Program-made: the position numbers and the translations under genes | From: Paracoccaceae bacterium | GTDB lineage: Bacteria > Pseudomonadota > Alphaproteobacteria > Rhodobacterales > Rhodobacteraceae | Assembly (NCBI GenBank): GCA_019090795.1 | Contig: JAHRVG010000026.1 | Span: 1 to 43,370, forward strand | DNA: 43,370 nt | Direction: 5' to 3' | In this document: positions 1 through 43,370 of the stretch, piece after piece | Position numbering within the stretch: position 1 is the first letter of the stretch | How the letters are laid out: each line of letters opens with the position of its first letter | The notes under the pieces: generated by a model | Seen by the model: only the letters and a program-made list of their open reading frames with translations | Told to the model about the DNA's origin: nothing | Databases searched by the model: none

Positions 1-1
1 C

Positions 2-829
2 GAGATTGCCCAGCAAATTCTGGAGGAATCCGGCTATACTGACCATTGGCGCAACGACAAAACGCCAGAGGGCCCTGGGCGTCTGGAAAACCTCAAAGAA
101 CTGGTCAAGGCGCTGGAAGAATTCGAGAACCTGCAAGGGTTTTTAGAGCACGTTAGCCTGATCATGGAGAATGAGCAGGAAGATCAGACCGAGAAGGTTT
201 CGATCATGACCTTGCATGCGGCCAAAGGATTGGAATTCCCTGTTGTTTTCCTGCCTGGGTGGGAGGATGGCTTGTTTCCTTCACAACGTTCCATGGATGA
301 AACTGGGCTGAAGGGCGTTGAGGAAGAGCGACGCCTTGCTTATGTCGGGATCACCCGTGCCGAAACCCATTGCACCATTAGTTTTGCAGCGAATCGACGG
401 GTGTTCGGGCAATGGCAATCCAGCCTACCGTCACGGTTTATTGATGAATTACCTCCGGAAAATGTGGAAGTGTTAACGCCGCCCGGTCTTTATGGCGGCG
501 GCTTTGGTGCGGCAGCCCCTGAGCGCGGTGAATCAGAGATGGAGGCACGGGTATCGCGTGCGGATGCCTATAGTTCGCCGGGCTGGAAGAGGATGCAGGC
601 GCGCAGCGCGCGGCGTGGCGCCGGACAGTTTGCCAAAGCAAAGCCCGTTGTGATTGAGTCGCAAGCCGTGAACAGTTTTGGTCTTGGGGATCGCGTTTTC
701 CATCAGAAATTCGGCTATGGTGCGGTCACCGAGATAGAAGGCGACAAGCTTGAAATCGCTTTTGAAAAGGCAGGCACCAAGAAAGTTGTTGCAAGCTTTG
801 TAACGGCTGCCAGCGAAATTCCATTTTGA
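2..829 (+). CDS. uvrD: UvrD/PcrA-type DNA helicase, C-terminal part (5' end outside window)
   Basis: The reading frame is open from the first bases, so this is the 3' part of a longer gene; the start lies upstream. The product is the C-terminal half of a superfamily 1A 3'-5' DNA helicase used in nucleotide excision and mismatch repair. Helicase motif V is seen as TLHAAKGLEFPVVFL, followed by EEERRLAYVGITRA (motif VI, with the arginine that contacts ATP). A linker rich in Arg and Ala follows, and the end (GDRVFHQKFGYGAVTEIEG...) is the Tudor-like domain that lets PcrA/UvrD bind RNA polymerase. The stop is followed within about 10 bases by a strong hairpin. Identity to UvrD rather than Rep rests on the Tudor-like tail and is firm. 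Confidence 0.95.
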   Translation, partial: EIAQQILEESGYTDHWRNDKTPEGPGRLENLKELVKALEEFENLQGFLEHVSLIMENEQEDQTEKVSIMTLHAAKGLEFPVVFLPGWEDGLFPSQRSMDETGLKGVEEERRLAYVGITRAETHCTISFAANRRVFGQWQSSLPSRFIDELPPENVEVLTPPGLYGGGFGAAAPERGESEMEARVSRADAYSSPGWKRMQARSARRGAGQFAKAKPVVIESQAVNSFGLGDRVFHQKFGYGAVTEIEGDKLEIAFEKAGTKKVVASFVTAASEIPF

Positions 830-830
830 C

Positions 831-876
831 ATAAAAAAACGACGGCGTCTGGGAGGAGACGCCGTCGTTTCTTTCT
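831..876. terminator. Intrinsic terminator between uvrD and DUF1127/cuckoo RNA (probably bidirectional)
   Basis: A 13-bp perfect stem (838-850 with 857-869) with a 6-base loop. On the minus strand it is followed by seven T, a classical Rho-independent terminator for the DUF1127/cuckoo transcript. On the plus strand it begins 9 bases after the uvrD stop and is followed by a weaker TTTCTTTCTC tract, so it probably also ends the uvrD transcript. Confidence 0.85.
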
Positions 877-902
877 CATTGTCGGGGGGAGGACCCGACA
901 AT
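838..902 (-). ncRNA. Cuckoo/CcsR-type sRNA, copy A (3' UTR of a DUF1127 gene)
   Basis: Read on the minus strand, two hairpins follow the stop of the DUF1127 gene at 918. Hairpin 1 pairs ATTGTCGGG (902-894) with CCCGACAAT (886-878) around the loop TCCTCCC. Hairpin 2 pairs AACGACGGCGTCT (869-857) with AGACGCCGTCGTT (850-838) around the loop CCTCCC and is followed by a run of seven T. Two stem-loops, each exposing a CCUCCC anti-Shine-Dalgarno motif, behind a DUF1127 ORF, is the described layout of the CcsR1-4 RNAs of Rhodobacter sphaeroides and the wider cuckoo RNA family, which are cut from the 3' end of the DUF1127 (ccaF1) mRNA and act in stress and C1/pyruvate metabolism control. The structure is seen; the processing and role are inferred from the family. 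Confidence 0.85.
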
Positions 903-917
903 CAGTAACTGTTGCGT

Positions 918-1133
918 TTACACGCCGTAAACTGCTTCGTGAGCCACGAATTTGATGCCGCCATGAGTCAGGCCCAGATCGGCCAATTCCAAACGGGACA
1001 GAGCGCTCAGTTCGGAAACTGTTTTGCGGTACATGTACTGTTTGACCATCCGGTCTGTGATTTCAGTGAAAATGCTAGCAACGACGTGTGCTGCTGTTGC
1101 GGTGATGCTGATGTTTGTTGTGGTGTTGGCCAT
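918..1133 (-). CDS. DUF1127 domain protein (CcaF1-like), host gene of cuckoo RNA A
   Basis: A 71-residue small protein ending in the arginine/leucine-rich DUF1127 pattern: RKTVSELSALSRLELADLGLTHGGIKFVAHEAVYG. The C-terminal half is the conserved domain; the N-terminal half is threonine/alanine rich. The start is preceded by AGAGGA. DUF1127 proteins of about 50-75 residues are stress-induced in Rhodobacter and Agrobacterium; one (CcaF1) has been described as an RNA-binding protein that affects CcsR sRNA levels. Two cuckoo-type hairpins follow the stop directly, so gene and RNA probably share a transcript. In this family transcription is usually driven by alternative heat-shock sigma factors; no promoter could be assigned here with confidence. 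Confidence 0.9.
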   Translation of the reverse strand: MANTTTNISITATAAHVVASIFTEITDRMVKQYMYRKTVSELSALSRLELADLGLTHGGIKFVAHEAVYGV

Positions 1134-1291
1134 TGCCCTAGTCCTCTAAGAGAGTGTTTGTTTTCTTGGGGTTTATCTAGGGGTTTAAAAAAATACTGCT
1201 AGAGCTGTTTACTCATTCCCGCCATGCGGCTTGTGCATGGCTTTGAATGTATAAACGGCGGTGCGTGTGGGCTGTGCTACCGTTTTGGTTT

Positions 1292-1330
1292 CGGATTGCT
1301 CAGAAAGCGAAAGGGGTTCTGAGCAGTCCG
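1292..1330 (-). other. Hairpin directly downstream of the second DUF1127 gene
   Basis: Fourteen-base arms (1292-1305 and 1317-1330) pair with one mismatch around an 11-base loop. On the minus strand it starts 7 bases after the stop of the DUF1127 gene at 1338 and the loop reads CCCCTTTCGCT. There is no T run on either strand, so it is not a simple intrinsic terminator. It sits where a cuckoo RNA would be expected but lacks the CCTCCC loop; it could be an RNA-processing or stabilising element, or a degenerate cuckoo hairpin. Confidence 0.55.
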
Positions 1331-1337
1331 ATATTGG

Positions 1338-1553
1338 CTAGCGACCGTAAACGCATTCATGGGCAATCCGGTTGATGTCGCATCGGTTCAGGCCAAAATC
1401 TGCCAGCTCGCGCGTAGACATACGTTTCATTTCCGAGAGTGTTTTTCGGTAAAGGCGGTATTGTGCCAAGCGTAGCCAGAGAGCCTTGCTTACTGCAACG
1501 GTGGATTGCGTTGCAGAGGAGGAGATGATGGAGTTTGTGTGTATTACGGACAT
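1338..1553 (-). CDS. DUF1127 domain protein, second copy
   Basis: A 71-residue paralogue of the 918-1133 product with the domain at its C-terminus: YRKTLSEMKRMSTRELADFGLNRCDINRIAHECVYGR. The start is preceded by CAGGATCG. The N-terminal half is Ser/Thr/Val rich and could form a short amphipathic or membrane-touching helix, but this is not clear. It lies between cuckoo copy B (upstream) and a 14-bp hairpin (downstream). The two proteins share the RKT(V/L)SE...(L/T)RELAD(L/F)GL pattern and the HE-VYG end, so they are probably an old tandem duplication. Function is known only by family: small, basic, stress-linked. Confidence 0.9.
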   Translation of the reverse strand: MSVIHTNSIISSSATQSTVAVSKALWLRLAQYRLYRKTLSEMKRMSTRELADFGLNRCDINRIAHECVYGR

Positions 1554-1610
1554 GATTTGCGATCCTGTATAGGAATTATTGACGTGTTAGCCGTCTATTT
1601 AGGGCTGCTG

Positions 1611-1623
1611 TTCACCCTGTGAA
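1611..1623. promoter_or_regulatory. Short palindrome upstream of the second DUF1127 gene
   Basis: TTCAC-CCT-GTGAA is a perfect 5-base inverted repeat about 58-70 bases upstream of the DUF1127 start, in an otherwise gene-free 130-base stretch. It could be an operator. No protein is assigned to it. Confidence 0.25.
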
Positions 1624-1684
1624 GAGGTGTTCGCGCAACTGTGATATGCAGTTTTCACATGGCTTGCACTTGGGCTTGGAAAAT

Positions 1685-1761
1685 AAAAAGCGACGGCGCA
1701 GGGGAGGACGCACCGTCGCTTTGTCAGAGAGTGGTGGGCTCAGGGAGGAGAGGCCCACCGC
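1685..1761 (-). ncRNA. Cuckoo/CcsR-type sRNA, copy B (no host ORF in front)
   Basis: Same layout as copy A. On the minus strand hairpin 1 pairs 1761-1753 with 1739-1731 (core GGTGGGC/GCCCACC) around a 13-base loop holding CTCCTCCC. Hairpin 2 pairs 1720-1709 with 1700-1689 (12 bp including two G-T pairs, core AGCGACGG/CCGTCGCT) around the loop TCCTCCCC and is followed by TTTTATTT. Unlike copy A there is no DUF1127 ORF directly upstream: the next gene on that side is mrp on the other strand. It must therefore be made from its own promoter in 1765-2030, or have lost its host gene. It is followed about 130 bases later by the second DUF1127 gene, so it could instead be a 5' leader of that mRNA. 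Confidence 0.8.
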
Positions 1762-2035
1762 TCAATCTGGGCAGTGATTAAGCTTACACTTATTCGCTGC
1801 TGTTGATGGTCAATATACAGTTGCCGGTAAAAAACGACTACTGACAAAAAGGCAAATCTGCTATGCGTAAAATGCATGGCTAATCCCGTTCGTATCGACT
1901 CACCCGCTTAGGCTCGTGTGCTGCAAATCAGAACCTGCTGCTATTTGTCCTTTGCGTTATCTCTTGCTCTTTGCGCGCTAAACGCCAAATTAGGGGCAAG
2001 TAACGTAGACAACCAAATTCGTCAGGAATTCCAAC

Positions 2036-3103
2036 ATGACCCTTACCCGCAATATCGTGCTTGAGGCACTCCGCGTTCTGAAATTGCCCGATGGGCGTGA
2101 TATTATCGCGGCTGATCTGGTGCGCGCCCTGTCTATAGAGGGCGGTGCTGTGCAGTTTGTGCTTGAAGTGGACCCCAAGGATGGCAAGATGATGGAGCCG
2201 GTGCGTCAGGCTGCGGAAAAGATTGTTGCGCAACTGGAGGGCGTGGAAACGGCCTCGGTTCTGCTGACAGCCCATTCTACTGCACCACAAAAGGCCCCGC
2301 CGAACCTGAAAATCGGCGGCCATGGCAAACCGGCCCCCGATAACGCGGCCATTCCTGGTGTAGACCGCATACTGGCAATTGCATCGGGCAAGGGCGGTGT
2401 TGGTAAATCCACTGTCGCCAGTAATCTGGCGGTGGCGCTGGCTAAGCAGGGGCGGCGTGTAGGGCTGCTGGACGCAGACATTTATGGCCCCTCGGTGCCG
2501 CGCATGATGGGGGTGAGCAAGCGCCCGGCCTCGCCGGATGGCAAAACAATCATTCCGCTACAAAACCATGGCGTCACAATCATGTCTCTGGGCCTGATGC
2601 TGCGCGACGATGAGCCTGTGATTTGGCGCGGCCCGATGCTGATCGGGGCATTGCAACAGATGCTGGGGCAGGTGCAGTGGGGTGATTTGGATGTGCTGAT
2701 TGTCGATCTGCCACCGGGTACGGGTGATGTGCAGCTAACGCTGGCACAAAAGGCGGATGTGACGGGTGCCATCGTGGTCTCCACCCCGCAAGATGTGGCG
2801 TTGCTGGACGCGCGCAAGGCGATTGGCATGTTTGCCAAGACCAAAACACCTGTCGTTGGGATGATCGAAAACATGTCCTATTACGTCTGCCCTAAATGTG
2901 GCGACGAGGCGCATATCTTTGGCCATGGTGGCGCGGCGGATGAGGCCGGGAACCTCGGGATACCGTTTCTGGGACAGATACCGCTCGATCTGGATATCCG
3001 GCTCGCGGGTGACGGTGGTACGCCGATTGCCGCAGGGGATGGCCCGCTGGCAGAGGCTTACGGCAAGATTGCCGCGAAACTGGTGTCGGAGGATCTAGCC
3101 TGA
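2036..3103 (+). CDS. mrp: Mrp/ApbC-family iron-sulfur cluster carrier ATPase
   Basis: 355 residues. Residues about 5-80 form the MIP18/DUF59 domain; then a linker (APQKAPPNLKIGGHGKPAP) leads to the P-loop NTPase domain with the deviant Walker A GKGGVGKST at 118-126 and DADIYGPS. CPKC at 285-288 is the cysteine pair that binds the bridging 4Fe-4S cluster in dimeric Mrp proteins. The protein stores and hands over Fe-S clusters to apo-proteins in the cytosol. AGGAAT stands before the ATG. It is a lone gene: a hairpin terminator follows 17 bases after the stop. The 450 bases upstream belong to the DUF1127/cuckoo region and nothing else was recognised between 1770 and 2035. Confidence 0.95.
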   Translation: MTLTRNIVLEALRVLKLPDGRDIIAADLVRALSIEGGAVQFVLEVDPKDGKMMEPVRQAAEKIVAQLEGVETASVLLTAHSTAPQKAPPNLKIGGHGKPAPDNAAIPGVDRILAIASGKGGVGKSTVASNLAVALAKQGRRVGLLDADIYGPSVPRMMGVSKRPASPDGKTIIPLQNHGVTIMSLGLMLRDDEPVIWRGPMLIGALQQMLGQVQWGDLDVLIVDLPPGTGDVQLTLAQKADVTGAIVVSTPQDVALLDARKAIGMFAKTKTPVVGMIENMSYYVCPKCGDEAHIFGHGGAADEAGNLGIPFLGQIPLDLDIRLAGDGGTPIAAGDGPLAEAYGKIAAKLVSEDLA

Positions 3104-3118
3104 CGCCACTTGTTAAAA

Positions 3119-3140
3119 GGAGCGCCTAACGGCGCTTTTC
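3119..3140 (+). terminator. Intrinsic terminator of mrp
   Basis: AGCGCC (3121-3126) pairs with GGCGCT (3131-3136) around TAAC and is followed by TTTTC; A/G bases before the stem can extend it with weak pairs. A second 8-bp hairpin (GCTGGGTC 3147-3154 with GACCCAGC 3159-3166) follows without a T run. Confidence 0.7.
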
Positions 3141-3214
3141 CCTTAAGCTGGGTCTGGCGACCCAGCGATTGGCGCCTAACTGCACAGATTGACAAACTAG
3201 CAGTGGCTTTGGCC

Positions 3215-3242
3215 TTGACTCATAGGGTAGCGGGTGTAGAAG
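3215..3242 (+). promoter_or_regulatory. Probable sigma-70 promoter of rpmG
   Basis: TTGACT at 3215-3220, a 16-base spacer and TAGAAG at 3237-3242, about 75 bases before the rpmG start. The -35 box matches five of six and the -10 box four of six consensus bases. It lies in the only gap that can hold the rpmG promoter. Confidence 0.45.
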
Positions 3243-3315
3243 GCAATTTCAGAATTCAAGGTTGCGGATGCAGCCTATTGCAAGATAACGCGGGCGACCG
3301 CTGAGGAGATAATCA

Positions 3316-3483
3316 ATGGCGAAGCCAACCACAGTTAAAATCCGCCTGAACTCGACAGCGGGCACTGGCCACTTTTATGTGACCAAGAAAAATGCACGCA
3401 CCATGACCGAGAAGATGGTAAAAAGCAAATATGACCCGGTTGTGCGCAAGCACGTCGAGTATAAAGAAGGCAAGATCAAGTAA
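3316..3483 (+). CDS. rpmG: 50S ribosomal protein L33
   Basis: A 55-residue gene starting [18 protein letters not shown] and continuing [12 protein letters not shown]..., ending [11 protein letters not shown]. This is bacterial ribosomal protein L33 in full length. GAGGAGAT lies 6 bases before the ATG. The protein has no cysteine at all, so it is the zinc-free (C-) form that does not need Zn for folding. It stands alone between its own promoter and a perfect terminator. Confidence 0.97.
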
Positions 3484-3507
3484 GATCAGCCTTTCTTGAA
3501 GTTAGGG

Positions 3508-3533
3508 AAGCCGCGACTTGTTCGCGGCTTTTT
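3508..3533 (+). terminator. Intrinsic terminator of rpmG
   Basis: AAGCCGCGA (3508-3516) pairs perfectly with TCGCGGCTT (3522-3530) around CTTGT, followed by a T run ending at 3533. It begins 25 bases after the rpmG stop. Confidence 0.9.
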
Positions 3534-3537
3534 GATT

Positions 3538-3933
3538 CTAGAAGAGCAATCCGACGACCACTGTGAGGATCGCAAGGGTTTGCGCGATCAGCGTCAACAA
3601 CATGCCGTAATACCGTAGCCGGAAATTGGTGCCATGGATGGTGAAATAGACCGCGTGCATCGCTCGCCCGACAACCAGAAGCACCGCAATGATCATTGGC
3701 ATTAGCCCCGGTAGCAAATATTCTGCCAAGCCCAGTAGGATCAGGGCAATCGGAATTTGCTCTGCCGCATTGGCCTGCCCGCGAATTTTCTTATTCATCA
3801 CATGATTGCCGCCGTCACCCAGCAAAATATGATCTTTGCGCCGCACGCCAATGACGCGAAAGGTCAGCCATAGAAAGAGTGCCGCCAGAATAACCGTACT
3901 CCAAGCGGTTACAGGAATTGGAAAGTCAGTCAT
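3538..3933 (-). CDS. MAPEG family membrane protein (YecN-like)
   Basis: 131 residues with about four hydrophobic helices: residues about 8-28, 58-76, 77-94 and 110-130. The stretch RGQANAAEQIPIALILLGLAEY after the first loop, and the RAMHAVYF segment, fit the MAPEG superfamily (membrane-associated eicosanoid/glutathione metabolism), whose bacterial members are small inner-membrane proteins of mostly unknown substrate. It is convergent with rpmG and separated from the upstream YccA-like gene by a terminator, so it is likely transcribed on its own from the short gap around 3934-3950 or by read-through. Confidence 0.85.
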   Translation of the reverse strand: MTDFPIPVTAWSTVILAALFLWLTFRVIGVRRKDHILLGDGGNHVMNKKIRGQANAAEQIPIALILLGLAEYLLPGLMPMIIAVLLVVGRAMHAVYFTIHGTNFRLRYYGMLLTLIAQTLAILTVVVGLLF

Positions 3934-3951
3934 TTAGTAGTCCCCCTAAGA

Positions 3952-3981
3952 AAAAGGCCGGAACGCAATGCCCGGCCTTTT
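3952..3981 (-). terminator. Intrinsic terminator of the YccA-like gene
   Basis: AAAAGGCCGG (3952-3961) pairs with CCGGCCTTTT (3972-3981) around a 10-base loop; on the minus strand a T run follows. It starts about 20 bases after the stop of the Bax-inhibitor gene. Confidence 0.85.
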
Positions 3982-4001
3982 GTTTTGTTAATGTGTCGCG
4001 T

Positions 4002-4781
4002 CTATTCGCGGTTGCCAAACAGTTGCAACATGAACAGGAACATGTTGATAAAGTCTAGATACAGGCTCAAAGCGCCCATAATCGCGGCTTTGCCAATCAT
4101 TTCGTCCTGTCCCGTGCCCGCCATTTGCAGGTAGATAGACTTGATCTTTTGTGTGTCATAGGCGGTTAACCCGGCAAAGATCAGCACTCCGATGGCTGAA
4201 ATCGCGAACATCATAGCAGGTGAGGCCAGCCAGATATTTACAATTGATGCCACAATCAGGCCGACAACGCCCATGATCAAGAAGCTGCCCATGGCGGACA
4301 GATCACGCTTAGTCGTGTAGCCGTAGAGGCTGAGTGACGCAAAAGCGATGGCGGTAATCAGGAATATCTGAATGATCGAATATCCGGTGTAGACCAGAAA
4401 GATGGAGCTGAGCGACAGGCCCATCGTGGCGGCAAAAGCGTAGAACACCAGTTGCGCGGTTGCGGCTGAGAGGCGGTTGATACTTGCGCTCAGTCCAAAG
4501 ACAAAGGCCAGTGGTGCAAACATGATAACCCACTTCAGGGGTGACATGTAGATTGTCGAACCCAGCTGGGTCAGGTATTTATCCGCGCCGATCTGGGCAA
4601 CAGCCTGTGAGGGGTCTGTAGTAACCGCAAGCCCTGCGATAGCCCAAGCAGCCAATGCTGTGATTAACATGCCGACGGACATGGTGCCGTAGACCTTGTT
4701 CATATGGGCACGAAGGCCTGCATCAATATCGGCAGTGCGGACACCCGCGCTTGCGCGGCGGACTGTCTGTTGTTGGGCCAT
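4002..4781 (-). CDS. Bax inhibitor-1 / YccA family membrane protein
   Basis: 259 residues from the ATG at 4781 (MAQQQTVRRASAGVRTADIDAG); the frame is open 16 codons further, but AGGAGA sits before this ATG. Seven hydrophobic helices are visible after about residue 35, with a polar N-terminus. LTAYDTQKIK near the C-terminus is the BI-1 signature holding the conserved Asp, and the end LYLDFINMFLFMLQLFGNRE is typical of the bacterial family. E. coli YccA binds and inhibits FtsH; others leak Ca2+/H+. It is a lone gene with its own terminator. Confidence 0.92.
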   Translation of the reverse strand: MAQQQTVRRASAGVRTADIDAGLRAHMNKVYGTMSVGMLITALAAWAIAGLAVTTDPSQAVAQIGADKYLTQLGSTIYMSPLKWVIMFAPLAFVFGLSASINRLSAATAQLVFYAFAATMGLSLSSIFLVYTGYSIIQIFLITAIAFASLSLYGYTTKRDLSAMGSFLIMGVVGLIVASIVNIWLASPAMMFAISAIGVLIFAGLTAYDTQKIKSIYLQMAGTGQDEMIGKAAIMGALSLYLDFINMFLFMLQLFGNRE

Positions 4782-4886
4782 GAAAACTCTCCTAATAGGT
4801 TCACAAAAAGGCGCTGCAACGATCTGCAACGACGTTAAGGTATCATATTGGGTATCTGATCGCGTTTTTCAAGAAAATAACACGAA

Positions 4887-4922
4887 AAAACCCGATGAAA
4901 GTTTTAACAATCATCGGGTTTT
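4887..4922 (-). terminator. Intrinsic terminator of the third DUF1127 gene
   Basis: AAAACCCGATGA (4887-4898) pairs with TCATCGGGTTTT (4911-4922) around a 12-base loop; on the minus strand six T follow. The loop has no CCTCCC, so this DUF1127 gene carries an ordinary terminator and no cuckoo RNA. Confidence 0.9.
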
Positions 4923-4942
4923 AAGAAGGGAGGCCAAATATG

Positions 4943-5155
4943 TTAGCGCCGCCAATGGGCTGGTGCATCCCATGCCGGACGGCGCGATTCACTCAGTGCG
5001 TCGCTGCGTTCTATGCCTAGGTCATGCAGGGCGGCGTCGTCCAGTTGTGCCAACTTGCGCCGCTGCCGACTCAAGCTCAAAAAATTTGCAACACGGGTGA
5101 GTAGGGATGCCCCTTTAGGAGCAATAGCGCGGGAGTGGGTGAGAATTTTTGTCAT
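4943..5155 (-). CDS. DUF1127 domain protein, third copy
   Basis: 70 residues from the ATG at 5155 (MTKILTHSRAIAPKGAS). An ATG five codons upstream exists, but AAGGAAG lies at the right distance for 5155 only. The domain reads FLSLSRQRRKLAQLDDAALHDLGIERSDALSESRRPAWDAPAHWRR; the Trp-containing end is the longer DUF1127 subtype typical of genes next to regulators, unlike the two short copies at 918-1553. It is divergent from a LysR gene across an AT-rich 124-base gap and may be its target. Confidence 0.88.
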   Translation of the reverse strand: MTKILTHSRAIAPKGASLLTRVANFLSLSRQRRKLAQLDDAALHDLGIERSDALSESRRPAWDAPAHWRR

Positions 5156-5195
5156 TTTGCTTCCTTTCATATATGGAATGCATTTTTGTTAATGC

Positions 5196-5210
5196 ATCAA
5201 ACTTCTTGAT
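5196..5210. promoter_or_regulatory. Candidate LysR-type operator between DUF1127 and lysR
   Basis: ATCAA-ACTTC-TTGAT is a perfect inverted repeat in the shared promoter region, about 40 bases from the DUF1127 start and 70 from the lysR start. It contains the T-N11-A arrangement used by LysR-type regulators. The assignment to the neighbouring regulator is inferred from position. Confidence 0.45.
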
Positions 5211-5279
5211 CCTTACTTGTCATATAGCTATACATAATAAAAATGAATGTTTGTTGTTTGTTACATCAAGGAAATTGAT

Positions 5280-6128
5280 ATGCCACGAAATCTTGACCTC
5301 ACCGCACTTCGTTCTTTTGTCGCGGTGGCTGAAACCGGTGGTGTGACCCGCGCCGCAGGGCAATTGCACCTAACCCAGTCAGCGGTGTCGATGCAACTCA
5401 AGCGGTTGGAAGAATCCTTGGGTCAAATTTTGCTGGACCGCTCGAACCGGAGCGTCACCCTGACGGGACAGGGGGAATTGTTGCTGAGTTACGGGCGCAG
5501 ACTATTGGCGCTGAACGACGAAGTCTGGAGTCGGATGACCAATCAGGTCTATGAGGGGGAGCTGGTGTTCGGTGTACCCCATGACATTGTTTATCCGCAT
5601 ATTCCCGGGGTGCTGAAAAAATTCGCAGCTGCTTACCCTCGGGTCAAAATCAATTTGGTGTCCTCTTTCACCGTCGATCTAAAGGCCCAGTTTGCCGCCG
5701 GAGAGGCGGATATCGTCCTGACGACGGAACAAACGACCCCGCCCGGGGCGACCAAACTGGCCGATCTGAATTTCATCTGGCTAGGCGCACCGGGTGGTGT
5801 GGCCTGGAAATCCCGCCCTTTGCGTCTGGCCTATGAAAAGAAGTGCATCTTTCGCCCGATAGCGCAAAAAGCGTTGGACGAGGCAGGAATTTCGTGGGAA
5901 ATGGCCGTCGATTCAGACTCGATGATGGCAGTAGAGGCGAGCCTGAGCGCGGATATTGCGGTCCATGCGCGGTTGCACGGCACTCAGCCACATCTTGAGG
6001 AAATACCCCACAATGGCGCATTGCCCGAACTGCCCGAATTCAAGGTGAATATGATGGTGGCTCCCAAAGCAAACGCGCCTTTGGCGAACCATTTGGCGGA
6101 AATTGTTCAAGCGGCGTATTGCTGCTAG
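5280..6128 (+). CDS. LysR-family transcriptional regulator
   Basis: 282 residues starting MPRNLDLTALRSFVAVAETGGVTRAAG; AAGGAAA lies before this ATG and the 11 codons upstream in frame are unlikely. Residues about 5-64 are the winged helix-turn-helix (TRAAGQLHLTQSAVSMQLKRLEESLG), the rest a periplasmic-binding-like effector domain. The effector cannot be told. It is divergent from the third DUF1127 gene with a palindrome between them, and its last four bases overlap the end of the convergent sulfotransferase-like gene, so there is no terminator gap. Confidence 0.92.
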   Translation: MPRNLDLTALRSFVAVAETGGVTRAAGQLHLTQSAVSMQLKRLEESLGQILLDRSNRSVTLTGQGELLLSYGRRLLALNDEVWSRMTNQVYEGELVFGVPHDIVYPHIPGVLKKFAAAYPRVKINLVSSFTVDLKAQFAAGEADIVLTTEQTTPPGATKLADLNFIWLGAPGGVAWKSRPLRLAYEKKCIFRPIAQKALDEAGISWEMAVDSDSMMAVEASLSADIAVHARLHGTQPHLEEIPHNGALPELPEFKVNMMVAPKANAPLANHLAEIVQAAYCC

Positions 6129-6853
6129 ATTGCACCTTTGGGTTGCTCCTTCCAATGCGCCGGATCAACGGTCTTTGACTGCGAAACATTCAACGGTTCC
6201 AGCGGTTGAAACCGTGCCTGTACCTCTCGGGGCAAGCCTGCGAGGTCAAATAACGCAGTGCCAAGGTTTCCGGTTGAGCGATCTTGTTCAAATGACAGTA
6301 TATGCAGCTGCGGCGGGGGAACGGTTTTTTCCAGACGTTGCAGAAATCCATCCCAACTTGCTGGCAGGCCGTGACGCTGTTGAAAGCGGGCTGGAGCGAA
6401 GGCCCGCTCTGGTGTGGTGCGGAATTTATACCGGTAAATGGATCCCAGCCAGTCGCGGTAATTGCGTTGGTAAAAGGCAAATTGAAACGGCGCACCGGCT
6501 TGCTCAAGTCCGGAAACCATTGCGCTCAAGGTTATTTCGGCAAAAGGGTATAGTCCAAAAATCCCCCGACGCGTGGGCAGGGGGCCGAGTAAATTTTCGC
6601 TGCTGACAAGCATATTTTCAACGCCTGCACTGAGGCGCCCTAACAATTTGGCCCGAACTTGAATTGTATCTGTTGCGGCCACGGCCTCAGCGACGGTTTG
6701 TAGCGGATAAAGGGCGTCGATCAGGGTAAAAAGAGTTGGGTCTTTCTTGTCTAGGGTCTGGAAGTTAGGCCCAAACAGAGGTCTGTTCTGCACCATGCGG
6801 CGCTGGATAAAAGTAGAGCCAGTTTTATGGGGGCCGAGGTGGAAAGTAAGCAT
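6125..6853 (-). CDS. Sulfotransferase-like P-loop protein
   Basis: 242 residues. The N-terminus MLTFHLGPHKTGSTFIQRRM carries the 5'-phosphosulfate-binding loop (HLGPHKTGST) seen in bacterial PAPS-dependent sulfotransferase-like proteins. A second supporting stretch is FYQRNYRDWLGSIYRYKF, in the place of the 3'-phosphate-binding RNP/Y-R motif. The acceptor is unknown. Its ATG lies one base after the stop of the quinone oxidoreductase upstream and no clear ribosome site is seen, so translation is probably coupled. At about 240 residues it is shorter than many family members. Confidence 0.65.
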   Translation of the reverse strand: MLTFHLGPHKTGSTFIQRRMVQNRPLFGPNFQTLDKKDPTLFTLIDALYPLQTVAEAVAATDTIQVRAKLLGRLSAGVENMLVSSENLLGPLPTRRGIFGLYPFAEITLSAMVSGLEQAGAPFQFAFYQRNYRDWLGSIYRYKFRTTPERAFAPARFQQRHGLPASWDGFLQRLEKTVPPPQLHILSFEQDRSTGNLGTALFDLAGLPREVQARFQPLEPLNVSQSKTVDPAHWKEQPKGAI

Positions 6854-6854
6854 T

Positions 6855-7820
6855 TTAACTGCTTATCGAGACCACAACCTTGCCTGTGGCTTTACGGCTG
6901 CGCAACAGGTCAAGGGCTTCGTTGGCCTGCTCCAGCGGCAGCACATTGCTGACGTGGGGGTGCAATTTCCCTTGATCGTACCACTTCAGCAATTTGGTAA
7001 AACTGTCGCTTAACACGTGAGGGTTGGTTTTGGCGTAAGCGCCCCAGTACAGCCCGATCACCGAGATGTTTTTTACCAGAATTATGTTGGCGGGAATGCT
7101 TGGCACATCGCCGCTGGCAAAACCCAACGGAATGATACGCCCTTCCGCATTTGTGGCGCGAAACGCAGCCTTGAACTGGTCGCCACCGACGGGATCAAAC
7201 ACCACGTCCGCCCCGCCCAACGACTTGACGACCTCGCGGATGTCTTGCGCCGTGGAATCAATCAGATGGTCCGCGCCTGCGGCCTTGGCCACCGCCAGTT
7301 TTTCCGCCCCGCGCGCAACTGCGATTACTTCGGCCCCCATCAGTTTTCCCAGCTCGACCGCTGTAAGGCCAACGCCACCTGATGCCCCCAGTACCAGCAA
7401 GCGTTCCTTGGGTTGCAACCGGGCGCGATATTCCAGTGCCACATGGCTGGTGCCATAGGCAATCGGGAAGGCGGCGGCTTGCTCGAAACTCATACTGTCG
7501 GGAATCGGCAGGCAAACCGTTTCATCCAAAGCGATATATTCAGACAAGCCCCCGGCACCGCTAAACGACAGCACGCGTTGGCCAACGTGTAGGGATTTGA
7601 CGTCCGCGCCCACGACCTCGATTGTTCCACTTACTTCCATACCGGGTGAAAACGGCAGTGGCGGTTTTTCCTGATAAGTGCCTTTGACCAGCAACATATC
7701 TGCAAAGTTCAACGCGCAGGCAGCTATTTTGATCAGCACCTCGTTGCTCTGGGGGGCAGGTTTCTTGCTCTCTCCCAGTGTCAGCGGTGAACCGTATTCA
7801 GTGACCTGCATCGCGCGCAT
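6855..7820 (-). CDS. NADPH:quinone oxidoreductase-like medium-chain dehydrogenase
   Basis: 321 residues of the zinc-free MDR superfamily. The N-terminal catalytic domain has ACALNFADMLLVKGTYQ and PGMEVSGTIEVVG; the Rossmann domain has the nucleotide loop LGASGGVGLTAVELGK (around residue 145). Zinc-ligand cysteines of alcohol dehydrogenases are missing, which fits a quinone or enone reductase using NADPH. AAGGAATAAATC stands before the ATG. It is followed directly by the sulfotransferase-like gene and forms a two-gene unit with it. Confidence 0.9.
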   Translation of the reverse strand: MRAMQVTEYGSPLTLGESKKPAPQSNEVLIKIAACALNFADMLLVKGTYQEKPPLPFSPGMEVSGTIEVVGADVKSLHVGQRVLSFSGAGGLSEYIALDETVCLPIPDSMSFEQAAAFPIAYGTSHVALEYRARLQPKERLLVLGASGGVGLTAVELGKLMGAEVIAVARGAEKLAVAKAAGADHLIDSTAQDIREVVKSLGGADVVFDPVGGDQFKAAFRATNAEGRIIPLGFASGDVPSIPANIILVKNISVIGLYWGAYAKTNPHVLSDSFTKLLKWYDQGKLHPHVSNVLPLEQANEALDLLRSRKATGKVVVSISS

Positions 7821-8348
7821 GATTTATTCCTTGGAAAGTGCCAGTTTCGCCTAGGCATAACCCAATTCTTTGGAGGGGTGCAAGATGGGCGGTTTTTTGG
7901 GAACATCATTAAAGGATCAAATGCGACCATATTGATGATAAAAACGACATAAGCAAGCAGCCCCGGACTCTGCAAATTGCAAGTATTATTTTCTATACTC
8001 TCGGGACAGTTGCAGAATGCAATAAATATCGACACTCGCCTTATGGTGGAGTAACTTTCCCACAAAAGTCCTTTAAGTTTAGGGTGAATGGATGATAAAT
8101 AGAAAAAAAGAATATCTTAAAAACAGAGGGCTACCTTGCTTTACGTTAGGTAGAGAGAAGAAATTCAGTGATCCTGTTAAAAGTGGCATGAAAATTGCTA
8201 CTTAACCAGTAGGAGATAGGTGCGGCGTGTGTCTTGGTCTGACCAAGAATTGAGAACGAACCACCGGTCACAGAAAAGTAGTTGTAGCGAGTTGGGTTTT
8301 GTTGCACGTGCCAATGGAACCGAAACGCTCTTTTTAGGAGTAACAGGA
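7821..8348 (+). other. 528-base gene-free AT-rich region upstream of the XRE regulator
   Basis: No convincing gene is seen on either strand. It holds the divergent starts of the oxidoreductase (minus) and the XRE gene (plus). Visible elements: a 6-base inverted repeat CTACCT/AGGTAG around 8132-8154, a sigma-54-like promoter at 8184-8199 and a leader of about 140 bases before the XRE start. A GTG in frame at 8220 would extend the XRE protein by 43 residues, but those residues do not look like the family. Confidence 0.5.
8184..8199 (+). promoter_or_regulatory. Candidate sigma-54 promoter (-24/-12)
   Basis: TGGCAT-GAAAA-TTGCT matches the sigma-54 pattern TGGCAC-N5-TTGCW with one mismatch (T for C) and exact GG-to-GC spacing. 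It points to the XRE gene, with an expected start near 8211. Single matches of this length occur by chance, so it is a candidate only. Confidence 0.45.
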
Positions 8349-8720
8349 ATGAAACATCCTGTAGATATTCACGTTGGAAAGCGTGTGCGCCACCGTCGGT
8401 GGATGCTAGGTGTCACCCAGCAACAACTGGGCGATAGTGTTGGAATAAAATTTCAGCAAATACAAAAATACGAAACAGGTATGAACCGTGTCAGCGCATC
8501 GCGTCTTTGGGATATCTCCGATACCCTGAACGTTCCGGTGAGCTTTTTCTTTGAAGGTTTCGAAGGCGAGACAGAGGCAGCGTCTGATACGGCCTTGATG
8601 CAGGGTGATCTGCTGGCAGACAAGGAAGCGCTGGAACTGGTGCGTTCTTATTACGCGATTCCAGAGGGCCAGCGCCGCAAATTGTTTGATCTGGCACGGG
8701 CTTTGGGCGACGTCGCCTAG
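8349..8720 (+). CDS. XRE-family helix-turn-helix transcriptional regulator
   Basis: 123 residues from the ATG at 8349, placed by AGGAG eight bases before it. MKHPVDIHVGKRVRHRRWMLGVTQQQLGDSVG... opens a Cro/cI HTH (residues about 9-64), including GIKFQQIQKYETGMNRVSASRLWDIS. A C-terminal tail of about 55 residues (YYAIPEGQRRKLFDLARALGD) is the second conserved block. Short XRE proteins of this exact type are conserved across Rhodobacteraceae; their target is not known to me. A strong terminator follows, so it is monocistronic. Confidence 0.92.
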   Translation: MKHPVDIHVGKRVRHRRWMLGVTQQQLGDSVGIKFQQIQKYETGMNRVSASRLWDISDTLNVPVSFFFEGFEGETEAASDTALMQGDLLADKEALELVRSYYAIPEGQRRKLFDLARALGDVA

Positions 8721-8762
8721 GGCGAAATACCTCAAGCGCCTTGACGCATTGACAGTGTTATG

Positions 8763-8800
8763 AAATCCCCGATGCAGACACTCTGTATTGGGGATTTTTT
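8763..8800 (+). terminator. Long intrinsic terminator of the XRE gene, running into the hisN-like start
   Basis: AAATCCCCGATGCAGA (8763-8778) pairs with the bases at 8782-8797 over 16 positions including two G-T pairs, with a 3-base loop (CAC) and a T run up to 8800. The next base is the A of the downstream ATG. The only purine-rich candidate ribosome site for that gene (GGGGA, 8790-8794) lies inside the stem. Confidence 0.85.
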
Positions 8801-9598
8801 ATGGCCGATTTTTCACTTGCTCTGCAATCTGAGCTGATGGCAACGGCCAAGTTGCTGGCTGATGCCGCGCGACCGATCGCTTTGCGGTATTTTCGCGGTG
8901 CGGGTCTGGGGGTGGATAACAAGTTGTCAGAGGGCTTTGATCCGGTCACGGTTGCGGATCGCGAAATTGAGATCGCCATGCGGGAAATCCTCAGTGCCAA
9001 GCGCCCGCAAGACGCCATTCTGGGCGAGGAATTTGGCGAAAAAACCGGTACCAGTGGGCTAACATGGGTTCTTGATCCCATCGACGGCACCCGTGGTTTC
9101 ATTTCCGGCACCCCCACTTGGGGGGTATTGATAGCTGTCGGCCCTGATAGCGGCCCAGTTCTGGGCATTATTGACCAACCCTATACCGGCGAGCGGTTTA
9201 CCGGTGCTTTCGGGCAGGCCAGCTTAACACGGGGATCACAAAACCAACCCATTCGCGTGCGCGCCTGCGAAAGCCTGTCCCTTGCCACCCTGTTCACCAC
9301 TTTTCCCGAAATCGGCACCATAGCGGAACGCAGTGCCTTTGAAAAAGTGCAGGATCAGGTGCAACTGACCCGTTACGGCACCGATTGCTATGCTTATGCG
9401 TTGCTGGCGTCGGGACAAATTGATCTGGTGATTGAGGCAGGTCTGAATGCCTATGACATTCAGGGACCGCTTGCCTTGATACAGCAAGCCGGAGGCATTG
9501 TTACGAATTGGCAGGGTGGCCCTGCCCATGATGGCGGGCAGGTGATTGCGGCGGGTGATGCGCGGATTCATAAGGCGGCACTAGCGCTACTTGGCTAG
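8801..9598 (+). CDS. Inositol-monophosphatase-family phosphatase, HisN-like (histidinol-phosphatase?)
   Basis: 265 residues. Metal-binding motifs of the Mg2+-dependent phosphatase family are all present: GEEFG (about residue 75), WVLDPIDGTRGFISGTP (about 90) and NAYDIQGPLALIQQAGG (about 212), where the Asp is kept but Trp of the usual WD is Tyr. The FISG after DGT fits histidinol-phosphatase HisN-type members rather than SuhB. Substrate not certain. The ATG directly follows a terminator hairpin, leaving no free Shine-Dalgarno site; Met13 at 8837 is an alternative but also lacks one. The last 12 bases overlap the convergent hydrolase gene. Confidence 0.88.
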   Translation: MADFSLALQSELMATAKLLADAARPIALRYFRGAGLGVDNKLSEGFDPVTVADREIEIAMREILSAKRPQDAILGEEFGEKTGTSGLTWVLDPIDGTRGFISGTPTWGVLIAVGPDSGPVLGIIDQPYTGERFTGAFGQASLTRGSQNQPIRVRACESLSLATLFTTFPEIGTIAERSAFEKVQDQVQLTRYGTDCYAYALLASGQIDLVIEAGLNAYDIQGPLALIQQAGGIVTNWQGGPAHDGGQVIAAGDARIHKAALALLG

Positions 9599-10513
9599 AA
9601 ACGCGTCTACTTCTTCCCAGAACAGTTTTAGCACATGCGGTTCTTCCATTAGAATCTCGTGCTGCGCCCCTTCGACCTCGACCAGCTTGCCATTTGACCA
9701 ATTGCCCATCAAATCGCGGATCGCCCCCCTGTCAACAATGGCTTCATTTGTGCCCAGAAACACCAAAACCTCGTGCGGGGCAGGCGCGTTATTGCGCAGA
9801 TCACCCATTTCGCAAATTGATCGGTTGTACCACTGGACACTTGGTCCCCCAAGGCCCAGTTCGGGATGGGACGCCAAATGTGATTGTATCCATTTATAGG
9901 TGTCGGGGTCATTGGTCAGAACATTGCCCTTGAACGCTTGCATTTCAACATAGTTGGTTGGCCCGGCAGAGGGGATGTAGCGGGCACCAAACCCCAGTTT
10001 CGGCCCGAATTTTGAGACTAGGCTGGCAACCATCCGTAATTTTGGCTCTACATAAATGCCCCACATCGGTGCCGAGAAAATCGCTTTCTGCACGTCAATC
10101 CGGTTGAGCAGCGCGCGCAGTCCGATAGCACCGCCCATGGAGTGGGTCAGTAACACCGTCGCCTTGGGCAAGCCGCCTTCGCTTACCGCCAGCAGCATCT
10201 GTTCGATATCGAGCTGATAGTCGGAGAAATCCTGCACCCAGCCCATTTGTGCCCGCTTGGGGTGGCGATCGGATAATCCCTGCCCACGCCAGTCAATCAC
10301 AGCAACTGAATAGCCCCGATTGAGGAACTTTCGCACCGTTGGGCCGTATTTTTCGATGTATTCCGTGCGGCCCGGAAAAATCAGCACAGTTTCCTTGTCG
10401 CCGCCTTTCCATAGGGCGACGCGAATGCGGGTGTTGTCGGAGCATTTTCGCCAATAGGCCTCACCGCCATCGGGAAGGCCCTGAATATCGTCAAAAAGCG
10501 GTGCTACCTCCAT
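9587..10513 (-). CDS. Alpha/beta hydrolase, lysophospholipase-like
   Basis: 308 residues. The nucleophile elbow is THSMGGAIGLRALL (Ser about residue 125), preceded by the oxyanion region FPGRTEYIEKYGPTV and VIDWRGQGLSDR. A late Asp (VDRGAI) and His (GAQHEILME) can complete the triad. This is the monoglyceride lipase / lysophospholipase L2 (PldB-like) group. No signal peptide, so cytosolic. It starts directly behind the SCP2 gene with no gap (TAA then ATG), so the two are cotranscribed. Confidence 0.9.
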   Translation of the reverse strand: MEVAPLFDDIQGLPDGGEAYWRKCSDNTRIRVALWKGGDKETVLIFPGRTEYIEKYGPTVRKFLNRGYSVAVIDWRGQGLSDRHPKRAQMGWVQDFSDYQLDIEQMLLAVSEGGLPKATVLLTHSMGGAIGLRALLNRIDVQKAIFSAPMWGIYVEPKLRMVASLVSKFGPKLGFGARYIPSAGPTNYVEMQAFKGNVLTNDPDTYKWIQSHLASHPELGLGGPSVQWYNRSICEMGDLRNNAPAPHEVLVFLGTNEAIVDRGAIRDLMGNWSNGKLVEVEGAQHEILMEEPHVLKLFWEEVDAFLAK

Positions 10514-10804
10514 TTATGACAGCAAAGCCCCCAACTTCATTGCAGCCCCCATATCGCCGTCAACGGACAGTTTGCCGGTCATAAAGGCAGAGGTCGGGTT
10601 TACTTCCCCCTCCAGCATACCTTGAAATGTTTCGGCATCTGCCAAGAGGGTGCATCCCGCATCCTCATCGCCAGTGCGCGCGCCATTTGCATCAATCATC
10701 AGGCAGCCTTCGCCCTCGATTTCCACTTTAATAGAGCCATCGAACCCTTCGCCATCCAGACGGGCATTCAAGGCTTCTACGGCTTTGCCGATTACTTCAC
10801 TCAT
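10514..10804 (-). CDS. SCP2 sterol-binding domain protein
   Basis: 96 residues, complete. The C-terminal TSAFMTGKLSVDGDMGAAMKLGALL is the SCP2 signature (lipid-binding fold). Such stand-alone domains bind acyl chains or sterol-like lipids in the cytosol. GGAGATGACAA precedes the ATG. First gene of a two-gene unit with a lipase-like hydrolase, which suits a lipid-handling role, though this is inferred from context. Divergent from the TPR gene at 10878. Confidence 0.93.
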   Translation of the reverse strand: MSEVIGKAVEALNARLDGEGFDGSIKVEIEGEGCLMIDANGARTGDEDAGCTLLADAETFQGMLEGEVNPTSAFMTGKLSVDGDMGAAMKLGALLS

Positions 10805-10877
10805 TTGTCATCTCCAATGATAATAATTCGAGTTTCCCGGTAGCATCTGCTATGCTTAGGGGAACCTAGGGGGCAGA

Positions 10878-11456
10878 ATGCGGATTTCAGGGAAAAATTC
10901 AAAGGGTATCGTTGCGTTACTTTTGGGCCTTTTGCTCAGTGTTGCCATTCAGTTTGCACCAGTTCCGGCCCATGCGCAAACCACAAATCTCGACTCCTTG
11001 TTTGATGAGCTGAAAAATCCCGATCTAAAAGACTGGAAAAAAGTTGAAAAACAGATTTGGCGGGAATGGAAAAAATCCGGTTCCAAGGCGATGGATTTGC
11101 TGCTGCAAAGGGGGCAGCAGGCGCTGGAGGAAGGTCGCATTAACGACGCCATCGGCCATTTTTCCGCGCTGATCGACCATGCGCCGGAATTCGCCGAAGG
11201 GTGGAATGCCCGCGCCACTGCTTTTTATGTAGCGGATATTTACGGGCTGTCGATTGCCGATATTCAGCAGACGTTGGCCCTGAACCCGCGCCATTTTGGT
11301 GCCATGGCGGGGCTTGGCAATATTCTGGAGCGTATGGAGCAGCCGAAAAAGGCGCTGAAAATATTTCGGCTGGCATTAGAGGTTCACCCCCACCGCCCCG
11401 ATGTGCTAAAGGCGGTTCAACGTCTGGAAAAACAGGTCGAAGGCACCTCGCTCTAA
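10878..11456 (+). CDS. Secreted TPR-repeat protein
   Basis: 192 residues. Residues 1-33 are a signal peptide: basic start (MRISGKNSKG), hydrophobic core and an AHA-QT cleavage site, with no lipobox cysteine. Three TPR-like units follow from about residue 75 (ALEEGRINDAIGHFSALIDHAPEFAEGWNARA; SIADIQQTLALNPRHFGAMAGLG; PKKALKIFRLALEVHPHRPD). The protein is expected in the periplasm, as a scaffold. Common in this family upstream of the SUV3-like helicase; start spacing to it is 15 bases, so they are probably cotranscribed. Confidence 0.9.
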   Translation: MRISGKNSKGIVALLLGLLLSVAIQFAPVPAHAQTTNLDSLFDELKNPDLKDWKKVEKQIWREWKKSGSKAMDLLLQRGQQALEEGRINDAIGHFSALIDHAPEFAEGWNARATAFYVADIYGLSIADIQQTLALNPRHFGAMAGLGNILERMEQPKKALKIFRLALEVHPHRPDVLKAVQRLEKQVEGTSL

Positions 11457-11471
11457 GGAATCTCCCCTCAC

Positions 11472-14219
11472 ATGTCCCTAAACCCGTCGCGTGTTTGCGC
11501 GGTGCTTGGCCCGACCAACACCGGCAAAACGCATTATGCTATTGAACGGATGCTGGCCCATAAAACTGGCGTCATAGGACTGCCGTTGCGCCTGTTGGCG
11601 CGCGAGGTTTATGATCGCATCGTTGCCCTGCGTGGCCCCTCTGTGGTTGCGTTGATCACCGGCGAGGAACGGATTGTGCCCGCCCGTGTGCAATATTGGG
11701 TTTGCACCGTGGAGGCGATGCCGCCGGGCCTTGGGGCGGATTTCGTCGCAATTGACGAGGTCCAACTCTGCGCCAACCCCGAACGCGGCCACGTGTTCAC
11801 CGACCGCCTGATTAATATGCGCGGCTTTCACGAAACCCTATTTCTGGGCAGCGACACCATGCGCGGACCGATTGCAAACCTCGTGCCTCGTGCCGAATTC
11901 ATGTACCGCGAGCGGTTTTCAGAACTGACCTATACTGGCCCTAAAAAGATCAGCCGGATGCCACCGCGCAGCGCCATTGTCGGGTTCTCCGTTGATAACG
12001 TTTACGCCATTGCCGAATTGCTGCGCCGTCAAAAAGGCGGGGCGGCGGTGGTAATGGGGGCTCTGTCCCCGCGCACGCGTAATGCGCAGGTGGAGATGTA
12101 TCAAAACGGTGATGTGGAATATCTGGTGGCCACTGATGCCATTGGCATGGGGTTAAATCTTGATATCGACCACGTGGCCTTTTCATCCCTGTCCAAATTT
12201 GACGGCCAGCGGATGCGCTATTTGATGCCAAACGAGTTGTCCCAGATCGCGGGCCGCGCGGGGCGATATCTCAATTCCGGCACCTTTGGCGTCACAGGTG
12301 ATGCCCCAACCCTGGAACCCGAGGTCGTCGAGGCGATTGAGGAACACCGCTTTACGCCTTTGAAAAAACTACAATGGCGCAATTCAAGGCTGCAATTCGG
12401 TACGCTCAAGGCGCTGCTGGCGTCCCTTTCTGCCAATACAGACGATCCGATTTTGCTAAAGGCACGCGAGGCAGAGGACCACAAAACCCTGCGCGCCCTT
12501 GCTGACAACCCGTTAATCGACGCGCGGGTCTCTGACGCCCATACGGTGCGTCTTTTGTGGGATGTGTGCCAACTGCCTGATTTTAGGCAGGTTTCATTCA
12601 ACGAACACGTGTTTATTGTCACCCAGATTTTCGAATTTCTGCATCAGGATGGCCAGATCAAAGAGTCATGGCTTGCGGAACGTATCGCCAGAATTGACAA
12701 AACCGAGGGAAATATCGATGCCCTGTCGAAACGACTGGCATATATCCGCACATGGACTTATGTCGCACAGCGCAAAGGCTGGGTAAGCAATGAAAGCTAT
12801 TGGCGGAATGAAACCCGTGCAGTAGAAGACCGCCTATCGGACGCGCTGCATAGTGCGTTAACGCAAAGATTTGTTGACCGGCGTACCAGCGTATTGATGC
12901 GGCGGTTGAAGCAGAAGGAGAGCCTCGTGGCTGACGTGAACACCAAGGGTGAAGTAACAGTAGAAGGCCAGTTTGTTGGCCAGTTAAGCGGCTTTCGGTT
13001 CCAACTGGACCCAAAAGCCAGCGCCGAAGAAGCCAAAACCCTGCGCACCGCAGGCATTGCTGCACTGATCCCCGAATTCAAACTGCGCTCGGACCGTTTT
13101 TATAACGCGCCGGATACCGAATTTGATTTCACCGAACAGGGTGGGTTGATGTGGGGCGAGCATGCGGTTGGTAAACTGGTTGCTGGTGCTGATGCCCTAT
13201 CACCCATCGTGGAGCCCTTCGTGGACGTTGAAGCTGGCGAGGACGTGGTTGAAAAAGTTCGCCGTCGGCTCACTCATTTTATCAGTCGCAAAATTGAGGC
13301 CGCGTTTGAACCGCTGCTGGCGCTGAAAAACGACGAGGCTATTACGGGTCTGGCCAAAGGTCTGGCCTTCCGTCTGGTCGAGTCGCTGGGTGTGATCCCG
13401 CGTTCGGTTGTGGCGGACGACGTGAAAGCGCTCGATCAGGATGCGCGCGGATTGCTGCGCAAACACGGTGTGCGTTTTGGCCAATACACTCTGTTCCAGC
13501 AACTTATGCTGAAACCCGCCCCAACCCGCCTGCGCCTTTTGTTATGGTCGTTGGTAGAGGGTCTGGACGAATTCCCATCCGCACCGCCGCCGGGTCTGGT
13601 TACAGTCCCCGCGCTGGTTGAGGCTCCCAAAGGCTACTATCCCCGCGCCGGTTATCGTCTGGCAGGCGAGCGCGCGATCCGCATCGACATGCTGGAACGC
13701 CTTGCCGATATGATCCGTGGCCAGAATTCACGCGAAGGCTTTGAAGCCACGCCGGACATGCTGTCAATTACTGGCATGACACTGGTGCAATTTGCCGATT
13801 TGATGGCAGGCCTTGGTTACGCAGCCGAAGAAGGCGCACGTGTAAAGGTCAAGGCCGTTCCTGTTGATGAGGCGAAAGCGGAAACGAAAGAGGCTGAGGT
13901 CAAGGCAGAAACGCTCACAGAGGAAGTGCAAACAGAAGAAGCCAAAGAGGCAGAACCTGCGGAAGCAGCCGAACCTGAGGCTGCCCCTGTGGAACCTGAG
14001 CAGGAGGTTTTCTTCACCTTCAAATGGGTGCCGCGCAAACGTCCGGCGCAGCAAGGCAATCAGCGCCCGCAGGGCAAAGGTAAACCACGCAGTGGCAAGC
14101 CGAAATTCGTTGGTAAGCCACAGGGTAAACCGCAAGGTAAACGCCCACCGCAAAAGGACAAGCCGATTGATCCGGACAATCCTTTCGCCGCATTGATGGC
14201 GCTCAAAGGCAAAGGTTGA
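11472..14219 (+). CDS. SUV3-like ATP-dependent RNA helicase
   Basis: 915 residues. Walker A GPTNTGKT at 13-20, DEVQ at 95-98 (motif II of the Suv3 DExH subgroup), SDTM near 127, and QIAGRAGR at 258-265 (motif VI). A Suv3 C-terminal region follows (to about 790), then a low-complexity tail of Glu/Ala/Lys repeats and a basic Gly-Lys-Pro-Gln-rich end (RPQGKGKPRSGKPKF), probably RNA-binding. Mitochondrial SUV3 unwinds RNA for degradation; the bacterial homologues are expected in RNA turnover or ribosome work. TAAGGAAT precedes the ATG. It is followed one base later by the S4-domain gene, pointing to one RNA-related unit. Confidence 0.93.
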   Translation: MSLNPSRVCAVLGPTNTGKTHYAIERMLAHKTGVIGLPLRLLAREVYDRIVALRGPSVVALITGEERIVPARVQYWVCTVEAMPPGLGADFVAIDEVQLCANPERGHVFTDRLINMRGFHETLFLGSDTMRGPIANLVPRAEFMYRERFSELTYTGPKKISRMPPRSAIVGFSVDNVYAIAELLRRQKGGAAVVMGALSPRTRNAQVEMYQNGDVEYLVATDAIGMGLNLDIDHVAFSSLSKFDGQRMRYLMPNELSQIAGRAGRYLNSGTFGVTGDAPTLEPEVVEAIEEHRFTPLKKLQWRNSRLQFGTLKALLASLSANTDDPILLKAREAEDHKTLRALADNPLIDARVSDAHTVRLLWDVCQLPDFRQVSFNEHVFIVTQIFEFLHQDGQIKESWLAERIARIDKTEGNIDALSKRLAYIRTWTYVAQRKGWVSNESYWRNETRAVEDRLSDALHSALTQRFVDRRTSVLMRRLKQKESLVADVNTKGEVTVEGQFVGQLSGFRFQLDPKASAEEAKTLRTAGIAALIPEFKLRSDRFYNAPDTEFDFTEQGGLMWGEHAVGKLVAGADALSPIVEPFVDVEAGEDVVEKVRRRLTHFISRKIEAAFEPLLALKNDEAITGLAKGLAFRLVESLGVIPRSVVADDVKALDQDARGLLRKHGVRFGQYTLFQQLMLKPAPTRLRLLLWSLVEGLDEFPSAPPPGLVTVPALVEAPKGYYPRAGYRLAGERAIRIDMLERLADMIRGQNSREGFEATPDMLSITGMTLVQFADLMAGLGYAAEEGARVKVKAVPVDEAKAETKEAEVKAETLTEEVQTEEAKEAEPAEAAEPEAAPVEPEQEVFFTFKWVPRKRPAQQGNQRPQGKGKPRSGKPKFVGKPQGKPQGKRPPQKDKPIDPDNPFAALMALKGKG

Positions 14220-14220
14220 G

Positions 14221-14601
14221 TTGAGCGAAGCCCCCCCATCCCTGCGCGTCGACAAATGGCTTTGGCACGCGCGGTTTTTTAAAACCCGCGCGCTGTGTTC
14301 CGCTCTGATCAAGGGGGGGAATCTGCGCCTTAATGAAAGCCGCATTGCCAAACCTTCTGCAACGGTGAAACCCGGTGATATGCTGAGTTTCCCGCAGGCC
14401 AAGCAGGCGCGGGTGGTCAAGGTTCTGGGAATTGGCATCCGGCGCGGGCCAGCCGCCGAGGCCCAACTCCTGTACCAAGACCTCTCGCCTCCGGTATCGC
14501 AGAACAGTATTCCCCGCAATCCACGCTTTGAGGGAAAAGGGCGCCCGACAAAGAAAGATCGACGCGCAATGCGACCTTTTGCGAATGATAGCCTTGAATG
14601 A
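14221..14601 (+). CDS. S4-domain RNA-binding protein (Hsp15-like)
   Basis: 126 residues from a TTG one base after the helicase stop; the ribosome site would be AAAGG at the helicase end, so translation is coupled. The S4 fold is clear: LRVDKWLWHARFFKTRALCSALIKGGNLRLNESRIAKPSATVKPGDML (residues about 8-55). The end is basic (GRPTKKDRRAMR). In E. coli Hsp15 binds 50S subunits with stalled nascent peptide and helps ribosome recycling. No stronger start nearby. Confidence 0.92.
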   Translation: MSEAPPSLRVDKWLWHARFFKTRALCSALIKGGNLRLNESRIAKPSATVKPGDMLSFPQAKQARVVKVLGIGIRRGPAAEAQLLYQDLSPPVSQNSIPRNPRFEGKGRPTKKDRRAMRPFANDSLE

Positions 14602-14651
14602 TTTAACGGCGCGCCATATTAGAACAGTGACCAATTCAGGACCGACGACCA

Positions 14652-14990
14652 ATGACCTACATCGTTATTGAAAACTGCATTGCCTGCAAACACACCGACT
14701 GCGTAGAAGTTTGCCCGGTTGATTGTTTCTATGAAGGCGAAAACTTTTTGGTAATCCATCCGGATGAATGCATCGATTGTGGTGTTTGCGAACCGGAATG
14801 CCCGGTTGATGCGATTCGTCCAGACACCGAACCGGACATGGAAAAATGGGTCGAGTTCAACCGCGTGTATGCGGAAAAATGGCCTGTGATTATCACCAAG
14901 AAAGACCCGCTGCCCGACGCCGAAGACAGGGATGGCGAAGACGGCAAAATGGAGAAATATTTCTCCCCCAAGCCTGGCACTGGCGGTTGA
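14652..14990 (+). CDS. fdxA: 7Fe (3Fe-4S/4Fe-4S) ferredoxin FdxA
   Basis: 112 residues. Cysteines 9, 17 and 50 match the 3Fe-4S ligands and 21, 40, 43 and 46 the 4Fe-4S ligands of Azotobacter-type ferredoxin I (shifted by one); Cys12 and Cys25 are the free ones. The C-terminal extension ([10 protein letters not shown]) is that of the alphaproteobacterial FdxA. Low-potential electron carrier of the cytosol. It sits between the S4 gene and carD, a neighbourhood often conserved in Rhodobacteraceae. Confidence 0.96.
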
Positions 14991-15138
14991 ACTGATTCGC
15001 GGTGTATCCCAATGTTTCCCTTGTTTTATAGGGTTTTGCATGGCTGGAAATACCCCCGAAAATGTGATACACTCCTTCGCGCAACAGGCCGGAAACCGTA
15101 GGGTAGATACCCCCGCGAAACCAGATGAAAATTGATGA

Positions 15139-15179
15139 ACCAGCCATTGGAAGGGCAACTTTCCAAGGGGTGGGTTTTT
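15139..15179 (+). terminator. Probable terminator of fdxA
   Basis: Arms at 15139-15152 and 15161-15173 pair (core TTGGAA/TTCCAA, then ACC/GGT-type pairs past two mismatches), followed by TTTTT at 15175-15179. It lies 38 bases before the carD start, so carD needs a promoter overlapping this region. The rest of 14991-15138 shows no gene. Confidence 0.5.
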
Positions 15180-15216
15180 CGGTCTGAATGTAGCGCGAAG
15201 CAAGGAAAGAAAATAC

Positions 15217-15741
15217 ATGGCTAAGGCTAAAAAGAACCCGGATTTCAACCCCGGTGATTATGTGGTTTACCCCTCGCATGGGGTTGGTAAAGTCATTTCA
15301 ATTGAAAATGACGAGGTAGCGGGCTTTCAGATGGAATTGTTCGTGATCACCTTTGAAAAAGACAAAATGACCCTGCGGGTACCTACTGCCAAGGTCGAAT
15401 CTGTCGGTATGCGCGGGCTGTCCAGCCCTGAAATCGTGGCAAAAGCGATGAGAACCCTAAAGGGTCGCGCCCGTGTGAAACGCGCCATGTGGTCACGCCG
15501 CGCGCAGGAATATGAGCAAAAGATCAATTCCGGTGATTTGATTTTCATCGCTGAAGTGGTGCGTGATCTGCACCGCACCGATGATCAGCGCGAACAATCT
15601 TACTCGGAACGTCAGTTGTACGAGGCCGCATTGGAACGCATGACCCGCGAGGTGGCCGCGGTAGAACAAGTAGACGAAGCAACAGCGCAAGAGAGTGTGG
15701 CCGAAGTGCTGCAATCACGCGTCGCTCCGGTAGATACCTGA
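15217..15741 (+). CDS. carD: CarD-family RNA polymerase-binding transcription factor
   Basis: 174 residues. N-terminal Tudor-like RNA polymerase-interacting domain (FNPGDYVVYPSHGVGKVISIE...) up to about residue 70, then a helical DNA-binding domain with the basic stretch KGRARVKRAMWSRRAQEYEQKI. CarD stabilises the open complex at many promoters, including rRNA, in Rhodobacter-type alphaproteobacteria. AAGGAAAGAAAATAC before the ATG. It meets the pyrC-like gene tail to tail with one base between the stops. Confidence 0.95.
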   Translation: MAKAKKNPDFNPGDYVVYPSHGVGKVISIENDEVAGFQMELFVITFEKDKMTLRVPTAKVESVGMRGLSSPEIVAKAMRTLKGRARVKRAMWSRRAQEYEQKINSGDLIFIAEVVRDLHRTDDQREQSYSERQLYEAALERMTREVAAVEQVDEATAQESVAEVLQSRVAPVDT

Positions 15742-15742
15742 T

Positions 15743-17020
15743 TTAGGTGGGGCGGGAATAGACCTCCGCCCCAGCCACAAAGGTTTTCAGAACCACCCCC
15801 TGCATCCGCTGCCCGTCAAACGGTGTGTTCTTGGAGCGCGAATGCAGTTTCGTGCGGTCGAGCACAAACGGCTTGTCCGGATCAAACAGAACCAGATCAG
15901 CCGGCGCGCCAATGGCCAAGCGTCCCCCCGCCAGCCGCAACAGTTTTGCCGGATTTAGCGATAGCGCCCGCCACAGGGTTGGCAGGTCCATCACGTCTGC
16001 ATGAACCAGACGCATTGCGGCAGGCAGCAGCGTTTCCAGCGCCACGGCACCGGATGCGGCTTCTTCAAATGGCAGGCGTTTGCTTTCCTCGTCTTGGGGC
16101 GTGTGCATGGAGCTGATAATGTCGATCAACCCGCTCGCCACAGCCTCGCCAATCGCCACGCGGTCTACCTCGCCCCGAAGGGGCGGTTTGACCTTGAAGA
16201 AGGTGCGGTATCCCTCCACATCCAGCTCGTTCAATGTGAGGTGATGGATCGAGGCCCCCGCTGTCACAGGCAAGCCCGCCGCCTTGGCGCGTTCCAGTGC
16301 GGGCAAGGCGCAGGCGGTGGTGATCTGGTCGATGTGATAACGGGTGCCGGTCATCTCGATCAACGCCAGATCCCGCTGCAACTGAATGCGTTCTGCCATT
16401 GGTGACACCGCTGGCAGGCCCAACTTGCTGGCAAACGGGCCAGAGGTAGCGCAGGCACCGTTTGACAGGTTGGGGTCTTGTACGTGGCCAATCACCAACG
16501 CATCGAGACCTTTGGCATAGGTCAGGCAGCGCTGGAAAATCTTGTTGTCGGGGATCACGCTGTCGGCATCGCTGAAGGCCACGGCGCCTGCGTCTTGCAG
16601 AAATCCGATCTCGGCCATTTCGCGCCCACCGCGCCCTTTGGTCAGGGTCGCCATGGGCAAAACATTCACCGCCGCCTTGTCCACCGCGCGGCGATGGACA
16701 AACTCCAGAACCTCAGGGCTGTCAATCGCGGGCAGAGTATCGGGGCGGGTCACCATGGTTGTAACGCCCCCCGCCGCTGCGGCATCCCCGGCGCTGCGAA
16801 AGCTTTCCTTGTGGCGCTCACCGGGCTCACAAACCTTGACGCCAATGTCGATGATGCCGGGTGCTAGACATTTTCCGGCGCAATCAATTGTATCGGGGGC
16901 GCTGAAATCCGCGGGCAGAATTTCTGCAATCACGCCATCAATGATCCGGAGCGAACCGAGTGTATCGGTGCCGGTTTCAGGATTGATCAGACGGGCGTTG
17001 GTAAGGAGGAGGTCGGTCAT
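15743..17020 (-). CDS. pyrC: Dihydroorotase-like protein, catalytically dead (PyrX-type partner of PyrB)
   Basis: 425 residues with the full amidohydrolase fold, but the key residues are gone. The metal-binding HxH of the usual IDLHVHFREPG is GVK (residues 60-62, in GIIDIGVKVCEPGE). The catalytic ATDHAPH region reads SSMHTPQ (about residue 305), so the Asp is lost. The His of the middle (HLCHLS) is YHIDQIT. In several bacteria an inactive DHOase is needed as a structural partner of aspartate carbamoyltransferase while another pyrC does the chemistry. Its ATG follows directly on the stop of the DUF4268 gene. The operon with pyrB supports this role, which is inferred. Confidence 0.88.
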   Translation of the reverse strand: MTDLLLTNARLINPETGTDTLGSLRIIDGVIAEILPADFSAPDTIDCAGKCLAPGIIDIGVKVCEPGERHKESFRSAGDAAAAGGVTTMVTRPDTLPAIDSPEVLEFVHRRAVDKAAVNVLPMATLTKGRGGREMAEIGFLQDAGAVAFSDADSVIPDNKIFQRCLTYAKGLDALVIGHVQDPNLSNGACATSGPFASKLGLPAVSPMAERIQLQRDLALIEMTGTRYHIDQITTACALPALERAKAAGLPVTAGASIHHLTLNELDVEGYRTFFKVKPPLRGEVDRVAIGEAVASGLIDIISSMHTPQDEESKRLPFEEAASGAVALETLLPAAMRLVHADVMDLPTLWRALSLNPAKLLRLAGGRLAIGAPADLVLFDPDKPFVLDRTKLHSRSKNTPFDGQRMQGVVLKTFVAGAEVYSRPT

Positions 17021-18007
17021 CTAACTACCTTCGATGTCACTTAGGTCGAGCTCTTTAACTCGATGGTGAAATAATTCGTACATATGGTTCAGTCTATTTA
17101 CTAACCACTTGTGTTGTTCATTCCACTCACCTTTATCGGTTGGATCAGCGCCAGTTTTTTTAACGGAAATTCTAGCCATTTTGCGATTCGGTAGCTCCTC
17201 CCAGTTCAATTCGAACTCGGCTTCAGAATCAATTTCTTCTCGTTGTGCTTCCATCAATTGATAGTAATTTCCAGCGTTATCTCCATTAAACTCCAAAGAT
17301 GCCGTAATCCATTTCTTTTGGGAATTCAGGGCTGCAACAAGTGCAAATCCTGATCTGCCAATTCGCATAATCATCCACTGTTGTGGGCCGGGTTTCTGGC
17401 AGTTCAGGTTGCTTGCTCCCTCCAAGAAAGTTTTGAAATCTGACCAATAATCAATATACGTGCGTTTCAACTCGGTCAAACTTGAAGCGTTTGCTCGCTT
17501 TGCCGTTTTCGCTATGTTTCGGGTCCAATCGTTTGGTTTCGCAATGATGTTGAAGCGTGGAGCAATTGGGCTATCACCAATTTGCCATAACTCTATTTCT
17601 AAAGCAAAGAACTGGTACTCATCATCTGTTGCAGTATTCAAGAGATCAATGGCGGCTCGGTGTTCATCGCGAATTCTTTCGGCAATCCAAATAATCGTTC
17701 TTGCTTTTCTACCAGCGGCATAAGTTAGCAGCTTACCTAGGTGATCGTGGTCAGAGGGACCAAATTGATTTTCTATAACGATTACATGGTCTTCGCGCGC
17801 TGTATCTTGGCAAATGATGTCAGCGCGAAATGGGCCGACATTGGCTTCTATTTCTATTAGTTCTAGCCAGTCGCTGCCAAAGCCAAGTGTTTCGCCTATG
17901 AGGGCGAGGCTTTTCTCTTTAGCGAGCCATGGAGTGAAATCACGGGCTTCATCGGCCCAAACGGCTTGTAAATTTTTTACTTGCTTTAATTTTCCTAACT
18001 CGGGCAT
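17021..18007 (-). CDS. DUF4268-domain protein with PD-(D/E)XK nuclease-like core, inserted in the pyr operon
   Basis: 328 residues from the ATG at 18007 (MPELGKLKQVKNLQAVWADEARDF), placed by AGGAGTGG in front of it; the frame continues 39 codons upstream but through a repeat. The core GPFRADIICQDT..HVIVIENQFGPSDHDHLGKLLTYAAG holds Asp and Glu-x-Asn-Gln of a PD-(D/E)XK-type nuclease fold. The C-terminal part is the DUF4268 domain. Family members sit in variable regions and defence-type islands; function not shown. The base composition is visibly more AT-rich than its neighbours. It stands between the small membrane genes and pyrC, whose ATG abuts its stop, and a palindromic repeat lies on its other side. 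Best read as an acquired gene. Confidence 0.8.
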   Translation of the reverse strand: MPELGKLKQVKNLQAVWADEARDFTPWLAKEKSLALIGETLGFGSDWLELIEIEANVGPFRADIICQDTAREDHVIVIENQFGPSDHDHLGKLLTYAAGRKARTIIWIAERIRDEHRAAIDLLNTATDDEYQFFALEIELWQIGDSPIAPRFNIIAKPNDWTRNIAKTAKRANASSLTELKRTYIDYWSDFKTFLEGASNLNCQKPGPQQWMIMRIGRSGFALVAALNSQKKWITASLEFNGDNAGNYYQLMEAQREEIDSEAEFELNWEELPNRKMARISVKKTGADPTDKGEWNEQHKWLVNRLNHMYELFHHRVKELDLSDIEGS

Positions 18008-18075
18008 TTGTTTTCCACTCCTTATTCTCACTAGAATTATTTCGGTTTTAAAGCAGCCTTTGCCAAAAGGTGCTC

Positions 18076-18218
18076 CTGCCCGCACCGTCGGGCAGCGCCT
18101 GACCTTCCCCCCGGGAAGGCGCATTGCGATGTTGCATTTGAATGCACAGTTGGTGTTTGCGGAGAGGATGCACCAAGTTAGAAATGGTGTGAGGCCTTCC
18201 CAAGGTCAGGCGCTGCCC
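18076..18218. repeat. Palindromic repeat element (REP/MITE-like) next to the DUF4268 gene
   Basis: GGGCAGCGCCTGACCTT at 18090-18106 is repeated perfectly inverted at 18202-18218. Inside, GGGAAGGC (18113-18120) pairs with GCCTTCCC (18194-18201); the left arm has six extra C between these blocks. Smaller nested hairpins lie within: TGCATT/AATGCA, TTGGTG/CACCAA. On the outer left side CTGCCCG/CGGGCAG (18076-18095) makes a third stem. It looks like a folded, probably multi-copy element with no coding capacity. Confidence 0.7.
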
Positions 18219-18241
18219 TAGCATTATATCTGCACCCGTGT

Positions 18242-18766
18242 TCATACCGCCCCCTTTTGAATGTCGCGCATTAACCCGTAAACTTCTGGCCCACCTTCAA
18301 TCCACTCAAAGCCAATATCCACCGTGTAACTGCGGTTTTTGCCACGCCGGTATTCTTGTGCGAAGGTGACGGTAGCAGGGGTTTCGCCGTCAAAGCCCAA
18401 ATTTGTAGCGGCAGTGATTGGATAGGATTTCAGCTTGCGCCCGCGCAAAGGCATGTCAGTGGCAACAATCGCGCGGCTGTCTGTCAGGGTGTACCAACTG
18501 TGGCGGCGCTTGTAGGCGGCATAAAGGGGCGGACCGATGCCAATGCCGATACCGACGCCAAAGTGCAACAGCCCGAACATCCACATCCCGCCCCCTGCCT
18601 GTGCCGCCATCACCATCCAGAATAGGGCGAAACCAGCGAAGAAAATACCAAAAATCAACGTCATAAGGTTGCTCGCCTTCCAGCGCACAGCCCCATCGGG
18701 GCGACCCTGCCAGAGGATGTTTTCGCCCGCGTCAAGGATGCTTTCCCAGCCGGTGGGGGTAGTCAT
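18242..18766 (-). CDS. Small membrane protein with bacterial PH-like domain
   Basis: 174 residues from the ATG at 18766 ([25 protein letters not shown]), placed by GGAGAG. Two hydrophobic helices at about 30-55 and 60-80, then RHSWYTLTDSRAIVATDMPLRGRKLKSYPI..., the strand pattern of a bPH2-like domain. ILWQGRPDG near the N-terminus is typical. Its ATG overlaps the stop of the preceding gene by four bases (ATGA), so it is in the pyrB operon. In related genomes such a gene commonly lies between pyrB and pyrC; function unknown. Confidence 0.8.
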   Translation of the reverse strand: MTTPTGWESILDAGENILWQGRPDGAVRWKASNLMTLIFGIFFAGFALFWMVMAAQAGGGMWMFGLLHFGVGIGIGIGPPLYAAYKRRHSWYTLTDSRAIVATDMPLRGRKLKSYPITAATNLGFDGETPATVTFAQEYRRGKNRSYTVDIGFEWIEGGPEVYGLMRDIQKGAV

Positions 18767-19170
18767 GCTGCTCTCCTGTCCCGTGCTGACAGGATTGTGT
18801 TTGCAGTGGCTTTCGGGTCTGCCAAGTATTTCAGCATGAATTTGTCGCCCGTATCGGTGATCACTTGCGTTGCCGAAAACAGAGTTCGGGCGTTGGTGAT
18901 ATGACCCAGCGGGATTGAGCGCTCGGCGGGGCCAGACAGATGTGTGGAACTTAGGGTCCAAACCACGTCCATCGCCTCTGACGCGACATAGATCCAGCGG
19001 ATGAAGATGGCGCAGAAGGCGCCAACGATGCCGGTCCAGGGAAAGGGATTGCCGATATAGAGCAACCCTCCATACATCAGTGCCGCACCGAGAAAGGCGA
19101 GGAAAACGTGCTCGCGGTTATACGCGCCCCGGTCAGGCCGGATTTCCAGGATGCCAGAGCGATCAGACAT
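18763..19170 (-). CDS. Small membrane protein of the pyrB operon
   Basis: 135 residues from the ATG at 19170 ([25 protein letters not shown]). Two hydrophobic helices at about 25-45 and 50-70, followed by a soluble part with strand pattern ([29 protein letters not shown]). The start overlaps the end of pyrB by 8 bases and the end overlaps the next gene by 4, so it is translated from the pyr mRNA. It and the next gene share the layout of two helices plus a PH-like domain. No function can be given. Confidence 0.75.
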
Positions 19171-20116
19171 CAATGCCCCCGTTGTTGGAGGCGCGCAAAT
19201 TTCGTGCCAGCAATTCCATCGCGGCCATGCGCACGGCAACGCCCATTTCCACCTGCTCTTGAATAACCGAGCGGTGGATGTCGTCGGCCAAATCTCCGTC
19301 GATTTCAACGCCCCGGTTCATCGGTCCGGGGTGCATGACGATGGCGTCGGGCTTGGCGTGGGCCAGTTTTTGTGCGTTCAGCCCCCAGCGGTGGTAATAT
19401 TCGCGGCTGGAGGGGATAAACGCCCCGTCCATGCGCTCGGTTTGCAGGCGCAGCATCATTACCACGTCGACATCGCGCAACCCCTCGTTCATGTCATCGA
19501 ACACCTCGACCCCGAACTGGTCAATGCCGCTGGGCATCAGGGTTTTTGGCCCAATCAGGCGAATGCGGTTTTCCATTTTTCCCAGCAGGAAAATATTGGA
19601 GCGCGCCACGCGGGAATGGGCGATATCGCCACAAATCGCGATGCTCAGGCGGTGCAACCGGCCCTTGGCGCGGCGAATGGTCAGCGCATCCAGCAAGGCC
19701 TGAGTTGGGTGTTCATGACGCCCGTCGCCGGCGTTCAGAACCGCGCATTTCACCTTTTCCGACAGCAGGTCAACCGCACCGGAATGGGGATGGCGCACCA
19801 CCAGCAAATCGGGGTTCATCGCGTTCAGGGTCAGGGCGGTGTCGATCAGCGTCTCGCCTTTTTTGATCGAACTTGAGCCCATCGCCATGTTCATCACATC
19901 AGCCCCCAGCCGCTTGCCTGCGATCTCAAAGCTGGCTTGCGTGCGGGTGGAGTTCTCAAAGAACATATTGATCTGGGTCAGCCCCGCCAGCGTATCGGAG
20001 TGCTTGTGCGCCTGCCGGTTCAGGGTGACGTATTGATTTGCCAGATCGAGAATGGAAACGATGTCATTGCGGGAAAGATTTTCAATTCCCAAAAGGTGGC
20101 GCGCGGAAAATGCCAT
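19163..20116 (-). CDS. pyrB: Aspartate carbamoyltransferase catalytic subunit
   Basis: 317 residues from the ATG at 20116 ([20 protein letters not shown]), the usual length, with GAGG before it. The carbamoyl-phosphate loop is [16 protein letters not shown] (canonical EPSTRTRTSFE, here with Asn and Gln); also HPTQALLD and [11 protein letters not shown] near the end. Catalyses carbamoyl phosphate + aspartate to carbamoyl aspartate, first committed step of pyrimidine synthesis, in the cytosol. No pyrI regulatory subunit is present; the pyrC-like gene downstream is the likely structural partner. An in-frame ATG at 20188 would add 24 residues rich in Pro/Cys; this may be a leader rather than part of the enzyme. 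Confidence 0.95.
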
Positions 20117-20209
20117 ATCGACCTCATGCTTTGACTTCAGCTGTTTATAGGGGCAGGGACAAAGCGGGGCAAGACGGGGATTGTTCATCTCTGCGGGGTT
20201 TTCTATTCT

Positions 20210-21028
20210 ATGCCTAACCAAACTTGGATAGCACCGATTCCCATGGATTATCACGCAGCATTGGCAGCCCTTGAGTGGCAAGTAGAGCTGGGCGCGGATG
20301 AGGCGATCGGTGAAACCCCTGTGAACCGCTATGAATTGCCCAAAGCGGCACCCAAACCGGTGATCAAGTCAGGACCAACCTCTAATATTGCGCCGATTAG
20401 CCAGATGCCGGTAATTCCAGTGGTTCAGGAAACTGCCGCCGATATTGCGCGGATCATGGCGGGGCGTTGTGACACGCTTGCGGCTTTGCGCGATGCTTTG
20501 GCGGTGTTTGAGCATTGTGCGCTGAAAAAGGGTGCGCGCAATCTGGTGTTTAGCGATGGCAACCCGACAGCGCGCGTTATGGTGATCGGCGAGGCGCCGG
20601 GGCGCGAAGAGGATAGGAGCGGTAGGCCGTTTGTGGGGCCTACGGGTCAGTTGCTTGATAGAATGTTCGCAGCTATTGGCATGACCCGCGAGGGGGAGGG
20701 TGCGGCTGGGGTGTATATTACCAACGTGATGCCGTGGCGCCCGCCTCATAATCGTGATCCAGAACCCGAAGAAATCGCTATGATGATGCCGTTTTTGGAA
20801 CGCCACATCACGCTTGCAGCGCCGGATGTGGTTGTTCTTATGGGTAATACCCCTTGTCAGGCAGTGCTGGGTAAACGGGGTATTACCCGCTTGCGCGGCA
20901 ATTGGACCGAGGCGTTTGGAAAACCTGTGATGCCGATGTTTCACCCTGCCGCCCTGCTGCGTGACGGGTTGAAAAAGCGGGACTCTTGGGCCGATTTACT
21001 GGCGCTAAATGCGCGTTTGAAAGGATAA
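20210..21028 (+). CDS. Uracil-DNA glycosylase, family 4-like without Fe-S cysteines
   Basis: 272 residues from the first ATG; Met12 ([23 protein letters not shown], 20243) is an equally good start. The core matches family 4/5 glycosylases: [30 protein letters not shown] (about 125-155), [17 protein letters not shown] and [10 protein letters not shown]. The four cysteines that hold the 4Fe-4S cluster in family 4 are reduced to one: EHCALKK keeps one of the first pair, NVxKCRPP is NVMPWRPP and the later EACRPFL is MMMPFL. The enzyme would remove uracil from DNA. It begins a three-gene unit with moaB and Nudix and is divergent from pyrB. Confidence 0.88.
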
Positions 21029-21031
21029 GAC

Positions 21032-21562
21032 ATGGCAGAACGGGAATTCATTCCGCTGAATATCGCGATTTTGACGGTTTCCGACAGCCGCTCATTGGCA
21101 GAGGACAAATCCGGCGATGTTCTGGTGGGAAGGTTGCAAAAGGCTGGCCACAATTTGGCTGATCGCAAGATTATCCGCGACGAGCGCGCCCAGATTGCGG
21201 ATCAGTTGCGCACCTGGAGCGCTGACAGCGGAGTTGATGTAGTGATCTCTACCGGCGGCACCGGCCTGACCGGCCGTGATGTGACGGTTGAGGCTCATCA
21301 CGATGTGTACGAAAAAGAAATTACCGCTTTCAGCACCTATTTCACCCTGATATCGGTCAAGAAAATTGGTACCTCGGCCATTCAGTCTCGTGCTTGCGGT
21401 GGCGTGACCACAGGCACCTATCTGTTTGCCTTGCCCGGCAGCCCCGGTGCTTGCAAAGATGGCTGGGACGAAATTTTTGCCTATCAGCTGGATTACCGAA
21501 CCCTGCCGTGCAATTTCGTTGAGATGATGCCGCGCCTTGAAGAACACAAGTTGCGCGGATGA
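21032..21562 (+). CDS. moaB: Molybdenum cofactor biosynthesis protein B
   Basis: 176 residues, MoaB/MogA fold. ILTVSDSRSLAEDKSGDVL opens the domain and STGGTGLTGRDVTVEA is the molybdopterin-binding loop; LFALPGSPGACKDGWDEI closes it. It acts in adenylylation or insertion of molybdenum cofactor in the cytosol. AAAGGATAAGAC stands before the ATG, four bases after the glycosylase stop. The Nudix gene overlaps its end by four bases. Confidence 0.93.
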   Translation: MAEREFIPLNIAILTVSDSRSLAEDKSGDVLVGRLQKAGHNLADRKIIRDERAQIADQLRTWSADSGVDVVISTGGTGLTGRDVTVEAHHDVYEKEITAFSTYFTLISVKKIGTSAIQSRACGGVTTGTYLFALPGSPGACKDGWDEIFAYQLDYRTLPCNFVEMMPRLEEHKLRG

Positions 21563-22002
21563 GCGGCGGATTTCATACCATTGGCGATTGGGTCGAAACC
21601 GGCGTTGATGTCGCGGTGACACTGGCGCGTGATTCCCATGGGCGGGTATTGATCCAGTTGCGGGACGATTTTTCCCATGTGGTCAAGGCGGGGTGGTGGT
21701 GCCTGTTTGGCGGACATGTTGAGCAGGACGAGGCCCTTATTGATGCGGCTGCACGCGAGTTTGCCGAGGAAACCGGGCTGGATTTTCCGCAAAACAGTTT
21801 TGCCCCCTTTGTGCGGCTGATTTCTGATAATGGCCGCCGTCATTTTGTCTATCGCTTGGAGGTTCCTGTCGCCGGAGAGCAGATTTCCTTGCGTGAGGGC
21901 GCGGGCTTCGCCTTTGTGAATGCGGGGCAGCTAGAGCAGCTACGCATTTTACCGGCGGCGCGGCTGGCACTGGACCATCATTTTGCCACGGCAACGCGGT
22001 AA
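21559..22002 (+). CDS. Nudix hydrolase
   Basis: 147 residues. The Nudix box G-x5-E-x7-RE-U-x-EE-x-GU is complete at residues 52-74 (GHVEQDEALIDAAAREFAEE, then TGL), giving the Mg2+ site for hydrolysis of a nucleoside diphosphate linked to X. Substrate cannot be told; with a DNA glycosylase two genes upstream a nucleotide-pool role is possible but not shown. The ATG overlaps the moaB stop (ATGA). Confidence 0.93.
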   Translation: MSGGFHTIGDWVETGVDVAVTLARDSHGRVLIQLRDDFSHVVKAGWWCLFGGHVEQDEALIDAAAREFAEETGLDFPQNSFAPFVRLISDNGRRHFVYRLEVPVAGEQISLREGAGFAFVNAGQLEQLRILPAARLALDHHFATATR

Positions 22003-22080
22003 CCGAAAAGCGACTTGGTTTTTGGTCCGGGAGTGCTAAGTTCCAAACCGTATTAACCTAGGAAATCCCGAGGGACGTGA

Positions 22081-23541
22081 ATGAGATTTATGGCGCGCGG
22101 CTTGTTTGGTCTGTGTCTGCTGACACTGACCGTGGCGCTGCTGGCGCTGGCGGGCAATACCCTTGTGAATTCCGCAAAGGAGCGCGCTGAGGGCAGCAAG
22201 CGGCAACGAGTCGCCAAAGAGCGTGTTTTCTCCGTAGAGGTGCAGCCGCTGGAATTGGTAGATCACGCGCCTGTTATCACCACCTTTGGCGAGGTTGTCA
22301 GCGGCACCACGTTGGAATTACGCGCCGCGGCAGCGGGGGCGCTGGTGCAGTTGTCACCCAGTTTTCGTGAGGGCGGGCAGGTCAGGCGCGGCGAGTTGCT
22401 GTTCCAGACTGATCCCTCGAATGCACGCTCCAAAATGTTGCTGGCCGAGACCGAACTGGCTGAGGCGAAATCCGATCTTGCGGATGCGCAAAGCGATTTT
22501 TCCCTGGCCGAGGAGGAAGTACTGGCGGCCAATGCACAACGGGCGCTGCGCGAACAGGCGTTAGCCCGGCAAAAATCATTGCGGGAGCGCGGCTTGGGCA
22601 CGGATGTGGCCTTGGAAACGGCGGCTCTCTCTGCGTCGATTGCCGAGCAAGCGGTGCTGGCGCGGCGGCTCTCTCGCAATCAGGCGCAAAGCCGGATCGC
22701 AAGGGCAGGCAATGCGATTTCACGGCGCCAAATCAGTTATGACGAGGCCAAACGGATTTTTGATGACTCCACCGTTTACGCCGAGTTTGATGGTGTTCTC
22801 AGTGGCATCACGGCGGTGCTGGGCGGGTTGGTGAATGCAAATGAGAAACTGGGTAGTTTGATTGATCCCGAAGCACTGGAAGTGGCGTTTCGGGTCTCCA
22901 ATGCGGAATTCGGTGCGTTGACGCGGATTGGTGCAGGCTTGCAAAATACCAAAATTGAGGTGCAATTCACCGGATTGACGCAAGCCCTGAGCGGCAAGGT
23001 TGACCGCGTGAGTGCCGCTGTTGGCGCTGGCCAGACCGGGCGCGAGCTGTTTGCCACATTGGGGGACAGGGCTGCCAATGTGCTGCGGCCCGGTGATTTT
23101 GTCACGGTCAAGGTACGCGAACCGGTGCTGCGCGGGGTGGCGGTTATTCCGGCGCGCGCGGCGACTTCTGGTGGCGCGGTGCTGCTGGTTGACGAAAATA
23201 ACAAGCTGGAAGAAGCCCAAGTGGTTATTCTGCGTAAACAGGGTGAAATGCTGGTTGTGCGCGCTGACGGTTTGGCAGGGCGCCATCTGGTGGTGGCGCG
23301 TGCGCCCCAGCTCGGGGCTGGCATCCGGGTTGAGCCGCGTTTGTCCGGTGCTTTTCAGGGCGCACCAGACCAGCCGGAAATGATTGAGGTTTCGGATGAG
23401 ATGCGCCAGAAAATGATCGCCTTTGTCGAGGCAGATAAACAGATGTCTAAACGCGCCAAAAAGGCGCTGCTCCAACGTCTGAGCAGACCGAAAATGCCTA
23501 AGAATATGGTGGATCGCCTGACCCGCCGCATGGGGAGCTAG
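22081..23541 (+). CDS. RND efflux pump periplasmic adaptor (membrane fusion protein)
   Basis: 486 residues. An N-terminal signal anchor (residues about 7-30) without lipobox is followed by a biotinyl-lipoyl-like part (TFGEVVSGTTLELRAAAAGAL), a long coiled coil of Ala/Glu/Leu repeats (about 120-230) and beta-barrel parts. The C-terminal tail of about 50 residues (EMRQKMIAFVEADKQMSKRAKKALLQRLSRPKMPKNM) is a family-specific helical extension. It links the inner-membrane pump to an outer-membrane channel. Two bases separate it from the pump gene. A channel gene is not present nearby. Confidence 0.92.
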   Translation: MRFMARGLFGLCLLTLTVALLALAGNTLVNSAKERAEGSKRQRVAKERVFSVEVQPLELVDHAPVITTFGEVVSGTTLELRAAAAGALVQLSPSFREGGQVRRGELLFQTDPSNARSKMLLAETELAEAKSDLADAQSDFSLAEEEVLAANAQRALREQALARQKSLRERGLGTDVALETAALSASIAEQAVLARRLSRNQAQSRIARAGNAISRRQISYDEAKRIFDDSTVYAEFDGVLSGITAVLGGLVNANEKLGSLIDPEALEVAFRVSNAEFGALTRIGAGLQNTKIEVQFTGLTQALSGKVDRVSAAVGAGQTGRELFATLGDRAANVLRPGDFVTVKVREPVLRGVAVIPARAATSGGAVLLVDENNKLEEAQVVILRKQGEMLVVRADGLAGRHLVVARAPQLGAGIRVEPRLSGAFQGAPDQPEMIEVSDEMRQKMIAFVEADKQMSKRAKKALLQRLSRPKMPKNMVDRLTRRMGS

Positions 23542-23543
23542 CC

Positions 23544-26500
23544 ATGACAATGCGACAGTTGCCGGGTGCGGCCAGTGGCATTCTCAGCTATTTTACCCGC
23601 CACAAGACTGCGGCCAACCTGTTGCTGGTGGTCATGCTGGTGCTGGGGGTGGCCGCGACCACACAAATCCGCTCGCAGTTTTTTCCCGACGTGGTGGTTG
23701 ATAAGGTAACGGTTCGGGTCCAATGGAAAGGGGCCGGACCAGAAGATGTCGATAACACTATCGTGGCCTTGCTGGAGCCGGTTTTACTGGCGGTTGAAGG
23801 TGTAGAGAGCAGCAATTCCCGCTCGGTAGAGGGGCGGGCGACGATCACACTGGAATTTGTATCGGGCTGGGATATGGCACGGGCAGCGGATGACGTAAAG
23901 GTTGCCGTTGACAGTATTACTGACCTGCCCGAAGACGCGGATGATCCCACTGTGCGGCGCGGTGCTTGGCGGGATCGGGTTACTGACGTGGTGATTTCCG
24001 GCCCGGTTTCACCGGAACAGCTGGGGCGATTTGCCGATGAGCTGGTCACAAGGCTGTTTCGCGCTGGCATAACCCGTACCACTGTTCGCGGGGTTTCTGC
24101 GCCAGAGATTGTCGTATCGGCCCCTGAAATTGCGTTGATCCGCAATGATGTTTCCTTGCGCCAAATCGCCGATGTAATCGCGGCCGAGGCCGAGGCCGAT
24201 CCGGCGGGGGATGTGGCGGACGGCTCTGCAAGGGTGCGCACCGGTGTTGAAAAACGCACCGCCGAGGAGGTCGAGCAGATCGCTGTGCGCTCGGATAAAG
24301 ACGGTTCCAAGCTGCTGGTCGGGGATGTGGCAGAGATCACTGTCAAAGGGGCCGAGGATTCGCGGATATATTACGTGGGCGAACATCCTGCCGTGTCCAT
24401 TCGGGTGGATCGGGCTGACAAGGGCGATGCGATCAAGTTGCAACGCGCCGTGCAAAAAGTGGCGGACGAGATGCAACTGAGCCTGCCTGAAGGCGTTACC
24501 GTGCAACTGATCCGCACCCGCGCGCAGGCGATTTCGGACCGGCTGAATATTCTGGTGGATAACGGCCTGATGGGGCTGGGGCTGGTGGTGATGCTACTGT
24601 TCCTGTTCCTGAATGCGCGCACGGCGTTTTGGGTGGCGGCGGGCATTCCCGTGGCCATGTTTGCGGCAATTGCCCTGATGTATGCCGCGGGCCTGACCAT
24701 CAATATGGTATCGCTGTTTGGCCTGATAATTACCCTCGGGATTGTGGTTGATGATGCCATTGTTGTTGGGGAACACGCCGATTACCGCGCCCGCCGTCTG
24801 GGGGAAAGCCCGGTGAATGCTGCCGAAAATGCGGCGCGGCGCATGGCTCCGCCAGTGTTTTCTGCCACCATCACCACAGTGATTGCTTTTTCCGCGCTGA
24901 TCGCGATTGGCGGACGGTTTGGTAGCCTAATTGCCGATATTCCTTTTACCGTGATTGTGGTGCTGCTGGCATCGCTGATCGAGTGCTTTATCATTCTGCC
25001 CAACCACATGAGCCACGCGCTGGCGACCGTGGGGCAGCGGCGCTGGTATGACGCGCCGAGCCATTATTTTAACATCGGTTTCAGCTGGTTTCGCAGCGGG
25101 ATTTTCCGCGGGCTGATGAAATGGGTACTGGTGTTTCGCTATCCGGTACTGGCCACAGTTTTTCTGGCATTGGCCAGCCAGATGGCGCTATTTATGCAGG
25201 GAGAGGTTCATTGGCGGTTTTTCGATGCGCCAGAGCGCTCGTCGATTTCCGGAAACATCGCCATGTTTGCCGGGGCCGAGCGAGAGGACACCCACGACAT
25301 GGTGCGCGAATTGCAGCGTGCGGTGACGGATACAGCCAAAACTTATGAGGATGAATACGGCGTCAACCCCGTGACCTTTGTCCTGGCCGAGGTCGGGGGC
25401 AATACGGGGCGCGGTATTGCAGGGACGGATACCAAGGACAAAAACCTGTTGGGATCTATCGCTATCGAGCTGGTGGATGCTGACGCTATCGAGCTGGTGG
25501 ATGCTGACAGCCGCCCCTACAGTGCCCTTGCTGTACTGGGTGACATTCAGGATTCAGTGCAAAAGCATCCCAAAGTAGAAATCGTAACCTTCCGCCGTTG
25601 GTTCTCGGGCCCCGGCGGTGACACATTGGATGTGCAGATATTCGGGGCCAATGCCACGACGCTCAAGGCGGCGGCTGAAGCCTTGAAAATTGCCGTGGAG
25701 CAATATCCCGAAGTGTCGGGCGTGCAGGATAATCTGCCCTATGACAAGAAGGAGTTGGTGCTGGAGCTGACCGCTCAGGGGCAGGCGTTGGGCTTTACTA
25801 TTGATGGCATCGGGCGCGAATTGCGGCACCGCCTGAACGGGATTGAGGCTGCCTCTTTTCCGGTCGGTGCGCGTACTGCCAAAATCACGGTGCGCCTGCC
25901 CGAGGCGGAACTGAAATCGGACTTTCTTGATACAACGCGCTTGCGCAGTTCATCGGGGGCTTATGTGGCGTTGTCCGATATTGTGACGGTGAAAACGCAG
26001 TTGGGGTTCTCGGTGGTGTTGCGGGAAAACGGTATTCCGCTGATCTCGGTGAACGGCGAGATTGCACAGGAAGATCCCGCCCGCGCCAAGCTGATTGAGG
26101 ATGACATTCGCGAAAACATCCTGCCCCGCATTGCCGCAGAAATGGGGGTTGAATGGCGTATGGCGGGGTTATCGGAACAAGAGGATGAGTTCCTGAGCGA
26201 CGCGTTGCTTGGCTTTATGCTGTGCCTTTTGGGGATTTATCTGACCCTGACATGGATTTTCGCCAGCTGGACCCGACCCATCGTGGTGATGGCGGTGATT
26301 CCATTTGGCCTGATCGGCACCATCTACGGCCATTATGTCTGGGAGGTTCCCCTGTCGATGTTCTCTGTGGTGGGGCTGATCGGCATGAGCGGGATTATCA
26401 TTAACGACAGCATCGTACTGGTGACAACAATTGACGAATATGCCGAGAGTCGAGGGCTGTTTCCGGCGATTATAGATGCGACTTGCGATCGGTTGCGCCC

Positions 26501-26963
26501 GGTTTTGCTGACCACATTGACCACTGTTCTTGGGCTGTTGCCGCTGCTTTATGAAACCTCGCGTCAAGCGCTGTTCCTAAAGCCCACGGTGATTACACTG
26601 TGCTACGGGCTGGGCGTTGGGCTGTTTGTGGTGCTGCTGGTGGTGCCATCGCTGGTGGTGGTGCAAAAGGATTTTGCCAGGCTGTTCACAGCCTATCGCC
26701 GTGGCATGCTGGGGGCGCGCATGACCCGCGCCCATCGCAGCGTTTTTGCGCTGGCAACGCTGGCCAGCGCCGGTTTGCTGGCAGCCACGGTTGGCTATTT
26801 ACTGGTGCAAGGTGCGCTGGCGCCATGGCTCGCTGCACTGCCCGGCGTTGCAGTGTTGCCTCCAGCAGCGGTGGCACTGGCAGCGCTGTTTGTTGGTCTC
26901 ATTTCCATAGCTGTGCTATCGCTGTTGGTGGCAGCATTTTTCAAACGGGGCAGGGAAGTTTAA
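23544..26963 (+). CDS. RND multidrug efflux transporter, HAE1/AcrB-like
   Basis: 1139 residues; GGGGAG precedes the ATG. TM1 at about 20-38; the TM4 proton relay is GIVVDDAIVVGE with Asp403 and Asp404; the docking and porter domains lie in the two large loops. The second half has GMSGIIINDSIVL in TM10, where Asn stands in place of the AcrB Lys. A proton-driven drug or solvent exporter of the inner membrane. A perfect 24-base tandem duplication encodes AIELVDAD twice near residue 640. The protein is about 100 residues longer than AcrB-type pumps because of a C-terminal tail with two more hydrophobic segments. It overlaps the convergent dsbD-like gene by four bases. Confidence 0.93.
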   Translation: MTMRQLPGAASGILSYFTRHKTAANLLLVVMLVLGVAATTQIRSQFFPDVVVDKVTVRVQWKGAGPEDVDNTIVALLEPVLLAVEGVESSNSRSVEGRATITLEFVSGWDMARAADDVKVAVDSITDLPEDADDPTVRRGAWRDRVTDVVISGPVSPEQLGRFADELVTRLFRAGITRTTVRGVSAPEIVVSAPEIALIRNDVSLRQIADVIAAEAEADPAGDVADGSARVRTGVEKRTAEEVEQIAVRSDKDGSKLLVGDVAEITVKGAEDSRIYYVGEHPAVSIRVDRADKGDAIKLQRAVQKVADEMQLSLPEGVTVQLIRTRAQAISDRLNILVDNGLMGLGLVVMLLFLFLNARTAFWVAAGIPVAMFAAIALMYAAGLTINMVSLFGLIITLGIVVDDAIVVGEHADYRARRLGESPVNAAENAARRMAPPVFSATITTVIAFSALIAIGGRFGSLIADIPFTVIVVLLASLIECFIILPNHMSHALATVGQRRWYDAPSHYFNIGFSWFRSGIFRGLMKWVLVFRYPVLATVFLALASQMALFMQGEVHWRFFDAPERSSISGNIAMFAGAEREDTHDMVRELQRAVTDTAKTYEDEYGVNPVTFVLAEVGGNTGRGIAGTDTKDKNLLGSIAIELVDADAIELVDADSRPYSALAVLGDIQDSVQKHPKVEIVTFRRWFSGPGGDTLDVQIFGANATTLKAAAEALKIAVEQYPEVSGVQDNLPYDKKELVLELTAQGQALGFTIDGIGRELRHRLNGIEAASFPVGARTAKITVRLPEAELKSDFLDTTRLRSSSGAYVALSDIVTVKTQLGFSVVLRENGIPLISVNGEIAQEDPARAKLIEDDIRENILPRIAAEMGVEWRMAGLSEQEDEFLSDALLGFMLCLLGIYLTLTWIFASWTRPIVVMAVIPFGLIGTIYGHYVWEVPLSMFSVVGLIGMSGIIINDSIVLVTTIDEYAESRGLFPAIIDATCDRLRPVLLTTLTTVLGLLPLLYETSRQALFLKPTVITLCYGLGVGLFVVLLVVPSLVVVQKDFARLFTAYRRGMLGARMTRAHRSVFALATLASAGLLAATVGYLLVQGALAPWLAALPGVAVLPPAAVALAALFVGLISIAVLSLLVAAFFKRGREV
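25461..25508 (+). repeat. Perfect 24-base tandem duplication inside the RND pump gene
   Basis: Copies at 25461-25484 and 25485-25508 are identical; each encodes AIELVDAD, so the frame is kept and the protein gains eight residues (SIAIELVDADAIELVDADSRP). Full identity at the DNA level, with wobble positions, suggests a recent event. Confidence 0.95.
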
Positions 26964-27769
26964 CCCTTGCACCCGCGAATTTCGACGGTCTTTTCCCCGC
27001 CCAGCAAGGTCAGGCGCAGCTTACTGCGATCCAGTGCCAGTGGCGCGTCGCCGAAAGCAAAAAGGTCGGTCTCGGTGGTGAGCGTATTGCCCGTAACCGC
27101 GGTTATGCCATTGTCCGCCCAAACATCCCGGTTTGGGTATTCCAGAACGGTCAGGGCAGTGGCGGTCACTTGCCGGTTCAGTGTAACAACCGAGGTAATG
27201 CGAAAGCCGCCTTTGATCGGCTTGATGGCGCAACGGGCCGATTTCACCCCGCCACTGCGTGCCGCAACAGGCCCCGCCGCGAGGGCTGTTTGAATGATGG
27301 ATCGCTGGCCATTGTCATTCTGCTCCAAGGAGGCAGAAAATGCAGCGGTTGCAGGAATGCAAACATCCGAACAGATGCCGAATTCGATTTTGCCTTTGAT
27401 TTTGACTGGCTCTTTGGCGTCTTTTGCCCTCATTTCTATGGGCAGCACCAGCTCGTCTTTAAAGCCAATGGTGCGGATTCCGTCTTGCAGGTACACATTT
27501 GGCGCGGGCCAGTGATAGGCAACGCCTTGCAGGTTTTTCGAACCACTCCATTGAAACTGTGGCGCAATACCGTTGCCACCAGGTGCGCGCCAATAGGTCT
27601 TCCAGCCTTCCTTGAGCCGAATTCGCAGCGCCGTCATATGGGTTCCACGCTTTGTGCGATACCCTGGCAGGAATTCCAGAGCAGCAACCCCCTGAACATT
27701 GTATTCCTGCGCCACAGCGGGCAGGGGGGCAAGCAGAGTCGCGGCAAGCAAAAGGAAAATCGGTTTCAT
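26960..27769 (-). CDS. DsbD N-terminal-domain-like periplasmic protein
   Basis: 269 residues. A signal peptide is visible (MKPIFLLLAATLLAPLPAVAQ, cleavage after AVA). LKEGWKTYWRAPGGNGIAPQFQW is the typical opening of the DsbD alpha domain (DsbC/D family, also called the 'protein-disulfide reductase DsbD domain'). GICSDVCIP holds the redox cysteine pair CSDVC; a third Cys stands in SARCAI. No membrane helices follow, so it is a single soluble periplasmic domain, unlike full DsbD. Reductant donation in the periplasm is likely but inferred. It is alone and convergent with the RND gene. Confidence 0.85.
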   Translation of the reverse strand: MKPIFLLLAATLLAPLPAVAQEYNVQGVAALEFLPGYRTKRGTHMTALRIRLKEGWKTYWRAPGGNGIAPQFQWSGSKNLQGVAYHWPAPNVYLQDGIRTIGFKDELVLPIEMRAKDAKEPVKIKGKIEFGICSDVCIPATAAFSASLEQNDNGQRSIIQTALAAGPVAARSGGVKSARCAIKPIKGGFRITSVVTLNRQVTATALTVLEYPNRDVWADNGITAVTGNTLTTETDLFAFGDAPLALDRSKLRLTLLGGEKTVEIRGCKG

Positions 27770-27899
27770 CAGGGTACCTTTTCAGTTGCCGGTAAGATAC
27801 GCGGCTTTTGCAAAAGGGAAAGTCACTTTTCAGCGAGAGATGTGACAATAAATCATTCTTGAGCTTGCAACATTGCTGCAACAAGCCCATGTCTATTTT

Positions 27900-28475
27900 A
27901 TGGAAACTGATAAAACCTTACCTCACCTTGATGGAAAGCTGTTGATTGCCATGCCGTCGATGGGTGACCCGCGATTTGAGAAGACGGTGATTTACATTTG
28001 CGCCCACTCTGACGACGGGGCGATGGGGTTGATTGTCAATAAGCCCGCCAAGGATTTGAAGTTTGACGACCTGCTGGAGCAGCTGAAAATCAAATCCGAT
28101 CGCCCGATTGAGGGTGTGGATGTGTTTTACGGCGGACCCGTGGAATATGGTCGTGGTTTTGTGCTGCACTCGCAGGATTATGACACCAAGGATTCAACCC
28201 TGAGCGTGAACGATGAATTCGGCATGACTGCGACGCTTGATATTCTGGAAGATATTTCCAACGGCGAAGGGCCGGATGCCTGCCTGCTGGCACTGGGTTA
28301 TGCCGGATGGGGGCCGGGGCAGCTAGAGGGCGAAATCCGCGCCAACGGCTGGTTGACCTGTGATGCGGATCAAGAACTGGTTTTTTCCAAAGATCCCAAA
28401 GGCAAATGGCTGGCGGCGCTGGAAACGCTGGGTATTGATCCAAGGATGTTGTCGGCCGCAGGCGGCAGCGCTTAA
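27900..28475 (+). CDS. YqgE/AlgH family protein
   Basis: 191 residues from the ATG at 27900 (METDKTLPHLDGKLLIAMPSMGDPRFEKTVIYICAHSD). A TTG nine codons upstream (27873) is possible; neither has a clear Shine-Dalgarno site. GAMGLIVNKPAKDLKFDDLL, VFYGGPVEYGRGFVLH and LGYAGWGPGQLEGEI are the three conserved blocks of the family. AlgH has been called a regulator of alginate genes but its real role is unclear; other members are widely conserved and cytosolic. The gene stands alone. Confidence 0.93.
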   Translation: METDKTLPHLDGKLLIAMPSMGDPRFEKTVIYICAHSDDGAMGLIVNKPAKDLKFDDLLEQLKIKSDRPIEGVDVFYGGPVEYGRGFVLHSQDYDTKDSTLSVNDEFGMTATLDILEDISNGEGPDACLLALGYAGWGPGQLEGEIRANGWLTCDADQELVFSKDPKGKWLAALETLGIDPRMLSAAGGSA

Positions 28476-28588
28476 GCTGAAATGACCAATAGTTGCCGCA
28501 GCACGAACCATTCCTCTGGCTGTGACCGAGCGGTTGCAGGAAAATCGGGCGGAGCCGCGATCCTATAACCACCAGAGATTGGATTCCT

Positions 28589-29476
28589 TCAAACTGGCGC
28601 CTCAGCCAGCCTGCGCAACCACCGCGCTACTTTTTCGATGCCGCGGGTGTTTTGGCCGTTGCCGCGCTGGCGCAGGAAATAAGTAGCCTTCAGGTGATGT
28701 GGTGTGTCAAATACCTCGACCAATTCGCCCGTTTCCAGATGGGCGTCGATAAACGGACGCCGTCCCAGAAAAATGCCATCTCCGCGCAGGGCTGCATCAA
28801 TTGCAAACAGCGAACTATCCGCTGAAAGGCCGCGGGGTACACGCAGCGGATCCAGATGATAGGTGCGAAACCAACGGTGCCAATCGTCATCATAACCAAG
28901 GATATGGATCAGGTTGAAATTCAGGATATCCGGCGCATGGAGCGGCGGATTGTTCTTTAGGTATCGCGGCGCGGCAACCGGCGTGATAGCCGAGGTCAGC
29001 AACGGGGTTATCCCTGGCATCGGCTCGGTCTTTGCCGATACAAATATCTCCAGATCGGTACTACTCGGTGTATTGGTTTCGCCCTCTCGTTCCAGCGTGC
29101 GAATATGCAGGTTGATCTCTGGGAATGCCCTTTGAAACGCGCGGATTTGGGGGGCCAACCACAGCGATGCCACGCTAGAGGTGCAGCGGATGGTCACCAC
29201 CTGATCGGGACGGGTGCCAAACAGCTGATCGGTGACATTATCCAGCCGTTCCAGCGCTTCCTGCACCGTTTCCAGATAGGCTCGCCCACTGACTGTCAGA
29301 GAAATGCGCCGGTGCGCGCGCACGAACAGTGCATCGCCGAGATATTCCTCTAGCTGGCGAATTTGCTGGCTGACAGCGGCTTGGGTGATGTTCAGTTCAT
29401 CCGCGGCCAGAGAGAAGCTGAGCTTGCGGCCAGCGGCCTCGAATGTGCGCAGTGCGTTCAGGCGGGGGCGTCGCAT
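28589..29476 (-). CDS. LysR-family regulator, GcvA-like
   Basis: 295 residues. The DNA-binding start RRPRLNALRTFEAAGRKLSFSLAADELNITQAAVSQQIRQLEEYLG is that of the GcvA/AmpR-type LysR group. The effector domain ends with YFLRQRGNGQNTRGIEKVARWLRRL. It is divergent from the mttB-type gene; the palindrome ATAAGTA-T-TACTTAT lies 16 bases from its start, so it very likely regulates itself and the methyltransferase-flavoprotein unit. Effector unknown; glycine betaine-type amines or downstream metabolites are guesses from the neighbours. Confidence 0.92.
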   Translation of the reverse strand: MRRPRLNALRTFEAAGRKLSFSLAADELNITQAAVSQQIRQLEEYLGDALFVRAHRRISLTVSGRAYLETVQEALERLDNVTDQLFGTRPDQVVTIRCTSSVASLWLAPQIRAFQRAFPEINLHIRTLEREGETNTPSSTDLEIFVSAKTEPMPGITPLLTSAITPVAAPRYLKNNPPLHAPDILNFNLIHILGYDDDWHRWFRTYHLDPLRVPRGLSADSSLFAIDAALRGDGIFLGRRPFIDAHLETGELVEVFDTPHHLKATYFLRQRGNGQNTRGIEKVARWLRRLAEAPV

Positions 29477-29491
29477 ATCTGTCGCCTTTGA

Positions 29492-29506
29492 ATAAGTATT
29501 ACTTAT
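29492..29506. promoter_or_regulatory. Perfect LysR-box palindrome
   Basis: ATAAGTA-T-TACTTAT is a perfect 15-base palindrome that contains T-N11-A, the LysR-type core. It lies between the GcvA-like gene and the mttB-like gene, 16 bases upstream of the regulator's ATG and about 87 bases upstream of the mttB start. Confidence 0.65.
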
Positions 29507-29539
29507 GTTTAGTGGCAGAAAACATTGTTTGTAGCAAGT

Positions 29540-29570
29540 CGGTTTCCTATCTAATTTGGGCCGGAAACCG
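29540..29570 (+). promoter_or_regulatory. Inverted repeat in the leader of the mttB-like gene
   Basis: CGGTTTCC (29540-29547) pairs with GGAAACCG (29563-29570), eight perfect bases around a 15-base loop, ending 22 bases before the mttB ATG. It may be a second operator or an mRNA hairpin near the ribosome site AAGGG (29581-29585). No T run follows, so it is not an intrinsic terminator. Confidence 0.4.
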
Positions 29571-29592
29571 GAGCTTTCTCAAGGGCTGTACC

Positions 29593-31119
29593 ATGAATTA
29601 TTTTTCGTTTCTGACGGCGGATGAAATAGAGTATGTCCACCAATCCTCGCTGGAAATACTGGAGGAAACCGGCCTGATTGTTCGTAATGAAAAGGCTCGC
29701 AACCGATTTGCCGAACACGGCGCGCTCGTCGATCCTGAAACGGAAATTGTGCGTATTCCGGCGCATATCGTTGAAAAATATCGAAAAATGGTACCGCCAA
29801 CCATCACCCTGCGGGGCCGCGATCCGGCCTATGATATTACATTTCCGCGCAAGCTGCCGGTGATTGCTACCGCCAGTTCCGCCCCTGATATTGTCGATCC
29901 GGTGACAGGCATTTGCCGCCGCTCTACGTCCGAAGATATCGCGCGAATAGCCCATGTGGTGAATGAATGCGAGGGCTTTGATGTGTTCTCGATTTCCACG
30001 CTGGCCGATGACGCACCCAGGGACCAGTTCAGCCTGACGCGGTTTTATACGGCACTGAAAAATTGTGTGAAACCGGTGCGCACTTCGGTCTATGATATTC
30101 ACGAGGCCAAGCAGGTTATTAAGTTGGGAGAGTTGATCGCCGGATCGAAAGAGGCGTTTTGGGAGCGCCCCTTCATCAACTTTGGCTATTGCGCCGCCGT
30201 GTCGCCACTGACGCTGGATTTTGATAGTACAGATACGATGATGTATTTCGCCGAAAACGGCATTACCGCTTACGGCACCATCGCGCCAATGGGGGGGCTC
30301 AGCACACCGTTGTCCTTGCCCGGCATGCTGGTGATCCAGAACGCCGAATGGCTGGCGGTTGCCACACTGGCGCAAATGACCAAACCGGGCACCGCGCATA
30401 TCTACAACTTTCTGCCGGTATTTGCCGACATGCGCGACGGGGCCTATGCGCCCGGAGCGATTGAGATCGGCATGATGAATTCTGCCGTCTGCCAGATGGC
30501 GCGGTTCTATAATGTGCCTTCGGGGGGGTATCTGGGGCTGACAAATTCCAAGGTTGCCGATGCGCAATCGGGATTTGAAAAAGGTATGTCGCCGCTGATG
30601 GGTGCCCTGTCGGGCGCGGATTTTATCGTCATGGGCGGCTTGCAAGATGCGCTGATGTCGTTTGATTTTGGCCAGTTGATGATTGATAATGAGATCGCCC
30701 GCATGGTTAAGCGGGTGCGCGGCGGTTTCGGTTTTTCCAAAGAAGCAGCAAGCGTGCAGGAAATCAAGGATACCGGGCCTGCTGGCATGTTTGCCGATAA
30801 TCCGGCCACCTTGGAGCGGATGCACACAGCGACATTCATGCCGGATCTGGCAGACCGGAACCTGCGCGAGAAATGGGAGCTGGAAGGCTCTTCTACCATC
30901 CATCAACGGGCGATGAACAAGGCGCTTGAAATCCTCTCGACCCCCAATGCAGTGGCCTTTGGTAAAACTATAGATGAGCGGATCAGGGCAGAGTTTGAAG
31001 GTTTGGTGAAGGGGGACAGCAAGTTGCCGGAAGGCTGGGAACGTTTTGAGGTTGGCGCGCCAGCACCCAACCGTGAACGCCGTGTAAACCGACGCAGGAA
31101 AAGGGGGCAACTGTCATGA
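29593..31119 (+). CDS. MttB-family methyltransferase (COG5598), non-pyrrolysine type
   Basis: 508 residues from the ATG at 29593 (MNYFSFLTADEIEYVHQSSLEILEETGLIV), preceded by AAGGG; the frame is open 50 codons upstream but through the promoter. The TIM-barrel family of trimethylamine methyltransferases; there is no in-frame TAG, so no pyrrolysine, as in MtgB-type betaine demethylases. The family moves a methyl group from a quaternary or tertiary amine to a corrinoid protein, but no corrinoid protein or activator is nearby. Its stop overlaps the flavoprotein start (ATGA), so the two are one unit. Substrate unknown; betaine, carnitine-like or methylproline-type amines are possible. Confidence 0.85.
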   Translation: MNYFSFLTADEIEYVHQSSLEILEETGLIVRNEKARNRFAEHGALVDPETEIVRIPAHIVEKYRKMVPPTITLRGRDPAYDITFPRKLPVIATASSAPDIVDPVTGICRRSTSEDIARIAHVVNECEGFDVFSISTLADDAPRDQFSLTRFYTALKNCVKPVRTSVYDIHEAKQVIKLGELIAGSKEAFWERPFINFGYCAAVSPLTLDFDSTDTMMYFAENGITAYGTIAPMGGLSTPLSLPGMLVIQNAEWLAVATLAQMTKPGTAHIYNFLPVFADMRDGAYAPGAIEIGMMNSAVCQMARFYNVPSGGYLGLTNSKVADAQSGFEKGMSPLMGALSGADFIVMGGLQDALMSFDFGQLMIDNEIARMVKRVRGGFGFSKEAASVQEIKDTGPAGMFADNPATLERMHTATFMPDLADRNLREKWELEGSSTIHQRAMNKALEILSTPNAVAFGKTIDERIRAEFEGLVKGDSKLPEGWERFEVGAPAPNRERRVNRRRKRGQLS

Positions 31120-33590
31120 GCAAGGCTTTCCCAACCCAAGCGCAGATCGTCATAATAGGTGGCGGTGTTATCGGCACCTCGATTGCCTACCACTTGTGTC
31201 GCGCGGGGGTGCGCGATGTGCTGTTGCTGGAGAAATCGCAGCTCACAGAGGGGGCGACTTGGCATGCGGCCGGTTTGGTAGGGCAATTTCGAAGCCAGCA
31301 AAACCTGATGCAATTGATGAGCGATTCCGTGGCGCTGTTTGATGAACTGGAGGCTGATACCGGCCAAAACCCCAGCTGGTGCAAGGTTGGTTCGATGCGG
31401 ATTGCATCAAGCAAAGATCGCTGGGACGAGCTGCTGAAATCCCATTCTGCGGCGCAGGCGGTGGGGTTCGAGATGCAGATGTTGACGCCGAGTGAAGCAT
31501 TGGCGCTATACCCGCTAATGGCCGTAGATGATCTGGTCGGGGCGGCCTTTATTCCTGCTGACGGGCATATTGATCCCAACTCCCTGACCCAAGCCTATGC
31601 GCGTGGCATTCGTAAATACGGGGGGAGAATTATCGAGGGTGTGAAGGTTAAGGCATTGACCCATAATAGCAAAAAGATAACACATGTGGTGACGGATCAG
31701 GGCGCGATTGCGGTGGATACCGTTGTGAACGCCGGGGGGCTTTGGGCGCGACAGGTGGGCTGGATGGCTGGGGTTGAAATTCCGGCAGGTGTAGTTGAAC
31801 ATCAGTATCTTGTTACCGAGAAAACAGACGAGATCCCCCCAAACCTGCCTGCTTTGCGTGATCCGGACGGCGGCTATTACGCCAAACCCGAACCCGGTGC
31901 ACTGGCGATTGGCGGCTGGGAAAAGGTGACGCGCAAGGTCAACCCGGTTGAGGGGTTCCCCTGGCAAAATGCGCGACACTTGTTTGACGGTGACATGGAT
32001 CGCCTGACCGAATTTCTGGAACCGGCCATGGCCCGCCTGCCAATTCTGGAGCACCTCGGCATCCGGACCATTGTCAACGGCCCGATCCCGATTTCCCCAG
32101 ATGGCGAACCGATTATGGGGCCGGTACCGGGGCTGGATAATTTCTTTGCCGCTTGCGCCTTTACCTCCGGCATTGCCGCATCAGGCGGGGCGGGAAAGGC
32201 GGCAGCGAACTGGATTATGCACGGCGATGCGGGGCTGGATTTATGGACTTTTGATATCCGCCGTTTTGGCCCGCTGCACGCTGGTGCGGATTTTCTGCAC
32301 GACCGTGCGGTGGAATCCTATGCCAAATACTATGACATTCATTGGCCCGGTGAAGAAATGGAGTCAGCGCGCGCGGTGCGGCGTAGCCCACTCTATCAAA
32401 CGCTGAAAGATCAGGGTGCCGTGTTTGGTTCGAAATTTGGCTGGGAGCGGGCCAACTGGTTCGCCCATGGTGATATTTTGCAGCACGATCTATTTGGATT
32501 TGACCGACCCGGACAGGCCGAAACAACCGGACTGGAACATAAGGCCGTACGAGAGGGGGTTGCCCTGATCGACATGTCTTCGTTCACGAAATGCGAAATC
32601 AGTGGCAAAGATGCCTGCTCATTCCTGCAGTATCTTGCCGTTGCCAATATCGATAAGCCGGTGGGAGGCGCGACCTATACCCAGTTGTGCAACGCAGAGG
32701 GCGGGATCGAGGCCGATGTCACCATCATCCGGCGTTCTGAAACCTGTTTTTGGCTGGTCACCGGATCAGCTCTTGGCATTCGCGATCGCGACTGGATTAA
32801 CCGCAATCTGGCGAATTTCAGGAGCACCACAAACCTGAAACCCATGGGCGAGCAATGGATTGGCGGTGCGCCCGATGTGCAGTTGCGCGATATCACATCC
32901 GGTTACGGTGTAATCAACCTGACCGGCCCCTTGGCGCGCAGGGTGCTGGAAAAACTAACGGCGACGGATGTCAGCCATGCGGGTTTCGCCTTTATGAGCG
33001 CGCAGGACATTCGCATCGGCTATGCCCCTGCGCTGGCCTTTCGTGTGACTTATGTGGGCGAACTGGGCTGGGAGTTGTACATTCCCACCGAATACTTGGC
33101 CTATGCCTTTGAGCTGTTGCAAGAGGCGGGGCAGGAATTTGGCATCGCCAACGTGGGTTATCGCGCCATAGACAGCCTGAGGCTGGAGAAACGCTATTTG
33201 GCGTGGGGCGTTGATATCACACCTGATTACAACCCGATCGAGGCGGGGCTTGGCTTTGTTATCGACTGGAACAAGGGTGATTTTCTGGGCCGTGCCGCGC
33301 TGGCGGAAGCCAAGGCACAGGGGGTGCGCCGGAAACTTGTGTGCCTTGCCCTCGAAGAGCCACTGCCGGTGTTTGGCGGCGAGGCAATTCTGTGCAATGG
33401 GCAGGCAGTCGGCCAGACTACTAGCGGGAATTTCGGCTATACGGTCGGAAAATCTCTGGTGCTGGGCTACTTGCCGGTCGAGGCAATCAGGCAGGGCGGA
33501 TTTGAGGTGAACGCTTTTGGCACCTGTAGTCGTGCCAGTTTGGTTAAATCATCCGCTTACGACCCGGCGCGCAGAAAAATACTATGCTGA
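31116..33590 (+). CDS. Dimethylglycine/sarcosine dehydrogenase-like flavoprotein (DAO + GcvT)
   Basis: 824 residues. GGGVIG at 15-20 binds FAD; His50 in TWHAAGL is the residue that carries covalently bound FAD in DMGDH and sarcosine dehydrogenase. A DAO fold runs to about 380, then a short linking FAO_M domain (residues about 385-440) and an aminomethyltransferase GcvT domain to the end, which binds tetrahydrofolate. The enzyme oxidatively demethylates an N-methyl glycine-type amine and passes the C1 unit to THF. Together with the MttB-like gene it makes a methylated-amine module. Exact substrate cannot be told from sequence. The first bases overlap the methyltransferase stop. Confidence 0.92.
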   Translation: MSKAFPTQAQIVIIGGGVIGTSIAYHLCRAGVRDVLLLEKSQLTEGATWHAAGLVGQFRSQQNLMQLMSDSVALFDELEADTGQNPSWCKVGSMRIASSKDRWDELLKSHSAAQAVGFEMQMLTPSEALALYPLMAVDDLVGAAFIPADGHIDPNSLTQAYARGIRKYGGRIIEGVKVKALTHNSKKITHVVTDQGAIAVDTVVNAGGLWARQVGWMAGVEIPAGVVEHQYLVTEKTDEIPPNLPALRDPDGGYYAKPEPGALAIGGWEKVTRKVNPVEGFPWQNARHLFDGDMDRLTEFLEPAMARLPILEHLGIRTIVNGPIPISPDGEPIMGPVPGLDNFFAACAFTSGIAASGGAGKAAANWIMHGDAGLDLWTFDIRRFGPLHAGADFLHDRAVESYAKYYDIHWPGEEMESARAVRRSPLYQTLKDQGAVFGSKFGWERANWFAHGDILQHDLFGFDRPGQAETTGLEHKAVREGVALIDMSSFTKCEISGKDACSFLQYLAVANIDKPVGGATYTQLCNAEGGIEADVTIIRRSETCFWLVTGSALGIRDRDWINRNLANFRSTTNLKPMGEQWIGGAPDVQLRDITSGYGVINLTGPLARRVLEKLTATDVSHAGFAFMSAQDIRIGYAPALAFRVTYVGELGWELYIPTEYLAYAFELLQEAGQEFGIANVGYRAIDSLRLEKRYLAWGVDITPDYNPIEAGLGFVIDWNKGDFLGRAALAEAKAQGVRRKLVCLALEEPLPVFGGEAILCNGQAVGQTTSGNFGYTVGKSLVLGYLPVEAIRQGGFEVNAFGTCSRASLVKSSAYDPARRKILC

Positions 33591-33741
33591 AAATCCGGTG
33601 CAATACTGGTATGCTGCAGTGTTTTCCACGACGTGAATTCGCAGAACTTGCTCAGAGATCAGCAAGAGGCACCTGGTTCATTGCACCAAATCTATCGCTG
33701 GATATTTAGGGCCTGCCAATGACGGGAAGTGTATTGTTATG

Positions 33742-36700
33742 TCACAACGCGTGGATCTGAACTCGTGGGCAAACCCGCTTGGCTGTCTCGCAGACATGGG
33801 CGTGGTGGGTGAGATAGATCACCTGACCAGCGTTACTCATCTTGGCCAGAAGGCCCAGAGCTTCAGCGGTGCGCTCATCGTCGAAGCTCTCCATTATGTC
33901 GTCCGCAATAAAGGGCACGGGGCCTTTGTTGTCGACAAATTCATGATACCCGGCGATGCGCAGCGCCAGATATAGCTGGGCGCGGGTACCATCAGAGAGT
34001 TGTGCTGCCTGTTTGGAGCCACCCTCAGACGCCAACGCCACCAGAATTTCGCGTGCGCCGTCCGGTTGCGCTGTTAATCCGGTATACTGGTTTTGAGACA
34101 TGACGCGGAAGGCTTCTGAGGCGCGTTCCATCATGCCACTGCGATGCGTATCACGATAGCGGCGCAAAGCCTGATCAACCGCCAGTACGCCCAGCCTTTT
34201 GCGCAGATGCGTCCGCGCGCCGTCTTCCATTTCGGCCAAAAGCGTTTGGCGCTGTTCGGCCAGACGCGCTACAGAGTTGTCGCCCCCGACAGCCGCCACC
34301 AGACGGGTGGATTCCATATAGGCGGCATGGGCTTCTTGCTGTTTCTCTCTGAGCATATCCCGTTCAGCTTTAAGCGTTTGTGCCTCTGCTTGCAGCACAG
34401 AAGGGTCCAGTCCGTCGAGCAATTCCAGCGCTTCTTTCGCCGTGGCTATTTGCAGCAGGGTGCAGAGCTCCTCCGTGCAGTCATCGCGTTGGAGCAAAAG
34501 CCCGTCCCGTTCACCGGCACGTGTCAGGGCATTACGGGCTTCAGGCCAGTCAGGTTTATCAAAAAAGGTGCGAATTTCGTCGATCCACTGGCGATTCAAG
34601 GTGACGTCGTCATTCAGTTTGGCCAGCTGTTCCCGAGCTGTTTTCAACTTTTTCTGTGTTTGGTTTTGGGTTGTTTCGGCGTCTTCTGCGGCCCGTAAAC
34701 GTTTTGTAATCCGTGCCCAAATATCAGTCGCAGCCCCATCAGTGGGTAAATCCAAGAGCTTAGCGATGCCCGCTACTCCGGCGACAAAGCGGTCGCGATT
34801 ATCTGTCATTTGCCCGACGCGCAGATCCTTGTCATCATGTTTGCGCAGGTGCTCTTGTAATTCAGCCAAAACACCGAGAATGGCGCGCATTTCCGGCACA
34901 TCCGGCGGGGACTCTGCCATCCAGGTTTCCAGGCAGGCAGATTTCCAGTCTGCTTGCCAGCGGGCTTCCGTCTTTTGGGCTTTCTCAAAAGCCTTTTCAC
35001 GCCGTTCAGCCGCACGCTTTGCTTCTGTCGCGGTCGCGCGCAGCCCGGTGATTTTGGCAGCGCTATCCAGCAGGGTTTGCGCGGTCTCAGCGACAACAGA
35101 AATGCCAGTTGTCGCGTCCAAGGTGCGACCTGCCAATGCCATTGCGGCCAGCAGATCACCACGATGCCGGTTCAGTATTTCCAGCTTTCGAGAGCAGCGC
35201 AATTCAGCTTCTGCAACGGTTTGCACAGCCTCTTGTGCTGCCTTACAGCGTTCCAGCCATTTTCCAAAGGCCTCGATGCTCATGCCCGGTGGAAAAACAT
35301 CGGAAACCTGCGCGATGCGATCTGCCAAGGCTTTGCGCTGCTCTTCCAGGTGGGTTCGGGCGTGTTCAGCCCGCATTTCAGCAGTTTCCAGCTTTTGACG
35401 GTACTCCGCTTGCAGCGCGCGCTGCTCGGTGGTTTTTGCTGTTTGTGTCCGCTGGTCGGCCAGGGTGGTTGAAACCTGATCATCCAGCCGCATTGCCTGC
35501 TCAAACGCGTCGGCAGTATCGGTGTTCAGCGCGCTACGGTGACGCATCCACAGTTGTTCACGGCCAGCACGCACTTTTGCAGCTTGTTCTAAAGTGATCG
35601 CGTCTGCCACCCCTACAGCAGCAAGACGCGATTGCGTCTGGCTCAGTTCTTCGTGCGCGCGTGCCACGTCTTTCCCTAGCTGTTCAGAATTGCGTTCAGC
35701 AGCGGCCAGCCCTTTTTGGGTGGCCCCAATCCATTGCGCATCCGGGCGCTCAATCGCGATTAGGTCGGCAGCATTGCCTGTCCAGGGTTTCAGATCGACA
35801 ATCAAATTCCCAAGCCGGTATTGAGCAGTGTCTTTTGCGGTTTTGGCTTGATCCAGAGCTCCTTCTGGGTTGTCTCTGCGCAGCTTGGAAACCAGCCCGG
35901 TCAGGCCACCAATGCCAGTGATGTCACCACCGGCCTGAGTTAACTGGCGGGCTGCGATCTGATCTGCCTCTTGCGCATCCTCCAGTTCCTGCTGTGCATT
36001 CAGCAGCGCTGTTTCAACGCCCGAGCGCTTTTCGATCAGGCCCTGCAAGGTGCCAAGCACAGCCGCCTTGGGAACCAGAGTTTCAGGGGCTGCCTTGGTT
36101 TGCCCCAAACGGGCCAGACAGGCGTTGATTGCACCTGTTTCCGCATCCCGCTCCCTGATCCGGTTGGGCAGATCATCAAGGGCTGTGTCATGGCCGGGTT
36201 TAAGCCGCCCAACCGCAGTGATACCCTCCGATAGCTTTAAAATAACTGCCTCGGGGCTTTGGCGTTCCAGATCTTCCTCTAGCCCAAGAACCTGCTTTGT
36301 CGCGGTATCAAGCCTTGTGGCCATCTCGGTTTGCATGCGGTCCTGCGTTGGCAATTTTTTCACCCAGTCAGCGGGGGCGTTGGGCAGATCACCATATTCT
36401 GCAATCTTGTCATTGAGCCGCGCCAAACGGCTGGCAATGGGCAGGGCGGCGATTTGGCTCTGGAGCTTTATCGAGCGGGTGATGGCCTCTTTCTCTAAAT
36501 CCTGCGCGGTCTGCCAAAGGGTTCGCGCTGCATCGCGTGCTTTGATCAACTGGGTAAATTCACCGGCTGCTGTGTCCAGTTCTTTCATGCGGGAACCCAA
36601 GTCGGTGAATTCCCTCTTTAGTTCCAGAAGGTGACCTTTGCGCCCCGTTGGAGACAGGAATGCGTCTGTGCCCTGACGGAATTCATCCAGCCTGCCGCCC

Positions 36701-37179
36701 AGATCGGCCAGTCCGGCGCTTGCGGAAAACAACATCCGGCCCAACTCGCCCTGGTTTGATAAAATACTCTCGCCGCCTTGTGCCAGAGTGGGGCCGTCAA
36801 TTGAGAACATTGCCTTATAGGCAGCATCGTCCAGCCCCCGCAATCCGCCCTGCAATAATGTTTCGCCAATCGGCGTTCCGTGGCCATCCAAAAGCGTGTT
36901 TTTGGTTTTCTTAACCCGTAGCACCTGATGCGAATATCCACCAATTTCCAAATCGGCCCCCAGTTGCATCGTCGGGCCGTCATGCAGGAAACTCATTGGG
37001 CTTTGGTGCGGAATGCCGAAAAGCAGTTCAAGCCAGGCAGAAAGCATGGTCGATTTTCCCGCCTCGTTTGGCCCGTAAACCACGTGGAAATCCGGGCCAT
37101 CGTCGGGTTTCTGGCCAAAAGACAAGCTAAAGTTGGTGAATTTGCCATAGCGGATAAGGTCGAGCTGGTTCAGTCGCAT
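33742..37179 (-). CDS. YhaN-like AAA/SMC-type ATPase (Rad50-like)
   Basis: 1145 residues. Walker A GPNEAGKST at 36-44 in the N-terminal half (ABC/SMC type). A very long charged coiled coil fills residues about 170-960, and the C-terminal lobe has LSDGTRAQLYLALRIAGY (ABC signature-like), PFIADDIMESFDD (Walker B) and the LTHHAHV switch. This matches YhaN (AAA_27 family), partner of a YhaO-type nuclease. It overlaps the phosphoesterase gene by 10 bases and is read after it. Likely a DNA-end or DNA-repair complex in the cytosol, by analogy to Rad50/SbcC. Confidence 0.88.
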   Translation of the reverse strand: MRLNQLDLIRYGKFTNFSLSFGQKPDDGPDFHVVYGPNEAGKSTMLSAWLELLFGIPHQSPMSFLHDGPTMQLGADLEIGGYSHQVLRVKKTKNTLLDGHGTPIGETLLQGGLRGLDDAAYKAMFSIDGPTLAQGGESILSNQGELGRMLFSASAGLADLGGRLDEFRQGTDAFLSPTGRKGHLLELKREFTDLGSRMKELDTAAGEFTQLIKARDAARTLWQTAQDLEKEAITRSIKLQSQIAALPIASRLARLNDKIAEYGDLPNAPADWVKKLPTQDRMQTEMATRLDTATKQVLGLEEDLERQSPEAVILKLSEGITAVGRLKPGHDTALDDLPNRIRERDAETGAINACLARLGQTKAAPETLVPKAAVLGTLQGLIEKRSGVETALLNAQQELEDAQEADQIAARQLTQAGGDITGIGGLTGLVSKLRRDNPEGALDQAKTAKDTAQYRLGNLIVDLKPWTGNAADLIAIERPDAQWIGATQKGLAAAERNSEQLGKDVARAHEELSQTQSRLAAVGVADAITLEQAAKVRAGREQLWMRHRSALNTDTADAFEQAMRLDDQVSTTLADQRTQTAKTTEQRALQAEYRQKLETAEMRAEHARTHLEEQRKALADRIAQVSDVFPPGMSIEAFGKWLERCKAAQEAVQTVAEAELRCSRKLEILNRHRGDLLAAMALAGRTLDATTGISVVAETAQTLLDSAAKITGLRATATEAKRAAERREKAFEKAQKTEARWQADWKSACLETWMAESPPDVPEMRAILGVLAELQEHLRKHDDKDLRVGQMTDNRDRFVAGVAGIAKLLDLPTDGAATDIWARITKRLRAAEDAETTQNQTQKKLKTAREQLAKLNDDVTLNRQWIDEIRTFFDKPDWPEARNALTRAGERDGLLLQRDDCTEELCTLLQIATAKEALELLDGLDPSVLQAEAQTLKAERDMLREKQQEAHAAYMESTRLVAAVGGDNSVARLAEQRQTLLAEMEDGARTHLRKRLGVLAVDQALRRYRDTHRSGMMERASEAFRVMSQNQYTGLTAQPDGAREILVALASEGGSKQAAQLSDGTRAQLYLALRIAGYHEFVDNKGPVPFIADDIMESFDDERTAEALGLLAKMSNAGQVIYLTHHAHVCETAKRVCPRVQIHAL

Positions 37180-38426
37180 ATCTCGCTCTCCCCCGCATCC
37201 AGTTGTGCAAGGACTTCAAGCGCACCGGTTTGCATTTCAGCCTGACAGGTCGCCGCGACCGATGCTTGGGTGTCGCCAAACAGATGCCGTAATTCGCGCG
37301 GCAGTTTCTTGATCAAAGCATCCAGTTCATCCTGCATAGCCGTATCATGTGCCTTGCCTGCGTTGGCTTTGATCAAGGTTGCCAGCTCTCCAATCGGGCC
37401 GACGCGCGGGGTATCATTCCCTTCTTCAAGGGTCACTTCCAGCTTGTCGATCCAGAGCGTGCCAAAACTCTCTGCTACGACCTGCGCTTCTGCCCGTAAG
37501 ATATCTGCATCACGACGCGCACGCCATGCCAGTGGGGAGACCCCCTTCAAAACCGGGCGCACGATCAGATGTTCCGCGTCATGCAGCTGCCTGATTGTCG
37601 TTAGCGCGGCCCGCAACGCCGCCACTAAATCAGGCCAGTTGTGCAGATCATCGCAGGCGACAGGCATGCGTTCAAACTGCGCCACCGCCAATGCCCGCTC
37701 GCTCATGGTCACGCCACCGGAATCGTCGACGGATACCAAAGTTACCGACTTTAAACCGGCCTCGCCAATATCGCGGCCCTGCGGGATTCCGGGCATCACC
37801 ACATTTGTCTTTCCGGGGTGGGCTGCACGTTGGTGGATGTGCCCAAGCGTCCAATACTGGAAGCCGGTCGCCTGCAATTCAGTCAGCGCGCAGGGTGCAT
37901 AGGGATCGTGACCAACTGCGCCGTCAAGACTGGTATGCAACAAGCCGATGTTAAAGACGCCGGGCACAGGTGCGTGGAATTTATCCAGCAGATTGTCCGG
38001 CGCATGGGGTGCGCTGAATGAAATGCCATGCACAGCGACATCATGACCGTTCCACAAAGTCTCGATAACCTCGGCACGGCCCGAGAAAACCTTGACTGTA
38101 TCGGGCAAAACCAATTCACGGGTAATCTTGGACAACGCGTCATGATTGCCCCTGATCAGGAAGGCGGGGATGCCTTCACTGGCAAGCCGCTCCAGCTCAA
38201 CCGCCAAAAAGCGCGCAGTTTTCATTGAGGTTTGCGCGCCATCATACAGATCGCCTGCAACGATGAGCGCCTGAACCTGCTCTGAAATACACAGATCAAC
38301 AATTCGCGTCAGCACTGTTCGCGTGGCATTTCCCACCATGTCGGCAAGCTCTGCATCACGCATAGCCAGAGATTTTAATGGGGAATCAAGGTGGATATCA
38401 GCGGTGTGGACAAACTTGAAGGCCAA
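37170..38426 (-). CDS. YhaO-like metallophosphoesterase (Mre11/SbcD-like nuclease)
   Basis: 418 residues from the TTG at 38426 (LAFKFVHTADIHLDSPLKSL), with GGGAG six bases ahead; the upstream ATG at 38468 adds 14 residues unlike the family. Calcineurin-like motifs are complete: HTADIHLDSP, AGDLYDG, IRGNHDA, GHIHQRA, for two metal ions. The C-terminal 170 residues are the family-specific helical part. Mre11/SbcD partners act as DNA nucleases with SMC-type ATPases, here the overlapping gene. Known YhaN/YhaO pairs come from Firmicutes and proteobacteria; their job is not settled. Confidence 0.88.
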   Translation of the reverse strand: MAFKFVHTADIHLDSPLKSLAMRDAELADMVGNATRTVLTRIVDLCISEQVQALIVAGDLYDGAQTSMKTARFLAVELERLASEGIPAFLIRGNHDALSKITRELVLPDTVKVFSGRAEVIETLWNGHDVAVHGISFSAPHAPDNLLDKFHAPVPGVFNIGLLHTSLDGAVGHDPYAPCALTELQATGFQYWTLGHIHQRAAHPGKTNVVMPGIPQGRDIGEAGLKSVTLVSVDDSGGVTMSERALAVAQFERMPVACDDLHNWPDLVAALRAALTTIRQLHDAEHLIVRPVLKGVSPLAWRARRDADILRAEAQVVAESFGTLWIDKLEVTLEEGNDTPRVGPIGELATLIKANAGKAHDTAMQDELDALIKKLPRELRHLFGDTQASVAATCQAEMQTGALEVLAQLDAGESEICD

Positions 38427-38641
38427 TGCGTTCTCCCGATGAGGTAACCTGTGGATGTATCTCGCCACATACAGTCCGTGGCGTCAAGTTGTGTTTCTGG
38501 GGGAGGGCTGTTTCAGTTCATGCGTGTTATTCAGTTATTTAGCCGGTTTTCGACACCCAACAAAAGAGAAAATTGAGCGGCGGCAAAAGCGATTTTTCCA
38601 GTGGGGAAACTTGTGCTTTGTAAGTTGTCAAAACAAAATCC

Positions 38642-38670
38642 TTGACCCTTGGCGCAAATTTTACTCTGAT
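38642..38670 (+). promoter_or_regulatory. Probable sigma-70 promoter of the AcoR-like gene
   Basis: TTGACC at 38642-38647, a 17-base spacer and TCTGAT at 38665-38670, 30 bases before the ATG. -35 matches five of six, -10 four of six. Confidence 0.45.
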
Positions 38671-38699
38671 TGCGGATAGAACACGTATGCAGGAGCTTA

Positions 38700-39680
38700 A
38701 TGCCCAACTCTGGAAACCACGCTGCAACGATTGAAACCGCCATCGCCCGAGATGAAGCGGCACGGCATTCGCTTGTTGCATCGTGGCAAAGGTCAAGTGT
38801 GCTCCACGAATTGGATCCGGGCAAACGCCGCGCTCCTGAACGTCTTACAGAACAGGAACTAGCTGAAGCGCAAGAACGATTGGGCCTGTTGATACACACG
38901 AGTGAATCCAGCCTTGATCAGCTATATTTGGCTGTTGGGGATGTTGGATGCAGTGTTGTACTCGCAGATCGCAATGGGGTCGCAATTTCTAGGCGCGGAG
39001 CGAAGCAAGATGACAAAACTTTCAACAAATGGGGGTTGTGGACGGGTGCAATCTGGAGCGAGGAGACCGAGGGCACCAATGGTGTTGGCACCTGCATCAT
39101 TGAAAGGCGACCACTGACAATTCATAAAGAACAGCATTTTCACACTAAAAATACCGGCCTATCCTGCACAGCCGCTCCAATATTTGACCACCACGGTGAT
39201 TTGATGGCGGTGATTGATGTTTCATCGTGTCGCGCTGATTTAACGGCAGGGTTCTCTCGTCTAATATCTGTTGCTGTCGTGGATACTGCCCGCCGCATTG
39301 AGACCGATCATTTTAAGAAACGATTTGCCGGTGCGCGCATACTGCTGGCCTCCCCCGAGAAGGAAAGTGACCTACCGCCGGAATCTTCACGAGGGGCCGC
39401 ATTGATTGCAGTTGATCAGGATGATCTGGTGATTGGAGCAACCCGTTGTGCCCGTAATATCTATGGTCTGAGCAGTGCTGATTTGAGCAATCCTAAATCG
39501 CTGTCCAGCCTGCAAGGGCACGAAGTAGACCAAGCACATGAATACACAATGGCTGAGCACCGGGTTATTCAGCAGGCAATGGCAAACACAGGCGGCAATA
39601 TCAGTGCTGCGGCAAGGGAAATGGCGATCAGTCGTGCGACCCTTCACCGGAAGCTCAAGAAGTTCAATATGGCTAAATAA
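38700..39680 (+). CDS. AcoR-like regulator lacking the sigma-54-interacting AAA+ domain
   Basis: 326 residues from the ATG at 38700 (GCAGGAG before it). The N-terminal AcoR-type domain runs LLIHTSESSLDQLYLAVGDVGCSVVLADRNGV and EGTNGVGTCIIERRPLTIHKEQHF (GAF). A short PAS-like part follows and the end is a Fis-type helix-turn-helix (MANTGGNISAAAREMAISRATLHRKLKKFNMA). The central AAA+ domain with Walker A and GAFTGA, present in AcoR itself, is missing; residues flow from GAF/PAS to HTH in one open frame. It must therefore act without sigma-54 ATPase activity. It faces the aldehyde dehydrogenase gene downstream and is very likely its regulator. Confidence 0.92.
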   Translation: MPNSGNHAATIETAIARDEAARHSLVASWQRSSVLHELDPGKRRAPERLTEQELAEAQERLGLLIHTSESSLDQLYLAVGDVGCSVVLADRNGVAISRRGAKQDDKTFNKWGLWTGAIWSEETEGTNGVGTCIIERRPLTIHKEQHFHTKNTGLSCTAAPIFDHHGDLMAVIDVSSCRADLTAGFSRLISVAVVDTARRIETDHFKKRFAGARILLASPEKESDLPPESSRGAALIAVDQDDLVIGATRCARNIYGLSSADLSNPKSLSSLQGHEVDQAHEYTMAEHRVIQQAMANTGGNISAAAREMAISRATLHRKLKKFNMAK

Positions 39681-39718
39681 TGGTGTTGTCTGTGCTATAG
39701 TGCCATTGGAGCAGGAAA

Positions 39719-39738
39719 CTGTCGCAAGGTTGATACAG
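39719..39738. promoter_or_regulatory. Imperfect palindrome upstream of the aldehyde dehydrogenase
   Basis: TGTCGC-AAGGTT-GATACA within a CTGT...ACAG frame: four outer base pairs, then one of the next two. It is 100 bases before the aldehyde dehydrogenase ATG and a candidate binding site for the AcoR-like protein. Confidence 0.25.
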
Positions 39739-39805
39739 TTTTGACTGCACAATCGCCCGGCGCCAGATGACAGCCCCCGAATTCCCCTCCAAGAAGGATT
39801 GACAT

Positions 39806-39820
39806 GTTGCAACGGGCAAC
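39806..39820. promoter_or_regulatory. Short inverted repeat near the aldehyde dehydrogenase start
   Basis: GTTGC-AACGG-GCAAC is a perfect 5-base inverted repeat, about 20 bases before the aldehyde dehydrogenase ATG. It may be an operator or mRNA hairpin just ahead of the ribosome site GGGAGAA. Confidence 0.25.
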
Positions 39821-39838
39821 GATTCTGGGAGAAAAAAC

Positions 39839-41329
39839 ATGACTTTTAAATTCAAGGAAAAATATGGCAACTATATCGGTGGCAAATGGGTCGAGCCGGT
39901 AGATGGTCAGTATTTTGATAATAACACGCCAGTGAATGGCTCGCTTTTGTGCCAAATTCCGCGTTCCAATGAAAAAGATATCGAACTGGCGCTGGACGCG
40001 GCACATGCTGCCAAAGACGCCTGGGGCAAAACAAGTGTTACAGAACGTAGCGCGGTCTTATTGAAAATTGCTGACGTAATGGAAGCAAACCTTGGCATGA
40101 TTGCCGAGGCTGAGACATGGGACAACGGCAAGCCGATCCGTGAAACCAACGCCGCGGACATTCCACTGGCGATTGATCACTTTCGGTATTATGCGGGCGT
40201 TATCCGTGCCCAAGAAGGCACGATGAGCGAGATCGACGGCGACACCGTAGCCTATCATTTCCAGGAGCCGCTTGGCGTTGTTGGTCAGATCATTCCTTGG
40301 AATTTCCCGATCCTGATGGCCGTTTGGAAAATCGCACCAGCCTTGGTTGCAGGTAACTGCGTGGTTCTGAAACCGGCCGAGCAGACACCTGCTTCTGTTC
40401 TGGTTCTGGCCGAATTGATCGGTGATTTGCTGCCAGCTGGCACGCTGAATATCGTGAATGGCTTTGGTCTTGAGTGTGGCAAACCGCTGGCGACATCGAC
40501 ACGCATCGCCAAAATCGCCTTTACCGGTGAGACGAGCACGGGTCGTCTGATTATGCAATACGCAGCGGCGAACATCATCCCGTCCACGGTAGAACTGGGC
40601 GGCAAATCCCCCAACATCTTCTTTAAGGATGTGATGGACGAAGACGATGATTTCCTCGACAAAGCCATCGAAGGCTTGGTTCTGTTTGCCTTTAACCAAG
40701 GCGAAGTTTGCACCTGCCCATCACGCGCTTTGATCCACGAAGATATCTATGATGCGTTCATGGAAAAATGCTTGGCGCGTATCGAAGCCATTGTTCAGGG
40801 TGATCCACTTGATTTCAACACAATGGTGGGTTCGCAAGCTTCCGAAGAGCAATACGAAAAAATCCTCTCTTATATGGATATCGGCCGCAAAGAAGGTGCC
40901 GAAGTTCTGATCGGTGGTGGACCAAACCAATCAGGCGATACTCCTGCGGGGGGTTACTACATTAAGCCAACCGTGTTGAAGGGCCACAACAAAATGCGGG
41001 TCTTCCAAGAGGAAATTTTTGGCCCGGTTCTGGCGGTTACCACTTTCAAAACCGACGAAGAAGCGTTGGAAATTGCCAATGACACGCTCTACGGTCTTGG
41101 CGCTGGCGTATGGACCCGTAACGGCAACCGCGCTTATCGCATGGGCCGCGCCATTCAGGCTGGTCGTGTCTGGACCAATTGCTATCACGCATATCCTGCA
41201 CACGCAGCGTTTGGGGGTTACAAACAATCCGGTGTTGGCCGCGAAACCCACATGATGATGCTGGACCACTACCAGCAAACCAAAAACCTGTTGGTCAGCT
41301 ACAGCCCCAACAAACTGGGTTTCTTCTAA
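39839..41329 (+). CDS. NAD-dependent aldehyde dehydrogenase, AldB/ExaC-like
   Basis: 496 residues. The catalytic Cys291 lies in [11 protein letters not shown]; the general base Glu252 in [11 protein letters not shown]-binding [18 protein letters not shown] at about 162-180 and FTGETSTG at about 228. [23 protein letters not shown] near the end is the conserved C-terminus. The family (ExaC, ThcA, AldB) oxidises acetaldehyde and similar short aldehydes in the cytosol. GGGAGAAAAAAC before the ATG. It sits between the AcoR-like regulator and the PNPOx/DUF779 genes, a typical set. A strong terminator follows. Confidence 0.95.
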
Positions 41330-41340
41330 ATTCAACTGTC

Positions 41341-41370
41341 AAAGGGCGTGTTTCACCGCACGCCCTTTTT
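41341..41370 (+). terminator. Intrinsic terminator of the aldehyde dehydrogenase gene
   Basis: AAAGGGCGTG (41341-41350) pairs perfectly with CACGCCCTTT (41359-41368) around an 8-base loop, with a T run to 41370. It starts 11 bases after the stop. Confidence 0.9.
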
Positions 41371-41419
41371 CCCATTTTATGAAACTTTCCAACAACGACA
41401 CAACCAAAGGACCGCGCCA

Positions 41420-41980
41420 ATGGATGACCCCGCTAGCCCCATTAGCCACGCAGGCGAAATTGAAATGCGCGCGCGGCTTCCCAGTCGTCACAAGATAAAT
41501 GAAGACAAGCTTTCAAAGCTGATGCAAGACCATATTAATTCGTCGCTTGCCGGATTTATCGAAAAACAACCGTTTTTCTTTATCGCCACGGCAAATGGCA
41601 GTGGGGAATGTGATGCGAATTTTCGTGCCCGAAATACATCCGCATCAGGACGCCCGCAAGCTTTGCTTTTGATTGCGGATTCTAGGTCAATTTTGTTTCC
41701 CGATTTTGCGGGAAACGGGTTTTACAATAGTTTGGGTAATATCCATCAAAACCCACATATCGGGCTGCTTTTTATTGATTTTCAGGATCAACGCCGTGCC
41801 CGCATTAACGGGCAAGCTTCCATTGCTTCGCCAACTGCATCCACAACCGAGCTATGGCCAGAAGCACAGGCAATCATCCATGTTGATGTAAAAGAAGCGT
41901 ACAACAATTGTTCGGCCAGAATTCCCAAGCTTAAAGCATACACAAATACACAGAAAATGGTGCGCCTTAAGCGCCGTTAA
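41420..41980 (+). CDS. Pyridoxamine 5'-phosphate oxidase-like FMN-binding protein
   Basis: 186 residues from the ATG at 41420 (MDDPASPISHAGEIEMRARLPSRH), placed by AAAGGA; the frame is open further upstream through the terminator. EKQPFFFIATANGSGECDANFRAR is the first strand pair of the FMN-binding split barrel and LFPDFAGNGFYNSLGNIHQNPHIGLLFIDF the phosphate-binding part. Members act on small flavin- or F420-dependent reactions; substrate not known. It follows the aldehyde dehydrogenase after a terminator, so it is transcribed apart or by read-through. Confidence 0.88.
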   Translation: MDDPASPISHAGEIEMRARLPSRHKINEDKLSKLMQDHINSSLAGFIEKQPFFFIATANGSGECDANFRARNTSASGRPQALLLIADSRSILFPDFAGNGFYNSLGNIHQNPHIGLLFIDFQDQRRARINGQASIASPTASTTELWPEAQAIIHVDVKEAYNNCSARIPKLKAYTNTQKMVRLKRR

Positions 41981-42058
41981 TTTTCCGTTATACTTGGGGT
42001 TTTGCAGTTAATACTTTATGGTTAGGGCAAACCACAAATTTTCAGACAGGGAGAAAAC

Positions 42059-42391
42059 ATGCTAAACCAAGTTGAAGCGACAGAAGATGCAATACAACTA
42101 ATTCGTGAAATCGTGGCTGATCATGGCCCCGTGATTTTTCACCAGTCCGGCGGGTGCTGTGATGGCTCGGCACCGATGTGTTATGCAGAGGGTGACCTGA
42201 TTATTGCAGATCACGATGTGCAGATGGGCGAAATCGGCGGGATGCCTTTTTACATTGGCGGCAAACAATTTGAGGTATGGAAGCACACACGCCTGATCAT
42301 TGATGTGATTAACGGGCGTGGCGGCATGTTTTCCCTGGACAATGGTCGTGGTAAACGGTTCCTAACGCGTTCAGATATATGCGAGAGTTAG
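42059..42391 (+). CDS. DUF779 family protein
   Basis: 110 residues, complete, with AGGGAGAAAAC before the ATG. GPVIFHQSGGCCDGSAPMCYAEGDLIIADHDV holds the conserved cysteines (CC and a later C) of DUF779. The family is almost always next to AldB/ExaC-type aldehyde dehydrogenases and AcoR-like regulators, as here, so a helper role in aldehyde oxidation is likely, but the chemistry is not known. Last intact native gene before the insertion-sequence junction. Confidence 0.93.
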   Translation: MLNQVEATEDAIQLIREIVADHGPVIFHQSGGCCDGSAPMCYAEGDLIIADHDVQMGEIGGMPFYIGGKQFEVWKHTRLIIDVINGRGGMFSLDNGRGKRFLTRSDICES

Positions 42392-42412
42392 TTATTAAGA
42401 ATTTCGACAATA

Positions 42413-42429
42413 GTTAGAACCATTCTAAA
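42413..42429. promoter_or_regulatory. Irr-box (ICE)-like palindrome next to the IS junction
   Basis: GTTAGAACCATTCTAAA matches the alphaproteobacterial Irr iron-control element, recalled as TTTAGAAC-NN-TTCTAAA, at all fixed positions but the first base (G for T). The core TTAGAA-CCA-TTCTAA is a perfect inverted repeat. It lies 22 bases after the DUF779 stop, with no gene downstream of it except insertion-sequence DNA from 42468, so any target gene was displaced. It is not a terminator, as no T run follows. Confidence 0.45.
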
Positions 42430-42467
42430 TTCCTATGGGGTTTGATTTGTAATCCATCCTGTTCAGG

Positions 42468-42608
42468 TGGACTTGAAGTGGTCCTGCTTTTTAAGACAGG
42501 TTTGCGGCTGAGTTAAGGTGTATCGGGTTTGGTTGTCATGCCGCCGAATTCAATTCGTTACCGTCAAAGTATGCCTCGTCGGGTGTTCGCGTATCAAGGG
42601 CGGACGGT
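42468..42608 (-). pseudogene. Tail of an IS3-family transposase with the element's end
   Basis: On the minus strand, just left of the IS30 gene, the frame that ends at a TGA at 42539-42541 reads SALDTRTPDEAYFDGNELNS then AA and stop: the C-terminus of an IS3-family OrfB, where ...RPHSALDxRTPDEAYF is usual. Everything upstream of SALD is missing. The DNA from there to TGGACTTGAAGTGGTCCTG (plus strand, 42468) looks like an IS3/IS51-group terminus. So only about 140 bases of this element remain. Confidence 0.65.
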
Positions 42609-43370
42609 GTATAGAATGTGACACAATCTCTGACCTGCGCCCCAAGTTCCCTCCAGCTTGCGCGGAGTCCTTGGGGTTAAATCTTTGACGTCAAGCGGCC
42701 ATCGCAACATCACGGCTAATCTATAGGCTGGAGTTTTAAAGCCAAGCGTTTTTCTAGGGCGAGTATTCAGGCGGTCTGCAACCATATCCAGATCGTTTTG
42801 TGTGTGCACAGATAGGTTGGTTTTCTTAGGGAAATATTGGCGCAGCAAGCGATTGGTATTTTCGTTAGTACTTCGTTGCCATGGGCTTTGTGGGTCACAA
42901 AAATAGATATCAACGTTTGTCGCCAGCGTAATCTGTTTGTGCTGTGCCATCTCCGTGCCGCGATCCCAGGTCAGCGAACGCATCAACCCATCAGGCAAGG
43001 ACTGGATGTGCCGCTTCAATGCCCCGACAACACTGGTTGTGTCCTTCCCCTCAACCTTCACCAGCATTACAAACCGTGAAGCCCGCTCAACCAGCGTAGC
43101 CATATGCGTATTGCCGGAGCCAGATATCAAGTCTCCCTCCCAATGGCCTGGCACAGCGCGATCCTGAACCTCGACAGGGAGTTCTGAGATGGAGACCGCG
43201 TCGATAATCTGACCACGAGGCTGACCTGCCGTTGTCCATGTTTTCCCTCGTCGCATGGTTCGGTTACTACGCAGATGCGAGACAAGCTCCCGCTTCAGGA
43301 CGCCACGAGCCTGAATGAATAGGCTTTTGTAAATGGTTTCGTGGGATATCTGCATAGAAGGATCAGTATC
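42594..43370 (-). CDS. IS30-family transposase, 5' end outside window
   Basis: At least 258 codons; the frame is still open at the window edge (DTDPSMQISHETIYKSLFIQ), so the N-terminal HTH lies outside. The DDE catalytic domain is present: GHWEGDLISGSGNTHMATLVERASRF (first Asp), LTWDRGTEM (second Asp) and PWQRSTNENTNRLLRQYFPK (Glu). LNTRPRKTLGFKTPAYRLAVMLR is where such proteins normally end; here about 35 more residues follow (RWPLDVKDLTPRTP...) into DNA shared with the IS3 remnant, stopping in its frame-shifted tail. This may be loss of the native stop. Together with the IS3 tail this is a nested or end-to-end IS junction. Confidence 0.85.
   Translation of the reverse strand, partial: DTDPSMQISHETIYKSLFIQARGVLKRELVSHLRSNRTMRRGKTWTTAGQPRGQIIDAVSISELPVEVQDRAVPGHWEGDLISGSGNTHMATLVERASRFVMLVKVEGKDTTSVVGALKRHIQSLPDGLMRSLTWDRGTEMAQHKQITLATNVDIYFCDPQSPWQRSTNENTNRLLRQYFPKKTNLSVHTQNDLDMVADRLNTRPRKTLGFKTPAYRLAVMLRWPLDVKDLTPRTPRKLEGTWGAGQRLCHILYTVRP

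Follow-up and report, generated by a model that had tools for sequence, protein, structure and literature searches.

Two DUF1127 genes and two modules of hairpins with CCUCCC loops lie near one end of the window, the 43,370-nt stretch of DNA from a Paracoccaceae bacterium that was analysed here. Along the minus strand the order is cuckoo B, DUF1127-2, DUF1127-1 and cuckoo A, and the group is flanked by mrp and uvrD. The names of the modules reflect the family placement proposed below. The features are as follows.

833-874, minus strand: module A hairpin 2, 17-18 bp, loop CCUCCC, 3' end formed by T7
834-909, minus strand: putative cuckoo module A, in the 3'-UTR of DUF1127-1, two hairpins with (U)CCUCCC loops
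878-902, minus strand: module A hairpin 1, 9 bp, loop UCCUCCC
918-1133, minus strand: DUF1127-1, 71 aa, Pfam PF06568 at 23.1 bits (cutoff 23.3)
1338-1553, minus strand: DUF1127-2, 71 aa, Pfam PF06568 at 36.4 bits (cutoff 23.3)
1683-1805, minus strand: putative cuckoo module B, a predicted free-standing sRNA of ~123 nt with three hairpins
1687-1722, minus strand: module B terminator hairpin, loop UCCUCCC, with a T run, listed by the terminator scan
1733-1759, minus strand: module B motif hairpin, loop UCCUCCC

In a six-frame search of the genome, DUF1127-1 scored 23.6 bits, above the PF06568 cutoff of 23.3. Right behind the DUF1127-2 stop, at ~1290-1331 on the minus strand, there is a strong hairpin that has neither a CCUCCC loop nor a T run. 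A third DUF1127 gene (4943-5170, minus strand) adjoins a divergent LysR gene (5247-6128, plus strand).

The hairpin modules and their family

Module A lies directly 3' of the DUF1127-1 stop on the same strand. The preliminary description had reported two hairpins after this stop, both with CCTCCC in the loop and the second ending in a T run, and these are indeed present on the minus strand. For the 76 nt of the module, the folding energy is -43.1 kcal/mol (z -9.0); 200 shuffles averaged -17.0 and none equalled it. The 3.63-Mb genome holds three copies of the paired motif TCCTCCC-N25..55-TCCTCCC and none of its reversed control; two of the three are module A and its twin, module B, 850 bp away. 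A hairpin finder gave five CCTCCC hairpins in the window, four of them in modules A and B and one, of 8 bp, at 32653-32678, and for the reversed motif CCCTCC it gave none in the window.

Module B is upstream of DUF1127-2 on the minus strand. Its 5' hairpin does not carry the motif, UCCUCCC being found in two of the three hairpins, and these two form a part (1684-1762) that is built like module A. The fold has a z of -7.9 against shuffles. That module B acts as an attenuator of DUF1127-2 was considered, as attenuation by a uORF has been reported for a DUF1127 gene of S. meliloti (PMC12218461); this role is less likely because the box of DUF1127-2 (see below) sits behind the module B terminator.

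Are the stems maintained in evolution? For the module B terminator stem, 11 pairs are predicted, and seven of the 11 show double changes in a 17-sequence alignment whose regions were set by coordinates or box positions (four of 21 regions were omitted). For module B on four close sequences, 97.6% of the cells are paired, a level reached by one of 500 shuffles. On four close sequences, covariation in module A does not exceed that of shuffles, 134 of 500 doing as well, and hairpin 1 of this module is missing from two close relatives. In an earlier survey of relatives the stems were picked by the hairpin finder, and pairing there is therefore no proof.

A search with DUF1127-1 over 61 genomes gave a match in 30, the own genome and 29 others, including 27 of the 32 other members of the genus; the 29 related loci are these 27 and two of other genera. 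No direct match to DUF1127-1 was found in plasmid records. Of the 29 related loci, 20 have hairpins with CCTCCC loops on the upstream side of DUF1127 and 14 have them on the downstream side. In many of the relatives' stretches mrp and uvrD are again the neighbours, similar orders of genes and modules recur as well, and two DUF1127 genes between hairpin modules are found in the same form in three relatives (L044, L045 and L046). Among 29 loci taken from other genera of the family, 15 have hairpin arrays after DUF1127; all are downstream, and the upstream module therefore appears to be a trait of the window's genus. The paired motif is present in 94 of 100 sampled genomes of the family, own included; its reversed control also gives matches in some of them. 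In this family, cuckoo RNAs and DUF1127 proteins are found together.

The hairpins might be nothing but intrinsic terminators, with module A serving both DUF1127-1 and uvrD and with CCUCCC loops that have no regulatory role. The 3' hairpin of module B, on the minus strand, and module A are both listed as terminator-like, and on the minus strand each has a T run; module A, however, is listed on the plus strand only, behind uvrD, its minus-strand T run having been read from the sequence, in a scan that found three terminators against 1.5 expected. This explanation is highly improbable, as the loop motif is kept while stems change, and the same loop is found on hairpins that are not terminators. 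In 21 loci there are 62 CCTCCC hairpins inside the locus and none outside it on the sense strand, whereas permuted motifs give five to 14 each inside. Arrays of many hairpin units, which occur in other genera, also argue against a mere terminator function.

To which RNA family do the modules belong? Nothing in the window reaches the Rfam gathering level. The preliminary description had proposed a DUF1127 gene with a cuckoo/CcsR RNA behind it and an Rfam covariance search as a check. The proposed layout is supported: CcsR1 (RF02791) is the best Rfam family in a 1.2-kb search (E 5e-6) and the top family for module A in a permissive search of short stretches. As a formal assignment to that family the check falls short, with 33.2 bits where gathering requires 65.3. 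Of the two results that the preliminary description had named as jointly refuting it, a missing covariance-model hit and a missing 3'-UTR RNA, the first was thus obtained at gathering level. For module B, alpha-r14 (ar14, RF02344) ranks first at 34.0 bits (gathering 58.8), and CcsR1 gives 21.8 bits; module B is not an alpha-r14 member by this score, nor by the motif, which it has in two hairpins instead of the required three. The full CCUCCUCCC loop motif of CcsR is absent from the loops of the window, which hold the shorter (U)CCUCCC; the full 9-mer is present in some relatives. A model, R1, was built on module B and three relatives; it recovers module A (E 3.5e-9) as well as cuckoo loci in other genera. 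Cuckoo RNAs have been described as two to four hairpins with a conserved loop motif and helices that are not conserved (PMC4504443), and the modules have two to four hairpins, a conserved loop motif and unconserved stems. Because the Rfam scores are below gathering, model R1 matches and the hairpins have this build, we place the modules of the window with the cuckoo RNAs in the broad sense, as judged from their sequences, and outside the Rfam families CcsR1 and ar14. A short DUF1127 gene beside CcsR-like hairpin sRNAs is also what defines a CIN1 locus (PMC10253847), and this is found here. Among CcsR1 matches in the own genome, four are listed, one of them on contig C2 at E 0.87; a match on contig C33 has no paired CCUCCC loops, resembles coding sequence by eye and was rejected.

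A LysR-type box before the three units

The preliminary description, while right about module A, overlooked the second module, the second DUF1127 gene and a set of promoter-proximal boxes of LsrB type. When the sequences preceding cuckoo B and DUF1127 in the window and 20 relatives were aligned, two conserved copies of one box emerged, ATGC-N7-GCAT-A-nCGG-nnn-TGC. It precedes cuckoo B and both DUF1127-1 and DUF1127-2. The boxes and the -10-like hexamers are the following.

1852-1877, minus strand: box before cuckoo B, core TGCA-N6-GCAT, one mismatch to the genus consensus
1812-1817, minus strand: -10-like TATATT of cuckoo B, predicted start ~1805
1635-1660, minus strand: box before DUF1127-2, weakest box of all, with three mismatches to the genus consensus
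1596-1601, minus strand: -10-like TAAATA of DUF1127-2, predicted start ~1589
1213-1238, minus strand: box before DUF1127-1, two mismatches to the genus consensus
1174-1179, minus strand: -10-like TAGATA of DUF1127-1, predicted start ~1167

With up to two mismatches and within 700 nt upstream of DUF1127, the box is found in all 29 related loci; 20 of these were used to derive the consensus, and the remaining nine also have it without exception. Stray boxes in the same 89.7 kb number one on the sense strand and three on the other, the expectation from simple shuffles being 0.001 per kb. In other genera, 13 of the 15 loci that hold both DUF1127 and hairpins have the box. At one mismatch or fewer, matches occur in all 33 genomes of the genus and in 79 of 100 genomes of the family; in 11 of 29 compared genomes a cuckoo pair has such a box on its own strand, no more than 1 kb upstream, and this is the sole arrangement seen within that distance. 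A scan of the window at three mismatches gave nine matches, not above the 6.5 expected by chance, and a looser box at two mismatches gave 39 matches in the own genome against 10 in the reversed control. The argument for the box is one of position and conservation.

In another genus, a box lies straight before a cuckoo pair at two sites (G039:C16:6324-6374, in stretch L029, and G039:C17:202-341); the L029 stretch gave no DUF1127 match. The third DUF1127 gene of the window (4943-5170) has no acceptable LsrB box. Degenerate, overlapping ATGC/GCAT half-sites are present at ~2068-2115 of stretch L118 (G000:C37), ~80-120 nt before another DUF1127 start.

For the S. meliloti cuckoo sRNA NfeR1, gel shifts and mutants were reported to show an LsrB site, TGCA-N6-GCAT, at -72 to -57 (PMC10746234), and VtlR was reported to activate three DUF1127 genes and AbcR2 (PMC12595884). 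All three boxes of the window have T-N11-A and two have TGCA-N6-GCAT, the exception being the box before DUF1127-2; the motifs lie near -72 to -57 when positions are counted from the predicted starts. The VtlR box GCAT-N3-TG-N3-T is not matched, as the boxes of the window read GCAT-N3, then AG, AC or GG, then N3-T. At the level of sequence, the box matches the LsrB site of NfeR1 and fits the VtlR regulon of Brucella.

The distance from box to promoter also recurs. In 17 of 21 cuckoo-B promoters, 59-61 nt separate the start of the box from that of the best -10-like hexamer, and in 20 of 34 DUF1127 promoters the distance is 58-60 nt; this spacing puts the dyad near -65. Before the sRNA that lies behind lsrB (next section), a spacing of 58-61 is found in only six of 27 cases, the commonest value being 71 (eight of 27). 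No sigma-70-like promoter is listed in 780-2060, where 1.2 would be expected.

Could heat-shock sigma factors account for these units? The ccaF1-CcsR operon of R. sphaeroides was reported to have an RpoHI/RpoHII promoter (PMC10253847), and the DUF1127 units might be driven mainly by RpoHI/RpoHII in the same way, the box being secondary or that of another factor. The promoters of DUF1127-2 and DUF1127-1 each have an RpoH-like match with three mismatches in 13 positions, equalled by 25 and 31 of 1000 shuffles, respectively; the consensus scored was that of S. meliloti RpoH1 (PMC8844928), not that of R. sphaeroides RpoHI/RpoHII. At up to four mismatches, 13 of 21 cuckoo-B promoters have such a match (24% of shuffles do), as do 14 of 34 DUF1127 promoters (21% of shuffles). 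We nevertheless regard a mainly RpoH-driven locus as unlikely. The cuckoo B promoter has no RpoH-like match (six mismatches in 13, with 997 of 1000 shuffles as good), and matches with up to three mismatches are few (8 of 21 cuckoo-B, 4 of 34 DUF1127 and 3 of 27 lsrB-sRNA promoters), whereas the box is found in 29 of 29 loci. As the sole explanation RpoH fails at cuckoo B; it is retained as a rival by way of both DUF1127 promoters. Joint use of LsrB and RpoH is conceivable, because RpoH-like matches are present at both of these promoters.

The LsrB ortholog and the sRNA behind it

The genome encodes 22 LysR proteins, and one of these, at L116:4121-5017 on the minus strand, is an LsrB/VtlR ortholog. 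Its best PDB match is 9HH1 (E 3.9e-77), identified as A. tumefaciens LsrB (PMC11975290); the next chain follows at 2.4e-27, and the closest paralog in the own genome has 29% identity. At E 1e-50, LsrB orthologs are found in 29 of 33 genomes of the genus, in four of four others of the family and in 10 of 24 of other families, and orthologs with 68-69% identity are present in Paracoccus, Octadecabacter and Pseudorhodobacter records. LsrB has been called unique to the Rhizobiales (PMC11975290) and also conserved in Alphaproteobacteria (PMC7486931). The distribution of the orthologs agrees with the latter, and the ortholog here speaks against LsrB being restricted to the Rhizobiales.

The own ortholog contains no cysteine, and hence no C144/C273 pair; therefore the redox switch of A. 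tumefaciens cannot operate alike here. Of 30 LsrB homologs compared (29 of the genus, own included, and one of another genus; L088, L119-L148), 29 have no cysteine in the aligned part. The gene is on a different contig from trxB and has other neighbours. What, then, does a cysteine-free LsrB sense?

A further small RNA is found behind this gene.

L116:3897-3997, minus strand: SorX/SorY/suhB-like sRNA containing ACCUCCC, behind the lsrB ortholog and with an LsrB-type box before it

This sRNA is near SorX, SorY and suhB in Rfam, with 45.9 bits for SorX (gathering 46.6). The box is present behind lsrB in 25 of 30 loci; two more have it with three mismatches, two are cut by contig ends and one lacks it. 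In the 16 aligned loci shown, the box and then the sRNA follow lsrB. The search of plasmid records found 31, and the four examined, from named Rhodobacterales (Paracoccus, Octadecabacter and Pseudorhodobacter; L237-L240), all have the box behind lsrB; the SorX gathering score is passed in the three that were searched with Rfam (L237-L239).

The box may be a genuine LysR-type site that is bound by one of the other 21 LysR proteins instead of the LsrB ortholog. LysR proteins in general recognise T-N11-A, LsrB has lost here both the cysteines and the trxB neighbour that it has in Rhizobiales, and the ortholog was not found in four of 33 genus genomes that still have boxes (these are incomplete or fragmented, 65-93% complete). 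Against this, the same box lies directly behind lsrB in the loci and records described above, the place that abcR1 takes in Rhizobiales. The LysR protein of the window (5247-6128), the one among the other 21 that was compared with PDB, is LrhA-like and not LsrB, and was rejected as the regulator. Control by another LysR protein is thus quite unlikely, and the LsrB ortholog is the preferred candidate.

Proposed regulation, candidate targets and known systems

The best reading of these sequences is an LsrB-controlled cuckoo/DUF1127 regulon outside the Rhizobiales. We think it likely that the window holds a variant CIN1 locus in which three box-bearing units stand under the LsrB/VtlR ortholog and the hairpin loops lower the translation of several messages; transcription of the locus, binding of LsrB, processing and targets are what we infer. 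The minus strand would carry cuckoo B alone, DUF1127-2, and DUF1127-1 together with cuckoo A. Cuckoo B would have its own promoter and terminator and give an RNA of ~123 nt, and DUF1127-2 would have its own promoter. Cuckoo A may be released from the DUF1127-1 3' UTR by RNase E, perhaps with the aid of DUF1127 protein, in line with what was reported for R. sphaeroides. At all three promoters the common LysR-type box, ~60 nt before the -10, would be bound and activated, most likely by the LsrB/VtlR ortholog. The loops could then pair with GGGAGGA-like ribosome-binding sites, and translation of several messages would be lowered together. Two such sRNA modules can probably block many ribosome-binding sites.

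Which messages might be affected? GGGAGGA-N4..9-ATG occurs 43 times in the genome and seven times in the reversed control. Thirty of the 43 sites were examined (L207-L236); 27 have an open reading frame of at least 40 aa, and 26 of these were searched for families. Nine of the 27 encode uptake-type transport proteins: five DctP, one DctQ, one NMT1-like, one family-5 binding protein and one urea-binding-like protein, the last below its family cutoff. SoxX and SoxA are candidate targets above cutoffs, and a PQQ-dependent dehydrogenase of methanol/ethanol type is another; a formate-dehydrogenase-region protein and a sulfide-quinone-reductase-like protein are below cutoffs. Other candidates are a [2Fe-2S] protein, an AcrB-type transporter, an IclR regulator, FtsA, IHF-beta, acyl-CoA enzymes and a response regulator, and two gave no family match. 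Taken from sequence, the candidates would fit an involvement in TRAP uptake, C1 and sulfur oxidation. These classes fit the C1 and transporter roles reported for CcsR and NfeR1, in a comparison made without a matched control, and highly expressed genes, with their strong Shine-Dalgarno sites, would yield the same classes.

How does the locus compare with known systems? As in R. sphaeroides CIN1, where ccaF1 is followed by CcsR1-4, a short DUF1127 gene precedes hairpin sRNAs with CCUCC loop motifs (PMC10253847). Unlike that locus, the window has two DUF1127 genes, a single two-hairpin module downstream and an extra module upstream; the motif is the shorter one, conserved LysR-type boxes are present, and RpoH-like matches are confined to the DUF1127 promoters. 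Cuckoo B resembles S. meliloti NfeR1 (alpha-r14) in its predicted length of ~123 nt, its three predicted hairpins, the CCUCCC loops and a TGCA-N6-GCAT box at ~-71 (PMC10746234), and it differs in having the motif in two of three hairpins, in its ar14 score and in its link to DUF1127. The VtlR/LsrB regulon of Brucella and Agrobacterium shares the order of a LysR gene followed by a box and an anti-Shine-Dalgarno sRNA, as well as boxes at DUF1127 genes. In the window's genome, unlike that regulon, there are cuckoo sRNAs in addition, a SorX/SorY-like sRNA lies behind lsrB, LsrB has neither the trxB neighbour nor the cysteines, and the host is Rhodobacterales-like, as judged from the relatives of its LsrB and of its SorX/SorY-like sRNA.

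In the open-licence PMC literature, no report was found of a common LysR/LsrB-type regulator of cuckoo/DUF1127 outside the Rhizobiales. The parts are known elsewhere; their arrangement and shared control appear new. With an LsrB-type box before the units in nearly every locus examined, the link to the regulator is directly testable. On balance we lean, by a little, to the notion that CcsR/DUF1127 of Rhodobacter, LsrB-NfeR1 of Sinorhizobium and VtlR-DUF1127-AbcR of Brucella and Agrobacterium are what is left of a single ancestral LsrB regulon, made up of anti-Shine-Dalgarno RNAs and DUF1127 proteins, which would still be intact in Rhodobacterales-like bacteria, each unit with its own LsrB box and LsrB itself without the redox cysteines.
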